Assembly (NCBI RefSeq): GCF_047495875.1
Contig: NC_092480.1
Span: 1,240,001 to 1,304,000 of the forward strand
Origin: Pithys albifrons albifrons
Lineage: Eukaryota > Chordata > Aves > Passeriformes > Thamnophilidae
Length of the DNA: 64,000 nt
Direction of reading: 5' to 3'
Shown here: positions 1 through 64,000 of the stretch, one piece after another
Layout: every line of letters starts with the position of its first letter
How positions within the stretch are numbered: position 1 is the stretch's first letter
The notes under the pieces: model-generated
What the model was told of the DNA's origin: nothing
Databases searched by the model: none
Seen by the model: the letters and a program-made list of their open reading frames with translations, nothing else
Position numbers and translations under genes: made by a program

Positions 1-1344
1 AGGACAACTGTAAACTTCCTCTTCCTTTTGGGCTTCCTGTTGCTTCCCTGTCTGAGTCCTTCGCTCGAGGACATCACAGTCAAAAATGCCGGTCCTTTCC
101 TTGGTGCCTGTTGAGCTTGTGTAGCCCCCAGGGTTGGGAGAAGCCTTGGGGAGCACACTGGGTGTCCTCTCAGCTGGCTCTGCACCCCACAAAGGGCCTG
201 TTATTTTCCTTTTCCGGGGTGTTACTCCTTTGTGATGGGATCTCTCCTGAGGAAGGTGTGTCTCTCCCCTAAATGAAGGCTCTTCACTTCCCTTTGGGGC
301 ACATCATTCTTGTCCTCTGTGCTCTGTTTCCTCCCTCTCTCTGCCCCTGTTTTGCTGGGTTGGGGCACAGGTTGACTTCAGATGCAGAACTCATCACTTT
401 GCATTCTTGGATGGATCTGCTCTCCAACTATTGATCTGTTCAGAGTTCCTTGTGACTGTCACAGATCTGGTGTTGTGACAGCCTCAGAAACACGAGATTT
501 TCCAGTCTGGTGCCTTCCCCCTTTCAAGGAGAAACTTTTGGTTTACTTAACTGCCTCCTCTCAGAGTTCCTACAGACACAGTCGATGAGACCTCTACCCT
601 TAGCTGAGGATTGAGCCTTTGAACTCTCTAAATCCTGCACTAACAGGAGTTAATGACATTTATCTACGTATTTATCTTTCTTTTCCCCTGCCTGCTTGTC
701 ACTCCTCACACTGAAGTATCTGGTACCTTACCAGCAGTCATGGTTTGTGGCATCCAGGTGACATTAACCTTTTTTCCATGATGAGAAATGTGCTGTTCAA
801 ACAAGTCAAGAAGCTCCCTTTAATCTTTTTCCCTGGTTTCTCTTTTCTTTTAATTTCTTTTCCATTCATTTAATACCCATGTGGTTATTTCTGGAAGTCT
901 CTCTCCACTCTATTCTGGTCATTTTTTACCAAGCTGGAAATGGGACTTTTTGTCCTCTTTTCTCCTGCTTTTAGCTATTTATATCCTTCCATCCATCTTA
1001 GGTAGTCAAGCATCCAGCTGGGCTATATCTGTCCCCTTGCTACCTAAGCAACAAGTAAAGACGTTTCTGGACAGCTGTTGGTTCAAGCAGTGGCTGTTCT
1101 AGGGGTGGCAGATGGGGACACTGGAGCTGCTGTGCAGCTTGGGAACAGTCCAGGCCCAGCTGCCAAGCCCAGAGGTGGTGAAGCACCAAGGAGAGCCATG
1201 GCCTGGCTTGTCCCATCCTTCTGTGGAGCATCAGGACAGTGGGGGAGGTGGTTTTGTCTCCCAGGGATTCATTCTGCACAGTCCCTCCTTTGTTCCTTGG
1301 GTGTGCTGGTCCCCAGCTGGGACATGGTGTGGTAGGTTAAGAAA

Positions 1345-1500
1345 GTCAATGGTTTGGGTTGGACATAAAAGACCATTTAGTCCAACCTCCTGTCCTGGAC
1401 AGGGACACCTTCCACTAGACGAGGTTGCTCCAAGCCCTGCCCAGCCTGGCCTTGAGCACTTCCAGGGGTGGGGAGTCTACAAGCTCTCTGGGAAAAGCCC
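1345..1500 (-). repeat. CR1 LINE 3'-end fragment, antisense
   Basis: The plus strand reads as the reverse complement of the avian CR1 3' region: a block like TGGTTTGGGTTGGA, then 'gacaccttccactag', then 'cctggccttgagcacttcca', in the usual order. The element is 5'-truncated as most CR1 copies are, and it loses similarity after about 1500. The (ATTCTRTG)n tail is eroded at the 1345 side. Confidence 0.85.
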
Positions 1501-4436
1501 ATCACATCTCACCTGGAGGTCTCCCAGCTCTGCCTCCAGAATTGTGCCCCCAGAGCCATTTCCCCCATCTACTGGCACTCTGTGGCTGCCTCTGTGGGAG
1601 CTGGGGGAGGATCCACCCTGGCTCCAGCCCCCAAGGGAGCAGCAGGCAGGTGGGTGCTGTGTTGAGGGACCTGGGGTGCTGCTGTGAGGAGCTCCCAGCT
1701 CTCCCCAACCCCTTGGAGAACAAGCACTGAGCCTCCTGACTGCACAGCCAGGTGCTGAGAGATCTTGCCCAGTTGTTTCCAGCTTTTCCAAGACAAAAAT
1801 TCTCCCAGAAACCCGGAGGACCCTTTAGATTCCTTGCTCTTCCTCCTTGGCTGACACCTTCTGTGGCAAAGTGTGTCTTAAATATGTAATTGTTCCTCGG
1901 GAACTGTGTCCATATTGTCGTGTCTGCTAAAAAATGTAATAGTCTGCTTTGTGTTCTCTCTCTCCCTCTTTATTCCCCCCTGTCTGAAAAGAACATAAGT
2001 TCTCTTAAATAGCCTCCCATGTAGTTGTCAGCGAGTGGCAAGACACAAACAGCAGAAGGAGGAGGAGGAGGAGGAGGTGGGCACTCCAGGCAGGTGGAGG
2101 GTGGGAGCAAATCCGTCTGTCAGGAAGGAGGAAGAGACAGGGAGTGGAGGGAGAGGTGCTGAGGACCCACACAGCCTGGGGAGGTGGCCCAGACCTCCAG
2201 AAAACTCCTGACCAGGGTGGGCTGAGACCCAGGAGAGAGTGAATCCAGATGGAACAGAGCCCAGAGGGGGCTGTGGAAGATAAAGGTGGGGAGATTCACA
2301 GGGAGGTGCTTCCTCCCTGGCTGTTGGGAAGGTTGGTGTGGGGATGACTAAACGCAGGATGGGCAGTTGTTGGGTGTTTCAGAGGGAGTTTTCCTTCTGC
2401 TTTGAAACCATCGTTTGAAAAATTGCCACAGAAATGAGATTTCAGAGGAAAAATGTCCCATTGTGGGACAGCCAAAACATTCCATTCTGGCTGCAGTTCT
2501 GGTTAGTGTTTTACCACGTACCACTTCAAAGAAATGAGGGTCCAAAAGCAAAAGTCATCCCAACCTTATCAAAAGGCTTTTTCTATTTTGTTGTTTTTTT
2601 TTTCATTGAATTTTACCAAAATCAGCACGTTCCAGTGGAGAGTTTTGGCTTGGACTAAATGGCACTTTCCATCAGAAAAATATGCTGTGCTGGAAGTTTT
2701 TCCACTGGCTCCAGTGATTTTTCCTCACATGCTTTCCATTTTTGTGGCAACTCCATCAGTGCCCAGTTTGAGCTGGGACAAAGCACACAGGAGTCCCCAG
2801 ACAGCAGCTGACCTCCTGCTCTTTGAAGACCAGGATGATTCACTGCAGCTCTGCCCAGTGGCTCAGGAAAATCCATCTGCCCTGCTGAGCATCCACATCC
2901 TGTGGAACGTGGCTCCCAAGAAGGAAACAGGGGCCTGGTGCTGATGCAGTTTAACAAAGTCAATGAAGTAACTATGAAAGGCAATGAAATATGTCAGTTG
3001 AGGCCAACTGAGCTGTTTAACCCTCACCCTCTGGGGCTCGAGGCTGGAAATGGGGTGTTGGCTCTTGGCTGGCTCCATCCTGTTGGCTGCTCATAGATCT
3101 TTGTGGGGAACTGATTGCTCTTTGGTTCTGGCTTGTCTCTCAAGAGTCAGGGCTTGGGGAACAGTAAGTCTAGAGCAGATATGTGGCTGAGGTTTGCCAT
3201 GGGGCTCAGAGCCACCTCCATCTCCTGTCAGAGCTGTTGGTACCCCAACAGGTGCTCAGGCACCCCCAGATTTGGGATAAAACTGAAACATGCTGAGAGA
3301 GGCCCCAAACCAGCCCAAACAGCAGCACCCAGTGCAGGTGGTTGTGTCTGAAGGGAACACCTTTGTACTTGGGCATAAGAGGTTGGGTGAGTCACTCAGC
3401 TCAGGGTGTCACTCCACCCCCGAGTGACATTTGTCATCAAGTTCCCCTGAGTGTTCTATCCCAACCCAGCTCCTCCCTGGGGCTACCTGGAAGCACAAAG
3501 CTCACTTTGTTTGAGAAGGAGATAATAAGATATGGAGAAACCCTTAGTTTCTCTTCCTGGAAGTCCATCTCATTGGACTGCAATCCCTAAGGATGTCCTA
3601 CTCTTGAGTCCTGACCACCAGTTCCCCCTGTTTGCCCCACCTGGGAGAGCAGTGCTCCCACTGAGAGGTGTCCAGAGTGAAATGTGATGTGCCCCTGTTT
3701 TTTGTAAACCAAAGCAGGACAAATCATCTTTTTTTTTCCCCCAGAAGTGCCCTTGGACTCCTGCCCCTCCAGACTGTGCTCTGGGCTGAATGCTGCCTGT
3801 GTCTGCAGTGCCCTCAGCCCTTGCTGTCTGCCCTCACCTTTCTGGGCAGCCAAGAGTGGGCCTGGCAGTGTTGGTCTCCCAGGAAAGCAAAGCCACTGTC
3901 CCAAGAATGCCAGAGCTGTGGCCAGCAGGGCAAGCAGGGAGCATGACCCCGGGTGGGAGGTCTCCCTGCTGGGCTCTGACCCTCCCTGCCTTCCCCCCAC
4001 CTCAGGTTCTGTGATTGGGGCCAGCACAGGTTGCCTTTAATGGGTGGTCTTGTCACTTGTTTACAGTCCTGGGTCTTAGAAGCTCAGCAGGCCCCCTGTA
4101 AGCCCTTTTGGAGCTCAGAAAACATTCCCCAGACAGCCTGGATGGAGGTTGTGACCTTCACAGATATGGGAGCTGCATCTCCACCCGGCCTGGGCATCCT
4201 TCTGCCAGCCACCCTCTGCTCAGCTCCCCATCTCCTGTGAGGTCTGGAGACACAGGGACCCCCTGAGCCCAAACCTGTCCTGCCCAGGTCTCTCCCATGG
4301 CTGCTGAGGTGTAGTGGGCTCTGCCAGCTCTAAACCTGGGTAAGAAGGATCACAGCAGCCCCTGATGTGGCAAGAGAGAGAGATGAAGCAAACCTGGAGA
4401 GCATGGCAGCTCCCTGGGGCAGCAGGGACTGGAAAT

Positions 4437-4655
4437 CAGAATCACTGAATGGTTTGGATTGGAAGGACCTTAAAGGTCATCTCATTCCTTCCACTGGACC
4501 TGGATGTTCAGAGCTACATCCAACCTGGCCTTGGACACTTCCAGAGACGGGGCATCCACAACTTCTCTGGGAAATCTGTGCCAGTGCCTCACCATCCTCA
4601 TAGTAAAGAATTTCTTCCTAAAAGTCTAATCTCAACCTACTCTTTTTCAGTATGT
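4437..4655 (-). repeat. CR1 LINE 3'-end fragment, antisense
   Basis: The order of blocks matches CR1 read from its 3' end: 'cagaatcactgaatggtttgg', 'ggaaggaccttaaaggtcat', 'ccaacctggccttggacact', 'ggggcatccacaacttctct', 'cagtgcctcaccatcctcat' and 'aagaatttcttcctaaaagt'. It is better preserved than the copy at 1345. It is a 5'-truncated retrotransposed fragment in intron 1 with no coding capacity. Confidence 0.92.
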
Positions 4656-7260
4656 GGAGTATTCTCAGAAATGTGGAGCTGACTTTGCTCACAGGGTGAA
4701 TGGGACACTCACTCTGAGCCTCATCTCTCCTATTTTCTGGCATGTTCTTAATGCACAATGTCATAGATTTGGTTGCAACCAATTTCCTCGTTGTAGAGAC
4801 AAACAGAAGGCACGTTTTGGGAACCTTCAGCTGTTGACTGGGTAATGTTGAGGTTTGCTTCCAGGCTCTGTGGATAAAATAGGTTTTCCACTTCATCTCC
4901 CTCGGTTTCCTCAGCCATGAAAATGAGGGTGACTTTCATTTGCATGAGTGGTGGGTGGGGCTGTGGGGCCTTCCCAGAAATGCCTCCATCCTGCTTCCCT
5001 GGGTGAGAATTGCCACCATAATATGCAGATCCCACATCTAACCAAGCCATCCAGGGGAGATTGCCAGTGCTTGCCCGGGTGGCCTTGGGCACATCTCTTT
5101 GTCATTCAGCAGCTCTGATTTCCCCATCCCTGAAAGCAGGGGCAATAATGCCTTCCTGCCTCTCAGGGTGTTGGAGGATTAATTAGTTACTGTTTGAAAA
5201 GCCTTTTGAAGATGCAAAGCTTTCCATAAATATGCAGAGTTATTCCTACAGATGGGGCCCAGGTAGGGCTGAAGCTGCATCTGCCTCTGCACTGTGGAGT
5301 TCATAAATCCGGGAAGAGGTGAAATTTGTGGAATTAGTTCCTTGCACAGGGACTTGGTGATAAGGAAGCTGAGCAGCAGCAGGTTGGAAATCAGGCAGGG
5401 CACTGAATGTCGGTGTGTTTGTGCTCACTGTCCTTTATGGGCTGTTGTTCATGGGCAGGAATCCTTAAACAACCCAGAGAAGGTTGGGAGGTCTGAGGCT
5501 CCTCCACTGCCTGCAGAGATATCTCTGGGGCAAGATAAAACACATTAAAAGAGGGATCCCAGGCAGTCAGGCAGCCAAGGGGGTCTGTCCACTGCATCTC
5601 TTGGGGCCATGTTTGCATTTGTGTTGTTTGCAAAGATTTTTCCCTTCGTTGTCAGCCACCAGAACACACATCACATTTTTCTGGTTACAAAAAATCTCGG
5701 CTGTTTCTGTCTTGGAGCAAGTTACAGAAGAACAGAACGTGGCATTCCCACTTGTGATAGGAGAAAACATTTCTTTTTAACTTCAGGAAGGTAGTGAAAT
5801 ACCAGCAATATTCGTATCCTGAAAGATAATGGGAGGAGAGACAAAAGGAAAGCAAAGCCACAGAGAGAAAGCTGTGACTGTGAACATGCATTTGAACTGT
5901 AGGAAAGGAGAAGTTTTGATCTTCTCCATGAGAATTACAGGCCTGCCCAACACCAGCGTGGTTTGGCAGGGATGTGTTTTTCACCATGTTTTGGACACAA
6001 GAGCAGGGTTTGTATCCTTTGGTAATTTCCTGTGGCCTGGCATCTCCCGTCTGATAGAGGAGGCTTGATTGGCACGGGGCAGAGGGAACTGGGTGCTGGG
6101 GCAGTGCCCTGAGGTCTCACTTGCCCTGGCTGAAGTCACGCCTGAGTCAGCAGAGTTTCGGCTTTGTCGCCTTCCCATTGTGGGGGAGTGAGTCAGCCCT
6201 GATCCATCCAGGAGAGTTCCCTGATTCCTGCCCCAGCTCTGAGCCCTCAGCCCAGGCAGGGAAGGAAGGAAGGAGCTGCTGGGCTCTTTTTTCTGTGCCA
6301 TCGAGTTTATTTTTGTTTTCATTGAATCTCTTGTGTCTCGAGTTGCTTCATTTCGGAAATGAGGCTCTCTCTGGATTACTATCTTGATCCCCTCTTCAGA
6401 GCTGCTCATTCAATCCCTCCTCCTCAGCACCTGGAGAGCTCTAACAGGGTATTGAGCATTGGACCAAAACTCCTTGAGCAATGTCCAAGGCTCAAAAAAA
6501 GCCCAAGAAAGAGGCAGTGCAGAGAAAACCCTCATGTACATTTGGGGACTGAGCCCATCGAGATAAAGTCTCGGGACAGTCTCAGCTTAATTAACATCCC
6601 TCTGCTCAGGGCTCCAGCTTCTTTCCCCTCCTCCACACTTGATTTTCCAGCTGCACTGTTCTTCCCCACCCAACCACCAAATAAGCCCTGGCTCTGCATG
6701 TGGTCCCCTTTCTCAGTCTTCTCTTTGCTTGCAGGTCAGACTTGGTAAGCAAAAACACTTTGGTTTTTCCCTTGCTGGCAGGGAATGAGGTGACTGGAGA
6801 GAAGGGTCTTGGGTGGTTTTGGTCTTTGTCCTTGCCTGACCAGATTCCCACTTTTCCCAGTGCAGAATTATGATGCTGACATCCTCACTGGTGCCTATCC
6901 AGAGGAACTAGTGGCTGGGAATGGGAAGAGGCAAGTGAGTGGCCTGGGATGTGGTGATGATGTTGAGGAGACAGAAGATGGATGGGAAAACTTGTAAGGC
7001 TAAAATGGAAGGGTAGCAAGTCAAAAGAACAAGCACTGTTGAGCAGGTGGACAGGCAATCCTGTCCCTGCTTGTGGAGACAGGGCAGAAGGAGATGTGAC
7101 TTAGCTGTAAGAAGTTGGCACAAGGCCACTGGAGGAAGGAGAGCAGAGTTGTGAACGCAGGCACTGGGCAGGAGTGGGTAAAAACACAGTGGGAAAAGAG
7201 CTGAGGAAGGAGCTGGAGCAAAGTCCAGTCCAAAGGCCCTGCGGGGAAAGGCAGCAGGGA

Positions 7261-7617
7261 GGGGCAGGGGGTGCAGTGAGTGGAGGGGCAGGGGGTGCAG
7301 TGAGTGGAGGGGAAGGGGGTGCAGTGAGTGGAGGGGCAGGGGGTGCAGAGAGTGGAGGGGCAGTGGGTGCAGTGAGTGGAGGGGCAGGGGGTGCAGTGGG
7401 TGCTGTGAGTGGAGGGGCAGGGGGTGCAGAGAGTGGAGGGGCAGGGGGTGCAGAGAGTGGAAGGGCAGGGGGTGCAGTGAGTGGAGGGGCAGGGGGTGCA
7501 GTGGGTGCAGAGAGTGGAGGGGCAGGGGGTGCAGAGAGTGGAGGTGCAGGGGGTGCAGAGAGTGGAGGGGCAGGGGGTGCAGAGAGTGGAGGGGCAGGGG
7601 GTGCAGAGAGGTGCAGG
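7261..7617. repeat. 24-bp G-rich minisatellite, about 15 copies
   Basis: A tandem array of a 24-bp unit, of the form GGGGCAGGGGGTGCAGTGAG followed by TGGA, has copies differing mainly at 'gtgag' versus 'agag' and a few short insertions such as 'tgggtgct'. Because 24 is a multiple of three, every frame stays open and long artefactual Gly/Ala/Ser or Pro/Ala ORFs appear on both strands. The G-runs on the plus strand could form quadruplexes. Confidence 0.95.
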
Positions 7618-8647
7618 GGAAGGTGGAGCAGTGAGCTGGAGGCACAGGGCAGGCTGGGTTGCTGCCCAGGTGTGTGGGAACTGGCAGCTGTGCCCAGGCT
7701 TCGCTGCTGTGCCGCGGGGCAGGACGGGATCCGATGCTCTCCGGGACGGCACCTTTGTGCTGTTTGCTGAGCATGGGCTTTCAGAGCTTTATTGCAGGAA
7801 GGCCTTTCCCAGTGCTGTGTCAGCTCTTCCTGCAGCAGCCCTGCTCTGCCAGCCTCCCTGCTTTTGCCATGGGGCATGTGTCCCCTCCCCTTGGCTGGGG
7901 GGAAGCCAAGCAGCTGTGTGAAGCCAGGGTGGGTATGGCAGAGAGGGAGAGCTGGGAGCAAAGGCACGCACTTGTTCCCATCCCACTCCTCTGGTTTCTC
8001 CCCTTTTGCTGGAGAACCGAAAGGCTGAGGCTGTTTGCAAGGCTGAAGCACAGACAGCAAGAACTCATGGTCAGGTCTGGTGTTCATCTCTGCTTGTCAC
8101 TGTCCCTTCAATCTGTGGCCCATCACACTCTGGTATCTGCTTTCCTTTCATCTGTTTCTGTGAGGAACACCTGGGACAAACCTGGCCTTGCTTAGGGCCT
8201 CTGTGGGAGTCCCAATGGTGGCTCAATGGATAGACCTCCCAAACTGTAACAGAGAACAAGTGGAGCATCAATGGATGCTCCCTTTGGGAAGGAGCTTTCA
8301 CTCAAGTGGATCCCGAGGCTGCTTTGTGCTCTACTTATCCGAGGAGGAAACACTGCACAGGCAGGAGGAGGCAGCCCTGGTCTGTCCCAAACACCTGGGC
8401 AGCCAGGGCAGGGCTGGAGAGCTCACTCAGTGCAGTCACTGACTGGTCACAACATCTCTGCTGCCCCTGCCGTGTGCCGGCCCTGGGGATGAACCAGGGA
8501 CCTGGAGGGAAGGGCCCCGTGTTTCCCATTTGCAAACCAAAGCCAAGGCCATTCTTTTCTTATTGAAGAGGGATTTGGCTGAGAGCCAGCCCAGGCCATT
8601 GTATGCTCTGCCATTTCCCGTTTGCATCCCATGCAGCTCCTGAATTC

Positions 8648-8971
8648 CATACAGTTCCCAGATCCCTTACAGTTCCCAGATCCCAAGCAGCCCCCAGATC
8701 CCAAGCAGTCCCCAGATCCCATACAGCCCCCAGATCCCAAGCAGTCCCCAGATCCCATACATCCCCCAGATCCCAAGCAGCTCCCAGATCCCATACAGCC
8801 CCCAGATCCCATGCAGCCCCCAGATCCCATACAGCTCCCAGATCCCAAGCAGTCCCCAGATCCCATACAGCTCCCAGATCCCATACAGCCCCCAGATCCC
8901 ATACAGCCCCCAGATCCCATACAGCTCCCAGATCCCATACAGCCCCCAGATCCCAAGAAGCTCCCAGCTGG
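8648..8971. repeat. 18-bp minisatellite, about 18 copies
   Basis: A tandem array of the 18-bp unit CCCAGATCCCATACAGCC has variants 'aagcag', 'atgcag' and 'gctcc/gtccc'. A unit length divisible by three keeps all frames open and produces spurious Pro-Asp-Pro or Gly-Ser-Gly-Cys ORFs. Nothing suggests it is translated. Confidence 0.95.
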
Positions 8972-11900
8972 GGAGGGGATGTTTGGCCATGCAGTTTCTC
9001 CTGGGGTGCCCCCATCCCATCACACCGTTATCTTTCAGGTGCAGCTGTGTCACCTGAGCTGTAATCTTGCCACATCTCTTTTCTCTCTCATCTCCCTTCT
9101 AAGGCCCCCTCCCTCTGTGCTGGAAATTCTAAAGTCTTTTAATCTCTGTGGTGCTCAAGCTCCACATTTAAATGGGGCAGAACTGAATCAGTGGATGACA
9201 GAGAGACCTCCAGTGAAACTCTGATGCCACAGGAAGTTAGTTCATGGTGGTGACTCACTGGAGACCACTCCTTCATTGCAGTGGGCTTCAAGCCATTGCC
9301 TGAGCAGGGTGAGGCAGGCACTGTGCTCTTGGAAGAGCAGCAGAGTCCTGATTTAAATGCCTGGCAATCAATACAAAGTCTCCCTGGCAAGAGGAAAGGT
9401 ACTAACCCCAACTTCTTGGCCAAGTGCCACCTCACACCTTTGCTTCTTGCCACCTGAAATTCCCCTGCTGGGATCGAGGAGCTTCTTTCCCATTTCCCAC
9501 CCTGCCTGACGCACCTGTGGCGTTCCTTTGGGCTGTTGGAAGCAGCAGGTGGGGTGTTTCAGACCTTGTTTTCCACTTAAAAATAGAGAAGACTTGAAAG
9601 ATGAGCCCAGAATACCAGGAGAGAAATTTATAAGTGTCACCAAGCGGAAAGTTTTGAGCTCCTGTTCCATCCCCTTTTCCCCCTCACAGAAAATTCTTGG
9701 ACATCTGTTTGTAGTGTCTGTGAGGCTTAGGGACCATGTATGGGACATTATAGACCATGGCCAAGGTGCTGTCTCAAAATCAGGGGCTTTTTGTAGGATC
9801 TTTGCAGGTTGAAATGTGATGCACTGGTTTGTCTGTCACTAAGATCTGGTTGCTGTGACCCTTCAGTTTAGTTCTGAGTGATGCAAAGACCATCAGGAGT
9901 GATTCCTCTGACATTTGCATCAGTCATGCTATTGCCACACCAAAGGGTGGCTCATCACACTTCTGCCAAGGGCTGTTTCAGTGCCCTGGGGGGCAGATGA
10001 GTATCAGGGAACAGCAGGGAGAGAAATTGGTGAGAGGCTCAGCAGAGGCAAAGTTGTGCAAAGCAGCGTGGAGTTCACAGCATTGTTAACAAAGAGGCAT
10101 TGAATGGATTGTGACAGAGCTCACAAGTGCCTGGGGATCGTTTCCAGAGCTTTCTATATGGGGGAGCAAGAACCAGATTTGCAAGTGTGGGAGCCTCGAT
10201 GTACCAGCACCTCCTGGGCTCTTGGGAGAAACAGTTTTCAGGTTCAAGGGCCACCACCTGCCACTTGGTCTGGTCCCTCCCCAGTGTCCCTCACACCAAG
10301 GGAGTCCAGACCTTCCTTCCCAGCCCACTGTCTGTGCCCCAGGGCACCCCCAGCTCTCCATGGTGCCCCCAAGGCCTTGCTCGACCTGGTGAAATATCTG
10401 GGTTTGGGATCGTGGGGAAAGGCATCAGCACAAACCACTTCAGAGGCCAAGGTGGAGGAGGAGGATCTCAGAGGTCTCCTCTAATGAGGCCTTGGCACCA
10501 ACATGTCTTTGGCACACAGCTGGGCCTTTTTGGTCCTTGACAAAAAATAACACCATGAAAACTAATGAATAAAACTGCAGCTCTGCAAGCTGCAACCCAT
10601 ACAGCTAATCCTTCCTCGTGTGCTGGCTGCCCCTGGGAGGTGCCAGCGTGGATTGGTGGGCACTGGGAGACCTGGCACAGGACGTGCCAAGGGCAGGATG
10701 CATCCCAAACCCTTTCTCTGCTGCTCCAACCACACAGATCGTTCAGCAAAGAAGAAACGAGGTGAATCCCAGCACTGCACACACAAACACACACACACAC
10801 ATCCAGTTCAATGTGCTCCGACCTCTCCAGAGGCTGATTAGTGATTTTAGTTTCCCCTCCTCTCCCAGCCTTGCCTGCTCATTGCCATCAATTATCTGGG
10901 TGTTTTTCCTGATGAATTATTGAGTGGCAAGGGCAGACCCACCACCCCAGCCCTGGCACCGTGCAAACAAGTGTTCCCAAGAGATGGCAGCACTCTGAGT
11001 TTGCCCTCTGGTTTCTGATTTAGGATGGGGGACATGGGAAGCTGATCCAGCAACTTGAAAAAACCCCTTTCCTCCATCTGTTCCCTTCCTCAGCAGTGCT
11101 GTTGAGGTGAAGCTGCTTCTGCCACGGGAGGGAGCAGAAAGGGTGCTTTATTTTCCTGGTGACAGGCTTGGATGAGTGGAACATAAAGAGTTCATCCTGT
11201 CTTGCAAAAGAGCCATGAGTTATTCAGCCACCTGGAAAGGAAACACGATTTCCGTGCAGTGTTTGGCATTTTTCAGGGTATTTTTTGTTTGTTTTGTTAT
11301 TTCTTCTGTTGGGTGTATTTTTTTTTCTCCTTTTCCCCTGAAGCCTCGAGAAAGTTTGGAATGTGTTTTTGTTAAAGCTGGTACATGTAAGGGCCTGAAT
11401 CCCAGCCTTGGCAGCATTTGGTTGTTGGCAAACAGTTCTCACTCAACTGGCACAGCATTTTCCCTGGCCAAAAGTTTGGCTCTTTGCACTTGGAGAGGGT
11501 TCTGCAGGACCATTCTGGGGTCTGGTTCAGGATGAGCTCCAGAGTCCACTTTTCCTCCTCCAGTTTCTGTCCAAGTCCAGTCTGCACTGCTGCCTGGATC
11601 CCATGGCAGGGGGAGGGTGGAACTGGGCATTGGTGCTACCACTCAGGGTCAAGAAAAATCACTTGATTTTTAAAAGGGTCAGTTCATTAATTTGCAGGGA
11701 AATCACAGTAAAGGAAGGTCATGGCAGTGACTGAAGGGAGGGTGTGGATGATCTTCCTGTGCTGTGTATCACACTCCCTGCTAGGCTTGGCTGTACCTTT
11801 GTTTAAGGGGCACAGCTCAGGTGGAATGAGATGTCCCAAGAGGGAGAGACAGACTGTCTGCCCTGCAAGGGTGACCCCAAGGAGAAGCTGGTGGCTTTCC

Positions 11901-14321
11901 ATCCTCTCCTCTCTGCAGCTTGGCTCATCTCTTGCTCTTCTGGCACCTCGAGGAGACTCTGAGCCTTGACTTCCTGAGTGCAGCCTCTTTATTGGGATGT
12001 GGAAATCCTGGTTCAAAGGGACCTGCTGAAGCCTGTGGGGGGTCAGGGAGCTTGTGTGGGAGCAGAGCCAGCTGTGCCATCACCCCAGTCCTGGCAGGCT
12101 CGGGGGGGACATGAGCCCTTCATGAAGAGGTGCTGATGAACTCTCTGTCCCCCAGCCCTGGGGGCAGGAGGGAGAGCTGAGCTCCCCTGCAGCAGGCAGT
12201 GCTGGGGAGGGTGCCAGGCTGTTCCCAAGGCCCTGGCTACGTGCTGGAATTGCTCCCCTGCAAGCTCCCACATGCTCTGGGAGGTTCTGAAGTCCTTCAG
12301 GCTGCTTGGCAGAGCTGTTCCTCACCTCCACACCGTGGGCAATGCTTGAAGAGGCTCACTCACCTCCGGGGGAGGAGGAGCAGCATGTGCTGCAAGGCAT
12401 GTTGGAGTCACCTGCCCCCTCCCCATCCACCTGTTCTTTCCTCAAATCCCAGCATGGAATCATCCAACCCCAGCCCTCATTTCATCAGGAGGGACGTTGT
12501 GGGCACAGGGTCCCACAGGGCACTGGTGTCAGAGGAGTCCTTCCTTGTGTCCTGCTGCTGGCACATCCTCCAGTGGAGAAACACAGTCCAGATGTGACTT
12601 TTTCAGAGCAGAAGCATCCCTCCCCTCTGGTTTCTGGAGGGAAAACCATGGCAAAAATGTCCCTGGCTATGCTGGGAGGGGAGAGGAGCACCCTGCCAGC
12701 TGGGCTGAGCCTCAGAGGACACACTGGCTTCGTGCACGCAGGCACAGGAGGGCACCAGCGCTTTGCTGTGGCTGTGAGCAGCTCTGGAGAACATTCCTCA
12801 GCACCCAGCTGTGGTTCTGGGCTGTGGGGCACACCAGGGCTTGGCTCAGGGAAGGGGCAAGTCCACACAAAGCTCTGGAGCCCCAGTTTCGGGCGGAACT
12901 GCTGGTGGCTGTGGTCAGCTGGTGGCGTCTCATGGCTGGGCTGGGCTGTGGAGGCTTGTCCTGGGGTCACAGGAAGGAGAGGGGGAGGGAGAAGAGGTGT
13001 GGATGAGATGTGGGGATTGGGATAAGGCTGAGGGCAGCAGGCATGGAGTGAGGGGGAACGTGGAGCCTGAGGTTTGTGGGTGAGAAGGCTTCTCTCTGCC
13101 TACACTTGTGTGTGTGTGAAACTGCAGGAGGGAGAGTCTTGCTGAGGTTCCCATGGAGGAGTCCCAGGTACATCTGCCAGGGATCTGTGGGGACTGACAC
13201 TGGGAGCTCATTCTGGCCTTCTCAGGGAGCCCATTCATGCCCTGGAGCAGCAGGGTAGGGTGACATTTCAGTTAGAAGATGTTGTCTTCTTTCTCTTACT
13301 TGCATTTTTCTTTCCCCAGCCTCTCTTTCATTCCCCCTTCATGTTCCTCACCCAACATCTTTCTCTTTTTATTATCCTTTCTTTCCTTTACTCTCAGGCT
13401 CCCAGAATAAATCCAATTCCAGATTCTGCCAGAAGCAGGGAGCAAAACTCGCTTTTCTTGTTCTTACCACTTTGCTTCTCTATTGTATTTATAATATAAA
13501 TACTGGCTGTATAATTACCAGAGTATTATCTCTAAACATACAGATTAGAGAAAGACACAGTGGCAGCAAAGATGAATTTCAGGGTCAGTGTGGTGGGAGA
13601 CATTTTTCTCCATCTGTCAGGGGAGGAATCAATTGAGACAGAAGAACTGTCATAAGCTCCAGTCACCACTTTCCCCAAGCACCTTTCATCTTTACTGCAC
13701 AGAATCAAGATGGAAGGTTCCTAAATCCAGCCACTTTGGGGTCAAAGAAAGGCCACAGGAACGATCAGATGGTGCAGGTGATGGTGCAAGGTGGACAGGC
13801 AGTGCTGCAAAGAGATTTTTAGCTGGGAATTGTTGCTGCCCTGAAATGAGGGCTGAGTCTTTGCAGCTTCTTTAATTACTGATGCAGTTCCAGTGGGATT
13901 AAATGCATGTGTGAGTGTGTGATAACATATGTCAGGATGTGCTGAGCTGATAAACATCAGGCCTTTAACATGCCTCCAGATATGCATGCCCTGCATATTT
14001 ACCATAACTGATCGAGTGTCACCCAGGGTTGAAGACAAAAGGAGGGAAAGGATTACTGATCCAAACTTCTGGTGATCCTGAGCCCATGGTTGGCTGGTTG
14101 TGGTGAAGGATTGTGGGGAGGAAGGTGTTTATGAACAGGAATGCAGCTCCAGGTGGATGCCAAAGGTACTGAGAGCCACAGACTCTTCTTGTGTCAGCCG
14201 TGCTAAGAAGAGGGAAATGGAATAAATAAAGGAGTTCAGGAGCCTGATGTGCAATAACCTCATTGTTTCTGTCCTCTCTCTGGGCAGCACACACATACCC
14301 CTGTGTTCCATCTCCCTGCAG

Positions 14322-14672
14322 GGCTGCAGGCTCAGACTGTGCTGGTCAATGACACTGTGTCAGGGTTCATCGGGACAGACGTGGTCCTGCACTGCAGCTT
14401 CACCAACCCTCTGCCCAATGTGAAGATCACGCAGGTGACGTGGCAGAAGGCCACCAACGGCACCAAGCAGAATGTGGCCATCTACAACCCTGCCATGGGC
14501 GTGTCCATCCTGTCTCCCTACAAGGAGCGGGTGACCTTCCGCAACCCTTCCTTCAAGGATGGCACCATCCAGCTCTCGCGCCTGGAGCTGGACGACGAGG
14601 GCGTCTACATCTGTGAGTTTGCCACTTTCCCAACCGGCAACCGGGAAGGTCAGCTGAACCTCACAGTGCTGG
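14322..14672 (+). CDS. NECTIN1: NECTIN1 exon 2: N-terminal IgV domain
   Basis: This exon encodes the membrane-distal V-type Ig domain, which mediates trans and cis nectin dimerisation at cell-cell contacts and is also the surface known to be bound by alphaherpesvirus glycoprotein D. It is flanked by a ctccctgcag acceptor and a gtaagc donor. It enters with two bases completing a split codon and leaves one base over. The 116 full codons include the N-terminal strand ending F-I-G-T-D-V-V-L-H-C, the core W of V-T-W-Q-K, and D-E-G-V-Y-I-C closing the disulfide. The FG-loop segment A-T-F-P-T-G-N-R-E is identical to mammalian nectin-1 and separates it from nectin-2, -3 and -4. N-glycosylation sequons are NDT, NGT and NLT. 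The apparent ORF start a few codons upstream runs across the splice acceptor and is not a real start. Confidence 0.98.
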
Positions 14673-15383
14673 GTAAGCCTCTGGGGAGCCCGGTGGGGTG
14701 GGCATTGCCTAACTCCAGCAGAGCTGAGATTCATGGCCCGGGAACTCAGGACAAAGGGGAATCTTTGGGTGTAAATTTTACCAGTGATGGTCCCTGAGGT
14801 TGAATGGAAAGAGCAGGAACTCAGGTTCACTGAGCTGTCACACTTCTTTCCAGGCCTCAGTGCCCCTTTTCCCTCCACCTGCACTCTTAAAGCAGGTGCA
14901 GAAACAGTGGCCAGTTCCCTGTGGGAGTGGTGAGCTGTAATAAGCTGGTAACTGTCAAGTGAACAGGAAGAAAAACCAACAGTGACATCCTGAGCACAAG
15001 CAGAGCTTGTCCATGGAGCTTATTGTTGTGAATGAACAGACCCCACCCAAGGGCTACATGATTCCTTTGCTCTCCAATTTCAGTGTCTTTCTAACATAGG
15101 GCTGAAAACCTCTGGCAGGAAAGGATTGACTTTCTGTCATGTGTCTGTGCATCTGGGGCACTTCCACCATTCTTCCCCCAGAGATGGTGCAGGTGGATGG
15201 TGCAAGCATTTCTTATATAGGAATAATTGCTGGCAATTTGCAGCAGCTGTGGACTCACCACAAGGTCTGTCACAGGCTCAGTGGTGCTAGTTGTCCCTTG
15301 GGGGGTGGCAGACAGGGTAGAATTGCTCTTCTAACCATCCCTTTGCACCCCTCTCCTCCTGCCCCTTTTTGCACTCCCTGCAG
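14673..15383 (+). other. NECTIN1: NECTIN1 intron 2
   Basis: A 711-bp intron lies between a gtaagc donor and a pyrimidine-rich 'ctccctgcag' acceptor. It is phase 1: the split codon G|CC gives the Ala that opens the A-K-P-T-N-W linker. No repeat or additional exon was noticed. Confidence 0.93.
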
Positions 15384-15686
15384 CCAAGCCCACAAACTGG
15401 ATGGAGGGCACCAAGAGGCCACTCATTGCTAAGTCTGGCAGGACAGAAAAGATCTTGGTGGCCACCTGCACCTCCTCCAACGGGAAGCCCCCCAGCACTG
15501 TCACGTGGGACACGAGGCTCAAGGGGGAGGCCGAGTTCCAGGAGATCCGGAACGGCAACGGCACCGTGACGGTGGTGAGCCGGTACCGGCTGGTGCCCAG
15601 CAGGGAGGCCCATCGGCAGCAGCTCATGTGTGTGGTCAACTACCAGCTGGACAGGTTCACTGACAGCATCACCCTCAACGTGCAGT
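15384..15686 (+). CDS. NECTIN1: NECTIN1 exon 3: second (C1-type) Ig domain
   Basis: Two bases complete Ala, followed by 100 codons and one leftover T. The exon begins K-P-T-N-W, as in the mammalian protein. It contains the first cysteine in V-A-T-C-T-S, the core W in V-T-W-D-T-R, a run G-E-A-E-F-Q-E-I-R, the sequon NGT in N-G-N-G-T-V-T-V, the strand S-R-Y-R-L-V-P-S-R-E-A-H, and the second cysteine in M-C-V-V-N-Y. The domain supports the IgV head and contributes to cis-dimer stability. The acceptor is 'ccctgcag' and the donor is gtgagt. The human exon boundaries fall at the same residues (A|KPTNW and Q|YEPEV). Confidence 0.98.
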
Positions 15687-15712
15687 GTGAGTGAGCCTGG
15701 GCAGGGCTGGCA

Positions 15713-15898
15713 GCGGGGTGGGAATGGGGTGGGAGTGGGGGGGGAGTGGGGTGGGAAGCGGGGTGGGAGCAGGGTGGGAGCAGGGTGGGAGTAGGGTGGG
15801 AGCTGGGTGGGAGTGGGGTGGGAGCAGGGGGAGGGAGCAGGGTGGGAGCAGGGTGGGAGAGGGGTGGGAGAGGGGTGGGAGTAGGGTGGGAGCTGGGG
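15713..15898. repeat. Roughly 10-bp G-rich minisatellite
   Basis: Degenerate tandem copies of GGTGGGAGCA/GGTGGGAGTG occupy the start of intron 3, just after the exon 3 donor. G-triplets recur about every 5-10 bases on the sense strand, so the nascent transcript could form G-quadruplexes next to the 5' splice site. Unit length varies (10 bp with insertions). Confidence 0.9.
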
Positions 15899-16195
15899 TC
15901 AGTGCCCAGTCCCTGCCATGGGTGGGAAAGTCTGTCAAAAGAGGGTTTTCTGGAGGGAGGGAGATGTTGGTCTGGTAGAGGGGCTCAGTGGAGGCTGCCC
16001 TTTTTTTTTTTTTTGAGAGGGGAAGTTGAAATGATCCTTTGGAATAATCATATGTTTTCTCTTTTTCACACCTTCTCTCTCTGCCTCTGCCATGTCCCTT
16101 TTGCTCTCCACCCTCACATTTCTTGTCCTGTCATCTTTCCCTTCCTTCAATATCTCTGCTTCTCCCACCCCTGCCCCCTCATCTTTTCCTATGTC

Positions 16196-16445
16196 ATTTT
16201 CTCCTTCCTTTTCCACAACTCTTTCCTCTCCTTTTCCACAACTCTTTCCTCTCCTTTTCCACAACTCTTTCCTCTCCTTTTCCACAACTCTTTCCTCTCC
16301 TTTTCCACAACTCTTTCCTCTCCTTTCCCCTCTTTCCTCTCCTTTCCCCTCTTTCCTCTCCTTTCCTCTCTTTCCTCTCCTTTCCCCTCTTTCCTCTCCT
16401 TTCCCCTCTTTCCTCTCCTTTCCCCTCTTTCCTCTCCTTTCCTCC
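16196..16445. repeat. Polypyrimidine tandem array, 23-bp then 19-bp units
   Basis: The first part repeats a 23-bp unit containing 'cctctccttttccacaa' (about five copies). It then switches to a 19-bp unit 'tcctttcccctctttcctc' (about six copies). The plus strand is nearly pure C/T for 250 bp. It adjoins the genuine branch point and acceptor region of exon 4, so it forms an unusually long polypyrimidine tract and a potential triplex (H-DNA) region. Confidence 0.93.
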
Positions 16446-16475
16446 ACTGCTTTTCTCTCTTCCACCCCCCTGCAG

Positions 16476-16593
16476 ATGAGCCAGAAGTCACCATTGAGGG
16501 CTTTGATGGGAACTGGTTCCTCAACCGAAAGGATGTGAAGCTGATCTGCAAATCTGATGCCAACCCCCCAGCTCACACCTATGAATGGAAGCT
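16476..16593 (+). CDS. NECTIN1: NECTIN1 exon 4: first half of third Ig domain
   Basis: A leftover T plus AT gives Y, then E-P-E-V-T-I-E-G-F-D-G-N-W as in mammalian nectin-1. Next comes V-K-L-I-C with the first disulfide cysteine and D-A-N-P-P, ending Y-E-W-K plus two bases. The exon is 118 nt between a 'cccctgcag' acceptor and a gtaagt donor. Splitting of the membrane-proximal C-type domain over two exons matches the family's gene structure. It joins in phase with the exon at 18422. Confidence 0.97.
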
Positions 16594-18421
16594 GTAAGTG
16601 CCTCCAGTGCCTCTGCTCTCAGCAGCACTTGTCACCTTCCAGCAGGGCCAAGGAGTCTCTGCAGACACCTCACTCACCCTCTGGTCAATTAGGGCCCAGT
16701 CCCATTAGTGTCAGTGGTGTCACTCCAAGGCAGAACCTGTGCCTGAGATGAAACTTGCTGCCAGCCTCAATATCCAGGAAAACTTCCTCTTCTCACCTCC
16801 CTGGAATAATATTCTGTCCTGGTGTCGTGAAGCAGCTGAGATATGACAAGGTGATTAATTTGCCCAGCACCACCAAGTGCTTCAGTAGCAGAGCTGGAAG
16901 AGAACTCAGGATTTAAAGGGGCACAAATAGCACAAAATTTGTCTGTGTGTGAACAACCTTTCCTTGGAATCAGCTCCAGGAGATCCCCACGTGACTGACA
17001 TTAAACAGAACCAATTCCTTGTCCTCCAGGATTTCAGCTTTTGGCTAAAAACACTAAAGGGAGATGAAAAGTGAGTGAGGGGTGTCTGGGGAGTCAGATG
17101 GGAATTGATACAACCTGATGTGATTCTCTCTCCTGCTCCCTCTCTTCTATGAGCACTCATGTAGCTTTAAAAGAGAAAGATCAAATGGATCCTTTCTTCT
17201 TTTCAGCTGGCATTTGTCACCAGGAAAGAGGCTCTCAACATGGCTTTGCAAGGAGCATATTCTCTCTCTTTTCACTTCCCAGATCAAACTGTTCAAAGGG
17301 AAAATCTGAAGATGATTGTTTTTCTTGCCTTTTTTTCTAGTTCTCATCCCAAGCTCTCTCCATCTGTTGGTTCTGTCAGTCTGATTTAAACTCTGAGGGG
17401 CATTTTGGGTTCCTCACAACATTTCCAGGAAAGCCTCAGAGACAAAGATGCACCCAGGGCAGAAGAGATGCCACTTCAGGCTATTTCTGTGCTCATGTTC
17501 CTCTTCCCCTTCCCGGAGGTCAGGAAGCAATTACTGCTGCTGTTGTTTGGCTCCTGCCTGGAATGTAAAACCCAGCAGTGCTTTCCTCTGCTCCCATTTG
17601 GATGGTGATGAGCAACAATCCAGGGAGCTGTCAGAGGAGACAAGGGCTCCTTCAGCATCCCACACCACTCGCTGTGCCCTTGTCTTTGCAGATTCAGGGC
17701 TCTGCAGGACCAAGGTTAAGGTGTTCAGTTCTTCCATCAGCGCTGGGAATTGGATTGATGTAGCTGGGAAAGACTGATATGTTTGCTGGACAAACCTGCC
17801 TGTGTGTGGATGTAGACATGCAAAATAAGTGCATGTGCATGTAGGCACTTCTTTACAATCCTAATTATGCCCCCATTGTTCCCTTTTGTTTCTTACAAAT
17901 TGCTGACAATATGTGCACGTTTGGGTTGGGAGGAGGGGAAGGAATTACTTGAGTAATTTTTAATTGCCTAAGAGAAGTAATTACTTTACTTTGCTTCAGT
18001 AATTAAGAATAACCAGGCCATGTGTGTCTTTCCCTAACACACAGGGGCTTTTTTATTTTTTATCTGCCTTTGTTCATTTATTCTGTGTATCTCTAGATTT
18101 GGGTTTGCCTTATTCCAGCTTCACACAAGCTGTTTTCTGACATGGGCAGGTCATAGATGGCAGGGCTCTAAATCAACACCACTCTTCTCCAGCCTGAGTT
18201 GCAATTAACTCTGGCTGATCAGCTGCCCAGGAGTGTTCCATGGGCAGGAAATTGGAGGAAAGCAGGGTCAGGCTGTGTCCTTTTCCTGACTACATTAATG
18301 GGTGTCTTCCAGACAGCACCACCAACCTCTGGACCTGCCCAGGCACACCCAGCGTGTCGGTGCCACCTCTGCAACCCTGGGTGTCACCTCTGGGGCCAAC
18401 CATGGTCTTTGTTTCCCCCAG
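16594..18421 (+). other. NECTIN1: NECTIN1 intron 4
   Basis: A 1.8-kb intron, largely unique sequence. An AT-rich cluster of TAAT/ATTA motifs near 17941-18012 is the only structure noticed. The acceptor is 'gtttcccccag'. No further exon or repeat family was recognised. Confidence 0.88.
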
Positions 18422-18573
18422 GCCAAACGGGACTCTGCCAGGGAGTGTGGAAATCCAGAACAACACCATCTACTTCAAAGGGCCCGTGTCCTACAGCGTG
18501 GCTGGGACCTACGTCTGCGAGGCCACCAACGCCATCGGCACACGCTCGGGGCTGGTGGAGGTCAATGTCACAG
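18422..18573 (+). CDS. NECTIN1: NECTIN1 exon 5: second half of third Ig domain
   Basis: The first base completes Leu (CT|G). The exon then reads P-N-G-T-L-P, the sequon NNT in Q-N-N-T-I-Y-F-K-G-P, and A-G-T-Y-V-C-E-A-T-N with the closing cysteine, then I-G-T-R-S-G, ending V-N-V-T plus a single G. Fifty full codons are present. This is the last exon common to all transmembrane forms. The leftover G reads GAA (Glu, alpha exon at 28491) or GAC (Asp, beta-type exon at 49859), so both downstream routes keep frame. The donor is gtagga, weaker than the neighbouring gtaagt/gtgagt sites, which fits a point of alternative splicing (inference). Confidence 0.97.
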
Positions 18574-21500
18574 GTAGGAGGACACCTGGGGGGCTTGGAA
18601 CATGGTGAGGAGGAGGGGGAGCGAGAGGAGGGGGTGAGGGGCTGCCAGCTCCCCCTCAGTCCCACCTCCTTGGTCACCACTGTCTCCTTTCAGGGGTGGG
18701 GAGTTTCACAATGCAGAGGGAGCTGTGGAGTTCTTTGCTTGGACTGGTTTTGCACTGGTTTGCCTTGGGGGTTTTTTTCTCCTTTCCTCTTGTTGTCTTC
18801 TCCTTTCTTGCATTCAATTGGTTTCATGCTTTTCTTCTGCTTTGGATTAAGAGATCACTGGGCATGTTAACAGTGAAGACACATCAAGGAGATGTTTATT
18901 AGGAGGTGGAAGAGGGGTAGGCTGAGGATATGGACAGCACTGAGGCAGGAAGGCGTGAGATGGATGAGTCACTTGTTCAGGATGGTGTTTGCTGGTTCGG
19001 GTGTTGGGTAATTCCCACGGTTTTTCATCTGAGCTCCTTCCAGGGTCATGTTGGTCTGTGCACTTGCTCACCTGCCTGATTTCTGAGGGGCTGTGAGCAC
19101 TTGAGTAACTTTGTCTGAGCCCCAGAAAGGAATAACCTCACTGGGTGCAGGCAGGGGGAAAGTGTTGCTAAGTGATGTCATATGAGACAGAAGGAATTTG
19201 ATGACTTGCAAATCAGTGTCGCCACAGGAGTGAGGAAAAGACATGTGGATAAAGCTTGGGTAGTGTCAGGGAGAGAAAGGGGTGTCAAGAAATAGTTCAA
19301 AGAGAAGAAATAACATATGGCAATAGCCTGATTTCAGAGAGTCAAAGTGACATTGCAAGGCATCACCAAAGGGGAAAAGTGGCTGTTGGTGCTTTGAGAG
19401 CAGGAAGGGAAAGTTCACCCCATTTCTTTGGCGTAAAAAGAACAATTTGGTTTATCAGTGGGTTAGTGACAGGCAGTGACCAGCAGCTGTGGGTCTCAGG
19501 AGAGCTGGGAGTCCCTCTTGTAGCAGTGAGTTGGAGCATTGCCACACTCCAACCAGCTCTGGGCTGCAAATCCCACAGACAGCCCAGGTGGGGGGAGCTG
19601 GGTGGGGAACGAAGCACACTGGGGGCTCCCAAGGGAATGCAGGAGAATTTCCCAGGGTTTTTAGTCCTTCTGCTGTCCAGCCTGAGGCAGTCAGAGCCCT
19701 GCTGTTCTGCCAGCAGACTCCTCTCTGAGCCACCCCAGTGCATGGAGAGTTGTCTAAGCTGAGTGTGATGGAAGGATCTTCTCAGGGGGCTGAGCTCCAG
19801 CTCCCCCCACCCCCTGTCTGTGATGGCAAATGCTGAATAAGCACAAAGATGAGCCCAGGGCAGCTGAAATGAGCAACAGCTCTGTGTTTGGCACCCTCAC
19901 CACCTCAGTTCCCCTCTCTGTAAACCAGACTGATCTTCCTCTATCCAAGTGCTTGGAGGTCAATGGATGGGATGTGCTAATTAGATGCTAATTACACAGT
20001 ATTTATTTATGATCATTATCACTGTAGCAGGCCTTTAATTCACACCTCCTGTCCTGGATCCTTGCCTGCTGAGTTGTTCCTGCTACATGCTTTTCTCTGG
20101 GGGCTATTTCTTTTGCCAGGGAAAGGCAATGGAGTAACAGAGCCCTTGGTGCCCAGCCCTGCCCATCTGCCTGAAGCAGGGCAAGGTCATGGCCAAAATC
20201 AGCTGCTGGCCCTTCCATGGGAGTTGCCACCAAGGGCACAGTGTCCTGGGACAGTGCAGGCAGTGCCTGGAACAAACTGAGCTGACTCCCCTCAGCACAG
20301 AAATCCATCCCATGCAGTAACTTGAACATTGGGTCATGTTTGGAACAGTGGGCAGAGGGCAAAGCCTCCAAGCTGAGCCCCCAGAGGCAGAGAAGGAGGT
20401 GGAATAGGTATTGCTGAAGACTTTGAGAGAACAGGCTCTCTTCCCCACGTCTCCTTTTCCATTCCTGCACATCCTGGTGTCTGTTTCCTGCTGTCATTCT
20501 GTCTGTCCAACGCTCCCATACCGTGTGTGGGGTCAGGGCAGATGTTTCCAGACACCACACACTGCCCTCTCCTCAGGTTTCCTGCCAGTTTTTGCTGTGT
20601 CTCAGCACCACAACAGCACTGCAGCCCAGGGGGGCTGCACCAACTCACCTGCACAGGCTCCTCTGGGGATCAAGGGCTGTGGTTTCCCCCTCTGCCTTTT
20701 GGAAAAGCCTCTCTCTGGTTTTTCAGAGGACTGGTAGGACATTGTTCTCACGCTCCACCAGCCCAGAGCTGGCAAAGGAGGAGTGGGCTGGCAGGATCTG
20801 GGCTCTGGGTTGGTGTCTGCCTGCCTGTAATCTCAGATTATTCCCAAAGGTCCAAGTTGTGGGGTTGAGGTTAAATGAGACAGAACGAAGGGCACACCCA
20901 CAGCTGCCCTGACAGGAGACTCTGCAGCCAGCCCAGTAGGCCAGGCCTCCACCACATAAAAAAAGAAAATGTCTTTAATAATTCATGGAATCTGAATATG
21001 TTTATCCAGCTCTCCCTGAGGACCGATTAGGCCAGTGCTGGGGAGGGCTCAGCCCTCCTCACTCAGCTATTACAGGTACATTTGTTTGGGTCTTGCAGGC
21101 AATTGAGGGATTGTCAGCGGACCACGAAACCTCTTTCAAGAGCTGCATGCAATAAATGGAGTTCAATCTAGTGAGCAGCCAGCCTTGGGAGAAAAAAAAC
21201 AACACAGAAGGCTGATGCAGAAAAACCCCTGCAGCAGCTTTTCCCCTTTCTGTCTCCCTGTCTCCCCCCTCCTGCCACCCAAAATCCTTCCTCCAGGCCC
21301 CAGAGAGGAGCAGTGCAGGGATGGCTCAGGCCCCTGATGGGGAGGGTGACCTGCTCACAGGGAGAAGGCTGAATGCTTCTGTTCGAGTTATAGTGCATTA
21401 AAGAGATTGATAAGTGGAAATTTAATATTTTATTCCAGCAATCTGTTCCTATAATAGCTTCTCCTGCCTTGCAGGACCTTTGTCAGGCACAGCCAAGCCA

Positions 21501-21611
21501 TGTAGTGTGACATGTAGCTATTTATTGCAGGCACTTGGGTGACATAATAAAGGGCTGTGGTTGCAGACTGCACGTGTGGCTGGGGGTCCTCCATGAGGGG
21601 CTGCCCATGGG

Positions 21612-22765
21612 CACACACACCTGAGGGACCCCATTTGAACCCTGGGCATGGTCACACATACACCTGAGTCACCACATCTGCATCCTGGTCATGGGCACAC
21701 ACACCTGAGTGACCCCAGTTGAACCCTGGTCATGGACACACACACCTGAGTGATCCCTTCTGCATCCTGGTCATGGGCACACACACCTGAGTGACCCCAA
21801 TTGAACCCTGGCCATGGACATACATCTGTGTGACCCCAATTGAACCCTGGCCATGGACATACATCTGTGTGACCCCAATTGAACCCTGGCCATGGACACA
21901 CACACCTGAGTGATCCCTTCTGCATCCTGGCCATGGACACACACATCTATGTGACCCCAATTGAATCCTGGCTATGGACACACACACCTGTGTGACCCCA
22001 GTTGAACCCTGGCCATGGACACACACATCTGTGTGACCCCAATTGAACCCTGGCCATGGACACACATCTGTGTGACCCCAATTGAACCCTGGCCATGGAC
22101 ATACATCTGTGTGACCCCAATTGAACCCTGGCCATGGACACACACACCTGAGTGATCCCTTCTGCATCCTGGCCATGGACACACACATCTGTGTGACCCC
22201 AATTGAATCCTGGCTATGGACACACACACCTGTGTGACCCCAATTGAACCCTGGCCATGGACACACACACCTGAGTGATCCCTTCTGCATCCTGGCCATG
22301 GACACACACATCTATGTGACCCCAATTGAATCCTGGCTATGGACACACACACCTGTGTGACCCCAGTTGAACCCTGGCCATGGACACACACATCTGTGTG
22401 ACCCCAATTGAACCCTGGCCATGGACACACATCTGTGTGACCCCAATTGAATCCTGGCTATGGAGACACACACCTGTGTGATCCCAATTGAATCCTGGCC
22501 ATGGACACACACACCTGTGTGACCCCAATTGAATCCTGGCTATGGACACATACATCTATGTGACTCCAATTGAATCCTGGTCATGGACATACATCTGTGT
22601 GACCCCAATTGACCTCTGGCCATGGACACACACACCTGTGTGACCCCAATTGAATCCTGGCTATAGACATACATCTGTGTGACCCCAGTTGAATCCTGGC
22701 TATGGACACACACACCTGTGTGATCCCATCTGCATCCTGGCCATGGACATGCACACCTGTGTGCC
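21612..22765. repeat. 39-41-bp minisatellite with 365-bp higher-order repeat
   Basis: About 28-29 tandem copies of a unit built as TGTGTGACCCCAATTGAACC, then CTGGCCATGGACA, then a variable ACACACACC/TACATC segment. Variant units with 'gatcccttctgcatcctgg' recur at multiples of the basic period. Positions 21865-22086 and 22230-22451 (222 bp, offset 365 bp) are identical by direct reading. The array therefore grew recently by duplication of multi-unit blocks. Long minus-strand Cys/His/Trp-rich ORFs here are artefacts of the periodicity. Confidence 0.95.
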
Positions 22766-25700
22766 CCTGGTCTGTGCCCTGGCTGTGGAAAGGGGCTTCC
22801 CAAACCTGCCTGCACAGGGGTGCCCTGTTGCACAGTCAGGTGTGTGTGCAGCAGTGACACACCAGTGCCTTTGGATGTGTGAGTGTGCATGTGTGTGCAA
22901 ACCTGTGCTTTTCTGTGTGCAGCAGGGCACGGACACAACCCTGGCTCTGTGTTTGTGTGTTCATATTCATTTGTGTGTGTCTGCAAGGGACTTGTGTACT
23001 GGCTTCAGCAGAAGGAGGAGGATGTTAAAGCACCTCTTGTTCCTCATGGACCACTAAAAGAGAGCTGGGGGAGCAGGGAGAGGCTGTGCCAGCCCCGGCC
23101 TTGGATGTGTTACAGGCTGAGGGGAGGAGAGGCTGGCATGGGCTGATCACTCCCCCTGTTTCCAGGCTTGCAGCAGGGAGTTATTTACACACCAGCAGTG
23201 CTCTGGTCCCAGCAAGGTCAGTGCAAACAGCCCCTGGGGCTGGCTGGCACCCACTGCCATGCAGCAGCAGGGCTTTGCTAAGGCTCAGAGCACACAGGAA
23301 AAGCCCTTTCCGGGAAGTTCTAAATCCCAAGCCTAAAGCAGGTGCTCCCAAAGCCTCAGCACCAACCAGGCAGCTTGAAGGGGGAGGATGTAGGGTTGGA
23401 GGGGGGGCTAAGAGGAGGAACAAGCCCGGGGTGGGGGTGTCTGTCTGATGCTAATCTCCAGAGTGTCTGCTGCATCCTGTCTGGTGGCATCTGTGCCAAG
23501 GCCCCGTGGGAGCAGGGCTTGATTGACAAGTGATAGGTGACCTGACAGAGAGATTAAAACCTAAGACACGTTTGGCATCTGGCCTGGAAGCCGTCACACT
23601 CTGAAATGCCAGTGGCAGCTGCTGAACTTCTGGATTAATTGCCAGTGGTTTTTCCACCCCCAACCACCTCCTGTCCATCCATCTGCACCAGGAGACCCCT
23701 GGAAGGGAGAGGAAAGGCAAGATCCTTTGAAGCTGGACATGGGCATGCAGAGGTGCAAAGGGAAGCAAAAAGGGCTTCTCCAATTGCAGCTCAGTCCAGG
23801 CTGAGGCAGGTCCAGAGGTATGTACGTGTGTATGTCCTTATCTTCACTCGTGTACACAACTGTAACCCAGGGCAAAGTCTGGGATAATTTGGCGTGGACT
23901 GTTCCGGCAGGGAAAGTTTGCCATCAGCAATCTGTCTCTTAAAAAAACACCCACATACAGCAGTCATTGTTGTATTTGCTGAGGCCATCTGGAAACTGGG
24001 AAGCCCCATGAATCCAGTGGAGTTCCTGCTCCTCCCAGAGCTGCTGCTCACCCAGCCTCCCATTGCAGTGGGTGTTGGATTTTGCAAGGTAGAAGGAAAT
24101 CCAGAGCCTTCCTCTGGAAGAGCTTCATGCAAGAAGAAATTGGGCTGACACATGTCCAGAAGGTCATTTCTCATGGAGCTTGGCATTTTCCTCAGTGCCT
24201 GTGGCTGCAGGGAGAATTTTGGCTGGTGCTGGGTTGTTCCTTGGTCTTTATGATTGATGGCAAAAGGGTGGAAATGTGGCTGCAAGAAAAAGTGTGTCCA
24301 CAGGAAGCAGAATCCTTTAAAATTTCCAAGCAGTGTGCTGAGCAGAAGGGCTTTTGAAAGCTGCTGTCCCGTGGATCTGCATATCACAGAAGAATTACTT
24401 GGTGTCTAAAAATACACTTTTTCTGATCTGGGCCCATCCTGCCCTTGGGAGCAGCCTCTTGTCCCTGTGGGTTCTCTGATGTCTAATGAGGTTTAGCTCC
24501 CACCTCCACCAAGGATCCCACTCCAGCTCTCCCCAAGAGCTTTATGATAGGGATGATTTTGGTTCATTTTTGTTCTGTCAGATAGCACAGAAATTGGCCA
24601 GCAGGTTCAAAAGGCATTAGATGAGGGATTGATGGGCAGGTGGGATGATTTGCATGTGTCTCATTTTTACTGGAAACAGCCATTAGAAAAGAGATGTGAT
24701 GTTTAAAGTGTCTTATTTCTGAAGCCCCTCTGGTGATGGGGAGGGTTTGTCCCTGCAGTGGCTGCACTGCTGTGCCCCAGTGGGGTGCAGGGGCAAGGAG
24801 GAGGTGCTGGAGCCTGGGCTGGAGGGATCAAAGAGACCCTGTGGGCTGGGCCAGGTGCCAGGGTGGAGCACAGGGTGAACCCCTGGCATTCCCAGCTGCT
24901 GTCCCAGAGGTCCAGCTCCTGGCACGGGGACAGGAAGCTGGGCTGAATGCAACAGCTGGCAGAGCTGGGCACGGGCAGATAGTGTTGCTGCTGTAATTCC
25001 TATTCATACAGCACTCCCTCTTTTTATGAGGGCTGAGGGGAGCAGGAGGGGGGAGCCTTTTTATGCTGGTATTAAAGCCTGGCTTGTTCCCCCTCCCTCC
25101 GCTCTGCTGTCTCCTGTTTCTCCAGGCTGCTTTTCACAGTGGCTTTAATTCTCTCCAGACTCTTCCTAATGGATTTTTCACATGGGGGCCCCGGGCACGC
25201 TCGGGCATCGCACCAGTGGCCAGAGATTTCACGCCCCCCTTGGACACAAAGAAGGGATCCTTTTCCCACACTCTCCCCAGGCTGCAGGGCTGCTCTCTTT
25301 GCACCCCAGACACGAAACCCAGTGGGCAGAGGGTGAGTCCCCCTTCATGGGGCTGGCAGCAGTGGCTGCATGCAGAGAGATGCCCACTGGGAGCCGGACT
25401 GGTCCCAGTCATTAATTAACCTGGGTGCTGGATGAGGAGCACCATGGCAGGGCTGGGGCACAGGTGTGGGGCACAGGTGACACTCTGCTCTCTGCTCACC
25501 ATCTGCCAGTGCCAGGGCACCCTGTTGCACTGCTCCTTGCCCAGGGAACAGGGCTACCTGCCCAGGAACAGGGCTACCTGCCCAGGAGCAGGGCTCCCTG
25601 CCCAGCTCATCCCTCCCTCACTGCTCCTGCAGCCCACGGCGAGGGTCGCCTGCAGTGCCCACCCTGCTCTGGAGCAGTGCCGGTCTGTGCCGCCATCCAG

Positions 25701-25999
25701 TGGCAGTGCCGGGCTCTGGAGGGGCCGGGCCCCCTCCTCCCTGGTCCCCTGGCCCCTCGGTCGTGCCCGTGCCCCCACCCCGGGGTCACTCCCCTCCCCT
25801 CCACAACCCAGAGCCTCCCGGTCCGGAGGGATACAGTGGGAGGAAACTGTAAGGAGGGGATGATTTGGCTGCTGCCTTGTGGTCTTCCCATCCTTCTTCT
25901 CCCTCCCTTCCCACACTTGGGTTTGTTTTCTCTGGCATGGGAACTGGGCCACAGCGAGGAGGATTGGGACGGGATGTGAGCAGAAAATAGTCCCTTCTC

Positions 26000-26085
26000 C
26001 GAGCGACGTGTGAAATCCATCGCGGCGTGTTCGTGTCCGTGTCCACGGCGTTGGCAGTGCCAGGGGGCGGCACGTGGGCGAGTGC
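26000..26085. promoter_or_regulatory. Dense CpG cluster in intron 5 (candidate regulatory element)
   Basis: Roughly 12 CpG dinucleotides occur in about 85 bp, including CGCGGCG and a GC-box-like GGGGGCGG directly followed by CACGTG, an E-box. Flanking intron sequence is CpG-poor. The preceding 25620-25860 segment is also GC-rich. It could be an unmethylated enhancer or an internal promoter, but no TATA box or initiator can be assigned with confidence. Confidence 0.35.
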
Positions 26086-28490
26086 TATCTCAGGGGTGGG
26101 CAGCACAAAGAGCAGGGAAAAATAAATATCTATGAGAAAGGTAGAAAAACATACCCCGTCTTTTCACTTCATGTGTCCAACCTGGACTGTTAATGAGGCT
26201 TTTAACAGAAAAGTGGGCCAAGCTCCTTTGGAAATCGTGCACAGACTTCCCTTCTCGGCTCTGTTTTTCAGAGCAGGAGGCAGAGGAATCAATGTGGCTT
26301 TAGGGACACTGCACACCACATCTGGGTCTTTTCAGGGTGGGTTTTGGACCCAGCATCCCATGCACAGAATCAGCCTTGCTGAAGGGAACACGGGCTATGG
26401 GATCTGTGGGAAAATAGAAGATCCAGCCCCTGGGGACTGAGCTGCTTGCTGGTGTTTCCCTGCTCCCACTCAGCTCCAGGTGGTCCCCTGCTTTGAATTG
26501 GGCAGCCTGGGGTTGCAGAGGGCAGGGAGCAGCCCTGGGGAGGGGGCTTGGGCAGGGGCAGAAGGAACAGTGGGGGAGTTGTGTGGTTGAAGTTGAACCC
26601 TCAGCAGCCAGGACGGTGAGGGGATGGACGTGACTTTTCCTGCTGCCCCTGCAGGGAGGTTTTGCATTAACCAGCTGGCTGTGACAAGCCTTCTGTTGAT
26701 GCAACATGTGGTTTTGGCTTTCCAGAACCAAGCCCAAGCTCCCTGTGCTGAAAGACATGCCCTTGCTGCTGCTCCAAAGGCTGTCTGTGGAAAACGATGC
26801 TGGCTCCTGCCTGCACAGCATCTTGCTCCTCATTTTGGCTGCAGCAGGGACCCCTCCATCTGCCTGTCCCCAGCCCACTCTGCCCAGGGGGCTGCTCTCT
26901 GTGTGGGTTCAGCTTCATGAGGCTTTGCTCAAGGCAAGGCAGCACTGCAGAAACCAAGATGCTGTTGTCGGGTTGGTGTCTCAGGAAAGACAGGAATAAA
27001 TCAGCCTTCAGGCACAAAAAAGCCCCATTTATGGATCAGTCCAGCAATTGCTCAAATTCAGTGCCCTTGTCCAAAATCTGCAGCTGTTTCAGGAACTGCC
27101 TCTCTCTGGGGGGGAAGCTCTTTTCTCTTCCTCAGCTGGGCTAAGTGTGCTGCAGGAATCCACTGCCTGCCAGCAGGGACATGAAGAGGGGCAGGAAGCA
27201 GACACTGCCTCATGTCCCTGTGCAATCTGCTGCCCTTGAGCCCTCTGTCCCCATCGTGCTGTCCTGGCTGCCCTCTGGGAGGGTGTGTTGAGTTTGCTGC
27301 TCACCCTGCGCCTCTCCTGGGGTACAAGTGAGGGCCAGGAGCCTGCAGGGCAGCAACAGAGGCTTAAAGTTCTGAGCAGGGCTGGGGTGGGAAAAGCAGT
27401 GGGAGAGGTCTGAGCCTGGTGTGCGAGGGCAAGGCTGCCACGGGGCATTAACCAGGCGCCTGCTGTCTAAATTCTGAGACAGGTGAAGGACTGAGACAAC
27501 CATGTGGTGCTTAATGCTGCAGGACACGGGTGTTCAACAGCCTCTGTGTGAAGGCTGGGTTTGGCCAGGGGCTGTAACTGTGCCCAGGGAGCTTTAGGAA
27601 GTTGATTTAAGTCCTGGATCAAACTTTATCTGTGCCATAGTGTAGGTGTTGAACAGCATGAAAGGGAAGAGAGCTGCTTTCTCATCTCTTTTTCTCTTTC
27701 TCTTTTGAGTTATTTATTTTTTTAAATAGGTCAGGGTAACTGTAGGGACAAGATTAGCACAAGCAGTGACACTGTGCTGGCCATGGAAGAAAAAGGAGCA
27801 GAGGGAGGTCTGTGTCCCTGTGCTGCAGAGAACAGTCACCCGGGTCAGCACACGGGGTCAGGAGCCAGCAGGACTCTGGGCAGCCACAGATGCCCTGTGG
27901 GGTGTGGTGGGGGATCACAAGGTGCTGCTGCTCTCTGGGCTGAGCTAAACTGGTTGTGGTCCAGGCTGGGATGCCAGGAGGGGGATGCCAGGCTGGTGGG
28001 TCCAGCGTGGCACCTCCTGGAGCAGTCATGGCATCTCGGTGCCCACGGCTGGATGGGGTGTGGGTGCTGCTCCCCACCAGGAGTGCCCCAGGGCTGCCAG
28101 TGCACTCTGGGAAACTGGAACTGGACAAATGTCACCCGGTAAAGTGGAAAGCGTCCGGACTGGAGCCACTGGGCTGGTGGGATCTGAGCACATCTGCAGA
28201 CACCAGGTGGGGTGGGGAGGACCACACTGCTTCCAGCCTGCTGGGCTCCTGCATGAGGCTTGGCCAGCTTGGCACGGCACGCTGCGTCCCCCTGGCTAAG
28301 GCAGAGCTGACCCCCGTGAAGACGCCCTTACTCCCTTTTCCCCAGTTTTTCCCTTCCCTGTTCCTTACCCTCATCTTCCCACCCCCCTCACCCCCCACCC
28401 CCCAAACTGGCAATGAAAGCATGGAGGGAGGGGCCGCGTTTCCGCATGGTTTGACACTGTTCCCCCTTCCATCTGTCTTTTCCTACCCAG

Positions 28491-29032
28491 AATTTCCCTA
28501 CACCCCGTCTCCAATCGATGATCACAAATCCATGGTGCAGCCGAACATCCCCACACCGGTGATTGGGGGCATAGTGGGCGGAGTCTCGCTGGTCCTGGTG
28601 GTGGCCGTGGTGCTCTTTGTGGTACTCCGGCGCCGGCGTCACACCTTCAAGGGTGACTACAGCACAAAGAAGCACGTGTACGGCAACGGCTACAGCAAGG
28701 CTGGCATCCCGCAGCACCACCCGCCCATGGCGCAGAACCTGCAGTACCCCGACGACTCGGACGACGAGAAGAAGCCTGGCCCCCTGGGCGGCAGCACCTA
28801 CGAGGACGAGGATGAGGATGCGGGTGGCGAGCGCAAGCTGGGCGGCTCTGCCAAGTACGAGGAGGATGCCAAGCGGCCTTACTTCACCGTGGACGAGGGC
28901 GAGCCCCACCCCGAGCCCTACGACGAACGGACACTCGGCTTCCGCTACGACCCCGAGCAGCTGGACATCGCCGAGAACATGGTGTCGCAGAACGACGGGT
29001 CTTTTATTTCCAAAAAGGAGTGGTACGTGTAG
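28491..29032 (+). CDS. NECTIN1: NECTIN1 alpha terminal exon: stalk, transmembrane and afadin-binding tail
   Basis: The exon starts after the acceptor 'ttcctacccag'. AA completes Glu, then F-P-Y-T-P-S-P as in mammals. A transmembrane helix runs from I-G-G-I-V-G-G through a Val/Leu-rich core to the stop-transfer R-R-R-R-H. The tail contains T-F-K-G-D-Y-S-T-K-K-H-V-Y-G, the block Q-Y-P-D-D-S-D-D-E-K-K, an acidic Glu/Asp stretch, K-R-P-Y-F-T-V-D-E, and the end S-K-K-E-W-Y-V before TAG. The last four residues fit the E/A-x-Y-V ligand for the afadin PDZ domain, which couples nectin to actin at adherens junctions. With exons 2-5 this gives about 487 residues, the mature length of the mammalian protein. 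The acidic stretch is shorter and less uniform than in human. Confidence 0.98.
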
Positions 29033-29056
29033 CTGGGCACTGCTGCACACCCCCAG

Positions 29057-29057
<1 letters not shown>

Positions 29058-29103
<46 letters not shown>
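29058..29103. repeat. (AC)n microsatellite in the 3' UTR
   Basis: About 23 uninterrupted AC dinucleotides begin 25 bases after the alpha stop codon. Such a run is prone to length polymorphism. The ORFs that cross it on either strand are not coding. Confidence 0.97.
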
Positions 29104-29105
<2 letters not shown>

Positions 29106-29777
29106 TGCCCTCCTGCTGCCCCGCTTGCACACCCACGCTCCCCCTTGCACACCCAGCACGCCCCGCCAGCCCTGGCACGGACTGTGGACACTCCAGCGCT
29201 GGGCACAGCGGGGAAGGGAGGGAGGCTTTGCTTACAGATCATTTCTTGGGGGGGTGTCATTAACGGGAGGTGGGAGGTTGGGTAATTATTTCCTCTCGGT
29301 TTTTGGTTGGTTTTTTTGTTTTGTTTTGTTTTTTTGGCTTTTTAATTTTTCCCTCGATGACTTTTTGTCCCTTCTGTGGTGTTTGTATTGGTCGGTGGCT
29401 TAGGTGTTCCTCTTTGCTTTAACGACTGTTGCCCAGCCTGTATATTACACTCTGTTTGTGTCTTCATGTCTCAGAGTGCCCTTGGGCCCCACTTCCCTCC
29501 CCGAGGGCTCCTACTCCCACTCCCACCCCCCTGAAACACTGGAATTTGTTTGTATGTCGTCTTCTTTGTTTGCTTTTAACCTTGGGAGTGGGGTGAGTGG
29601 ACTGTCCATAGGACAGAGGCCAGGAAAGTTCATGGCGATGGAAATGTAGGTGCCATTTTATCAGGTCAATGGATTTGGTTTTTCCCTAATCACTTTTTTT
29701 TTTCCACTGGGGTCTGGGTGACATTCCCATTGCCTGCTGCACACCTGGAGAGATCCACACCCAATTTTTAATGACTC

Positions 29778-29783
29778 AATAAA
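29778..29783 (+). terminator. NECTIN1: Candidate proximal poly(A) signal (AATAAA)
   Basis: An AATAAA hexamer about 750 bases past the alpha stop codon lies in 'gactcaataaaaggaaa'. The downstream GU-richness is modest, so its use is uncertain. Confidence 0.4.
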
Positions 29784-32700
29784 AGGAAAACAAGGAGAAA
29801 GGGGGAAAAAAAGCCCTAGACCAAACCCCAGGTGCATGGGCTGATAGCAGAGCAGGGAAACAAAACTGCAATTTTCCCTCTACAATTTATTATTTCCTGG
29901 CTTTTCATTTTCTGTCTTCGTCTGAGTGTTCTTTTAAAAGAAAGAGAAGCAGTATTTATTGCTGACATTTTTCCCCTTGTGATGGCTCAGAGAAACGCTG
30001 GCTCTTTTTGTTCTTGTTGCTGTTGTTGTTGTTAGTACCAGCCACAGAGCACCTCACTGGGGCACAGCTGTGTCGGGCACACGTCGACTGGGGAGGGACC
30101 AACTCAGAACACACAATTCCACACACTCACTGCCTTCAGCTCTGCTCTGCAGCCCCTGGCAGGGCAGGATCAGCCCCTTGGTTTTATTATACCACTAAGA
30201 CTTAATTGTCATGTGTTTACACTTTATTTTTTTATTTTTTTTTTCATTCTGGTCAGAGCATGGGGATGCTTCTCTCTCTCTCTCTCCTAGCAACAACCCC
30301 AGCCCTGGGCTGGATCACGTCGTTGGCATTGATTGCCACTTCTTCAGTATCACATCCCTCTTCTAAGCACAGGCTTGGTAGACAGGGTAGGAGTGATTGA
30401 GCCCAGGGTATTGATCTCGTCCTCCTTCCCCTGAGCCACTGCTTTTGATGGGGAGGTTTGGATTGCTGCTATCTCTGCTCTGTGGATAAATGGGATTCCA
30501 GACTTCAGGGCCCTCTGTCTGACACCGACCATCTCCAAATAAGATTCACTGGGTTGGGGCTTATTTTTCTTCTTCTGGGTTCATTTTATTTTTTTTTTAA
30601 TTTGATGTATAAATAAATCTTTTGTTTGAAAAGAAATCCCCAGTTTTCTGAGCTGTATTATCATGCACATCTAAAAATAGCAGGACTAATTCTCCTCCTG
30701 CCTTACCCGCTGGGTTTTGTTCCAGAGCATCCAGTGGTTATCCTGCTGCAGAAGGGAGGGTGGGGAGCAGGCCCACACAGATGAGGCAAGGTCAGATCTC
30801 TGATCCAGGCAGCCCCCAGTGCTTCCCTTTGCCTTGTGGTGCTTGGGCAGAGCACATGAAGCTCAGCCTGAGCCATCCCCAGTTTGTCGCTTGCTCTGAT
30901 TGTGTTAGTGGGGAAGGGGAGTGGGAAATCCAATTGTTGGGCTGTAATCTTCCTGCTGTTCCTGCCAGCCCTTCAGGCTTCCTGGCTTCTGGCACAACAG
31001 CCACATGTCACAGGAAGGCTGCTTTGTGTCCTCTGGAAGCCAGGGCAGACAGAGATTCCCTTGGGATCTCTCAGGCTGAGGCTTAAAAAATAAGGCTAAA
31101 CCTTCCTGGGTCCGTGCAGTGCCACCAGGAGCACCCTGCTGGCAAGAAACCCCCCAGCAAAGGAAATAAAACCTCTTAACATCTCTCCATATCTCTGATG
31201 ACTAGTGGGGGCTGATGCTTAGGAGTGGGAGTGACTTCCCTCCAGTGCCTTGGGATAGCAGCAAACCCAGGGCTCTGATTGCCCAGAGGGAGAGCCTGTA
31301 ATGTGGCTCAGGACAGAGCAGCAGAGCCGAGTGCTGTCCCTCAGCCCCAGCTCACCCCAGTGCAGCACAGGGTGTGCTGCAGAGCCCACACAGGCTGTGC
31401 TGCAGAGGGAATTCCCAGCAAAGTGCATCTCTCCAGTGAATAATCCTTTAGGTCTGAATTGCACAACCAGGCTCTGAACAGGATTGTGACAGTCTCCAGC
31501 ACCAAACTCTGGGTGGTCCATCACCAGAGCACAGTTGGTGGCACAGACTCTCCTCTGCAGATTTCCCCCAGCACAGATACACTCTGTGAGGAGGTGGGTG
31601 TGGAATAAAACAACCCTTTATAAGGTCTGCAGGGTCCAGCAGTGATTCTTCATATTCTTTATTAGTCACAGGCAGAGGCCACTGCTCTGAGCTGGCAAAT
31701 TCCCATTGCACTGACCCCACAGCACTGCAGGGCCCCCAGGGAAGCTGTGCCCTAAAGACCAAGGGTACAGAGCCTGGCAAATGGAGCAGGAGGGCCTGGG
31801 GGACAGCAGGACAGTGTGGCTGTTCCCAGGTTCAGGTGTGGCTTTCAGGAACTGGGAACAAGGAGTCCCAAGAAATCTGCTCTGGGTGGTTATTGGCATT
31901 TGGAGGTGTCATTTTTGAGATGGTTTATTCATTGCCCACAGAGGGAACTGAATGGGGGCTCAAAATACCAGCGGGACCCAGGGAGAGGAAAGGAGATAGT
32001 GGAGCAATAACATATTTCCAAGGTAGTTCCCTTCCTGCTGCAACACATTTTTCCTCCCCACCAACACAAATGCAGGACTTGGCTCAGCCACTTAACTCAT
32101 CAGAGTGGTTCAGAAAAGAGGTCAAATGATTATTTTTCATCCAGAACCTGAAGAAGCCTGGAGTGGCAGATCCTTAGGCAGCATTGCCTGCACAGCAGTG
32201 AGGTGCCCTGCAAGGTCAGGGTTCAGCAGTGCATTCCTCTCATCCTTGGGCCCCTCAGCTGTGCTCCCTCAGGCACAGAGAAATGCCACCTCTGTGCAGT
32301 GATCTGCTTCTTGCTGTCCCATGCAAGGTCAGCTAAATGGCCAAGAGACCCTTGGGGTGGTAATTAGCCAAGTGATTAGCCATTAATCCACAGAAAGGTA
32401 GAAGAGAAAAGAAATGTGAGGAAAAAAAAATCAGATTGATGTTTCATCTGAGAGCTGTTTTGGTCCAGTAATAGTATCTCTGTCTTCTCTGGGTTAAATT
32501 GCCCTGAGGGGGCCCTTGAAGGTAATTAGATCAGGTTTTCCAGCATCAGCATCATCAGAAAGTGGTACCTGTCTCTGCCTGAATGCAGGGTGAGCTCAGG
32601 AGAGATGCCACACTGAACACCACGTGTGTCCTGCATCCTGGGGGGGTCTGCAGGGGAGGAGAGAAGGTTCTGGAGCCCCTGCAGAGCTCCCCTTGCAGGG

Positions 32701-35101
32701 ACAACCGGCCTGGTGACCCCAGGGGCCTGAGGGGAGGCAGAGGGACAGTCTGTTCTTTGCTCAGGGGTGGTGTCACCTGTCCCTCTGTGCCCCAGTTTCT
32801 CCCAGTGGGCAGGTCCTGTCAGGTTGGGGTTGAGCTGCCACCCATTTCACAGCAGCTCCCAGGCTGGGTGACTTCTCCAGGCCCCTCAGGCTGCCTCAAG
32901 TGAAAAATCCCCTGCTTTTCCACCCCTCTTTCTTCAGAGGTGCTAAGGAGGTGGAAAATGTCCCTGTGGGACCTGGGGGAGAGCCAGTGGAAGCTGTGCC
33001 CATCCTCTCAGAGCCCAGCCCAGTGCTGGCTGCCCCCTCCTCGGTGCTAGGGAGCTGCTGCTCTCCAGGAATTGTCCCATTTTACCCCAGACCTGAGCTG
33101 GTGTGTCCCATAAGTGGCATCTGGGTTGGCTTTTGTGCCTGGGAAATGCCCTCACCCTGCCTGGGACTGGGTGGCAGTGCCTCAGAGCCACGACTGGCTG
33201 TCCTACCTCCCTTTGCAGGGATCCTGGTCCACATCCCTGTGCTGGGTTCTTGCCAGACATATCAGGGTGGTGCTTTTGCCTTCCCAAGCCCTGGTCCTGG
33301 ATGGCAGCCTGGGGCAAAGCTTGGGGGACCTCAGGATTGGGAAGAGTGGATGGGGAAGATGACCAGGCTGAGAGAGAGATGGTCAGTCTGAGCTTGAAGG
33401 GTCTCATGATCCAAAATGCAGGTGAATTTGAGCTCGTCCCCCAGTTCAGGGAGCTGTGCAAGCAAACCCATCTGTGTCACAACCCAAAAGGAGCCAGGGG
33501 TTTATGTACAAAGACACCCCAGCTGTTTTCCTGCTGGGGCTTATTTCCAGGATTATTCATTGCAATTCACCCCAGTGATGTTATTTTCCCTTATTTAATT
33601 ACCAGGTTGCTTTTCCCCTGTTAAGTCATTTTCATTCAACCAGGGAGAAAAAAAAATTATGAAAAGAAACAACCTGAGGATTTCTTCATGAAATAAATCA
33701 ACAAACTGAAGTGGTTACACCAAATTGATTGCAAAGACATAAGGGACAAAGGGAGCCATTTTCCTGATGTTGAGTCAAAAGGAAACACAACAACTGTTCA
33801 GCAGAAGGCACTGAGGGTTAGAGAGAGAGAGAGATCCCAAAGATTGATCTTGAAGCAATTGGAGAAGGGAATGTGATTAGAACAGGGGCTGCTGCTCTGC
33901 TTTGCTGTTTTCCTTTTCCAAGCACAAGCACACACACACACAGAGGTTTGTGGAGTTTGGGTGGAGGGTAAGCCCATTGCCCAGCTCTGGGTGGCACCCA
34001 GGTGGCATTCCTGAAGGCTCCCAGGTGTCCCACTGTGGAATGGGGGTATCCCAAGCCCAGTTTGTTCCAGGAGAAGCAGTGAGATGGGTTGGAGCTTTTA
34101 GCCAGCAGGTTAAAATCCACTTTTCACATTTTCCCACCGTCACCACCTCTTCTGTTTGTAGCACTGAAGTTTTGGGTCTGTCTGGGCTGTGGGCAGTGCA
34201 CTCTGATGGGCAGAGGGGGCACTGCCAGCCTCGTGTGCACTGATGCCTGTTCTCATTCCCTGGGCTGTAAAACAACACTTCACCCTCCCCAAACCTGCAC
34301 TTTCACCCCTTCTTTCCATGCCCTCAAATCTGCTGCCAGTTTGAGCTGCCAGCTGGGAGAGGCAGGGCAGGCCTGGGGCAGGGCAGGTGGGAAGGGCTCA
34401 GGTGCCACCACTGCCTCACCATCACTCCCAGAACTCCCCAACCTCTGCCCAGGGGCTGCAGGGGTGGGGGCACCAGGGGGCCCTGGCAGAGGGGCCAGGG
34501 CATGGGGGTGAGGGGGGATTCAGCCCACCAGCAAGGGAAGGAAACCCAAGCCTTAGAGAGGAGGTGGAGTTTGTTCTTTGGACCAGTGTGACTTCCCAGA
34601 TGTCACTTACTGTGGGTGAATGTAAGGAGCATTTGGAGTCAGACCCTCCACTAGCACCAAGTGGATTGGTGGAGGGACTCACACTGAGGAGCTGGACTTT
34701 TTTTTCTTTTGCCTTTTTTTTTAAAACATGATTCCTTAGCTCCAGTGATTTTATCTCTCTTTTTCTCCATCTTTTTGCTGTAATTATCATTGTGGAATAA
34801 AGACTGCAGACAGACAAACAACCCCAACCCCACCCCTTTTATTTTTTTTAATCTGTGTTGTAAGTGCTTTTGTAAAATATAAAAAAATAAAAATAATAAT
34901 AATGTAATGGACTTTTATGATTTTTGTTCATTTTGGGTTTTTTGTTTGTTTGTTTTCCATCCTTTGTAATTTGGAGTCTTGGGGAGGGGGGCATTTTCAT
35001 GGTTATAATTTGTGTGGGTGGGGTGTTGCATCACCCTTCCTTTTACTTGTATAAAAACCAATAGTGGCTCAGCTGTGGAAAAAAAAATGTACTTTTTTAT
35101 A

Positions 35102-35107
35102 AATAAA
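35102..35107 (+). terminator. NECTIN1: Probable distal poly(A) signal of NECTIN1 alpha
   Basis: AATAAA lies in 'ttataaataaagaatttt', followed by an A-run about 8 bases later and then GU-rich sequence ('ttgggtttggtgcctctgtg', 'cgttgtgcactctgtgact'). This is the arrangement expected at a cleavage site. U-rich UTR-like sequence stops here. Confidence 0.6.
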
Positions 35108-38100
35108 GAATTTTAAAAAAAGAGACATTCTCCTTGGGTTTGGTGCCTCTGTGACTCGTCGTTGTGCACTCTGTGACTGGGACCTGGGGGGAGAGTCACA
35201 GCAGGACCTGTTTGCCAATGACTTAGGCTGGAAATATCCCAGGATGTGCAGTATTTTGGAATGGGAGTGGCTTGTAGATGAAGGCTGAAGGCTCAGGGTT
35301 GAGAGAGCTCCAGAAGGGCAGTGGAAATGACTGGGCTTGCCACTGAACAGGTGGTATTGTATGGAATTGTTGGGCAGCACATTCAAGACAGACAAAAAGA
35401 GGTGGGAGCCTTTCCCTCTTACTGATGTAAACAGCAAAACTCCTTGGAGGATGCCAAAAGTTAACCTGAGCTAAAAAAAAATGGCTAGGAAAACATGGAG
35501 AAGAAAAATCCATGAAGAGCTGTTAAGAATTAGGACACTGTCTGTAGCTGAGGAGGTTCTGAAGTCGCTGTTGGCTGTAGCAGACGGGACAGGCTATTGG
35601 AAAAATGGCAGGACACACTTGCTCTCCTCTTTTCTCTGGGCATGTGGAATTAGCTGTGGGGAGGGCAGGACACAGGCTCTGACACAGGAGGGTGTTCCTA
35701 CAGTGCAACACTTGCCTGCCATGGCAGTGGGGCATCAAACCCTCCTGAATGCCATAGGGGTGCCAGGAGTCTGCTGGGAGGTGAGAGCAGTCGCTGTGTC
35801 TGTGTCTCCATCACTGATCTCTGCACTGGGAAGAACAGTTTGCCTTCCTCCTTCCCTGCCCAGCTTCCTGCCTGGGAATAGGTGCTACAAAGCAAGCCTT
35901 GTTCCCAAAGATAAGGCCAGGCTTCTGCAAGGGAGGGACACACAAGGCAAGCAGGAGATCAGAGGGAACCTGTGTGCTGTCCTTGCTCTGATACCAACAG
36001 ACACTTTGCCTGGAGAGCAGAATATTCCCTGGGAAGGGATTTTTGCACCCACCATCAGCATGTGGGTGATGTGGTGGGATCTGAAGCAAAACCCAGTGCC
36101 CTTCATCACAGACCAAAAGGGAGGGGGATGCTGACTCAGATTTGAACTTGAACTGGTCTCCATGAGCTGGATGGAGAGGGAAGTGTTCAGGATTAGGCTG
36201 GGAAGGAGTGGTTTGGTGCAGATGGTTCATTCCCTGCCAGCAGCGTGGGGAGGCTGTGCCAGAGCAGCAGGAGGCTGATTCCAGGCTGGTGATCAATGCC
36301 CTGTGTGCTGATGCTTGGCAGGAGACTCCTCCAAAGCCTGTGCTGCTGTTGGAGCCAATTCTCAGTGGTTCTGAGAAAGGAGTGTGCTGAACAACTCCCT
36401 TTGGAAGGCAGGAAAGGGAGCCTTGGGAATGCTTTCCTCAGGTGCAAAGGGAGGGAAAGCCATGGACACTCCTGTTGTTGAGCTTCAACGTGCCCAAGGA
36501 AGGAATTGTGGCCTCTATTTGAGCTGTATCTATTTTAGCCCTCTCACTTTGCCATCTGCCAGCTCATCTTGGCCAATCAAAGTGTTGGAAGTGCAGCTTT
36601 CCTTCAGCTCAGCCCTTCAGGGCAGCAGCCCCAGGAGTGAGTCTGGCAGTGATGCTGAGGGGCACCATCCTGCAGAACCAGACCCCAGCAGCTGGCTCAG
36701 CCACTTCAGCCAAGTTTGGGGGTGGGGAGGAACAAAAGGAGCACTGGGGAGCTGGGTCTAAGATGGGAAGAAGGATAAGAGGGACTATCCCTGCTGGGAT
36801 GAGCCCCTGGGAATGCTGTGCTGGTTTCCCAGGCCGTGCCTTGGAGCGAAGTGCTGATGGATAAACCCCATGGCAGGGGCCTCTCAGCAGCTCAGGTTGC
36901 AGAGGGCTGAACACAGCAGGAACAGCCTCCCAGGCAGTGCCCCCAAGGATTGGGTTTCTGTGGAACAAACCAGAAACACTTTGGGGGTGGGAATGCCAGC
37001 AGTGCATGCAGCCCATGGAGAATGGCAGCGTGGCTTGGAGCTCTTCTCCAAGCCACAGCTCTGCAGGAGAGCACTGCTGGCCCCAAAAAAGTGACTTCAG
37101 AGCCCTGAGCATCAGCAGAGTCAGGGGAGGAGCTGGGGAAAGGCAGGAGATGAACCAGAGGCCTGTGCTTGCTGTGTGCCCAGTGCGGAGCATGGTCCAG
37201 CAGCAGAGTCTGAACCAGACTGACCATGGTGGGATTTACCTCCCTGGACCTGGGAGATGTCTGCAGAGTTCAGGGCTGGGATGTTCCTGATGGAGATACA
37301 GAGCCAGATTCCCTCCTAGTGCAAGAACCTCCAACTTTTCTGACCTCAATGGAGTTATTATTTCTGCCCATACAGATGAATGTGGCCTAAGAAAGATTTG
37401 TGGGGAGTGAGAGTGAGATAAAGCCCAGAGTAATCAGGGCATTTCCAGTAACTTGCCCAATATCCCTGGGCACAGGCACCTGGGAAGGGATGTCTCTCCC
37501 ATGCTGGGGTTGATGCCTGGCACAACACCCAAAGCAGATGGATCCCCCAGGGATCCACGTGCATGGCACACTCAGAACTGGAAGTGCAGCAGGCAGAGGA
37601 AAAGTCAGTGTGAGTGGGAGATGTTATCCAGGCTGTCTGGGAAGGGTTGGGGGCTCAGGGGCACTGGAAACAGGTCCCTTTAGAAATACATGACCTTCAA
37701 ACCCCAATTCCTTGGGAGGTGAGAGACAAGCTCTGCTTGGGTTCAAGTCAGAGCACACAAGGTCACACACCCCATTAAATCTCCTCGAGGAACGTGGATA
37801 AATTGAGCTGAGAACTTACAGTGTTGACTGAATGACTTGCAGCAAAATATGTTTGATTAGGACTGGTTTTTTTTTCTTTTTTGTGGTTTCAAATTATTTG
37901 CAACCTTGGGTTTGATTTGAATGAACATATTTGTTAGAGGAAATTGCTTTATGCAAATGTATTCCAGCTGGGGGACCTGTGACACCGAGCAGTGCTGTTG
38001 AGCCTCAGATGCCCTGAGTGGTGGGGGCTGGTTCACTCCTCCTCCTCCTCCTCCTCCAAACGAGGCATTTCACAGCCTCCCCAGACGTGTCTGAATGCAG

Positions 38101-39929
38101 GCTGGCTCTCAGACAGTATTTGCAGAACAAGGAGCAGCCTGTAAAAAAAAAATTAAAAATGGATGCGTGTTGCACTCCTAAAATTTGACATACTAGCAAG
38201 CAGGAATCAGAGAGTCAGGCATGGCTGTGCTTATATTTTAACCTGAAATGTAGGTTAAAAATGTTGTATCACCCTCCAGGGGGTGAATTATTGAAAGGCA
38301 GTGATTTGTGGACACCTGCCATTGGAGCTGCTCACTTCACCTCAGCAGCTGAGGGGAATGTGGCCTCATCTGACTGAGCCCAGCTCAAGGTGAGATAGGG
38401 ACACTCCTTCCTCTGCAGATTTCACAACTGCTGGACCAAGCCCAGATCCTGGCAGCAAACAGGCAGGGGGGTTGTCTGAATGCTTTGGAATTTGGGGAAG
38501 AAAATGGTTTGAATGCAAAGAGGCACTGAATGCTCCTTCTGCCTCTCTGCAGGAAAACACTGCCCTGTGGTTTGCCAGGGAGCTCAGAGGAGAAATCCAG
38601 GGCTGGTGAAATCCCAGGAGTGAATAGGGAGCAGATCTTTAGGGAGCAGGAGCTGTGAGAGGAGGGAGAGGGTTTCTCTTTTTCACTCCTGCCTGGTTCT
38701 CATGTCCTTTGCTCCCACCTGAGTCCCAGGTACAGCTGGGGCTTTGCAAAGCAAACACCTCCCTCCCTCCACCTGTCCAGGAGCCACCCCATGGAGAGAG
38801 CCTGCAGGAAGGTTTCCATTTCTCCCTTCTCCCCCTGCTCCTCCCAGACTCCTGCCAGCCTGTTCACCTCACAATTTGGAAAAGAAAATTGCCAGCTTCA
38901 CACCTGTCAGCTTTAACTGATTGCCTGTGGCTTGGAGGGAGGGGAAATGCCTCCAGCCCTCAAATGCTTCATTTCCCATCTCCCACCCTCATCCCGCTGT
39001 CCTGCTGGAGCTCCCAGCCCTTCCAGTGGCCACGTTACACACTGATGGACTAAAGGCACAGCTCTGTCCACCCAAGGAGCTGATCCCAGCACTGAACACT
39101 CACCCCAAGGCCCATAATTTGGCCAGTGTGTAACAGAGGGACACCCAGTGCAGCTGTGCCAGCTGTTGGGATGAAGGCTGCAGCTGTCTGGGTGATGAAT
39201 GGAGAGCAGAGTGGGGAGGCCAAGGCAGAGTGACTCGAGTAAACAGTGCAGAGCAGTCCAGGAATGGTGGCATGGAGGCTTTGGAACAGGGAAGAATCAT
39301 AATTAAATAGGAATTAGTTACTTAAATGGTCACTTCCTGGGGTTTTGTTGGCGTCCGATTAACTTAACTTTTAATTTGCATAAGCAATAAATGTTTAATT
39401 ATGTTATTAATATATTTGAGTTGAGGAGCTTATGGGGTTTTATAATTGGCATTTAACTAGATAGTTCCAGCATATTAACTGATGTTTTATAGCTCCACAC
39501 GAGGTTTCCCAATTATAGCTGACCTAAAAATTTGCTTGGAGGACCTGCCTTCAAAGTGTTACCTGAGCAACAGAACAGGGGAGGGGATGGAGAGGAGGGT
39601 GTGTGGAGCCTGTTCCTGAACGGAGGGATGTGCACAGGCAGCTCTGCACCCTCCTCAGACCCTGTGAGACCTCTCTGCCCTCCCGAGGATGCTATTTCCT
39701 TAACCCCCACCACCTTCCCTGTGTCCGAGAGGTGCCACCTCCCCTCTCTGGGCATTCAGCTGAGCCAAAAAGGCTGGCACACAGAGGGGGATTGGAGTGG
39801 GCAGAGATTCAGAGATGGGGAAGGCTTGCCCTGGCTTCCAGTGTCACCTTGGGACTGACAGCTCTGGCAGCCTCTGGGACTCTGTGTCCAAGCCCCAGTG
39901 GTTCCCTCTTAACAACTCGAGACCTGTCA

Positions 39930-40600
39930 GTTGGCCACTCTAGGTTTATTTTCTATCCCATCTCTACACTGATTTGATGAGATGACTGGTTTACTAGGCA
40001 AAAATGACATTGTGTTTGGCTGACTAGACCAGTTTCCCACGAACCTTGTAGACTGGCATTGATTATATTCCCACCTTTTAATTCTTTATTAACTGAACCC
40101 TGTGTGTGCTTTTCTTTGCTGCCAGGAAATCACCCTATAGGATTCAAGTCTTTCTCTGTGTCCCCTTCCATTTGCTACAGTTTAACCTTCTAGAATTGAA
40201 CTAATTTAACAAATAGTAAAAACCAACAGCAGTGGGTTAGGAATCTTATCATCTAAGTCTTTCCACCTCTCTGTTTGCTTTTAATAAGTGGAGTATCCAA
40301 GGAGATGGTGTCCAGCAAGCTCCTCACTCTTGTCATCCTCAAACATGAGGAAATTGTTTTGTCATCTCAGAAGCCACAAACAAATGTGTGTTGGTCTCCA
40401 GAGACAGATCATGAATAGTTATTCAAATCTTCTGCCTTTTCTGAATCATTACAGCCCTCTTGACCATACCCATCTGGTAAAGTGTCTGTGGAGCTCTGCA
40501 GAGATTCTGTTTATTCCTGTTGTGCTCCCCAGGGCAAGTCTGGCTTTTGTATCATCCCCTGCCCTTCACAGCTCCTGTGTCCTACTGACTGATTGCTCTT
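39930..40600 (-). repeat. Probable old CR1-family LINE ORF fragment, antisense
   Basis: The plus strand contains phrases reminiscent of the reverse complement of a CR1-type reverse-transcriptase region, such as 'tagactggcattgattatat' and 'cttttaattctttattaact', and a later block 'gtccagcaagctcctcact'. It is heavily decayed and without a 3' tail here. The assignment rests on recollection of the repeat family, so a repeat-library search would be decisive. Boundaries are rough. Confidence 0.35.
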
Positions 40601-43204
40601 TCCAGCTTTGATCCATACTGGAGATGGGGGAGGCTCCCTGTGTGGAGCCAACAAACCCCCTGCTGAATGGCTTACAAGGCTAAATATTGGTGTTACCTCC
40701 TTTGAGAAGTTAGGAGGGAAGGGAAGGTGTGTTGGAAGTGTTTCAATGCCACAAACGGGAGGGAGAAATCAGGAAAAGGGTCAGGGATGGAAGTCTGAGT
40801 TGCCTTTGCATCATGTCCCTGTCCTGGAGCAGAACTGACTGGGGCAGCCAGGGCTGTGCTGCAACTCCCCAGCCAGGGCAGGCACAGGGACAGTCCTGGC
40901 TCAGGAGGGGCAGAGCTGACCCTCACACTGCTGGTCAGGAAGGTGCTGTGAGGAGCAGCAGCACCAGAGTCCCTGTGAAAGCCAAAGGAGCTCCAGCAGT
41001 TTCATTCTCACACATCTGGCAGCTCCCTCCCTGCTCCAGGAGCCTGAAGAATCATTCTTTGGTCTGGCCTGCAGCAGGTCTCAGGGGTGTTTGGGAAGCT
41101 GTGGGAGAGGAGGGAAGGGAAGGGGGAGTGAGGAGACACAGCAGGCTCAGCCCTCCTTGTGCTGCAGCTGCCAGGGCAGAGAGGAGAACTGCAGCCCTGC
41201 CCACCTGCCCTCCTGCCCAGCTATTGAGGCACTTCTGGCCAGGTGACAGAGGCAGAGCAGCTCCTGCTCACCCTGCCAGGCATTCCCTGTGTTCCCGTGC
41301 ATGGATGCACAAGGGAGAGACCCCTGGAGACACCCCTGGCACAGCTGCCCAGTGCTGTGAGCATCCCCAGGGCAACAGGAGACAAATGCAACCCAGAGCA
41401 CAGACCAGGAAGAGTGAGATGTTCCCAGGAGTGCTGCTGGGGATTGTTGAGCAAATTAACTCTATTAACGCAAATGATGAGAGTCTGAGCTGTCTGAGCT
41501 CCTGTACCTTCTATCTGACAGAATTCATCTGGTGGCTGCTTGTAATAGCATGACCTTAATGGACTCATCAAGGGAGCAAGGCTGGATCTCTGGCTGAACA
41601 TGGGGCTGGGATCACACTGTGCTCTGGGCAGCTCCAGCAGGCTGCTGGGGATCAAGAGACAACACTGCTGGAACAGGGTTCAGGATCTGGCCCCTTCATC
41701 CCGCCAGGAGAGGCAATTTCAAGTGTCATCACCTCCTCGAAACTGTACAGCAGAAGAAATAAATTACTAAAGGGATTTGATTGTTCATTACTCTGCCGAG
41801 CTGCAAGGAAATGAAGCAGAACTAAAATTAAGGGCTGGGAGGCAGAGGAAATGTCAGAAAACGTTTCCCTTCTTCTCCAGGGCTCATCTTCTCCCCCAAA
41901 ACAGGCTGGGGCACTCTGTCTGCTGCCCTGAGCTGTCAAGCCCTTGGCTGCAGGAAGGCAGGAGGTTCTGTGGGGTTGGCCAAGCAGGTGGAGAGAGGCC
42001 AGGTGAGGTTTGGGCTGGGTTTGGACAGGTGGGTTACAGGTAACAAGGTCGTGTTTGCCCCCTGTTTTGCTAAAGAGGCACAGGGAAGGAACACCAGCCC
42101 AGCAGGAGGTGTCTGTAGTGGAGTTCCCACCTCTACAGCCCCTCTGCAAATCCTCATCTCTGCTGGATCCCATGGGGTTAACATGCTGCTCCCATGGCTG
42201 CATCCAAACCCCAGCCCTGTTAGTGGCCACTGGAAACGCAGCAAGGGGAGGTCTCCGGGGGCTAAAGTCACATTCCAGACATGCCTTTGCAGCCAGTGGC
42301 TACTTAAGCAGATGCTGTTTCACCAGGGATGATGCTGCTTCCTGCAAGAGAGGAGGGGAGAGGGAGAAAACTGGTCATCACTGGAGGGAGCCAGGTGGCT
42401 CCTCCCTTGGTGAATGGCAAAGCAATTGCCTTTGCTGGAATGTGTGAAATCTCCACTAATGTCCAGCACATCCCTGGGTCCACTTCAAAGCAGGCACCCC
42501 AGGGAGGGCTGGAGCCACACACCACCCTGCCAGCCTCTCCCAACGCCTCAGCAGAGACAGGAGAGTGGTTTGCACAGTCCCTGAGTGCCAGTTGGCACTG
42601 GGAAAATTACAGGGGAAGGCAAAGTGGTCAGGCAGCCTCAAGGGTTGTTGGGATTAGTGCCCAGACAGTGGGATACCCACACTGGGAATGTGCCCAGCAC
42701 CCAGGGGATGCCCAGTTCTCTGGGATTCAGAGGAGGGGAATTAGAGAGGGGATATATCAGGTCACTCATAGAGGGGCTTAGCAGCTGGGAGGGATTCCCA
42801 CTTGTGGGAGGGAGAGACAGGCCAGTGCAGAGAGGTCAGAGGCATTTGTTTGTTTAACAACAGGCTTTTGGCCCCAGCAAACACAATGGAACCAGGACCC
42901 TCCCAGCACCCCTCTGCTGGCACCAGCTGCAGGGAGCTGAGCACCCCATCCTGGGGGCCCTGTGCACCCAGCCTGTGCAGAGGGGGGTTTGCAGGGCAAT
43001 GAGGCAGTGCCAGGACCACAGCCATGCCTTGGCACTTGCCTGTGTGGTGGCTGATTGTGTAAGTGAGAGTTACATCAACAAACACCCTGATGGGGAGAAG
43101 TTGTGACAGCTCTAAAAATTCCATCTGACTTATATCAGGGCCCAGAGGCAGAAGAGAAGCTCTGCCTTCATTTTGGTGTTTAACCTTTAGCTGGCTGTGC
43201 TGCA

Positions 43205-43897
43205 AAATGTGGAATATGTCAAGATTATCTTAAGTCAGGATGTTCCTTGATGTAAAAGCTTCGTACACTTTCAAGCCTAATCAGCAAGAAAGGAGACCCA
43301 ATCAGTGGAGCAGGAGCAGCCACAGCCCTCAGCCAAGGACATCTGGGGGCTAACAAGTCTTGAGGATGTAACAAATAAGGATGTTGTTGTGTATCAGTAG
43401 GACACAGAGCAGTCAGCATCCCCTCCTCAAGGACCTCCTTCCTGGAATTAACAGGCCCAAGGATGTGCTCAATCAAGATGTTGATGTATGTCTGTGTATA
43501 CATTGCCAACTTGGCAGAAGACTCAAGGTCCATGTATCCTAGAGCTGAACTGTGCTCATTATAAGACTAAGAGATATTAAGATACCTTTTAAATAATTAT
43601 AATACTGAAAAAGGCCCTGCCCAGGTGAAGACCCTTCCCTGATGAGGGGTAGGAGTTGGGTGGGGTTATGTGACTTGGATGGAAATTACTAACTAATCAT
43701 AATAGAGAGGCTGCACTTGTTACTAACTCTGCATTTCTGTGTATAAATAATGGCATGAAAAGCCCAGTGGGTTTGCTGAATTTGTGGAACTCCACCCAGG
43801 CTTGGGCAGTTCTGGAATAAGTTATCAGTGTCTCTCTTGGGTGTGTAATTATCAGCTTGTTGCACACTGGGGAACGAATCCAATTTTGTGGGAACCA
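43205..43897 (+). mobile_element. Probable solo LTR of an avian endogenous retrovirus
   Basis: A block of about 690 bp starts near TGTGGAATATG (43208) and ends GGGAACCA (43897). It has a TATA-like TATAAATA at 43742, an AATAAG/GT-rich pair after 43815, and the terminal stretch 'ttgttgcacactggggaacg' typical of the end of avian LTRs. A 6-bp direct repeat GCTGCA lies at 43199-43204 and 43898-43903, consistent with a target-site duplication. Three extra bases (aaa) separate the left copy from the TG. No internal gag, pol or env reading frame is present, so it is a solo LTR. Exact ends and family are uncertain. Confidence 0.55.
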
Positions 43898-46800
43898 GCT
43901 GCACCTGCAGCTCCTGAGGTGACACTAAACCAGAAGCAATCAGGTCCTGAGCAACCTCTGTTGCTGGAGGAGCCTCTGGAAGGCCAGGGTGGGGAGGGCT
44001 GCAGATCAGTTCTGCTCTTGGGAGGATTTTACCACCAAGGGAAGTCCAGAAAAACCTACCAGCCCCCCTGCTGACCAAATCACTGCTCTTCCCTGTGCTG
44101 AGGAGCCCCTGCCCCTCCTTCTCTCACCACCTGTCACCAGATGAGCAGCACCAGGTGACAGAGCTGGGTGAGTGGAGCTGCAAACACCAAACTGTCCATG
44201 GAACGTGGGTTTGTGTTTGCACTCCACAGAACCCCCTCACTGGGAAGGGCTTTCACACGTGGCTCTTGCAGCCTGGCCACCTCCACCTGCAGTTCAGGAT
44301 GGATCTGAGCTGGAGCTGGGTCGGAGGGGGCTTAGGTGGGAGCAGAATGAGATGCAGTGTCTCCTTTTCCTCCCCACTTCAGGCCAGGACCAAAGGGAGT
44401 GAAGATTTGGGACTCAGCAAATGCTGCTGCTGAAGGGGCAGGAGGGCATTTCAACCTCACCCAGTAAAGGTCCAGTGCCACTGGCTCAGCTTCCCCAGCA
44501 GTGCCTTTCCCTTCTTAATCCCTTTTATCCTCTGGATGCTTCGCTGTCCCTGGAAGGGATTCACTTAATAGACACAGCGAAGGGAACTGCCCCCAGAGAA
44601 ACCTCCCCCACCTCTGCTCCCTCAGACTTCAGATCCCTTCAAATCTCCAGGGCCTTGCAAGCCTTGTGTTTATCCTCCCCTTTGGCCTCTCAGTCCCAGC
44701 AGCTCTGGCTCTGCCTCTCCTGGGAGCAGCATCTCATTAACCCTTTGCAAACACGAGCTGGGACCAGCTTGTGCCTGGGGGTGTGTGTTCTACTGGAGCG
44801 TGTCTCAAATTAGCCAATCCTGTGCTTGTCTTTAAAACCAAACTGGGGATCTATTTGTTCTGCCAAGCTTTTCAACTCGGTTTAATTTAGCTCTGTGAAC
44901 TTGCCATGTCTCAGGCTCCCTGGAATGTGTCAGGTGGGGTGTATTATAAATATGCATCCTCTGAGCTCATTGGATTGCTCAGCAGGAAGAAAGTCCAGCA
45001 AGTGCTGACTCCTTCCTTGGGGTCAGGGTGACAATCCAGGGCATGGACAGGCTTTCTTTGGGCTGGCATTGCCTTGGCACAGGGTGCTTTACCCATGCAG
45101 GGATGCACCAAGGTAGCATTAACTCTGGCAGGGCTGGCTCCTGGAAGGGCTTCAGAGCTGCCAGCACAACAGAGAAGGACCACAATTCCTTCCCATGGAC
45201 TTGCCAGGTGTGCACGAGCAAGGCAGCACATTGCTGAGTGCCTTGGCCAGCCAGGAAATAGGTGGGGACTTGCTCTGTGTGGGGAGATGATAAATGGAAA
45301 GGGAAACCTGCTCTGGAACTGGTTATGGATTCAGGCAGATCTCTGGGCAAAGCGTTTATCAGAAGTGTTGTGTGTTTTTGTGCTGGTTTTCTGCAAAGCA
45401 ATAAGGGATCAGGTTGAATTTAGGAGGGGTAAAGGCAGGAGAGGAGTGTGCAGCTTTCTCTGAGCTTCACTCAGAGCTGCAGTAAAGCAGCCCAGAGACT
45501 GACTCCAGGTTTACTTGGGGGTGCAGGTTGGTGCACCAGCATTAGGTGGGGCTCAGGCTCTCCTTGGGGCAGCTGAACTCATGGCAGACAGTCAGACTAG
45601 GAAAGAACACACTAGCACTGTGAGACCCAGCCCTCTCACCCAAAGGAAGCGTTGCTGCCTGCCCAGACTCCCTCCCACAGACCTGCTCTGCCCACCTGCT
45701 CGGGCTGGATGGCCCTGCAGCAGGAGCACAATTAGCTGTCTGATTCCAGCTTTACTTGCAAAGCCAATCCCAGACAGGGATGTAACAGATCCCTCTCTCG
45801 AGTCTTGATCCCCAAAACAGCCAGGCTGCTTCATGATGCAAATGTCCCAGGCACACAAGTAGCTTTCAGGGAAGAGACCTCACTCCCAAAGTGTGACAGA
45901 CGCCAACTCTCCTTTCCTTTCACAAATTCCTCCACATCCCTCTCTCCATACCAAGAGCAAGTGAGTCACTTCCTCTGCTCTGCCATACCCTTGTCTGGAT
46001 GCTTTCCAGTTGATCCATCTCTGCCTCTGCAAGTTGCCTTTGGGAACATCTCTCTTGCTCTCTTGTAAGTTGGTTCTCCCGAGCCTTTATTGTCCCTCCA
46101 TCATTATTGAGTGCTGCTCTCTGCGGCCGCGCTGTGTCACCCCCGGGCTCTGCTCCTCTGGATGGCTCTGGCCCTTTGTCTCTCTGCTGGGAAAGGCTCC
46201 CCTGGCTCTGGCAGTGAATCACAGCCAGGGCTCTGTCCACACAGACAGAGCCATCAGCCCTGGGGCTGTTTGGACAAGGGTTTTGTCAGAGTCAGTGCCA
46301 TTAACTCTGCTCTCTGTGTGCTGTGCCTGTGCCCGACACATCCCTGCGGGCACACGTCGTGTCCAGCCATTCCTCACTGCCCAGCGAGATGGGCACAACT
46401 GGCAGCGCTGGAATGCTGGGTGTGATCTAACTGAGCCCTGGGACTGGGGAATTAGTGTCAGCACCTCACAAAATGGTTTAATTGATCCAGTTGGTGCAAA
46501 GATCTTCATCTGAGCAGTTGCTCTTGGAAAGGCAGACACACACCCCCAGGTGACTGGGAAGATGCTTTGCAGAGGCAGATCCACTTCTGCTCCTTCCCTG
46601 TGTCTGCCTCCAACTCCAGAAGAGCCGTGGGAGAACAAAGTAAGGAACCAAACAGCTCTGAAAGAGACTGGGGGTGGGACATCCTTCTTTCCCCCTTAAT
46701 TGTAATACTGTGAATTAATTCAGTTTGCAGCAGGAATGAGGAGTTTCCCAGCAGCCCTCAGACATCCTGATAAGGCTGAGCTGTTTGCTCAGCCCCTTTG

Positions 46801-49800
46801 GGTTCTCTGCTACCTGCTTCACTGCCAACTGCTTCACACCAACTTTTTTTGGAGACTTTTAAATTATTCAGGCATGACACAGAGCACGGGGGTTTGCATT
46901 CTTAATTGGCAAAGCCTTTTCCCACTCCTGTCTGAAGGCCCCTGAGCTGTCCTGCCAATTTATTCTGATCCTGCTTCACAAGCCTTGCAAACATCTTTCC
47001 CAGGGCTGCCCAGAAGCCCTGTCAGTGTAACTGAATCCTCATCTGCCACTTCTGATCATCTCCTGAGGCTTTCCTGGGGTTCTCCTGTTTGACTTGTGAC
47101 ACCCCTTCCTGCAGCCACCCTGCCCTCCAGGAAAGCCCTGTTGGTGCCCTCTGAACTGCATTAGCCACAGCTCTGCCCCAGCAAGGGGAGATTGAGGAAA
47201 TAAATAGCTGGGGATATAGATAAAAAACGGTTTAAAAAAGGAAAAAAAAAACCAACTACCAGAAATAGGGAAGAGGCAGCAGAATGGAACATTTCCCACT
47301 ACTTCTCATTTTCTTCTTCTATTCTCTGCACTTTCTTGCTCTCTCAGGACATTCTTCTCTCATTTATCTTCCTTGTCTCCTGGTGTTTTCTCTTACTGTC
47401 AGCAATTATCCCTGTCACCTCTCACAGCTTCCTACCTGGACTCCTGCAAAGACGTGGCCAAGCCTTTTGCAGATGGATCAGGCTGTGCTCAGGGAAGAGC
47501 TGCACATGTCGGGGCAGGACTTGCTGTCACAGGGCTGTGTCATGGCTTGGGACTTGTCACTGCAATGTCACACAGCCCTGTCTCAGTCAGCTGGGATGGG
47601 TCTGACAGCAGGATGTTCACACCACAGAGCCTGGCAAGAAAGGGGCACTCTGACAGACCCCAAAGCATCCGTATTTCTCCCTGTGCTCCTTCATCCTTTC
47701 ACTCTGCTCATCCCCTTACTGACTTTACCCAGTTGCCCTCTATTCACCTCTTCCTCTTCTGCAAAATGATAGTTGTATTTTCCCTTCTCTGAAATTTCTT
47801 GGCCCCTTTCTGCTGTTACACAGCCCTGTTCAAGTTCCTGGAGATTCATTTTATGTTTTTATTTCCCTCTTTCTCCTTCCACCCCCTTCCCCACGCAGAT
47901 ACACACCCCTGATTTACAGCAGTAGCAGGAGGCTGATGTTCTCTGCTCCATCCCCAGAGCCATTAGGGGCCAATTCATCACAGAAATGCCCCAGCCAAAG
48001 TGACTGGAAGATGCTTTACAGTCGCTGTCCCTGCCACAGTGTGGAGTCCTGGCCAGGGGTTTGCACTGTAACATGTCAGCTCTCTGCCTGAGCAGGGCAG
48101 GGAGAGAGCTGTCTCAAGGCAGAAATATTATTTACAAGATAATGTGGCTCATGGAGGAGGGAAGAGGAAGAAAAGTGGATGCCAGTGCTGAGGATGTCGG
48201 GGAGCAGCGAGTTTTGGTGTCTGCAGCATCACAGACACAGCTCTGAGCTCTAAATGACAGACCAGGGGAAGGCAGGGGGTGGGATGCTGCCCAGGGATGC
48301 TCTGGGGGTCACAGTGAGGCAAGAGAAACCAGGATGGCATGGAAAGGGGTGAGGAATCAGTGTCAGAGCAGCTCCTGAGCAGAGTTCTGGCTGGCAGCGA
48401 TGGCCCAGCACGGTGCCAGGAGCTGGGGGGGTTTGTACCCATCAGGGCTCTGCTGTGCAGGTTGGTGTGGACCAGAGGGGGCTGCCCTGGGAGGTGTTTT
48501 CACACCTCACCACTCCTGGATGTCGGCAGAGAATGTGAGAGGTGGGGAGGGCTGGCTGGGAGCTGAGACCTGGGGCCAGGCTCCTGCCTGTGGGCTGTCA
48601 GGGAGCCCACCCTGGGCTGGGCCAGTGCTGAATCCACGGGTGGCAGGGGGAGCAAGAGGCAGATTTTCACCCTGCATAGTCTCTTATATGTTGCCCTACG
48701 TGGTTTGGGAATGTGCAGGTCTTTTATAACCACATTTACTGGGTTTTATTCCTTTGCACATGGAAAGTGAGTGTCATTTTGAGACCTTGGGGGTGGTAGT
48801 TTAGGGGAGATCCTGGTTCCCACTATGGTACCCAAAGCCCTAATTGTCACGGACCAAGGCCAGTATCAGGTCTCCAAGGGCAGCCAGTAGCCAGGGCAGT
48901 AAGAAAAGTATGAAAATTGGATGTGGTAGACAAGTTTTGCAAAGCACCTTGTTCCCTCAGCCCTGTCTTGCTCCCCTCCCCTGAATTTCTTTTCCTCCTC
49001 CTCCTCCTCCTTCTTCCTCCATTCCAATTATCTCCTCCTTTCATCACTGCCGGAGTTGTAAGTACAAAGTACCAATTAGCTACTTTTCAAGTTTAATTAG
49101 CTTGGAAGGTAGACCAAATTAAATCCTTTTATCACAGGTTTCAAAGCACTTTCCCATCAGGCCCATGGGATGGGTTTGCTTTGAGTGAGGCCCATGTTGG
49201 TCACCGAGGAGCTGGCCCAGGTCACAGAGCTCTCCAGCCATGGGGCAAGCAGGAGATGAAATGCAAGATATGTCCCCCTCTTACCCTTAAATCCTTCACT
49301 CAGGACACTCTTTTGGAAAGCCTTAGGGGTGCACATGCCCCTGCTCCACCTCAGTGCACTCAACATTGCTCTTTAGCTCTTTCAAGATCTCCTCAAACAA
49401 AGCTCTCCTTCATTCCAGCAGCACCAGGAATTCAGTGAATACACTTTGACAAAGCCCAGCAGAAGGCTTTCAAAACAGTTAAACAAGATCAAGTAGCAGG
49501 TCCCCTTGAGTGCTTGGAAGCACCTTTATTCCCTAAACCCTTCTTTCTTTGAGGACTGAACAAAGGCTGAATAGCAGAGCCAGGAATAACCACCTGATTT
49601 AAGGCGAAATTGCAGGATGGAGTAAGGAAGGGGTTAACTCTTGGAAACACAGTGTTGTAGCCACAATTCTGTTCCTCTTGAGCTCTGAGTGCTGTGTTTC
49701 ACCATGACCTGTCTCCCTCCATGGGGCTGTCTGGGCACAGCCACCAGAGGCAACTTCAGGGCGAGCTGGCACTTTGCTCCTGGAATCCCTGGTGGTGCCA

Positions 49801-49858
49801 GTCCTGGAGCCTCACTGATGGCCTCACCCTCTCTCCTGTGCTTCCCTGTGTGTTGCAG

Positions 49859-50006
49859 ACAAGCCACTACCTCAGAGTGCCCCAGGAGGCATTATTGGCA
49901 TCGTGGGAGGTGTGGTAGCAGCCGCCCTCATCCTCGGCGTGGTCATCACCGTCATCATCGTCTACAGGCGGCAGCAGAAGAGCCGCTCGGACACAGACAC
50001 CGACCT
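49859..50006 (+). CDS. NECTIN1: NECTIN1 alternative (beta-type) stalk and transmembrane exon
   Basis: The acceptor is 'gtgtgttgcag'. AC joins the leftover G of exon 5 to give Asp, then K-P-L-P-Q. Next comes a Gly/Val/Ile-rich transmembrane helix (I-I-G-I-V-G-G to V-I-I-V-Y) with the stop-transfer R-R-Q-Q-K-S, ending D-T-D-T-D and two bases (CT) before the donor gtgagt. It aligns in position and character with the mammalian nectin-1 beta (HIgR) exon, which likewise follows exon 5 with an acidic residue, K-P, and the tail start R/N-R-Q-Q-K-S. It replaces the alpha transmembrane and tail, removing the afadin ligand. The 148-nt length and phase match exon 5 on one side and 51923 on the other. Confidence 0.93.
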
Positions 50007-51922
50007 GTGAGTACCCCCCGCCCCCAGAGCCACAGCCCACTGTGCCACAGGGGCCATGGGGTGGCAGAGAGCACCTCTGGCCCCTGCACCACCTGCACAC
50101 AAGGGAAAATTGCTGCCATTTCTTCCTCTCTGCCACCCCTTGGCTCACTCCCCTGATTCGCTTCCCTTCCTTGGGGCTCCCCAGGGCTTTCCATCCTGTT
50201 CTCTCCTGGGTTTGGAGCTCTTGTCACAAGCCTGAAGTGGCAGCTGAAGCACAGTGATGTTCACCCAGCTGCTGGTTTTGCTGTAGCCTATTCTAGGCCC
50301 TGGTGCAGCAGCTTTCAGTGCCCCTCTCACCTCCAGGGGTAGAAGAGGATCCTGTTCTTCCTTTCTCAGTGAAATGGCTTCAGGCTCCAGAATTGGATTG
50401 AGTGACATTCTGTCATCAAAGAGTCACCCTGAGCACTTCTGCATGTAGCCCAAAGAGTCTGGAAAGGACTCACATCCACTCTGCATTCCAGTTTTGCACA
50501 TACAGTGACACGAACTCTGGCAATAGTAGGGAGAGAAGACACCCAGGGCCTGCTCTTTGGCAGGTACTTGCTTTGCTCTGCCCTGCCCTGCCCAACACAG
50601 ATGCCAGGCAGGGAATTGTGTGGTGTGGAGGTCAGTTTATGCAGCATGAACCTCTTCAGAAACATTTACCCTGGGCTCTTCTGAAAAGCTCTATCTTGTC
50701 ACCAGCTCTTCACCAGAGCACCCTCCTCCCTTCCCACCTCCCTTCCCTGCCATCTCACAGGGCAGGCACGGAATGCCCAAGGCCCAGAGGTTGCTTTTAT
50801 CTTCCACAACCCCCCCCCTTCATTGTTGTTACACCTTGGGCACATTTTGTGCTCCATTTAGTCCCATTTGAGAGAGGGCACTGGAGGAGAGCAGCAGAGG
50901 GAGGGGAGAGGAGCGGGGAGAGCAGGAGCAGAGACAGAAAAGGCACACAAACAAAAACCAGCACCACGAGGTGCAATTGCATCAACAGCATCAGCCCTGT
51001 GAGGGAGATGCATCCTGACAATGCACTTCCCACAATGGCCCTCCACCAGGCTCAGGGAAGAGCCACTTACCAGAGAACAGCAACACGACAGTGCCCTGCT
51101 CTGCAGAGGTGCTGCCTCTATTGTGCAACCTGATCCAAAAGGTAATAGAATTTCTTTTCTCTAGAGCCATAAAGTCAATGTTTTGCAGAAGCCTCTTTTA
51201 CCCTCTCCTTCACCCCAACACTCTGGTGCCACGCTGGAATCCACTGGGCTGCCAAGGGAAGTCTCCCATCTCCATCAGATCTGGGGGGGTTTGTACAGCA
51301 AGGAGGGAGGGGGAGCCAGCTAATTAGGGATCAGAGTTTTAATAAGTTTTTTTAAAAGGATTAGACACATCTGTGCATGTGAACAGAATGTGCAGAGACA
51401 CCCTCTAGGCTGGGATTACCATGGCTGCCAATCCCTTTGCTCTGGGGCAAAAGCTGATCCCCTGCCTGGGGGTCAGGGATAAAGGTCCCATGGCTGGGAG
51501 GAGGATCCAGAGTCCTCCTGGGATGCCTGGGCAGGGCTGCCATTCCAGGTGAGCTGCCACACTGGGGTTGGCATTACCTTGTTACCCCTTTCCAGTACTT
51601 TGCAGCCACAAACTGAACCACCTGCCATGGGAGGGTTTTTGAGCCCTCCCAAAGCTCTGTCCCAGCTCCACCCTCGGGATCTGCAATCCCACATGGAGAT
51701 TTGCCTGGAACAGGAACAGAATGCAAGGAGGGAGTTTGTTTCTATTTACAGTTCCAGTTGGGGTGAGGGAAAGGGCAGGGGGGAGCTCCTGAGAAGAGTC
51801 TATACGATTATATTGGCAGCTTGGTGACAAACACAATCAAACCTTTGGTGCATGCAGGACACATCAAAGCAGCAGATCCCTTTCCTTTGCTCTCTAATCA
51901 TCAGACACTCCTTTCCCTGCAG
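50007..51922 (+). other. NECTIN1: Intron between beta-type transmembrane and first tail exon
   Basis: A 1.9-kb intron from donor gtgagt to acceptor 'ctttccctgcag'. There is a C-run near 50811 and purine-rich sequence around 50880-50945. No additional exon was recognised. Confidence 0.85.
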
Positions 51923-52010
51923 AATTGACTTGCCTCCATCCCACAAACCTGCCCCTCCACCAAAGAGGAAACAGGAGATGAAAAGCCACCTGACTCCAGA
52001 AGATATCCAG
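51923..52010 (+). CDS. NECTIN1: NECTIN1 beta-type cytoplasmic exon 1
   Basis: An 88-nt exon: A completes Leu (CT|A), followed by 29 codons. It is Pro/Lys-rich (L-P-P-S-H-K-P-A-P-P-P-K-R-K) and ends L-T-P-E-D-I-Q. The P-E-D-I-Q-V-V-H-L-D block formed with the next exon is shared with the mammalian beta isoform and with nectin-3 tails. It ends on a codon boundary. The donor gtgtgt is suboptimal, and reading through would enter intron sequence. The proline-rich part could bind SH3 domains (inference). Confidence 0.9.
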
Positions 52011-52626
52011 GTGTGTGTCCCCAGCCCTCCTCTGGCAAGGGAAACCTTTTCCAAGCAGAGTCCACAGCACCCGAGTGTTGGAAAATGGGGTTTGCAAGAG
52101 CAAAGAAGTCCATGGCCTTAAGTCTGAGGGGCAGAAAGTAAAGACTTCTCAAGGCCAGGTTGGACAGGGCTGTGAACAGCCTCGTCTAGTGGAAGGTTGG
52201 AACTAAATTATCTTTAAGGTTCCTTCCAACCCAAACCATTTTGGGATTCTGGGATTCTGTGATCCTGTGACTTGTCCTCCCAGAACTGCCAGAGTTTGGC
52301 ACTAATTGAAAGCTGTAATTTGGATTCTGCTAAGTCCCTTTTGTGGGTATTGATTCCAAAGGAGTTGGATTTCAGGCGGGCTCTTGGGCATGAGGATTTT
52401 TGAGCCTCCCCCTGTTTTGAATGGCACAAGTGGTAGTGAGGGATGTGAGAATGAAAGAAAGAGAGAAGGAGGCAAATAATATTGTAGGTTCAAGGAAGGA
52501 GGTGAGATGTACTGCCCTTTGTGGAGGTATCTTGTTGTGGTGTCATCTGGAGCAGACATTGCCCCAGACTCTGACAGAAGGACAGTCCTTGCTCTTCTCA
52601 ACCCTCTTCTCTCTCCTCTATTCCAG
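52011..52626 (+). other. NECTIN1: Short intron containing a CR1 3' end
   Basis: A 616-bp intron. A CR1 fragment sits at 52148-52270. The 3' end is pyrimidine-rich ('cctcttctctctcctctattccag') before the exon at 52627. Confidence 0.88.
52148..52270 (+). repeat. CR1 LINE 3'-end fragment, sense, with octamer tail
   Basis: It reads 'tcaaggccaggttggacagg', 'gtctagtggaaggttggaac', 'tctttaaggttccttccaac' and 'ccaaaccattttgggattct', then GGATTCTG/TGATCCTGTG octamer-like repeats, the diagnostic CR1 3' tail. It is in the same orientation as NECTIN1, opposite to the copies at 1345 and 4437. An internal segment is missing relative to typical copies. Confidence 0.92.
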
Positions 52627-52737
52627 GTTGTTCACTTAGACAACATGAAACACGAGGAGGAGATCCAGAAGCTCCCTTTGCAGGCTCCATACTATGACAT
52701 GGCAGCCCCTGAGCCCTCTCCCTACATTGACAAACTG
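52627..52737 (+). CDS. NECTIN1: NECTIN1 beta-type cytoplasmic exon 2
   Basis: A 111-nt exon, phase 0 on both sides (37 codons), between acceptor 'cctctattccag' and donor gtaagg. It begins V-V-H-L-D, continues with a charged run H-E-E-E-I-Q-K-L, then L-Q-A-P-Y-Y-D-M and S-P-Y-I-D-K-L. The blocks Q-V-V-H-L-D and L-Q-x-P-Y-Y-D match the mammalian beta tail. Mammals then read to a stop in their own sequence, whereas here the exon is spliced to 58556. In this bird Y-Y-D-M fits the Y-x-x-M consensus for the PI3K p85 SH2 domain; the mammalian counterpart has Leu at the last position. As a phase-0 cassette it could be skipped without a frameshift. Confidence 0.9.
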
Positions 52738-52785
52738 GTAAGGATCTCCTGGTGCTGGTGGTGCTGCCTGGCATCTCCCTCAGCT

Positions 52786-52941
52786 CTCCCTCAGCCTCAC
52801 CCTCAGCCTCATCCTCACCCTCAGCCTCATCCTCACCCTCAGCCCCAGCCTCACCCTCAGCCTCATCCTCACCCTCAGCCTCATCCTCACCCTCAGCCCC
52901 AGCCTCAGCCTCATCCTCATCCTCACCCTCAGCCCCAGCCT
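52786..52941. repeat. CCTCAG/CCTCAT hexamer-based minisatellite
   Basis: A degenerate array of 6-bp units (CCTCAG, CCTCAC, CCTCAT, CCCCAG) has 18-30-bp higher periodicity over about 155 bp. It starts 49 bases after the exon donor at 52738. The frame following the exon stays open through it (Pro/His/Gln-rich), purely because of the unit length. Confidence 0.93.
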
Positions 52942-53096
52942 CGCTGCCTTGCACACAGCATCTCTCTCCCTAAAAATAAAGACCCCCATGAGCAGCTCCA
53001 CAGCCCAGGATTGTCCTGTCCTGGAGGAAGGGACCTTCCACACTGACCTCAGCTCACTTTTCAGAGACTCTAACTCAGCATTGCCCTTTTCCACAG

Positions 53097-53180
53097 GTCC
53101 TAGAGCTGTATTTTTATGGACCATTCCTTGGTGAAACACCCCTGCTGACTCCAAATCCTTTACCTACCTATGACACCTAA
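53097..53180 (+). other. Candidate alternative terminal exon (weak)
   Basis: The acceptor-like 'ttgcccttttccacag' is followed by a frame open in phase 0 for 27 codons ending in TAA. It is compatible with splicing from the donor at 52738. The peptide begins V-L-E-L-Y-F-Y-G-P and ends L-P-T-Y-D-T. It shows no similarity I recognise, including to the mammalian beta C-terminus. An 81-nt open frame arises easily by chance, so transcript evidence is needed. Confidence 0.18.
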
Positions 53181-56100
53181 ACCTTCAAGCCACCCATCCC
53201 ACCCTGGCCACTCCTCACCTCCTGCCATGAGCCCCTGTTAGAGTTTGCAGCTGAAGGAAGCAGCAGTGAGAGCTTCACACAGCAATTATCTGCAGGGCAG
53301 AGCGTGCCAGTCTTTGACTCTCACTTGACAACAGGTTCTTTAAACCCCTTTTTCTGTGTGTGTGGATTTGTTCAGCCTCAGATGGGGAGATGATAATGTG
53401 AAGCAGCAGCAGCAGTGAGATTAAGGGTCAGGAAAAGATATTAGCAGCCACGTGGGAAAGGCTGGTTTGCCAGGAGAGAGGCTGAAGGAGGAAATGTCAG
53501 ATGCAAAGGCATAGGAAACAGAAGACAGGTAAGATTAGAGTTCTTTTGTGATGAGCAAACAGAAAACCTTCCTCCCAGCAGGCCTCAGCCAGCATCCTTT
53601 CCCTCCCTCGCCCCGTGGCACGGAGCTGCTCCTCCTCTTTATCCATGGGAGACAAAATATCCCCGTGTAAATGCTGCAGGTCTCTCCCAAACTCTTCCTG
53701 CACCAGGGATGGTTCAGAGCCCTCCACACTGAGCCTGGTGCTCCAGCAATGGGAGCCCATTTGTTTGAGGAAGCTGTGCAAATACCAGCCCACTCCAGAG
53801 TAATATTTTATGAACATAACTAATTATAACCCAGTTCATCCTGGAATGACCCTCTAATGTGTGTTCCTGTGCAGATAATGGAAGGACAGGGCCCAGTGAC
53901 CTTTAGCTGGCAGAAGTCTGCAGTGAGACAGATGCCCAGGGCGTTGGAAATGTGGAGCCACAGTTCTGTGCTGAGCTGTGTGCATGTGATCCCAATTTTC
54001 TTCATCCCAGCTGAACATGGCCAATGTCCCCGAAGAAAATCTTCCCCCTGGAGCCATCCCTCAGTCCTGGGGCTGGCCTTTCTAATCCTTGCTGAGTGGG
54101 AGCTGAGTTTTAAATGAAGCACAGGGTGCTGGAGCAAGACATCTGCTGGGGGAGCAGCTGAGAGCTGAATTTCAGGCAAGCAGGAGGATGGAGGAGCTCA
54201 TTTCGGGAAATAACGAGCAGTCAGTTAATTAAGTGGCAGAGTTAGTGATGTGAGATGGGGCCTGATGGGTAGCTGCTCTGTAACCATGGGAACAGAGTTT
54301 GCTGCTCTCAGTCCTGGTCTGAGAAGATGCATTTCCATGTCCCATGCTTGGCACTCACTGCTCCCCACCCCTGGATTTAGCCAAGAGGTGACGGACTGTG
54401 GAGCCCTCGTTTCATCTGGCCCATGAAGGACTCGCTTTGCAGCAAGGATGTGGTGTCTGGGTGACTTAAATGCTGCTGCCACAGCCCCATCTGCTCCTGG
54501 CATGGGTCTGGCACAGCTGGGGCTTGGCCCTGTCCCCTGCTCAGCTCCTGCAAACAGTGTCCCACTCCCCCATCACAGCCCTGCCCCGTGCCCTGGCTCT
54601 GCCCCAGCAGCGAGCTCAGGCTCTCTCCATCCCTTGCTGCATCACCCTCTGCTTTGGGCAGGCAGCAGGCTGGGCAGGTTTGGGACTGGCAAGGGGGAGA
54701 GGGTGTTGCTTTGCTGCCAAGGAGTGCTGATTGTGCTGGCTCCTGCCCAGGTAACACAGGCAGTACGTGCTGCTGCAGCCAGGCCAGGTGTGCCCACGCT
54801 GCCCAGCCAGGTTTGCAAAGGAACCAGCTCTTGCCCTTGTCCCTGCAGGGAAAAAAGGGACCTGCATCACTTGTTTCAGCTCTTAAGCATTGCAGAGGCC
54901 CCTTGTTCTTGTCACACTTTGGGGTTTGAGAAGTGTCTGGGGCAGCACTGGTGTGGAAACCTCCAGGGAAGAGCAGCAGGGATAGTGATGCTGCCAAACT
55001 CCCAGCCCAGTTCCAGTAACCACATTCCCTGGGATGGAGCAAGGCAAGCCAGACCTGCCCAATCCTTCACCTTGGGACCTTGGTCAGATGGAGGATGAGG
55101 AGGGAAGCACATCCCTTCAGCTTCACCTGGTCCCTGCCAACCTCCCTCTGCTACAGCCCCACTCCCACCATGTTCAGACAGAGGATCTGTGGTTTGGGAT
55201 CCCTTAGGGGGGCAGGCACAGCAGAAGGGCAGGATATTCCTGTTCTGCTTGTACTTCCTCTGGAGATTTGACTTGGGAGGGAAGAAGATGAGAGTGGAAG
55301 GGAAGGGATTCTGCAGGAAAGCAGGGCGGGTGCATTCAGCTTTAAATGAATTGTGCAAAACCTCATAATTTGGGATAAACGAGATTTATCACAAGGCAGC
55401 ATGAAAGCCACTGCCTGGGGTGGACAATTTCACAGCTCTAGAATAGGAGGCAGAGAGTGATTAGAGATGGCAAAGAGTGAGGGAGGGGGAAATGGGAGAG
55501 GTGCCAGGAGAAAATAAAAGGGGCAGGTGGAGGAGGAACCTCCAAGGAGGGTGTGCAGGGATGTGTGTGTGGACATGTGCAGGCAGGGAACAGGAGAAGG
55601 AGAGAGGCTGGGACGTGTCTGCAGGGGCAGGACACCTGCAGAAGGGAGCAGGGGGGAGCCCTGTGGCAGAATTATGTGGGAATATGTATATTGAGGGGTT
55701 GCAGACTGTGGCAAAGCCAATGGGGAGAGACAGCCCCGAAATGCCCAAGGACAGTGGGGTGGACAGTTAAGAAGGGGGTGCAGGGGTGGGGGCACTGCCT
55801 GCAGCATTTGTGTCTGAGCTCCTGGGGGGCAAGGGGTTTATGTGAGAGTGTCAAAGCAGGGGTGAGGGGGATGGAGAGGTGTTCCAGACAGCACATGTGG
55901 GTGGCTGCAGGTGTGCCCTGTGTGTGTGAGCAGAGAGCTGGGGGTGAGTGCCTGGAGCAGCAGGGCTGGGATGAGCACTGTAGTGTCAGCATTTGCACGG
56001 GGAGAGGGCAAAGTTTCATTGCTGCAGATGGCAAAATAATTCCTGCAGTTTGCAGGGCAATTACCAGGGTGCCAATGCCAATGATTTACAGCCAGAGCGG

Positions 56101-57012
56101 GGCCAGACCTTGTATACAAGTCACATTATTGATATTGTAATAAATTCTGCTCCAAACGAGCAGCAGGGAGCAGGAGGAAGCCCAACAGTGGGAGAAAGCA
56201 GGGGGACACCTCCTGGGGGAAGGGAGGGCTATTTTGGAGAGCAGTGAGGCAGAGTAGGCAGGATAGGAATGAGGAGGCAAGACAGGCTGCCTTTCTCTGG
56301 GCCTAATGGAGGTCCTGAGATGCAAAGTGCAGGGGGAAAGAGTTTGCAGGGCCTGGGTTTATGTTTGAGACTGGAGTTGGCATTACTAATTTTCCTAAAT
56401 GTCCACAATCTGGCTCCAGACACGAAGCAGAGAGGCCACAGGATACTCAACTTTCATGCCAACAACTTGCCACTGCCATCTGCTCACCAAGGACAGGACA
56501 GAGGTGACCTCGAGCCTCCTGCTCCCCCAGCATGCAGCTTGGGCAGCATGGAAATGCTGCTGCAGAGCTCCCCTCATCCATCCCTGTGGCTGAGGGGCAG
56601 GATCAGGGAGCCAAGCCCTGGCACAGGCCAGCACAGCAGGCAGAGATAATCACCCCCTGAATAACCCCTTCCAGCAACAGGCACTCCACCAGCTCATTAC
56701 AGGGCTATAAACTTCTGAAAATGGCCCTGCCACAGCTGGTCAGTGGCCGAAGAAACTTCCAAACAAAGAGGAGAGAAACATTTTCAAATTGAACACCTTT
56801 TCCATCATTTCCATGTGATGCAGCCATTTTGGAAAGGGAAGAGAGAAATGGGAAAGCTGTTCCATTTGGAAGAGGCAACTCAGCTCTCAGAGAGGCTCAG
56901 CAGATGCCTGGCTAATGCTGGCACAGGAGCCAGCCCCAAACCCAAGGATTAAAGAAGCTCCCCAGGGCAAGTGGCCAGAGTGCCCCTCACTCTGCTGTGG
57001 GCACCAAAGCTC

Positions 57013-57684
57013 TTCCTGGTGGTCCATATTCCCCTCTGAGCCAGGAGCTTTCCAGGCCATCCTGCCCTCCAGGCTTCTCCTCCTGGTGATCCATATTCCC
57101 TACAGAGCCAGGAGCTTTCCAGGCCATCCTGCCCTCCAGGCTTCTCCTCCTGGTGGTCCATATTCCCCTCTGAGCCAGGAGCTTTCCAGGCCATCCTGCC
57201 CTCCAGGCTTCTCCTCCTGGTGGTCCATATTCCCCTCTGAGCCAGGAGCTTTCCAGGCCATCCTGCCCTCCAGGCTTCTCCTCCTGGTGGTCCATATTCC
57301 CCTCTGAGCCAGGAGCTTTCCAGGCCATCCTGCCCTCCAGGCTTCTCCTCCTGGTGATCCATATTCCCTACAGAGCCAGGAGCTTTCCAGGCCATCCTGC
57401 ACTCCAGGCTTCTCCTCCTGGTGATCCATATTCCCCACTGAGCCAGGAGCTTTCCAGGCTATCCTGCCCTCCAGGCTTCTCCTCCTGGTGATCCATATTG
57501 CCCTCTGAGCCAGGAGCTTTCCAGGCCATCCTGCCCTCCAGGGTTCTCCTCCTTGAGATCCATATTGCCCTCTGAGCCAGGAGCTTTCCAGGCCATCCTG
57601 CCCTCCAGGGTTCTCCTCCTTGAGATCCATATTGCCCTCTGAGCCAGGAGCTTTCCAGGCCATCCTGCCCTCCAGGCTTCTCCC
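57013..57684. repeat. 67-bp minisatellite, 10 copies
   Basis: Ten tandem copies of a 67-bp unit contain GGTCCATATTCCCCTCTGAG, GAGCTTTCCAGGCCATCCTG and CCTCCAGGCTTCTCCTCC in order. Copies differ by a few substitutions ('ctacagag' versus 'ctctgag', 'ttgagatcc' versus 'tggtgatcc'), and the last copies form a distinct sub-variant. Because 67 is not divisible by three, the three frames rotate, so the long minus-strand ORFs repeat over 201 bp. The array ends about 870 bp before the ITIM exon. There are no unique spacers, so this is not a CRISPR array. Confidence 0.97.
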
Positions 57685-58555
57685 TTCATTGTTGTTTGCA
57701 AAGCATGAGAGATGTCCGGGCAGGAAGGATCAGACAAATTGGATAACATCCCATTCATGCAGTGCTTGCTGATAAGGCTGCTCAGTAAAGGAATAGCCAT
57801 AAATATCTGCATGCCAAAGGAGGGGGCTTTTTGCATCTCTTGGTCGTTATTACAATGACAAAATCCTCCTGCATGGTTAATCTGCAGCAGCAAACTGTGC
57901 AGTGAAGGCTCGTGTTAAATGCACCACTTCAGAGCCCTACAGGCCCCACAGGGGTAAAACAAGTGTTGGCCAAGCAGTGTCATTTCCTTGTGGCAGTTCC
58001 CCTGGAGCTGTGGCTTTGAAGCCATTCCCTCCAGGTACCTCCACCCCAAGACCCAAAATCCAAGCCTGTGATTTCCAGACGTGCCCCAAGCCTGTGTGCT
58101 GTAAGGAACCCCAAATTGTTGGTCCAAACAGACAGCTAGGTACCTGCTGAGGGTTGAGGTCACTGAACCACCCCCAGCTAAGGGAAATGCTCATCCTAGA
58201 GGGGCTGGATGGAAATCAGAACAGTGAGATGCTGGCCCAGTAAAAGGGGTGGCACTGGGAGTGCTGCCAACCTGGGCTTAGCCACCCAGCTCCATGGTGG
58301 ATTTGGAGAGCAGTGCCATTGGGACTTTTGTTTGATTTGGGATTTTACCTTACTGATTTGTTCATTACCTCCCTACCTCCTTCTTTTTAACTGTTTTTTC
58401 TTCCTCCCCTCCTCACCCTTCTCTTCTTTCTCCCTCATCCTCCACACGCCCCTGTCCCATCTCGCTGTCTCGTCTGCACGGACCCTCCGTCCCCACTGCC
58501 CACCCCACCTCCTCCCTCCTGTGTCCCCCATGCCTTGCTGCTCTCTTCTCTCCAG

Positions 58556-58696
58556 AACTCTGGCAACAAGGACTGTGATGTCCAGTATGCAGAGCTGGAC
58601 ACGTCCGCTCTGGCCTCGTCACCCAGCCCTCGGAGCTCCATCCCTGCTGGCGGAGACCTAGTCGAGTATGCCACCATCCAGCCCACCCTACGCTAG
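58556..58696 (+). CDS. NECTIN1: NECTIN1 alternative terminal exon encoding a two-ITIM tail
   Basis: The exon opens after 'ctcttctctccag' in phase 0, matching the donor at 52738, and has 46 codons before TAG. It contains V-Q-Y-A-E-L (Tyr at residue 11 of the exon) and V-E-Y-A-T-I (Tyr at residue 38). Both fit the ITIM consensus I/V/L/S-x-Y-x-x-L/V/I, with 27 residues between tyrosines joined by a Ser/Pro/Ala-rich linker. ITIM pairs, when phosphorylated, recruit the tandem SH2 domains of SHP-1 or SHP-2. The C-terminus is T-L-R, so no afadin PDZ ligand is present. The strong acceptor, exact phase and multiple CpGs in a GC-rich coding block support a real exon. I do not recognise an equivalent in the mammalian nectin-1 isoforms I know. 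Use of this exon in mRNA is inferred. Confidence 0.82.
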   Translation, partial: NSGNKDCDVQYAELDTSALASSPSPRSSIPAGGDLVEYATIQPTLR

Positions 58697-60442
58697 CGCA
58701 TGTCACTCTAGGCCCTTTCCCCCCAGACTCTGGCCTCAAGGTACACAACTGCCTTCCTCACTGCACCCCCAGAGTCACTGTCCCCCTCCCCTGCAGCTCC
58801 TCCCCTCCTCTGGAGCGTCCAGTCTGTCCCCTCCCCTCCCCTGTGTGCCCCGCACGCTGCCTGCTCTCTCTGCTGCCCTGACTTTTGGGGATGCCTTTGC
58901 CCTGTCTCGCCTCCGTGCATGCCCTTGGCAGTGTTTTCCTTTGCTTTCCACAGTGGGAGAGGGGGAAAGGGTTAATGGCTTTGTTTCAGAGCAGTCAGTG
59001 TGGCTGGAGGCACAGGGAGAAATGAGGTGGGTTGGAAGGGTGCAGGTCCTGGGATTTGTGGAGCAGAAATACTAAAATTCCAATATCTGGTTCTGCAGAA
59101 GGCAAAATCCTCATGGAAATGTTAAGAGGGTCCTTCCAAGTTAGTCAGTGCAAGAAGGGGAGAGGGAAAAAAAAAGGGGGACTGACTGAAAGACAAATTT
59201 AAAAAAAAAAAGCAGAGTTTGTGTGCATGGAAGTAACTATAGATAAGATGGAGCATATGTGCATGTGTGAAAGAACAAGGTGGGAGAGGATGTGAGAGAA
59301 TATGGGAACACGTAAAGGTTCCTGCACCTCAAAGAGTCAGTGAAAAAGAGCCAGTCAGAGGGGGACTGTCTGTGACAATAACAGGGCTGGTGCTGGGTGA
59401 GGTTGGTGCAGGGAGCGTGTTTGGATGTTTGGAAAAGAGGGGGAAGGATTATTTTTTTGGTGATTTTCATCTCAAAATTACAGACCTGATTTTGCCAACC
59501 TGTCCTTCCAACACTTGGTGGAAGTGTCACCAAGCTCAGGTCCTGTGGCAGGGAGTGATTAGGGCTCAGTTTGCATTTAAAGCTACAGTTTGCATTTAAA
59601 GTGGTTGTTCTGGACCATCTTTTGCTACCAGTGACCCTTTGAAAGGTGTTTTCTTTAGTGGAAGGAGGATTCTTCAGCTCTTCTTACTCTCCCTTGTCCT
59701 ATAATCACACCTTCTCAGATACTAAAGCCACCAGTCCTTGTCTAAAAGGGATGCAACTCTCCCAGCTCATGGGACGTTTGCTGGATGATGCCAAGAGTTG
59801 GCCAAGGAAATGCCATTGTTGTCCCTCTCCTTGGTTACCACTCTTCCTAAGTTAAGGTGATCCAGCTTCTACCTTGCTCCTTCTTCTTTATTTTGCTGCC
59901 TTTTTGAGGGCAGGAAGGGGCTGTGGGTTTAAAGGAGCCACAGGAGTCCCCAGTGAAGAGGTGCAGGGAAGAGTGAGGAGAAGGGAAGGCAGCAGAGGCA
60001 GAGATGAGGTGCTTTGCAGCTCAGTGTCCCTCCCAGGTCACCCAGGCAGGTCAGAGGAGGCTCACAGAGAAGCAGCAGCTTGAGGATGGAGAGGGGTGGT
60101 TTGGAGGAGATAGAGGGCAGAGGAATTGGATCCTTGGGAAGGAGGGAAATAGCTCCATGCAGGAGAATAAGCAGAAAAATGGCACTTTGAAGAAGTGCCC
60201 CTGAACTAGGACTACAGTGCTGGCAGGGGAAGGTGGAGCACAGCACCCTGGGGGGAAGGTGTGCAGTGGGGTAGCTCAGTCTGCCTTTTCTCCCTGTGCT
60301 CCCTGGTTTTCCCGTGTTGGAAGCAGCCCTGTAGTTCCCCCGCTGTAGCCCAAGCCCTCCAGGGAAGTGTGTGCACAGCCCTGCCCCGGAGCAGAGCCGT
60401 AACCTCTCTCTCTTGCGGTGTCTCACCCACTCCTGCTCCCAG

Positions 60443-60487
60443 AATGAGGATCAAGGTCTTCGTAGACGTAACGAGCGAGAGTGGACA
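60443..60487 (+). other. Candidate 45-nt phase-0 microexon
   Basis: The acceptor 'cactcctgctcccag' and a consensus donor gtaagt bracket exactly 45 nt, open in phase 0, encoding a basic peptide containing G-L-R-R-R-N-E-R-E-W-T. The segment has four CpGs within about 15 bases, in otherwise CpG-poor flank, as expected for constrained coding sequence. Its phase matches the donor at 52738, so it could be spliced in place of the ITIM exon, but no partner 3' exon was convincingly found. It could equally belong to an unrecognised transcript or be fortuitous. Confidence 0.33.
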
Positions 60488-60792
60488 GTAAGTTTGGGAT
60501 TGCTTTGGGGTTCCTTTCCTCCACTTTGGTTGTGGGGTGTGTTTGTCACCTGGGGCTGAGCAGCTCCCAGTCCCCTGCAGCTCCTGCACACAGGGAGAGG
60601 ATGAGGATTCCTGCAAGTCCTCGGGCTGTGCTGGGGAGCTGCTCCCACTGCTCCAAACAAGGCAAGAGCTCCCTAATCCATCTTGGGAGGTCTCGCCTTG
60701 TCCTCCCAGGGGTGGGGAATTTTATTGTCAGCAAAAGGACAGTAATCCTCCAAATCCAAATTTGGAAGTCCTCCCAGTTTCTCTGAAGTAAA

Positions 60793-60798
60793 AATAAA
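60793..60798 (+). terminator. NECTIN1: Candidate poly(A) signal for the distal isoform
   Basis: AATAAA lies in 'gtaaaaataaagccagtc', about 2.1 kb after the TAG at 58694-58696, with 'atggtgctttgaaggtgtaa' GU-rich sequence just downstream. Alternative hexamers at 61066, 62283 and 63871 are equally possible. Confidence 0.35.
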
Positions 60799-63700
60799 GC
60801 CAGTCATATGGTGCTTTGAAGGTGTAATCTCACCGCCACGAAATCTCCCTGCTAAGACACACCACAGAGCAGGGCAATTTCTTTTTTTCTTTATGCTTTT
60901 TTAATTATTTCCTCCCCCTTCACCTCCCTCCACTCTGGTTCTTGATTTCGCTTGGAAATTTCTTGTGCTTGTTACAGCAAGAATAGCTCAAAAACAAAAG
61001 AATTGTACCAAGAACCAGCAAATTAGTGACCAGGGTTCAGATTCCTGACTCCAAATTGCAGGGGAAATAAAGCAAAGAACTAAGGTGGCCCTTTATTAGG
61101 TTCCCAGTCATAAATAACAGCCCTGCCCTTACTCCAAAAGGGTAGAGAGGAGGATTTGGGAGGGAAACAGCAAGGAGGGAAATGTTTAAGATTGTTGCTG
61201 GTGAATTTGCTGTAGGATCACGGGTCAGGTACGTGCTGGAGAAGGAAGAGAAGGACCAAAGCATGCTGTGAGAAGGAATGCAACTTTGTCAGCAAGTTCT
61301 CTGCATAACTAATGCTTGCATGTGCCTGAGTGCATCCCCGGGGGTAGGTCCTTGCCATGTGTTTGGGGGAGTTCAGCTTTCCTCATGCTCAACACTTTTG
61401 TTTGCTGAACCCAGGGGTGAGTCCCTCTGTCCCACTTGCCCTCAGTTCTGTCCTCACGAAATTCCTGAGAGCAAGCTCAGGACCACCAGTTCCTGCTCAG
61501 GGTTCCTGGTTCCTGCTCATCCCTGATACGTTAATGTTTCTTCCTTAAGAGAATTTTCAAGAACTTCCTCACAGGCAGAGCATCAAACAGAGCAGGAACG
61601 TGCCCAGAGACACCTAAATTTGTGGCCATACTTGGAAGATGAAAACCAGCTCAAAAGCTGCAAGGAGGAAGTTTAGAACCAGGGAGGAGAGGATGTGAGG
61701 CTCCCAATGATGAAATGCTTCCTATTTTTGGTTCCCACTTTATTTTATGTCTCCCAACACCTACGTCCTCTCCACTGAATGGTCCACAGTGTGACAAGTC
61801 TTGTGTTGCTGTCACTCAGCAGAGCTGCTGCTTTCTGGCCACCAGCCTGTGCTACATCCCAAAATTCAAAACCAGCTGATGGAAAAGGTCAGGTGGTGGC
61901 AGCCCAAAGTTTGAAGGGGTTTGAGCAGCAGGGACTTTTCCCAGCCAGGGAACAGGTTAACACATTCCATGAGTTCATGTTTGCCTTGAGTTTGGCCAAG
62001 CAGAGAAAACCAATACCTGCCCAACCCTCAATAGTCTTCAGATTCTCCAAAAATATAGGAGAGAAATCCTCAGGATGCTGAGAAGGAGGTTTTCACTTTC
62101 AGACCAATAAAACACCATTATTTCAAGATGATGGAAAGCACAGGGCGTGGTCAGCTGCTTCCCACATGGTTTTACCCAAAGAGCTGATCTGCAAAGAGAA
62201 GGAAAGATGGATTCAGGTGTGTGTGGGATGGAGAAGGGTCGAGAGTGAGACATGGCAGAAATGAAAGCTCTGTAATTCATTCAAATAAAGGCTGTTTAAA
62301 GGTGATCTGCCAGGCTGCCTAAAATGGATAGATTGCTGACATCCCCTTTAATCAAGCTCTTGAAAATAACACTGAGAGGGGAGGATGTAACCCAGATAAT
62401 GAAGGATTGTATGGAGTCATGCTGGAGACAAAGGCAAGTGGGAGAAGTCAGGTGGGGGAAGGTGGTAGAATTGTGTGCCAGTTCAATTTAATTAGTTCAT
62501 TATCCCTAATTTAATTTCAAACTTCGTTAAAGATAAATTAGATTGGGGAAAAGTCACAGTGGGACTGGGGAAGGAAGTCAAAGGGCACAGGCTGCTAAAT
62601 ATGTTAAAAACCACCCAGCTGATTTTGTTCTCTTCCCTTTTGCTACTTGGAAATGAGATCAGGGAGCAAAGCAGGAGTGATGTAAGTCCTGCCTTCACCT
62701 GCTGAGGAAAGGGAGAACCAGACAGGGAGGTCTGTCCTCTGACCCTGACATTCTGCAGCTGCCCTGCTCTGACCCCACTCCCACCTGGAGGAGTGAGCAC
62801 AAAACACTGGCCAGAAAGAAAAGGAGAATTTGCTCCCCCTCACCTGGGCAAACAGAAGTGCTGATAGAATTGCACTCAGAGTCTTTTAGCAATACCTCAT
62901 TGCTGTCTCATGCCCACATTGACTGAGAGATAAGCAGAAAGAAATATGCTCTGCTGACCCAGGAGGTTGTCCCAGGCAGCCCATAAAATAGTACCTCAAA
63001 CCCCCTTTGTTGAATTTAGAGTTACCTGCTCACACCCAGCTCAACTTACACATCCTTTATGCCAACTGAGACTCTCCTTCCTAGGAGACCTTTCTTCAAA
63101 TCCTGTGCTTTTCTGTTGATGCTCAAAAAGCAGAGAAACCCACCCTCCCATTTAACTGATAACTGAATACAAACCTTGTTAAGAAAACCCCTTGCCTGCT
63201 GTGTCTTACTAAATTGCAATAATTAAGACAACTTCCCTTTCAGCTCAGCTTTACCCAGAAAGTTAATGACCCCCATAAAGCAGGAGGAGAGCCTGGCTAA
63301 TACTTTTTTCCCCCTCTTGCAGGTATGGAAAGGAGTTCTGTTGTGTCTGAGGTTTTCTGAGAGTAGATTATACAGGGAGAGGACTTTGCACATCCCGTGC
63401 TGGCTGTCAGCCCTTCTTTGTCCCTTTTGAGCAGCTGCTGCCATCAGAACAGCAAACAGATGTTTGAGGTTAGATGGAGTTAGTGAAGCCTCCTCCTGGC
63501 CCCTGGCTTGGGTTCCTCCAGGTAAAGGGCTCTGATGCTGCCCAGCACCACCTTTTTATCTTGCATTTAAGAGCCTCAAGTGAACAAACCCCTCCTGAGG
63601 TGGCTGTGAAAATGGCCCAGCTGAATTTAGGATACCAACCCAGCAATTCTGCACAGAATCATCGACTTCTAAAAGCTTCATCTGTGGCATATTCAGCTTT

Positions 63701-64000
63701 GCCAATGAAAGGGAAGTGAAAATCAGGTTGCCCTCAGCACTGCTGCTGTTTTTCTGGTGCTCAGACAGTCTTTCCATCCTCAGCAACCTTCCTTGCTCTT
63801 ACCAGGCTGTCCCCAAAACTGTCTTAAGAATCTGCAGAGGTTCTTGCCTCTCCCAGCAGTCCAACCCATCAATAAATTCTTGTTGACACCTTGTTTTCTG
63901 TTTGATTACTTTTTAAAGCATCCTGGTGAAATATTTATCCAGGAACTGGCAACGGCTGAGCTGAGTAGATTGTTCTGTTCCTTCAGGCATTTTCTCCTGA

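Follow-up and report, generated by a model that had tools for sequence, protein, structure and literature searches.

Does the gene of nectin-1, known as a receptor of herpesviruses and as an adhesion molecule that is bound to afadin, also encode a tail which carries two ITIMs? The question is raised by an exon at 58556..58696 on the forward strand of the window, that is the whole stretch of 64,000 nucleotides of Pithys albifrons albifrons DNA that was analysed, for which an alternative C-terminus of nectin-1 had been proposed from the letters of the DNA. The reading we favour as the probable one is that this exon is a real and ancient alternative nectin-1 C-terminus, and that the phosphorylated tail is predicted to recruit SHP-2/SHP-1. 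It has to be weighed against a chance frame or prediction artefact, a function of the tyrosines in protein sorting and a regulatory function of the exon in the transcript.

The nectin-1 gene and the exon with two ITIMs

The ectodomain of the gene is encoded on the forward strand by an exon for the Ig V domain (14322..14672), one for the second Ig domain (15384..15686) and two for the third Ig domain (part 1 at 16476..16593, part 2 at 18422..18573). The first three of these exons are assigned by splice sites and phase, by the Ig domain and by their match to nectin-1, while the fourth is the point at which the alpha and beta-type 3' ends branch. The encoded domains are V-set, C2-set_2 and Ig_3, and in the PDB the ectodomain matches nectin-1 with E = 1.6e-165, nectin-3 with 5e-59, nectin-2 with 6.9e-50 and PVR with 1.2e-43. 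Judged by its three Ig domains, which match nectin-1 over the other nectins, the gene is the nectin-1 orthologue. Searches by tblastn of the window together with 15 kb upstream did not reveal a signal-peptide exon.

The alpha form of nectin-1 has the ectodomain exons in common with the ITIM form and continues into its own exon for transmembrane segment and tail (28491..29032, +). This exon ends with KKEWYV and lies outside the ITIM isoform; EWYV is an afadin-type PDZ end. The ITIM form, in contrast, uses beta-type exons. These are a transmembrane and juxtamembrane exon (DKPLPQSAPGGIIGIVGGVVAAALILGVVITVIIVYRRQQK..., 49859..50006, +) and a proline-rich linker exon (51923..52010, +), both supported by splice sites and phase, and a beta-type tail exon which contains PYYDM (52627..52737, +). 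The latter ends in phase 0 at 52737 with the donor AAACTG|gtaagg and joins the ITIM exon in frame. The frame is also kept across the junction from 18573 to 49859, as had been claimed. Joined together, the eight exons stay open in a single frame over about 470 residues (469 or 470 depending on the start residue), and their seven internal junctions are all GT..AG with matching phases.

The ITIM exon follows a pyrimidine-rich acceptor (tgctgctctcttctctccag|AAC). Its coding part, assigned by splice phase and conservation, translates over 46 codons to NSGNKDCDVQYAELDTSALASSPSPRSSIPAGGDLVEYATIQPTLR, then TAG. Within it VQYAEL (58580..58597, +) and VEYATI (58661..58678, +) both match the hexamer consensus of ITIMs, (I/V/L/S)xYxx(L/V/I). 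The coordinates, reading phase and motifs given for this exon in the original prediction are thus confirmed by the sequence and the splice phases, and only the distance has to be amended: the tyrosines stand at residues 11 and 38 of the exon and are 27 apart, with 26 and not 27 residues between them. 5' of the tail a hydrophobic segment (GIIGIVGGVVAAALILGVVITVIIVY) is followed by RRQQK, which, judged by eye, describes a single-pass protein with the motifs on the cytoplasmic side. Afadin-type PDZ C-termini follow the consensus E-x-Y-V. Such an end is absent from the ITIM form, which terminates with IQPTLR, while other forms of the gene end with EWYV or EQYV; the ITIM product comes from the nectin-1 gene as an isoform without the adhesive tail.

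To what extent such a pair of motifs occurs elsewhere can be seen from all stop-to-stop frames in the window that are 40 codons or longer, of which the six frames contain 1046. Paired ITIM-like hexamers 15-40 residues apart are present in only one of them, the ITIM exon. The loose pattern GTNCARTAYGCNGARCTN has 11 matches in the bird genome including the ITIM exon, where about 11 are expected by chance (hand arithmetic), and the reversed pattern used as control has none; no conclusion was based on this pattern.

Large minisatellites were seen in the window at 7258-7649, 8647-8955, 21601-22767 and 57010-57683; the 67-nt array ends 0.9 kb 5' of the ITIM exon.

Conservation of the two-ITIM tail

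Protein searches were made with the tail region, yielding 104 proteins, and with the capuchin tail, yielding 49; as 41 of the latter were already among the former, the resulting set has 112 proteins. Both searches are word-based and favour well-conserved relatives, and the names in the set are those of the source, mostly automatic predictions ("nectin-1 isoform X3"), with some proteins unnamed. Both motif positions were found in 61 of the 112 proteins, only the first in 32 and neither in 19. The proteins with both motifs belong to sharks and rays, reedfish, bowfin, many teleosts, a salamander, frogs, two snakes, a bird and mammals, the latter being represented by capuchin, horse, beaver, rat, guinea pig, badger and elephant shrew (the badger and elephant shrew sequences are models without Ig domains). 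Both tyrosines are present in 60 of the 61 proteins, the exception being the badger protein P0110, in which the first tyrosine is replaced by H (IHHAEL). Besides the window only one bird protein with both motifs appeared in these searches, P0002 from Myiozetetes, which stands for a cluster of 15 members. Lizards are represented among the 112 proteins by one-ITIM forms (P0012, P0019) and by forms without the exon, but by none that has both motifs. The closest named proteins come from the suboscine birds Willisornis, Myiozetetes and Neopelma.

Among the 104 matches of the tail search no protein bears the name of another nectin: the matches are called nectin-1, are unnamed or, in one case, represent a fused "FAM101A-like" model. 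Receptor tails are rare in the PDB, and a sequence search there with the tail gave only two meaningless matches (E 0.83 and 1.7).

Comparing the ITIM exon with the Ig domains of the same protein, both in terms of identity to the window, reveals that in nine out of 19 representatives the exon is more conserved than each of the Ig domains. These are three cartilaginous fish (catshark, skate and bamboo shark), five ray-finned fish (bowfin, reedfish, Denticeps, cod and fugu) and, by a narrow margin, axolotl. In catshark 38 of the 46 residues of the exon (83%) are identical while its Ig domains reach 73, 54 and 69%, and in bowfin the values are 89% for the exon and 63, 60 and 72% for the Ig domains; over the three cartilaginous fish, reedfish and bowfin the identity of the exon ranges from 78 to 89%. 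In the remaining ten representatives the exon is not above all Ig domains: it is 93% identical in the bird representative (Ig domains 98, 96 and 100%), 70% in two snakes (73-82%) and 50-63% in five full-length mammals (71-81%), and in two frogs it lies just under the V domain and higher than the other two Ig domains.

These values bear directly on the possibility that the exon is a chance frame or an artefact of gene prediction. Although the supporting proteins are mostly automatic predictions, an exon which in cartilaginous fish, reedfish and bowfin exceeds the conservation of their own Ig domains, and which is the sole paired-ITIM frame out of 1046, makes this explanation scarcely credible; the chance frame was rejected on the grounds of conservation and of the 1046-frame control. 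As far as these protein comparisons go, the two-ITIM tail is a real, deeply conserved and isoform-specific tail, and it is an ancient feature of jawed vertebrates, from sharks to mammals, that is not peculiar to birds. The tail had been presented as a nectin-1 C-terminus with paired ITIMs, and in identity and consensus this description holds, while its scope turns out to be wider.

The open frame and the tyrosines were also followed through the relatives. Among tails selected for the second motif, both tyrosines are retained in 41/41 distinct non-mammal tails and in six of seven mammal tails, and the frame was not lost; because only one other bird protein carries both motifs, this check, which had been suggested for related birds, rests mostly on other classes. 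Counting that of the window there are 48 distinct tails; in the first motif 47 of them have Y, and all have A and L as well as V or I at position -2. VEYATIQ is likewise found in 48/48 tails, an invariance which is partly by construction because VEYATI is part of the rule by which the 61 rows were chosen. A substituted second motif was not found in any of the 112 proteins, and the 32 proteins with the first motif only diverge at a splice point. The distance between the tyrosine positions is 25-28 in all 61 two-motif proteins (in badger the first position is H).

The same residues allow us to evaluate whether the tyrosines serve mainly as sorting signals instead of phosphatase sites. YxxPhi is the tyrosine sorting consensus, and by inspection YAEL and YATI both fit it; such signals would be recognized by AP-1/AP-2 and act in endocytosis or basolateral sorting. 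The related CD155 alpha does bind the mu1B subunit of a clathrin adaptor for basolateral sorting, according to the accessible part of PMC7037299. However, V or I at -2 in every distinct tail and a spacing held at 25-28 residues are both features which YxxPhi does not require. Because the -2 residue and the distance between the tyrosines are conserved, ITIMs are favoured, and we regard a predominantly sorting function as unlikely. Both roles may coexist.

In the beta-type tail exon (52627-52737) PYYDM, a YxxM-type site, reads YYDM in 12 of 14 non-mammal representatives and YYDL in all seven mammal tails.

Possible splice donors and alternative 3' ends

In the original prediction the ITIM exon was described as a 46-codon terminal exon. 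The 46 codons and the good acceptor stand, but its terminal nature is questionable: A[AT]TAAA was looked for between 58690 and 60443, 3' of the exon, and none was found, and there are two candidate donors. The internal one, CGA|GTATGC (after 58665; 58666..58671, +), would remove the second ITIM because the tyrosine codon TAT occupies donor positions +2 to +4. It is precisely at this point that the one-ITIM proteins from other species, 32 out of 32, depart from the common sequence; they include ray and shark (P0070, P0073), gar, teleosts, frog and lizards. The other candidate, CTCAAG|GTACAC (after 58740; 58741..58746, +), lies 44 nt past the stop. At the matching place the ostrich model P0091 is joined (...DSGLK|NEDQGLRRR), which supports this second donor but not the ITIM protein, because P0091 reads the ITIM exon in another frame. 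Because a poly(A)-type signal is missing before the next exon and two donors are possible, the ITIM exon is probably not simply terminal, and a strictly terminal exon, the simplest picture, was set aside. With two possible donors, splicing has a choice between a two-ITIM and a one-ITIM tail.

Should inclusion of the exon merely introduce an early stop and lead to decay of the transcript, the exon would be a poison exon and its conservation would reflect control of the nectin-1 level. Decay is expected if a stop lies more than 50-55 nt before the last junction. The lack of A[AT]TAAA between the exon and 60443 is in line with this, as is the second donor 44 nt past the stop, which together with the 45-nt cassette described below would place a second junction 89 nt past the stop. 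If splicing goes directly to the last exon, on the other hand, the only junction lies 44 nt past the stop and does not exceed the usual limit. Proteins in the databases are by construction in frame, and protein conservation alone cannot separate coding from RNA-level constraint; whole-codon indels were dropped as an argument for a protein role, being circular for the same reason. In mammals, however, the motif cores have been retained while the stretch between them has drifted, as expected of a protein role, and we judge the poison exon to be a very unlikely explanation.

A 45-nt cassette exon at 60443..60487 (+) can be read in two frames, as NEDQGLRRRNEREWT after the beta exon and as MRIKVFVDVTSESGQ after the internal donor, and the latter reading is identical to the anole protein P0019. 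A further exon lies 927 bases past the window end (L009:1927-2142), which in the internal-donor path reads TLESVTQRYRMRVIT, identical to the lizard protein P0012. If the ITIM exon is skipped, cassette and further exon are read in the other frame and give NEDQGLRRRNEREWT, NFGECHAEV...SRAPYICPKEQYV. This skip form has a beta-type tail ending with EQYV, which is PDZ-type and resembles the alpha end EWYV. When the skip tail was used for a search, 14 proteins were retrieved, which belong to birds, turtles, lizards and a sturgeon, and none to a mammal or a cartilaginous fish; 13 of the 14 end with EQYV by eye, and the exception, the antbird model P0075, continues past KEQ. P0075 starts with peptides from 42999-43061 and 46491-46644, followed by the beta-type transmembrane exon. 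This start may indicate an alternative first exon or promoter for beta-type products without ectodomain, or may be a prediction artefact.

For both downstream exons the two frame readings match other sauropsid proteins, and database proteins were found for each of the beta-type endings. These exons are thus readable in two frames, and if the ITIM exon is included, ITIMs would take the place of a PDZ-type end. The proposed uncoupling from afadin would apply only to the form that includes the ITIM exon, because skipping of this exon gives the EQYV end, similar to EWYV of alpha.

The mammalian beta form, or HIgR, is built from transmembrane, linker and beta exons of the kind also used by the ITIM form. 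In capuchin the tails of P0111 (...SYYPS|VRTTELGGECP; at greater length ...GVSPSYYPSVRTTELGGECP) and P0090 (...SYYPS|GSGLKD...; at greater length ...GVSPSYYPSGSGLKDTDIHYAEL...) are identical up to the same residue. P0111, which we take to be the HIgR type on the basis of the human form, continues after the shared ...GVSPSYYPS with VRTTELGGECP and has no ITIMs. A common residue of divergence is expected if a single donor is read through in one form and spliced in the other, and V-R at the divergence of P0111 fits an unspliced donor. We infer that the HIgR-type tail of mammals arises when the beta exon is read through, the ITIM tail being its spliced alternative: both forms share the beta-type transmembrane, linker and tail exons, but the ITIM form splices at the beta donor. 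That the beta/HIgR tail lacks an ITIM pair, as originally stated, agrees with the tail of P0111, yet the comparison shifts, since the tails are shared up to one donor. In this bird such a read-through product would extend through a 6/18-nt repeat (52778-52942), which would encode a long PQPH-rich tail, and AATAAA follows at 52975 before the stop. Because repeat and AATAAA precede the stop, a normal protein is unlikely to result from read-through here.

A more comprehensive reading of these endings, for and against which we see the balance as even, is that nectin-1 represents an ancient C-terminal switchboard. By splicing it would end with EWYV, with EQYV (sauropsids, sturgeon) or with a two-ITIM or one-ITIM tail (jawed vertebrates), where the one-ITIM tail would result from the donor that overlaps the second ITIM's codon for tyrosine and from the same downstream exons in the other frame. 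Mammals would have kept the ITIM tail, with HIgR as a read-through by-product of the same exon, and nectin-1 would be an ancestral ITIM receptor of the nectin family and more than one of its adhesive members.

Predicted signalling and comparable receptors

Joining the beta-type 3' end to the ITIM exon would yield the adhesive three-Ig ectodomain of nectin-1 with two ITIMs 27 residues apart. Nectin engagement at cell contacts would then cluster the receptor, a Src-family kinase would phosphorylate both ITIM tyrosines, and the phosphorylated pair would bind the tandem SH2 domains of SHP-2 and activate the phosphatase locally, as is reported for CD155 alpha. SHP-1 would probably be bound too because both motifs have alanine at pY+1. 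The output would be set by the choice of the 3' end: two ITIMs, one ITIM (internal donor), EQYV (skip) or EWYV. Transcription in this bird, phosphorylation, SHP recruitment and the biological effect are steps which we infer.

Paired-motif receptors of SHP-2/SHP-1 include PZR/MPZL1 and CEACAM1-L. Like PD-1 and BTLA they have two tyrosine motifs in order, and the likeness of all four to the nectin-1 tail is one of motif only. In the accessible part of PMC10231330, SHP-2 is activated by two linked motifs, whose orientation and spacing are critical. The PD-1 pair, Y223 and Y248, is 25 residues apart (PMC7078208, accessible part), close to the 25-28 of the nectin-1 tails. Alanine at pY+1, present in both motifs of the nectin-1 tail, is also found in BTLA (IVYASL) and favours SHP-1 binding according to the corresponding part of PMC8631942. 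Closer in kind is CD155 (PVR, nectin-like 5) alpha, a related Ig adhesion receptor with an isoform-specific ITIM tail, for which the accessible part of PMC7037299 describes phosphorylation of the ITIM by c-Src and recruitment of SHP-2. In contrast to this ITIM of CD155 alpha, the nectin-1 tail has two, spaced as a pair.

An ITIM tail on nectin-1 is not described among the literature matches listed in a full-text search that covered few subscription papers, and neither VQYAEL nor VEYATI occurs as text in any of the full texts searched. Nor do the accessible parts of PMC7286890, PMC6373967, PMC10416819, PMC9777592, PMC3223518, PMC11633101, PMC7037299, PMC8631942 and PMC10231330 describe it. As far as its accessible part goes, the nectin survey PMC7286890 gives nectins with a PDZ-binding motif and PVR with an ITIM, and where several isoforms existed the longest was used; this choice can hide tails like the one with two ITIMs. 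The tail sequence is not new, as it is present in predicted isoforms in public databases, but its recognition appears to be.

The conserved two-ITIM tail suggests that nectin-1 may be an adhesion receptor that doubles as a signalling receptor. If the tail is made, nectin contacts could directly activate SHP-2, which would tie adhesion to immune inhibition or to signalling of the FAK type, and different outputs would be mixed by antibodies or knock-outs which are blind to the tail. Whether splicing decides between holding cells together and signalling by nectin-1 thereby becomes a testable question.
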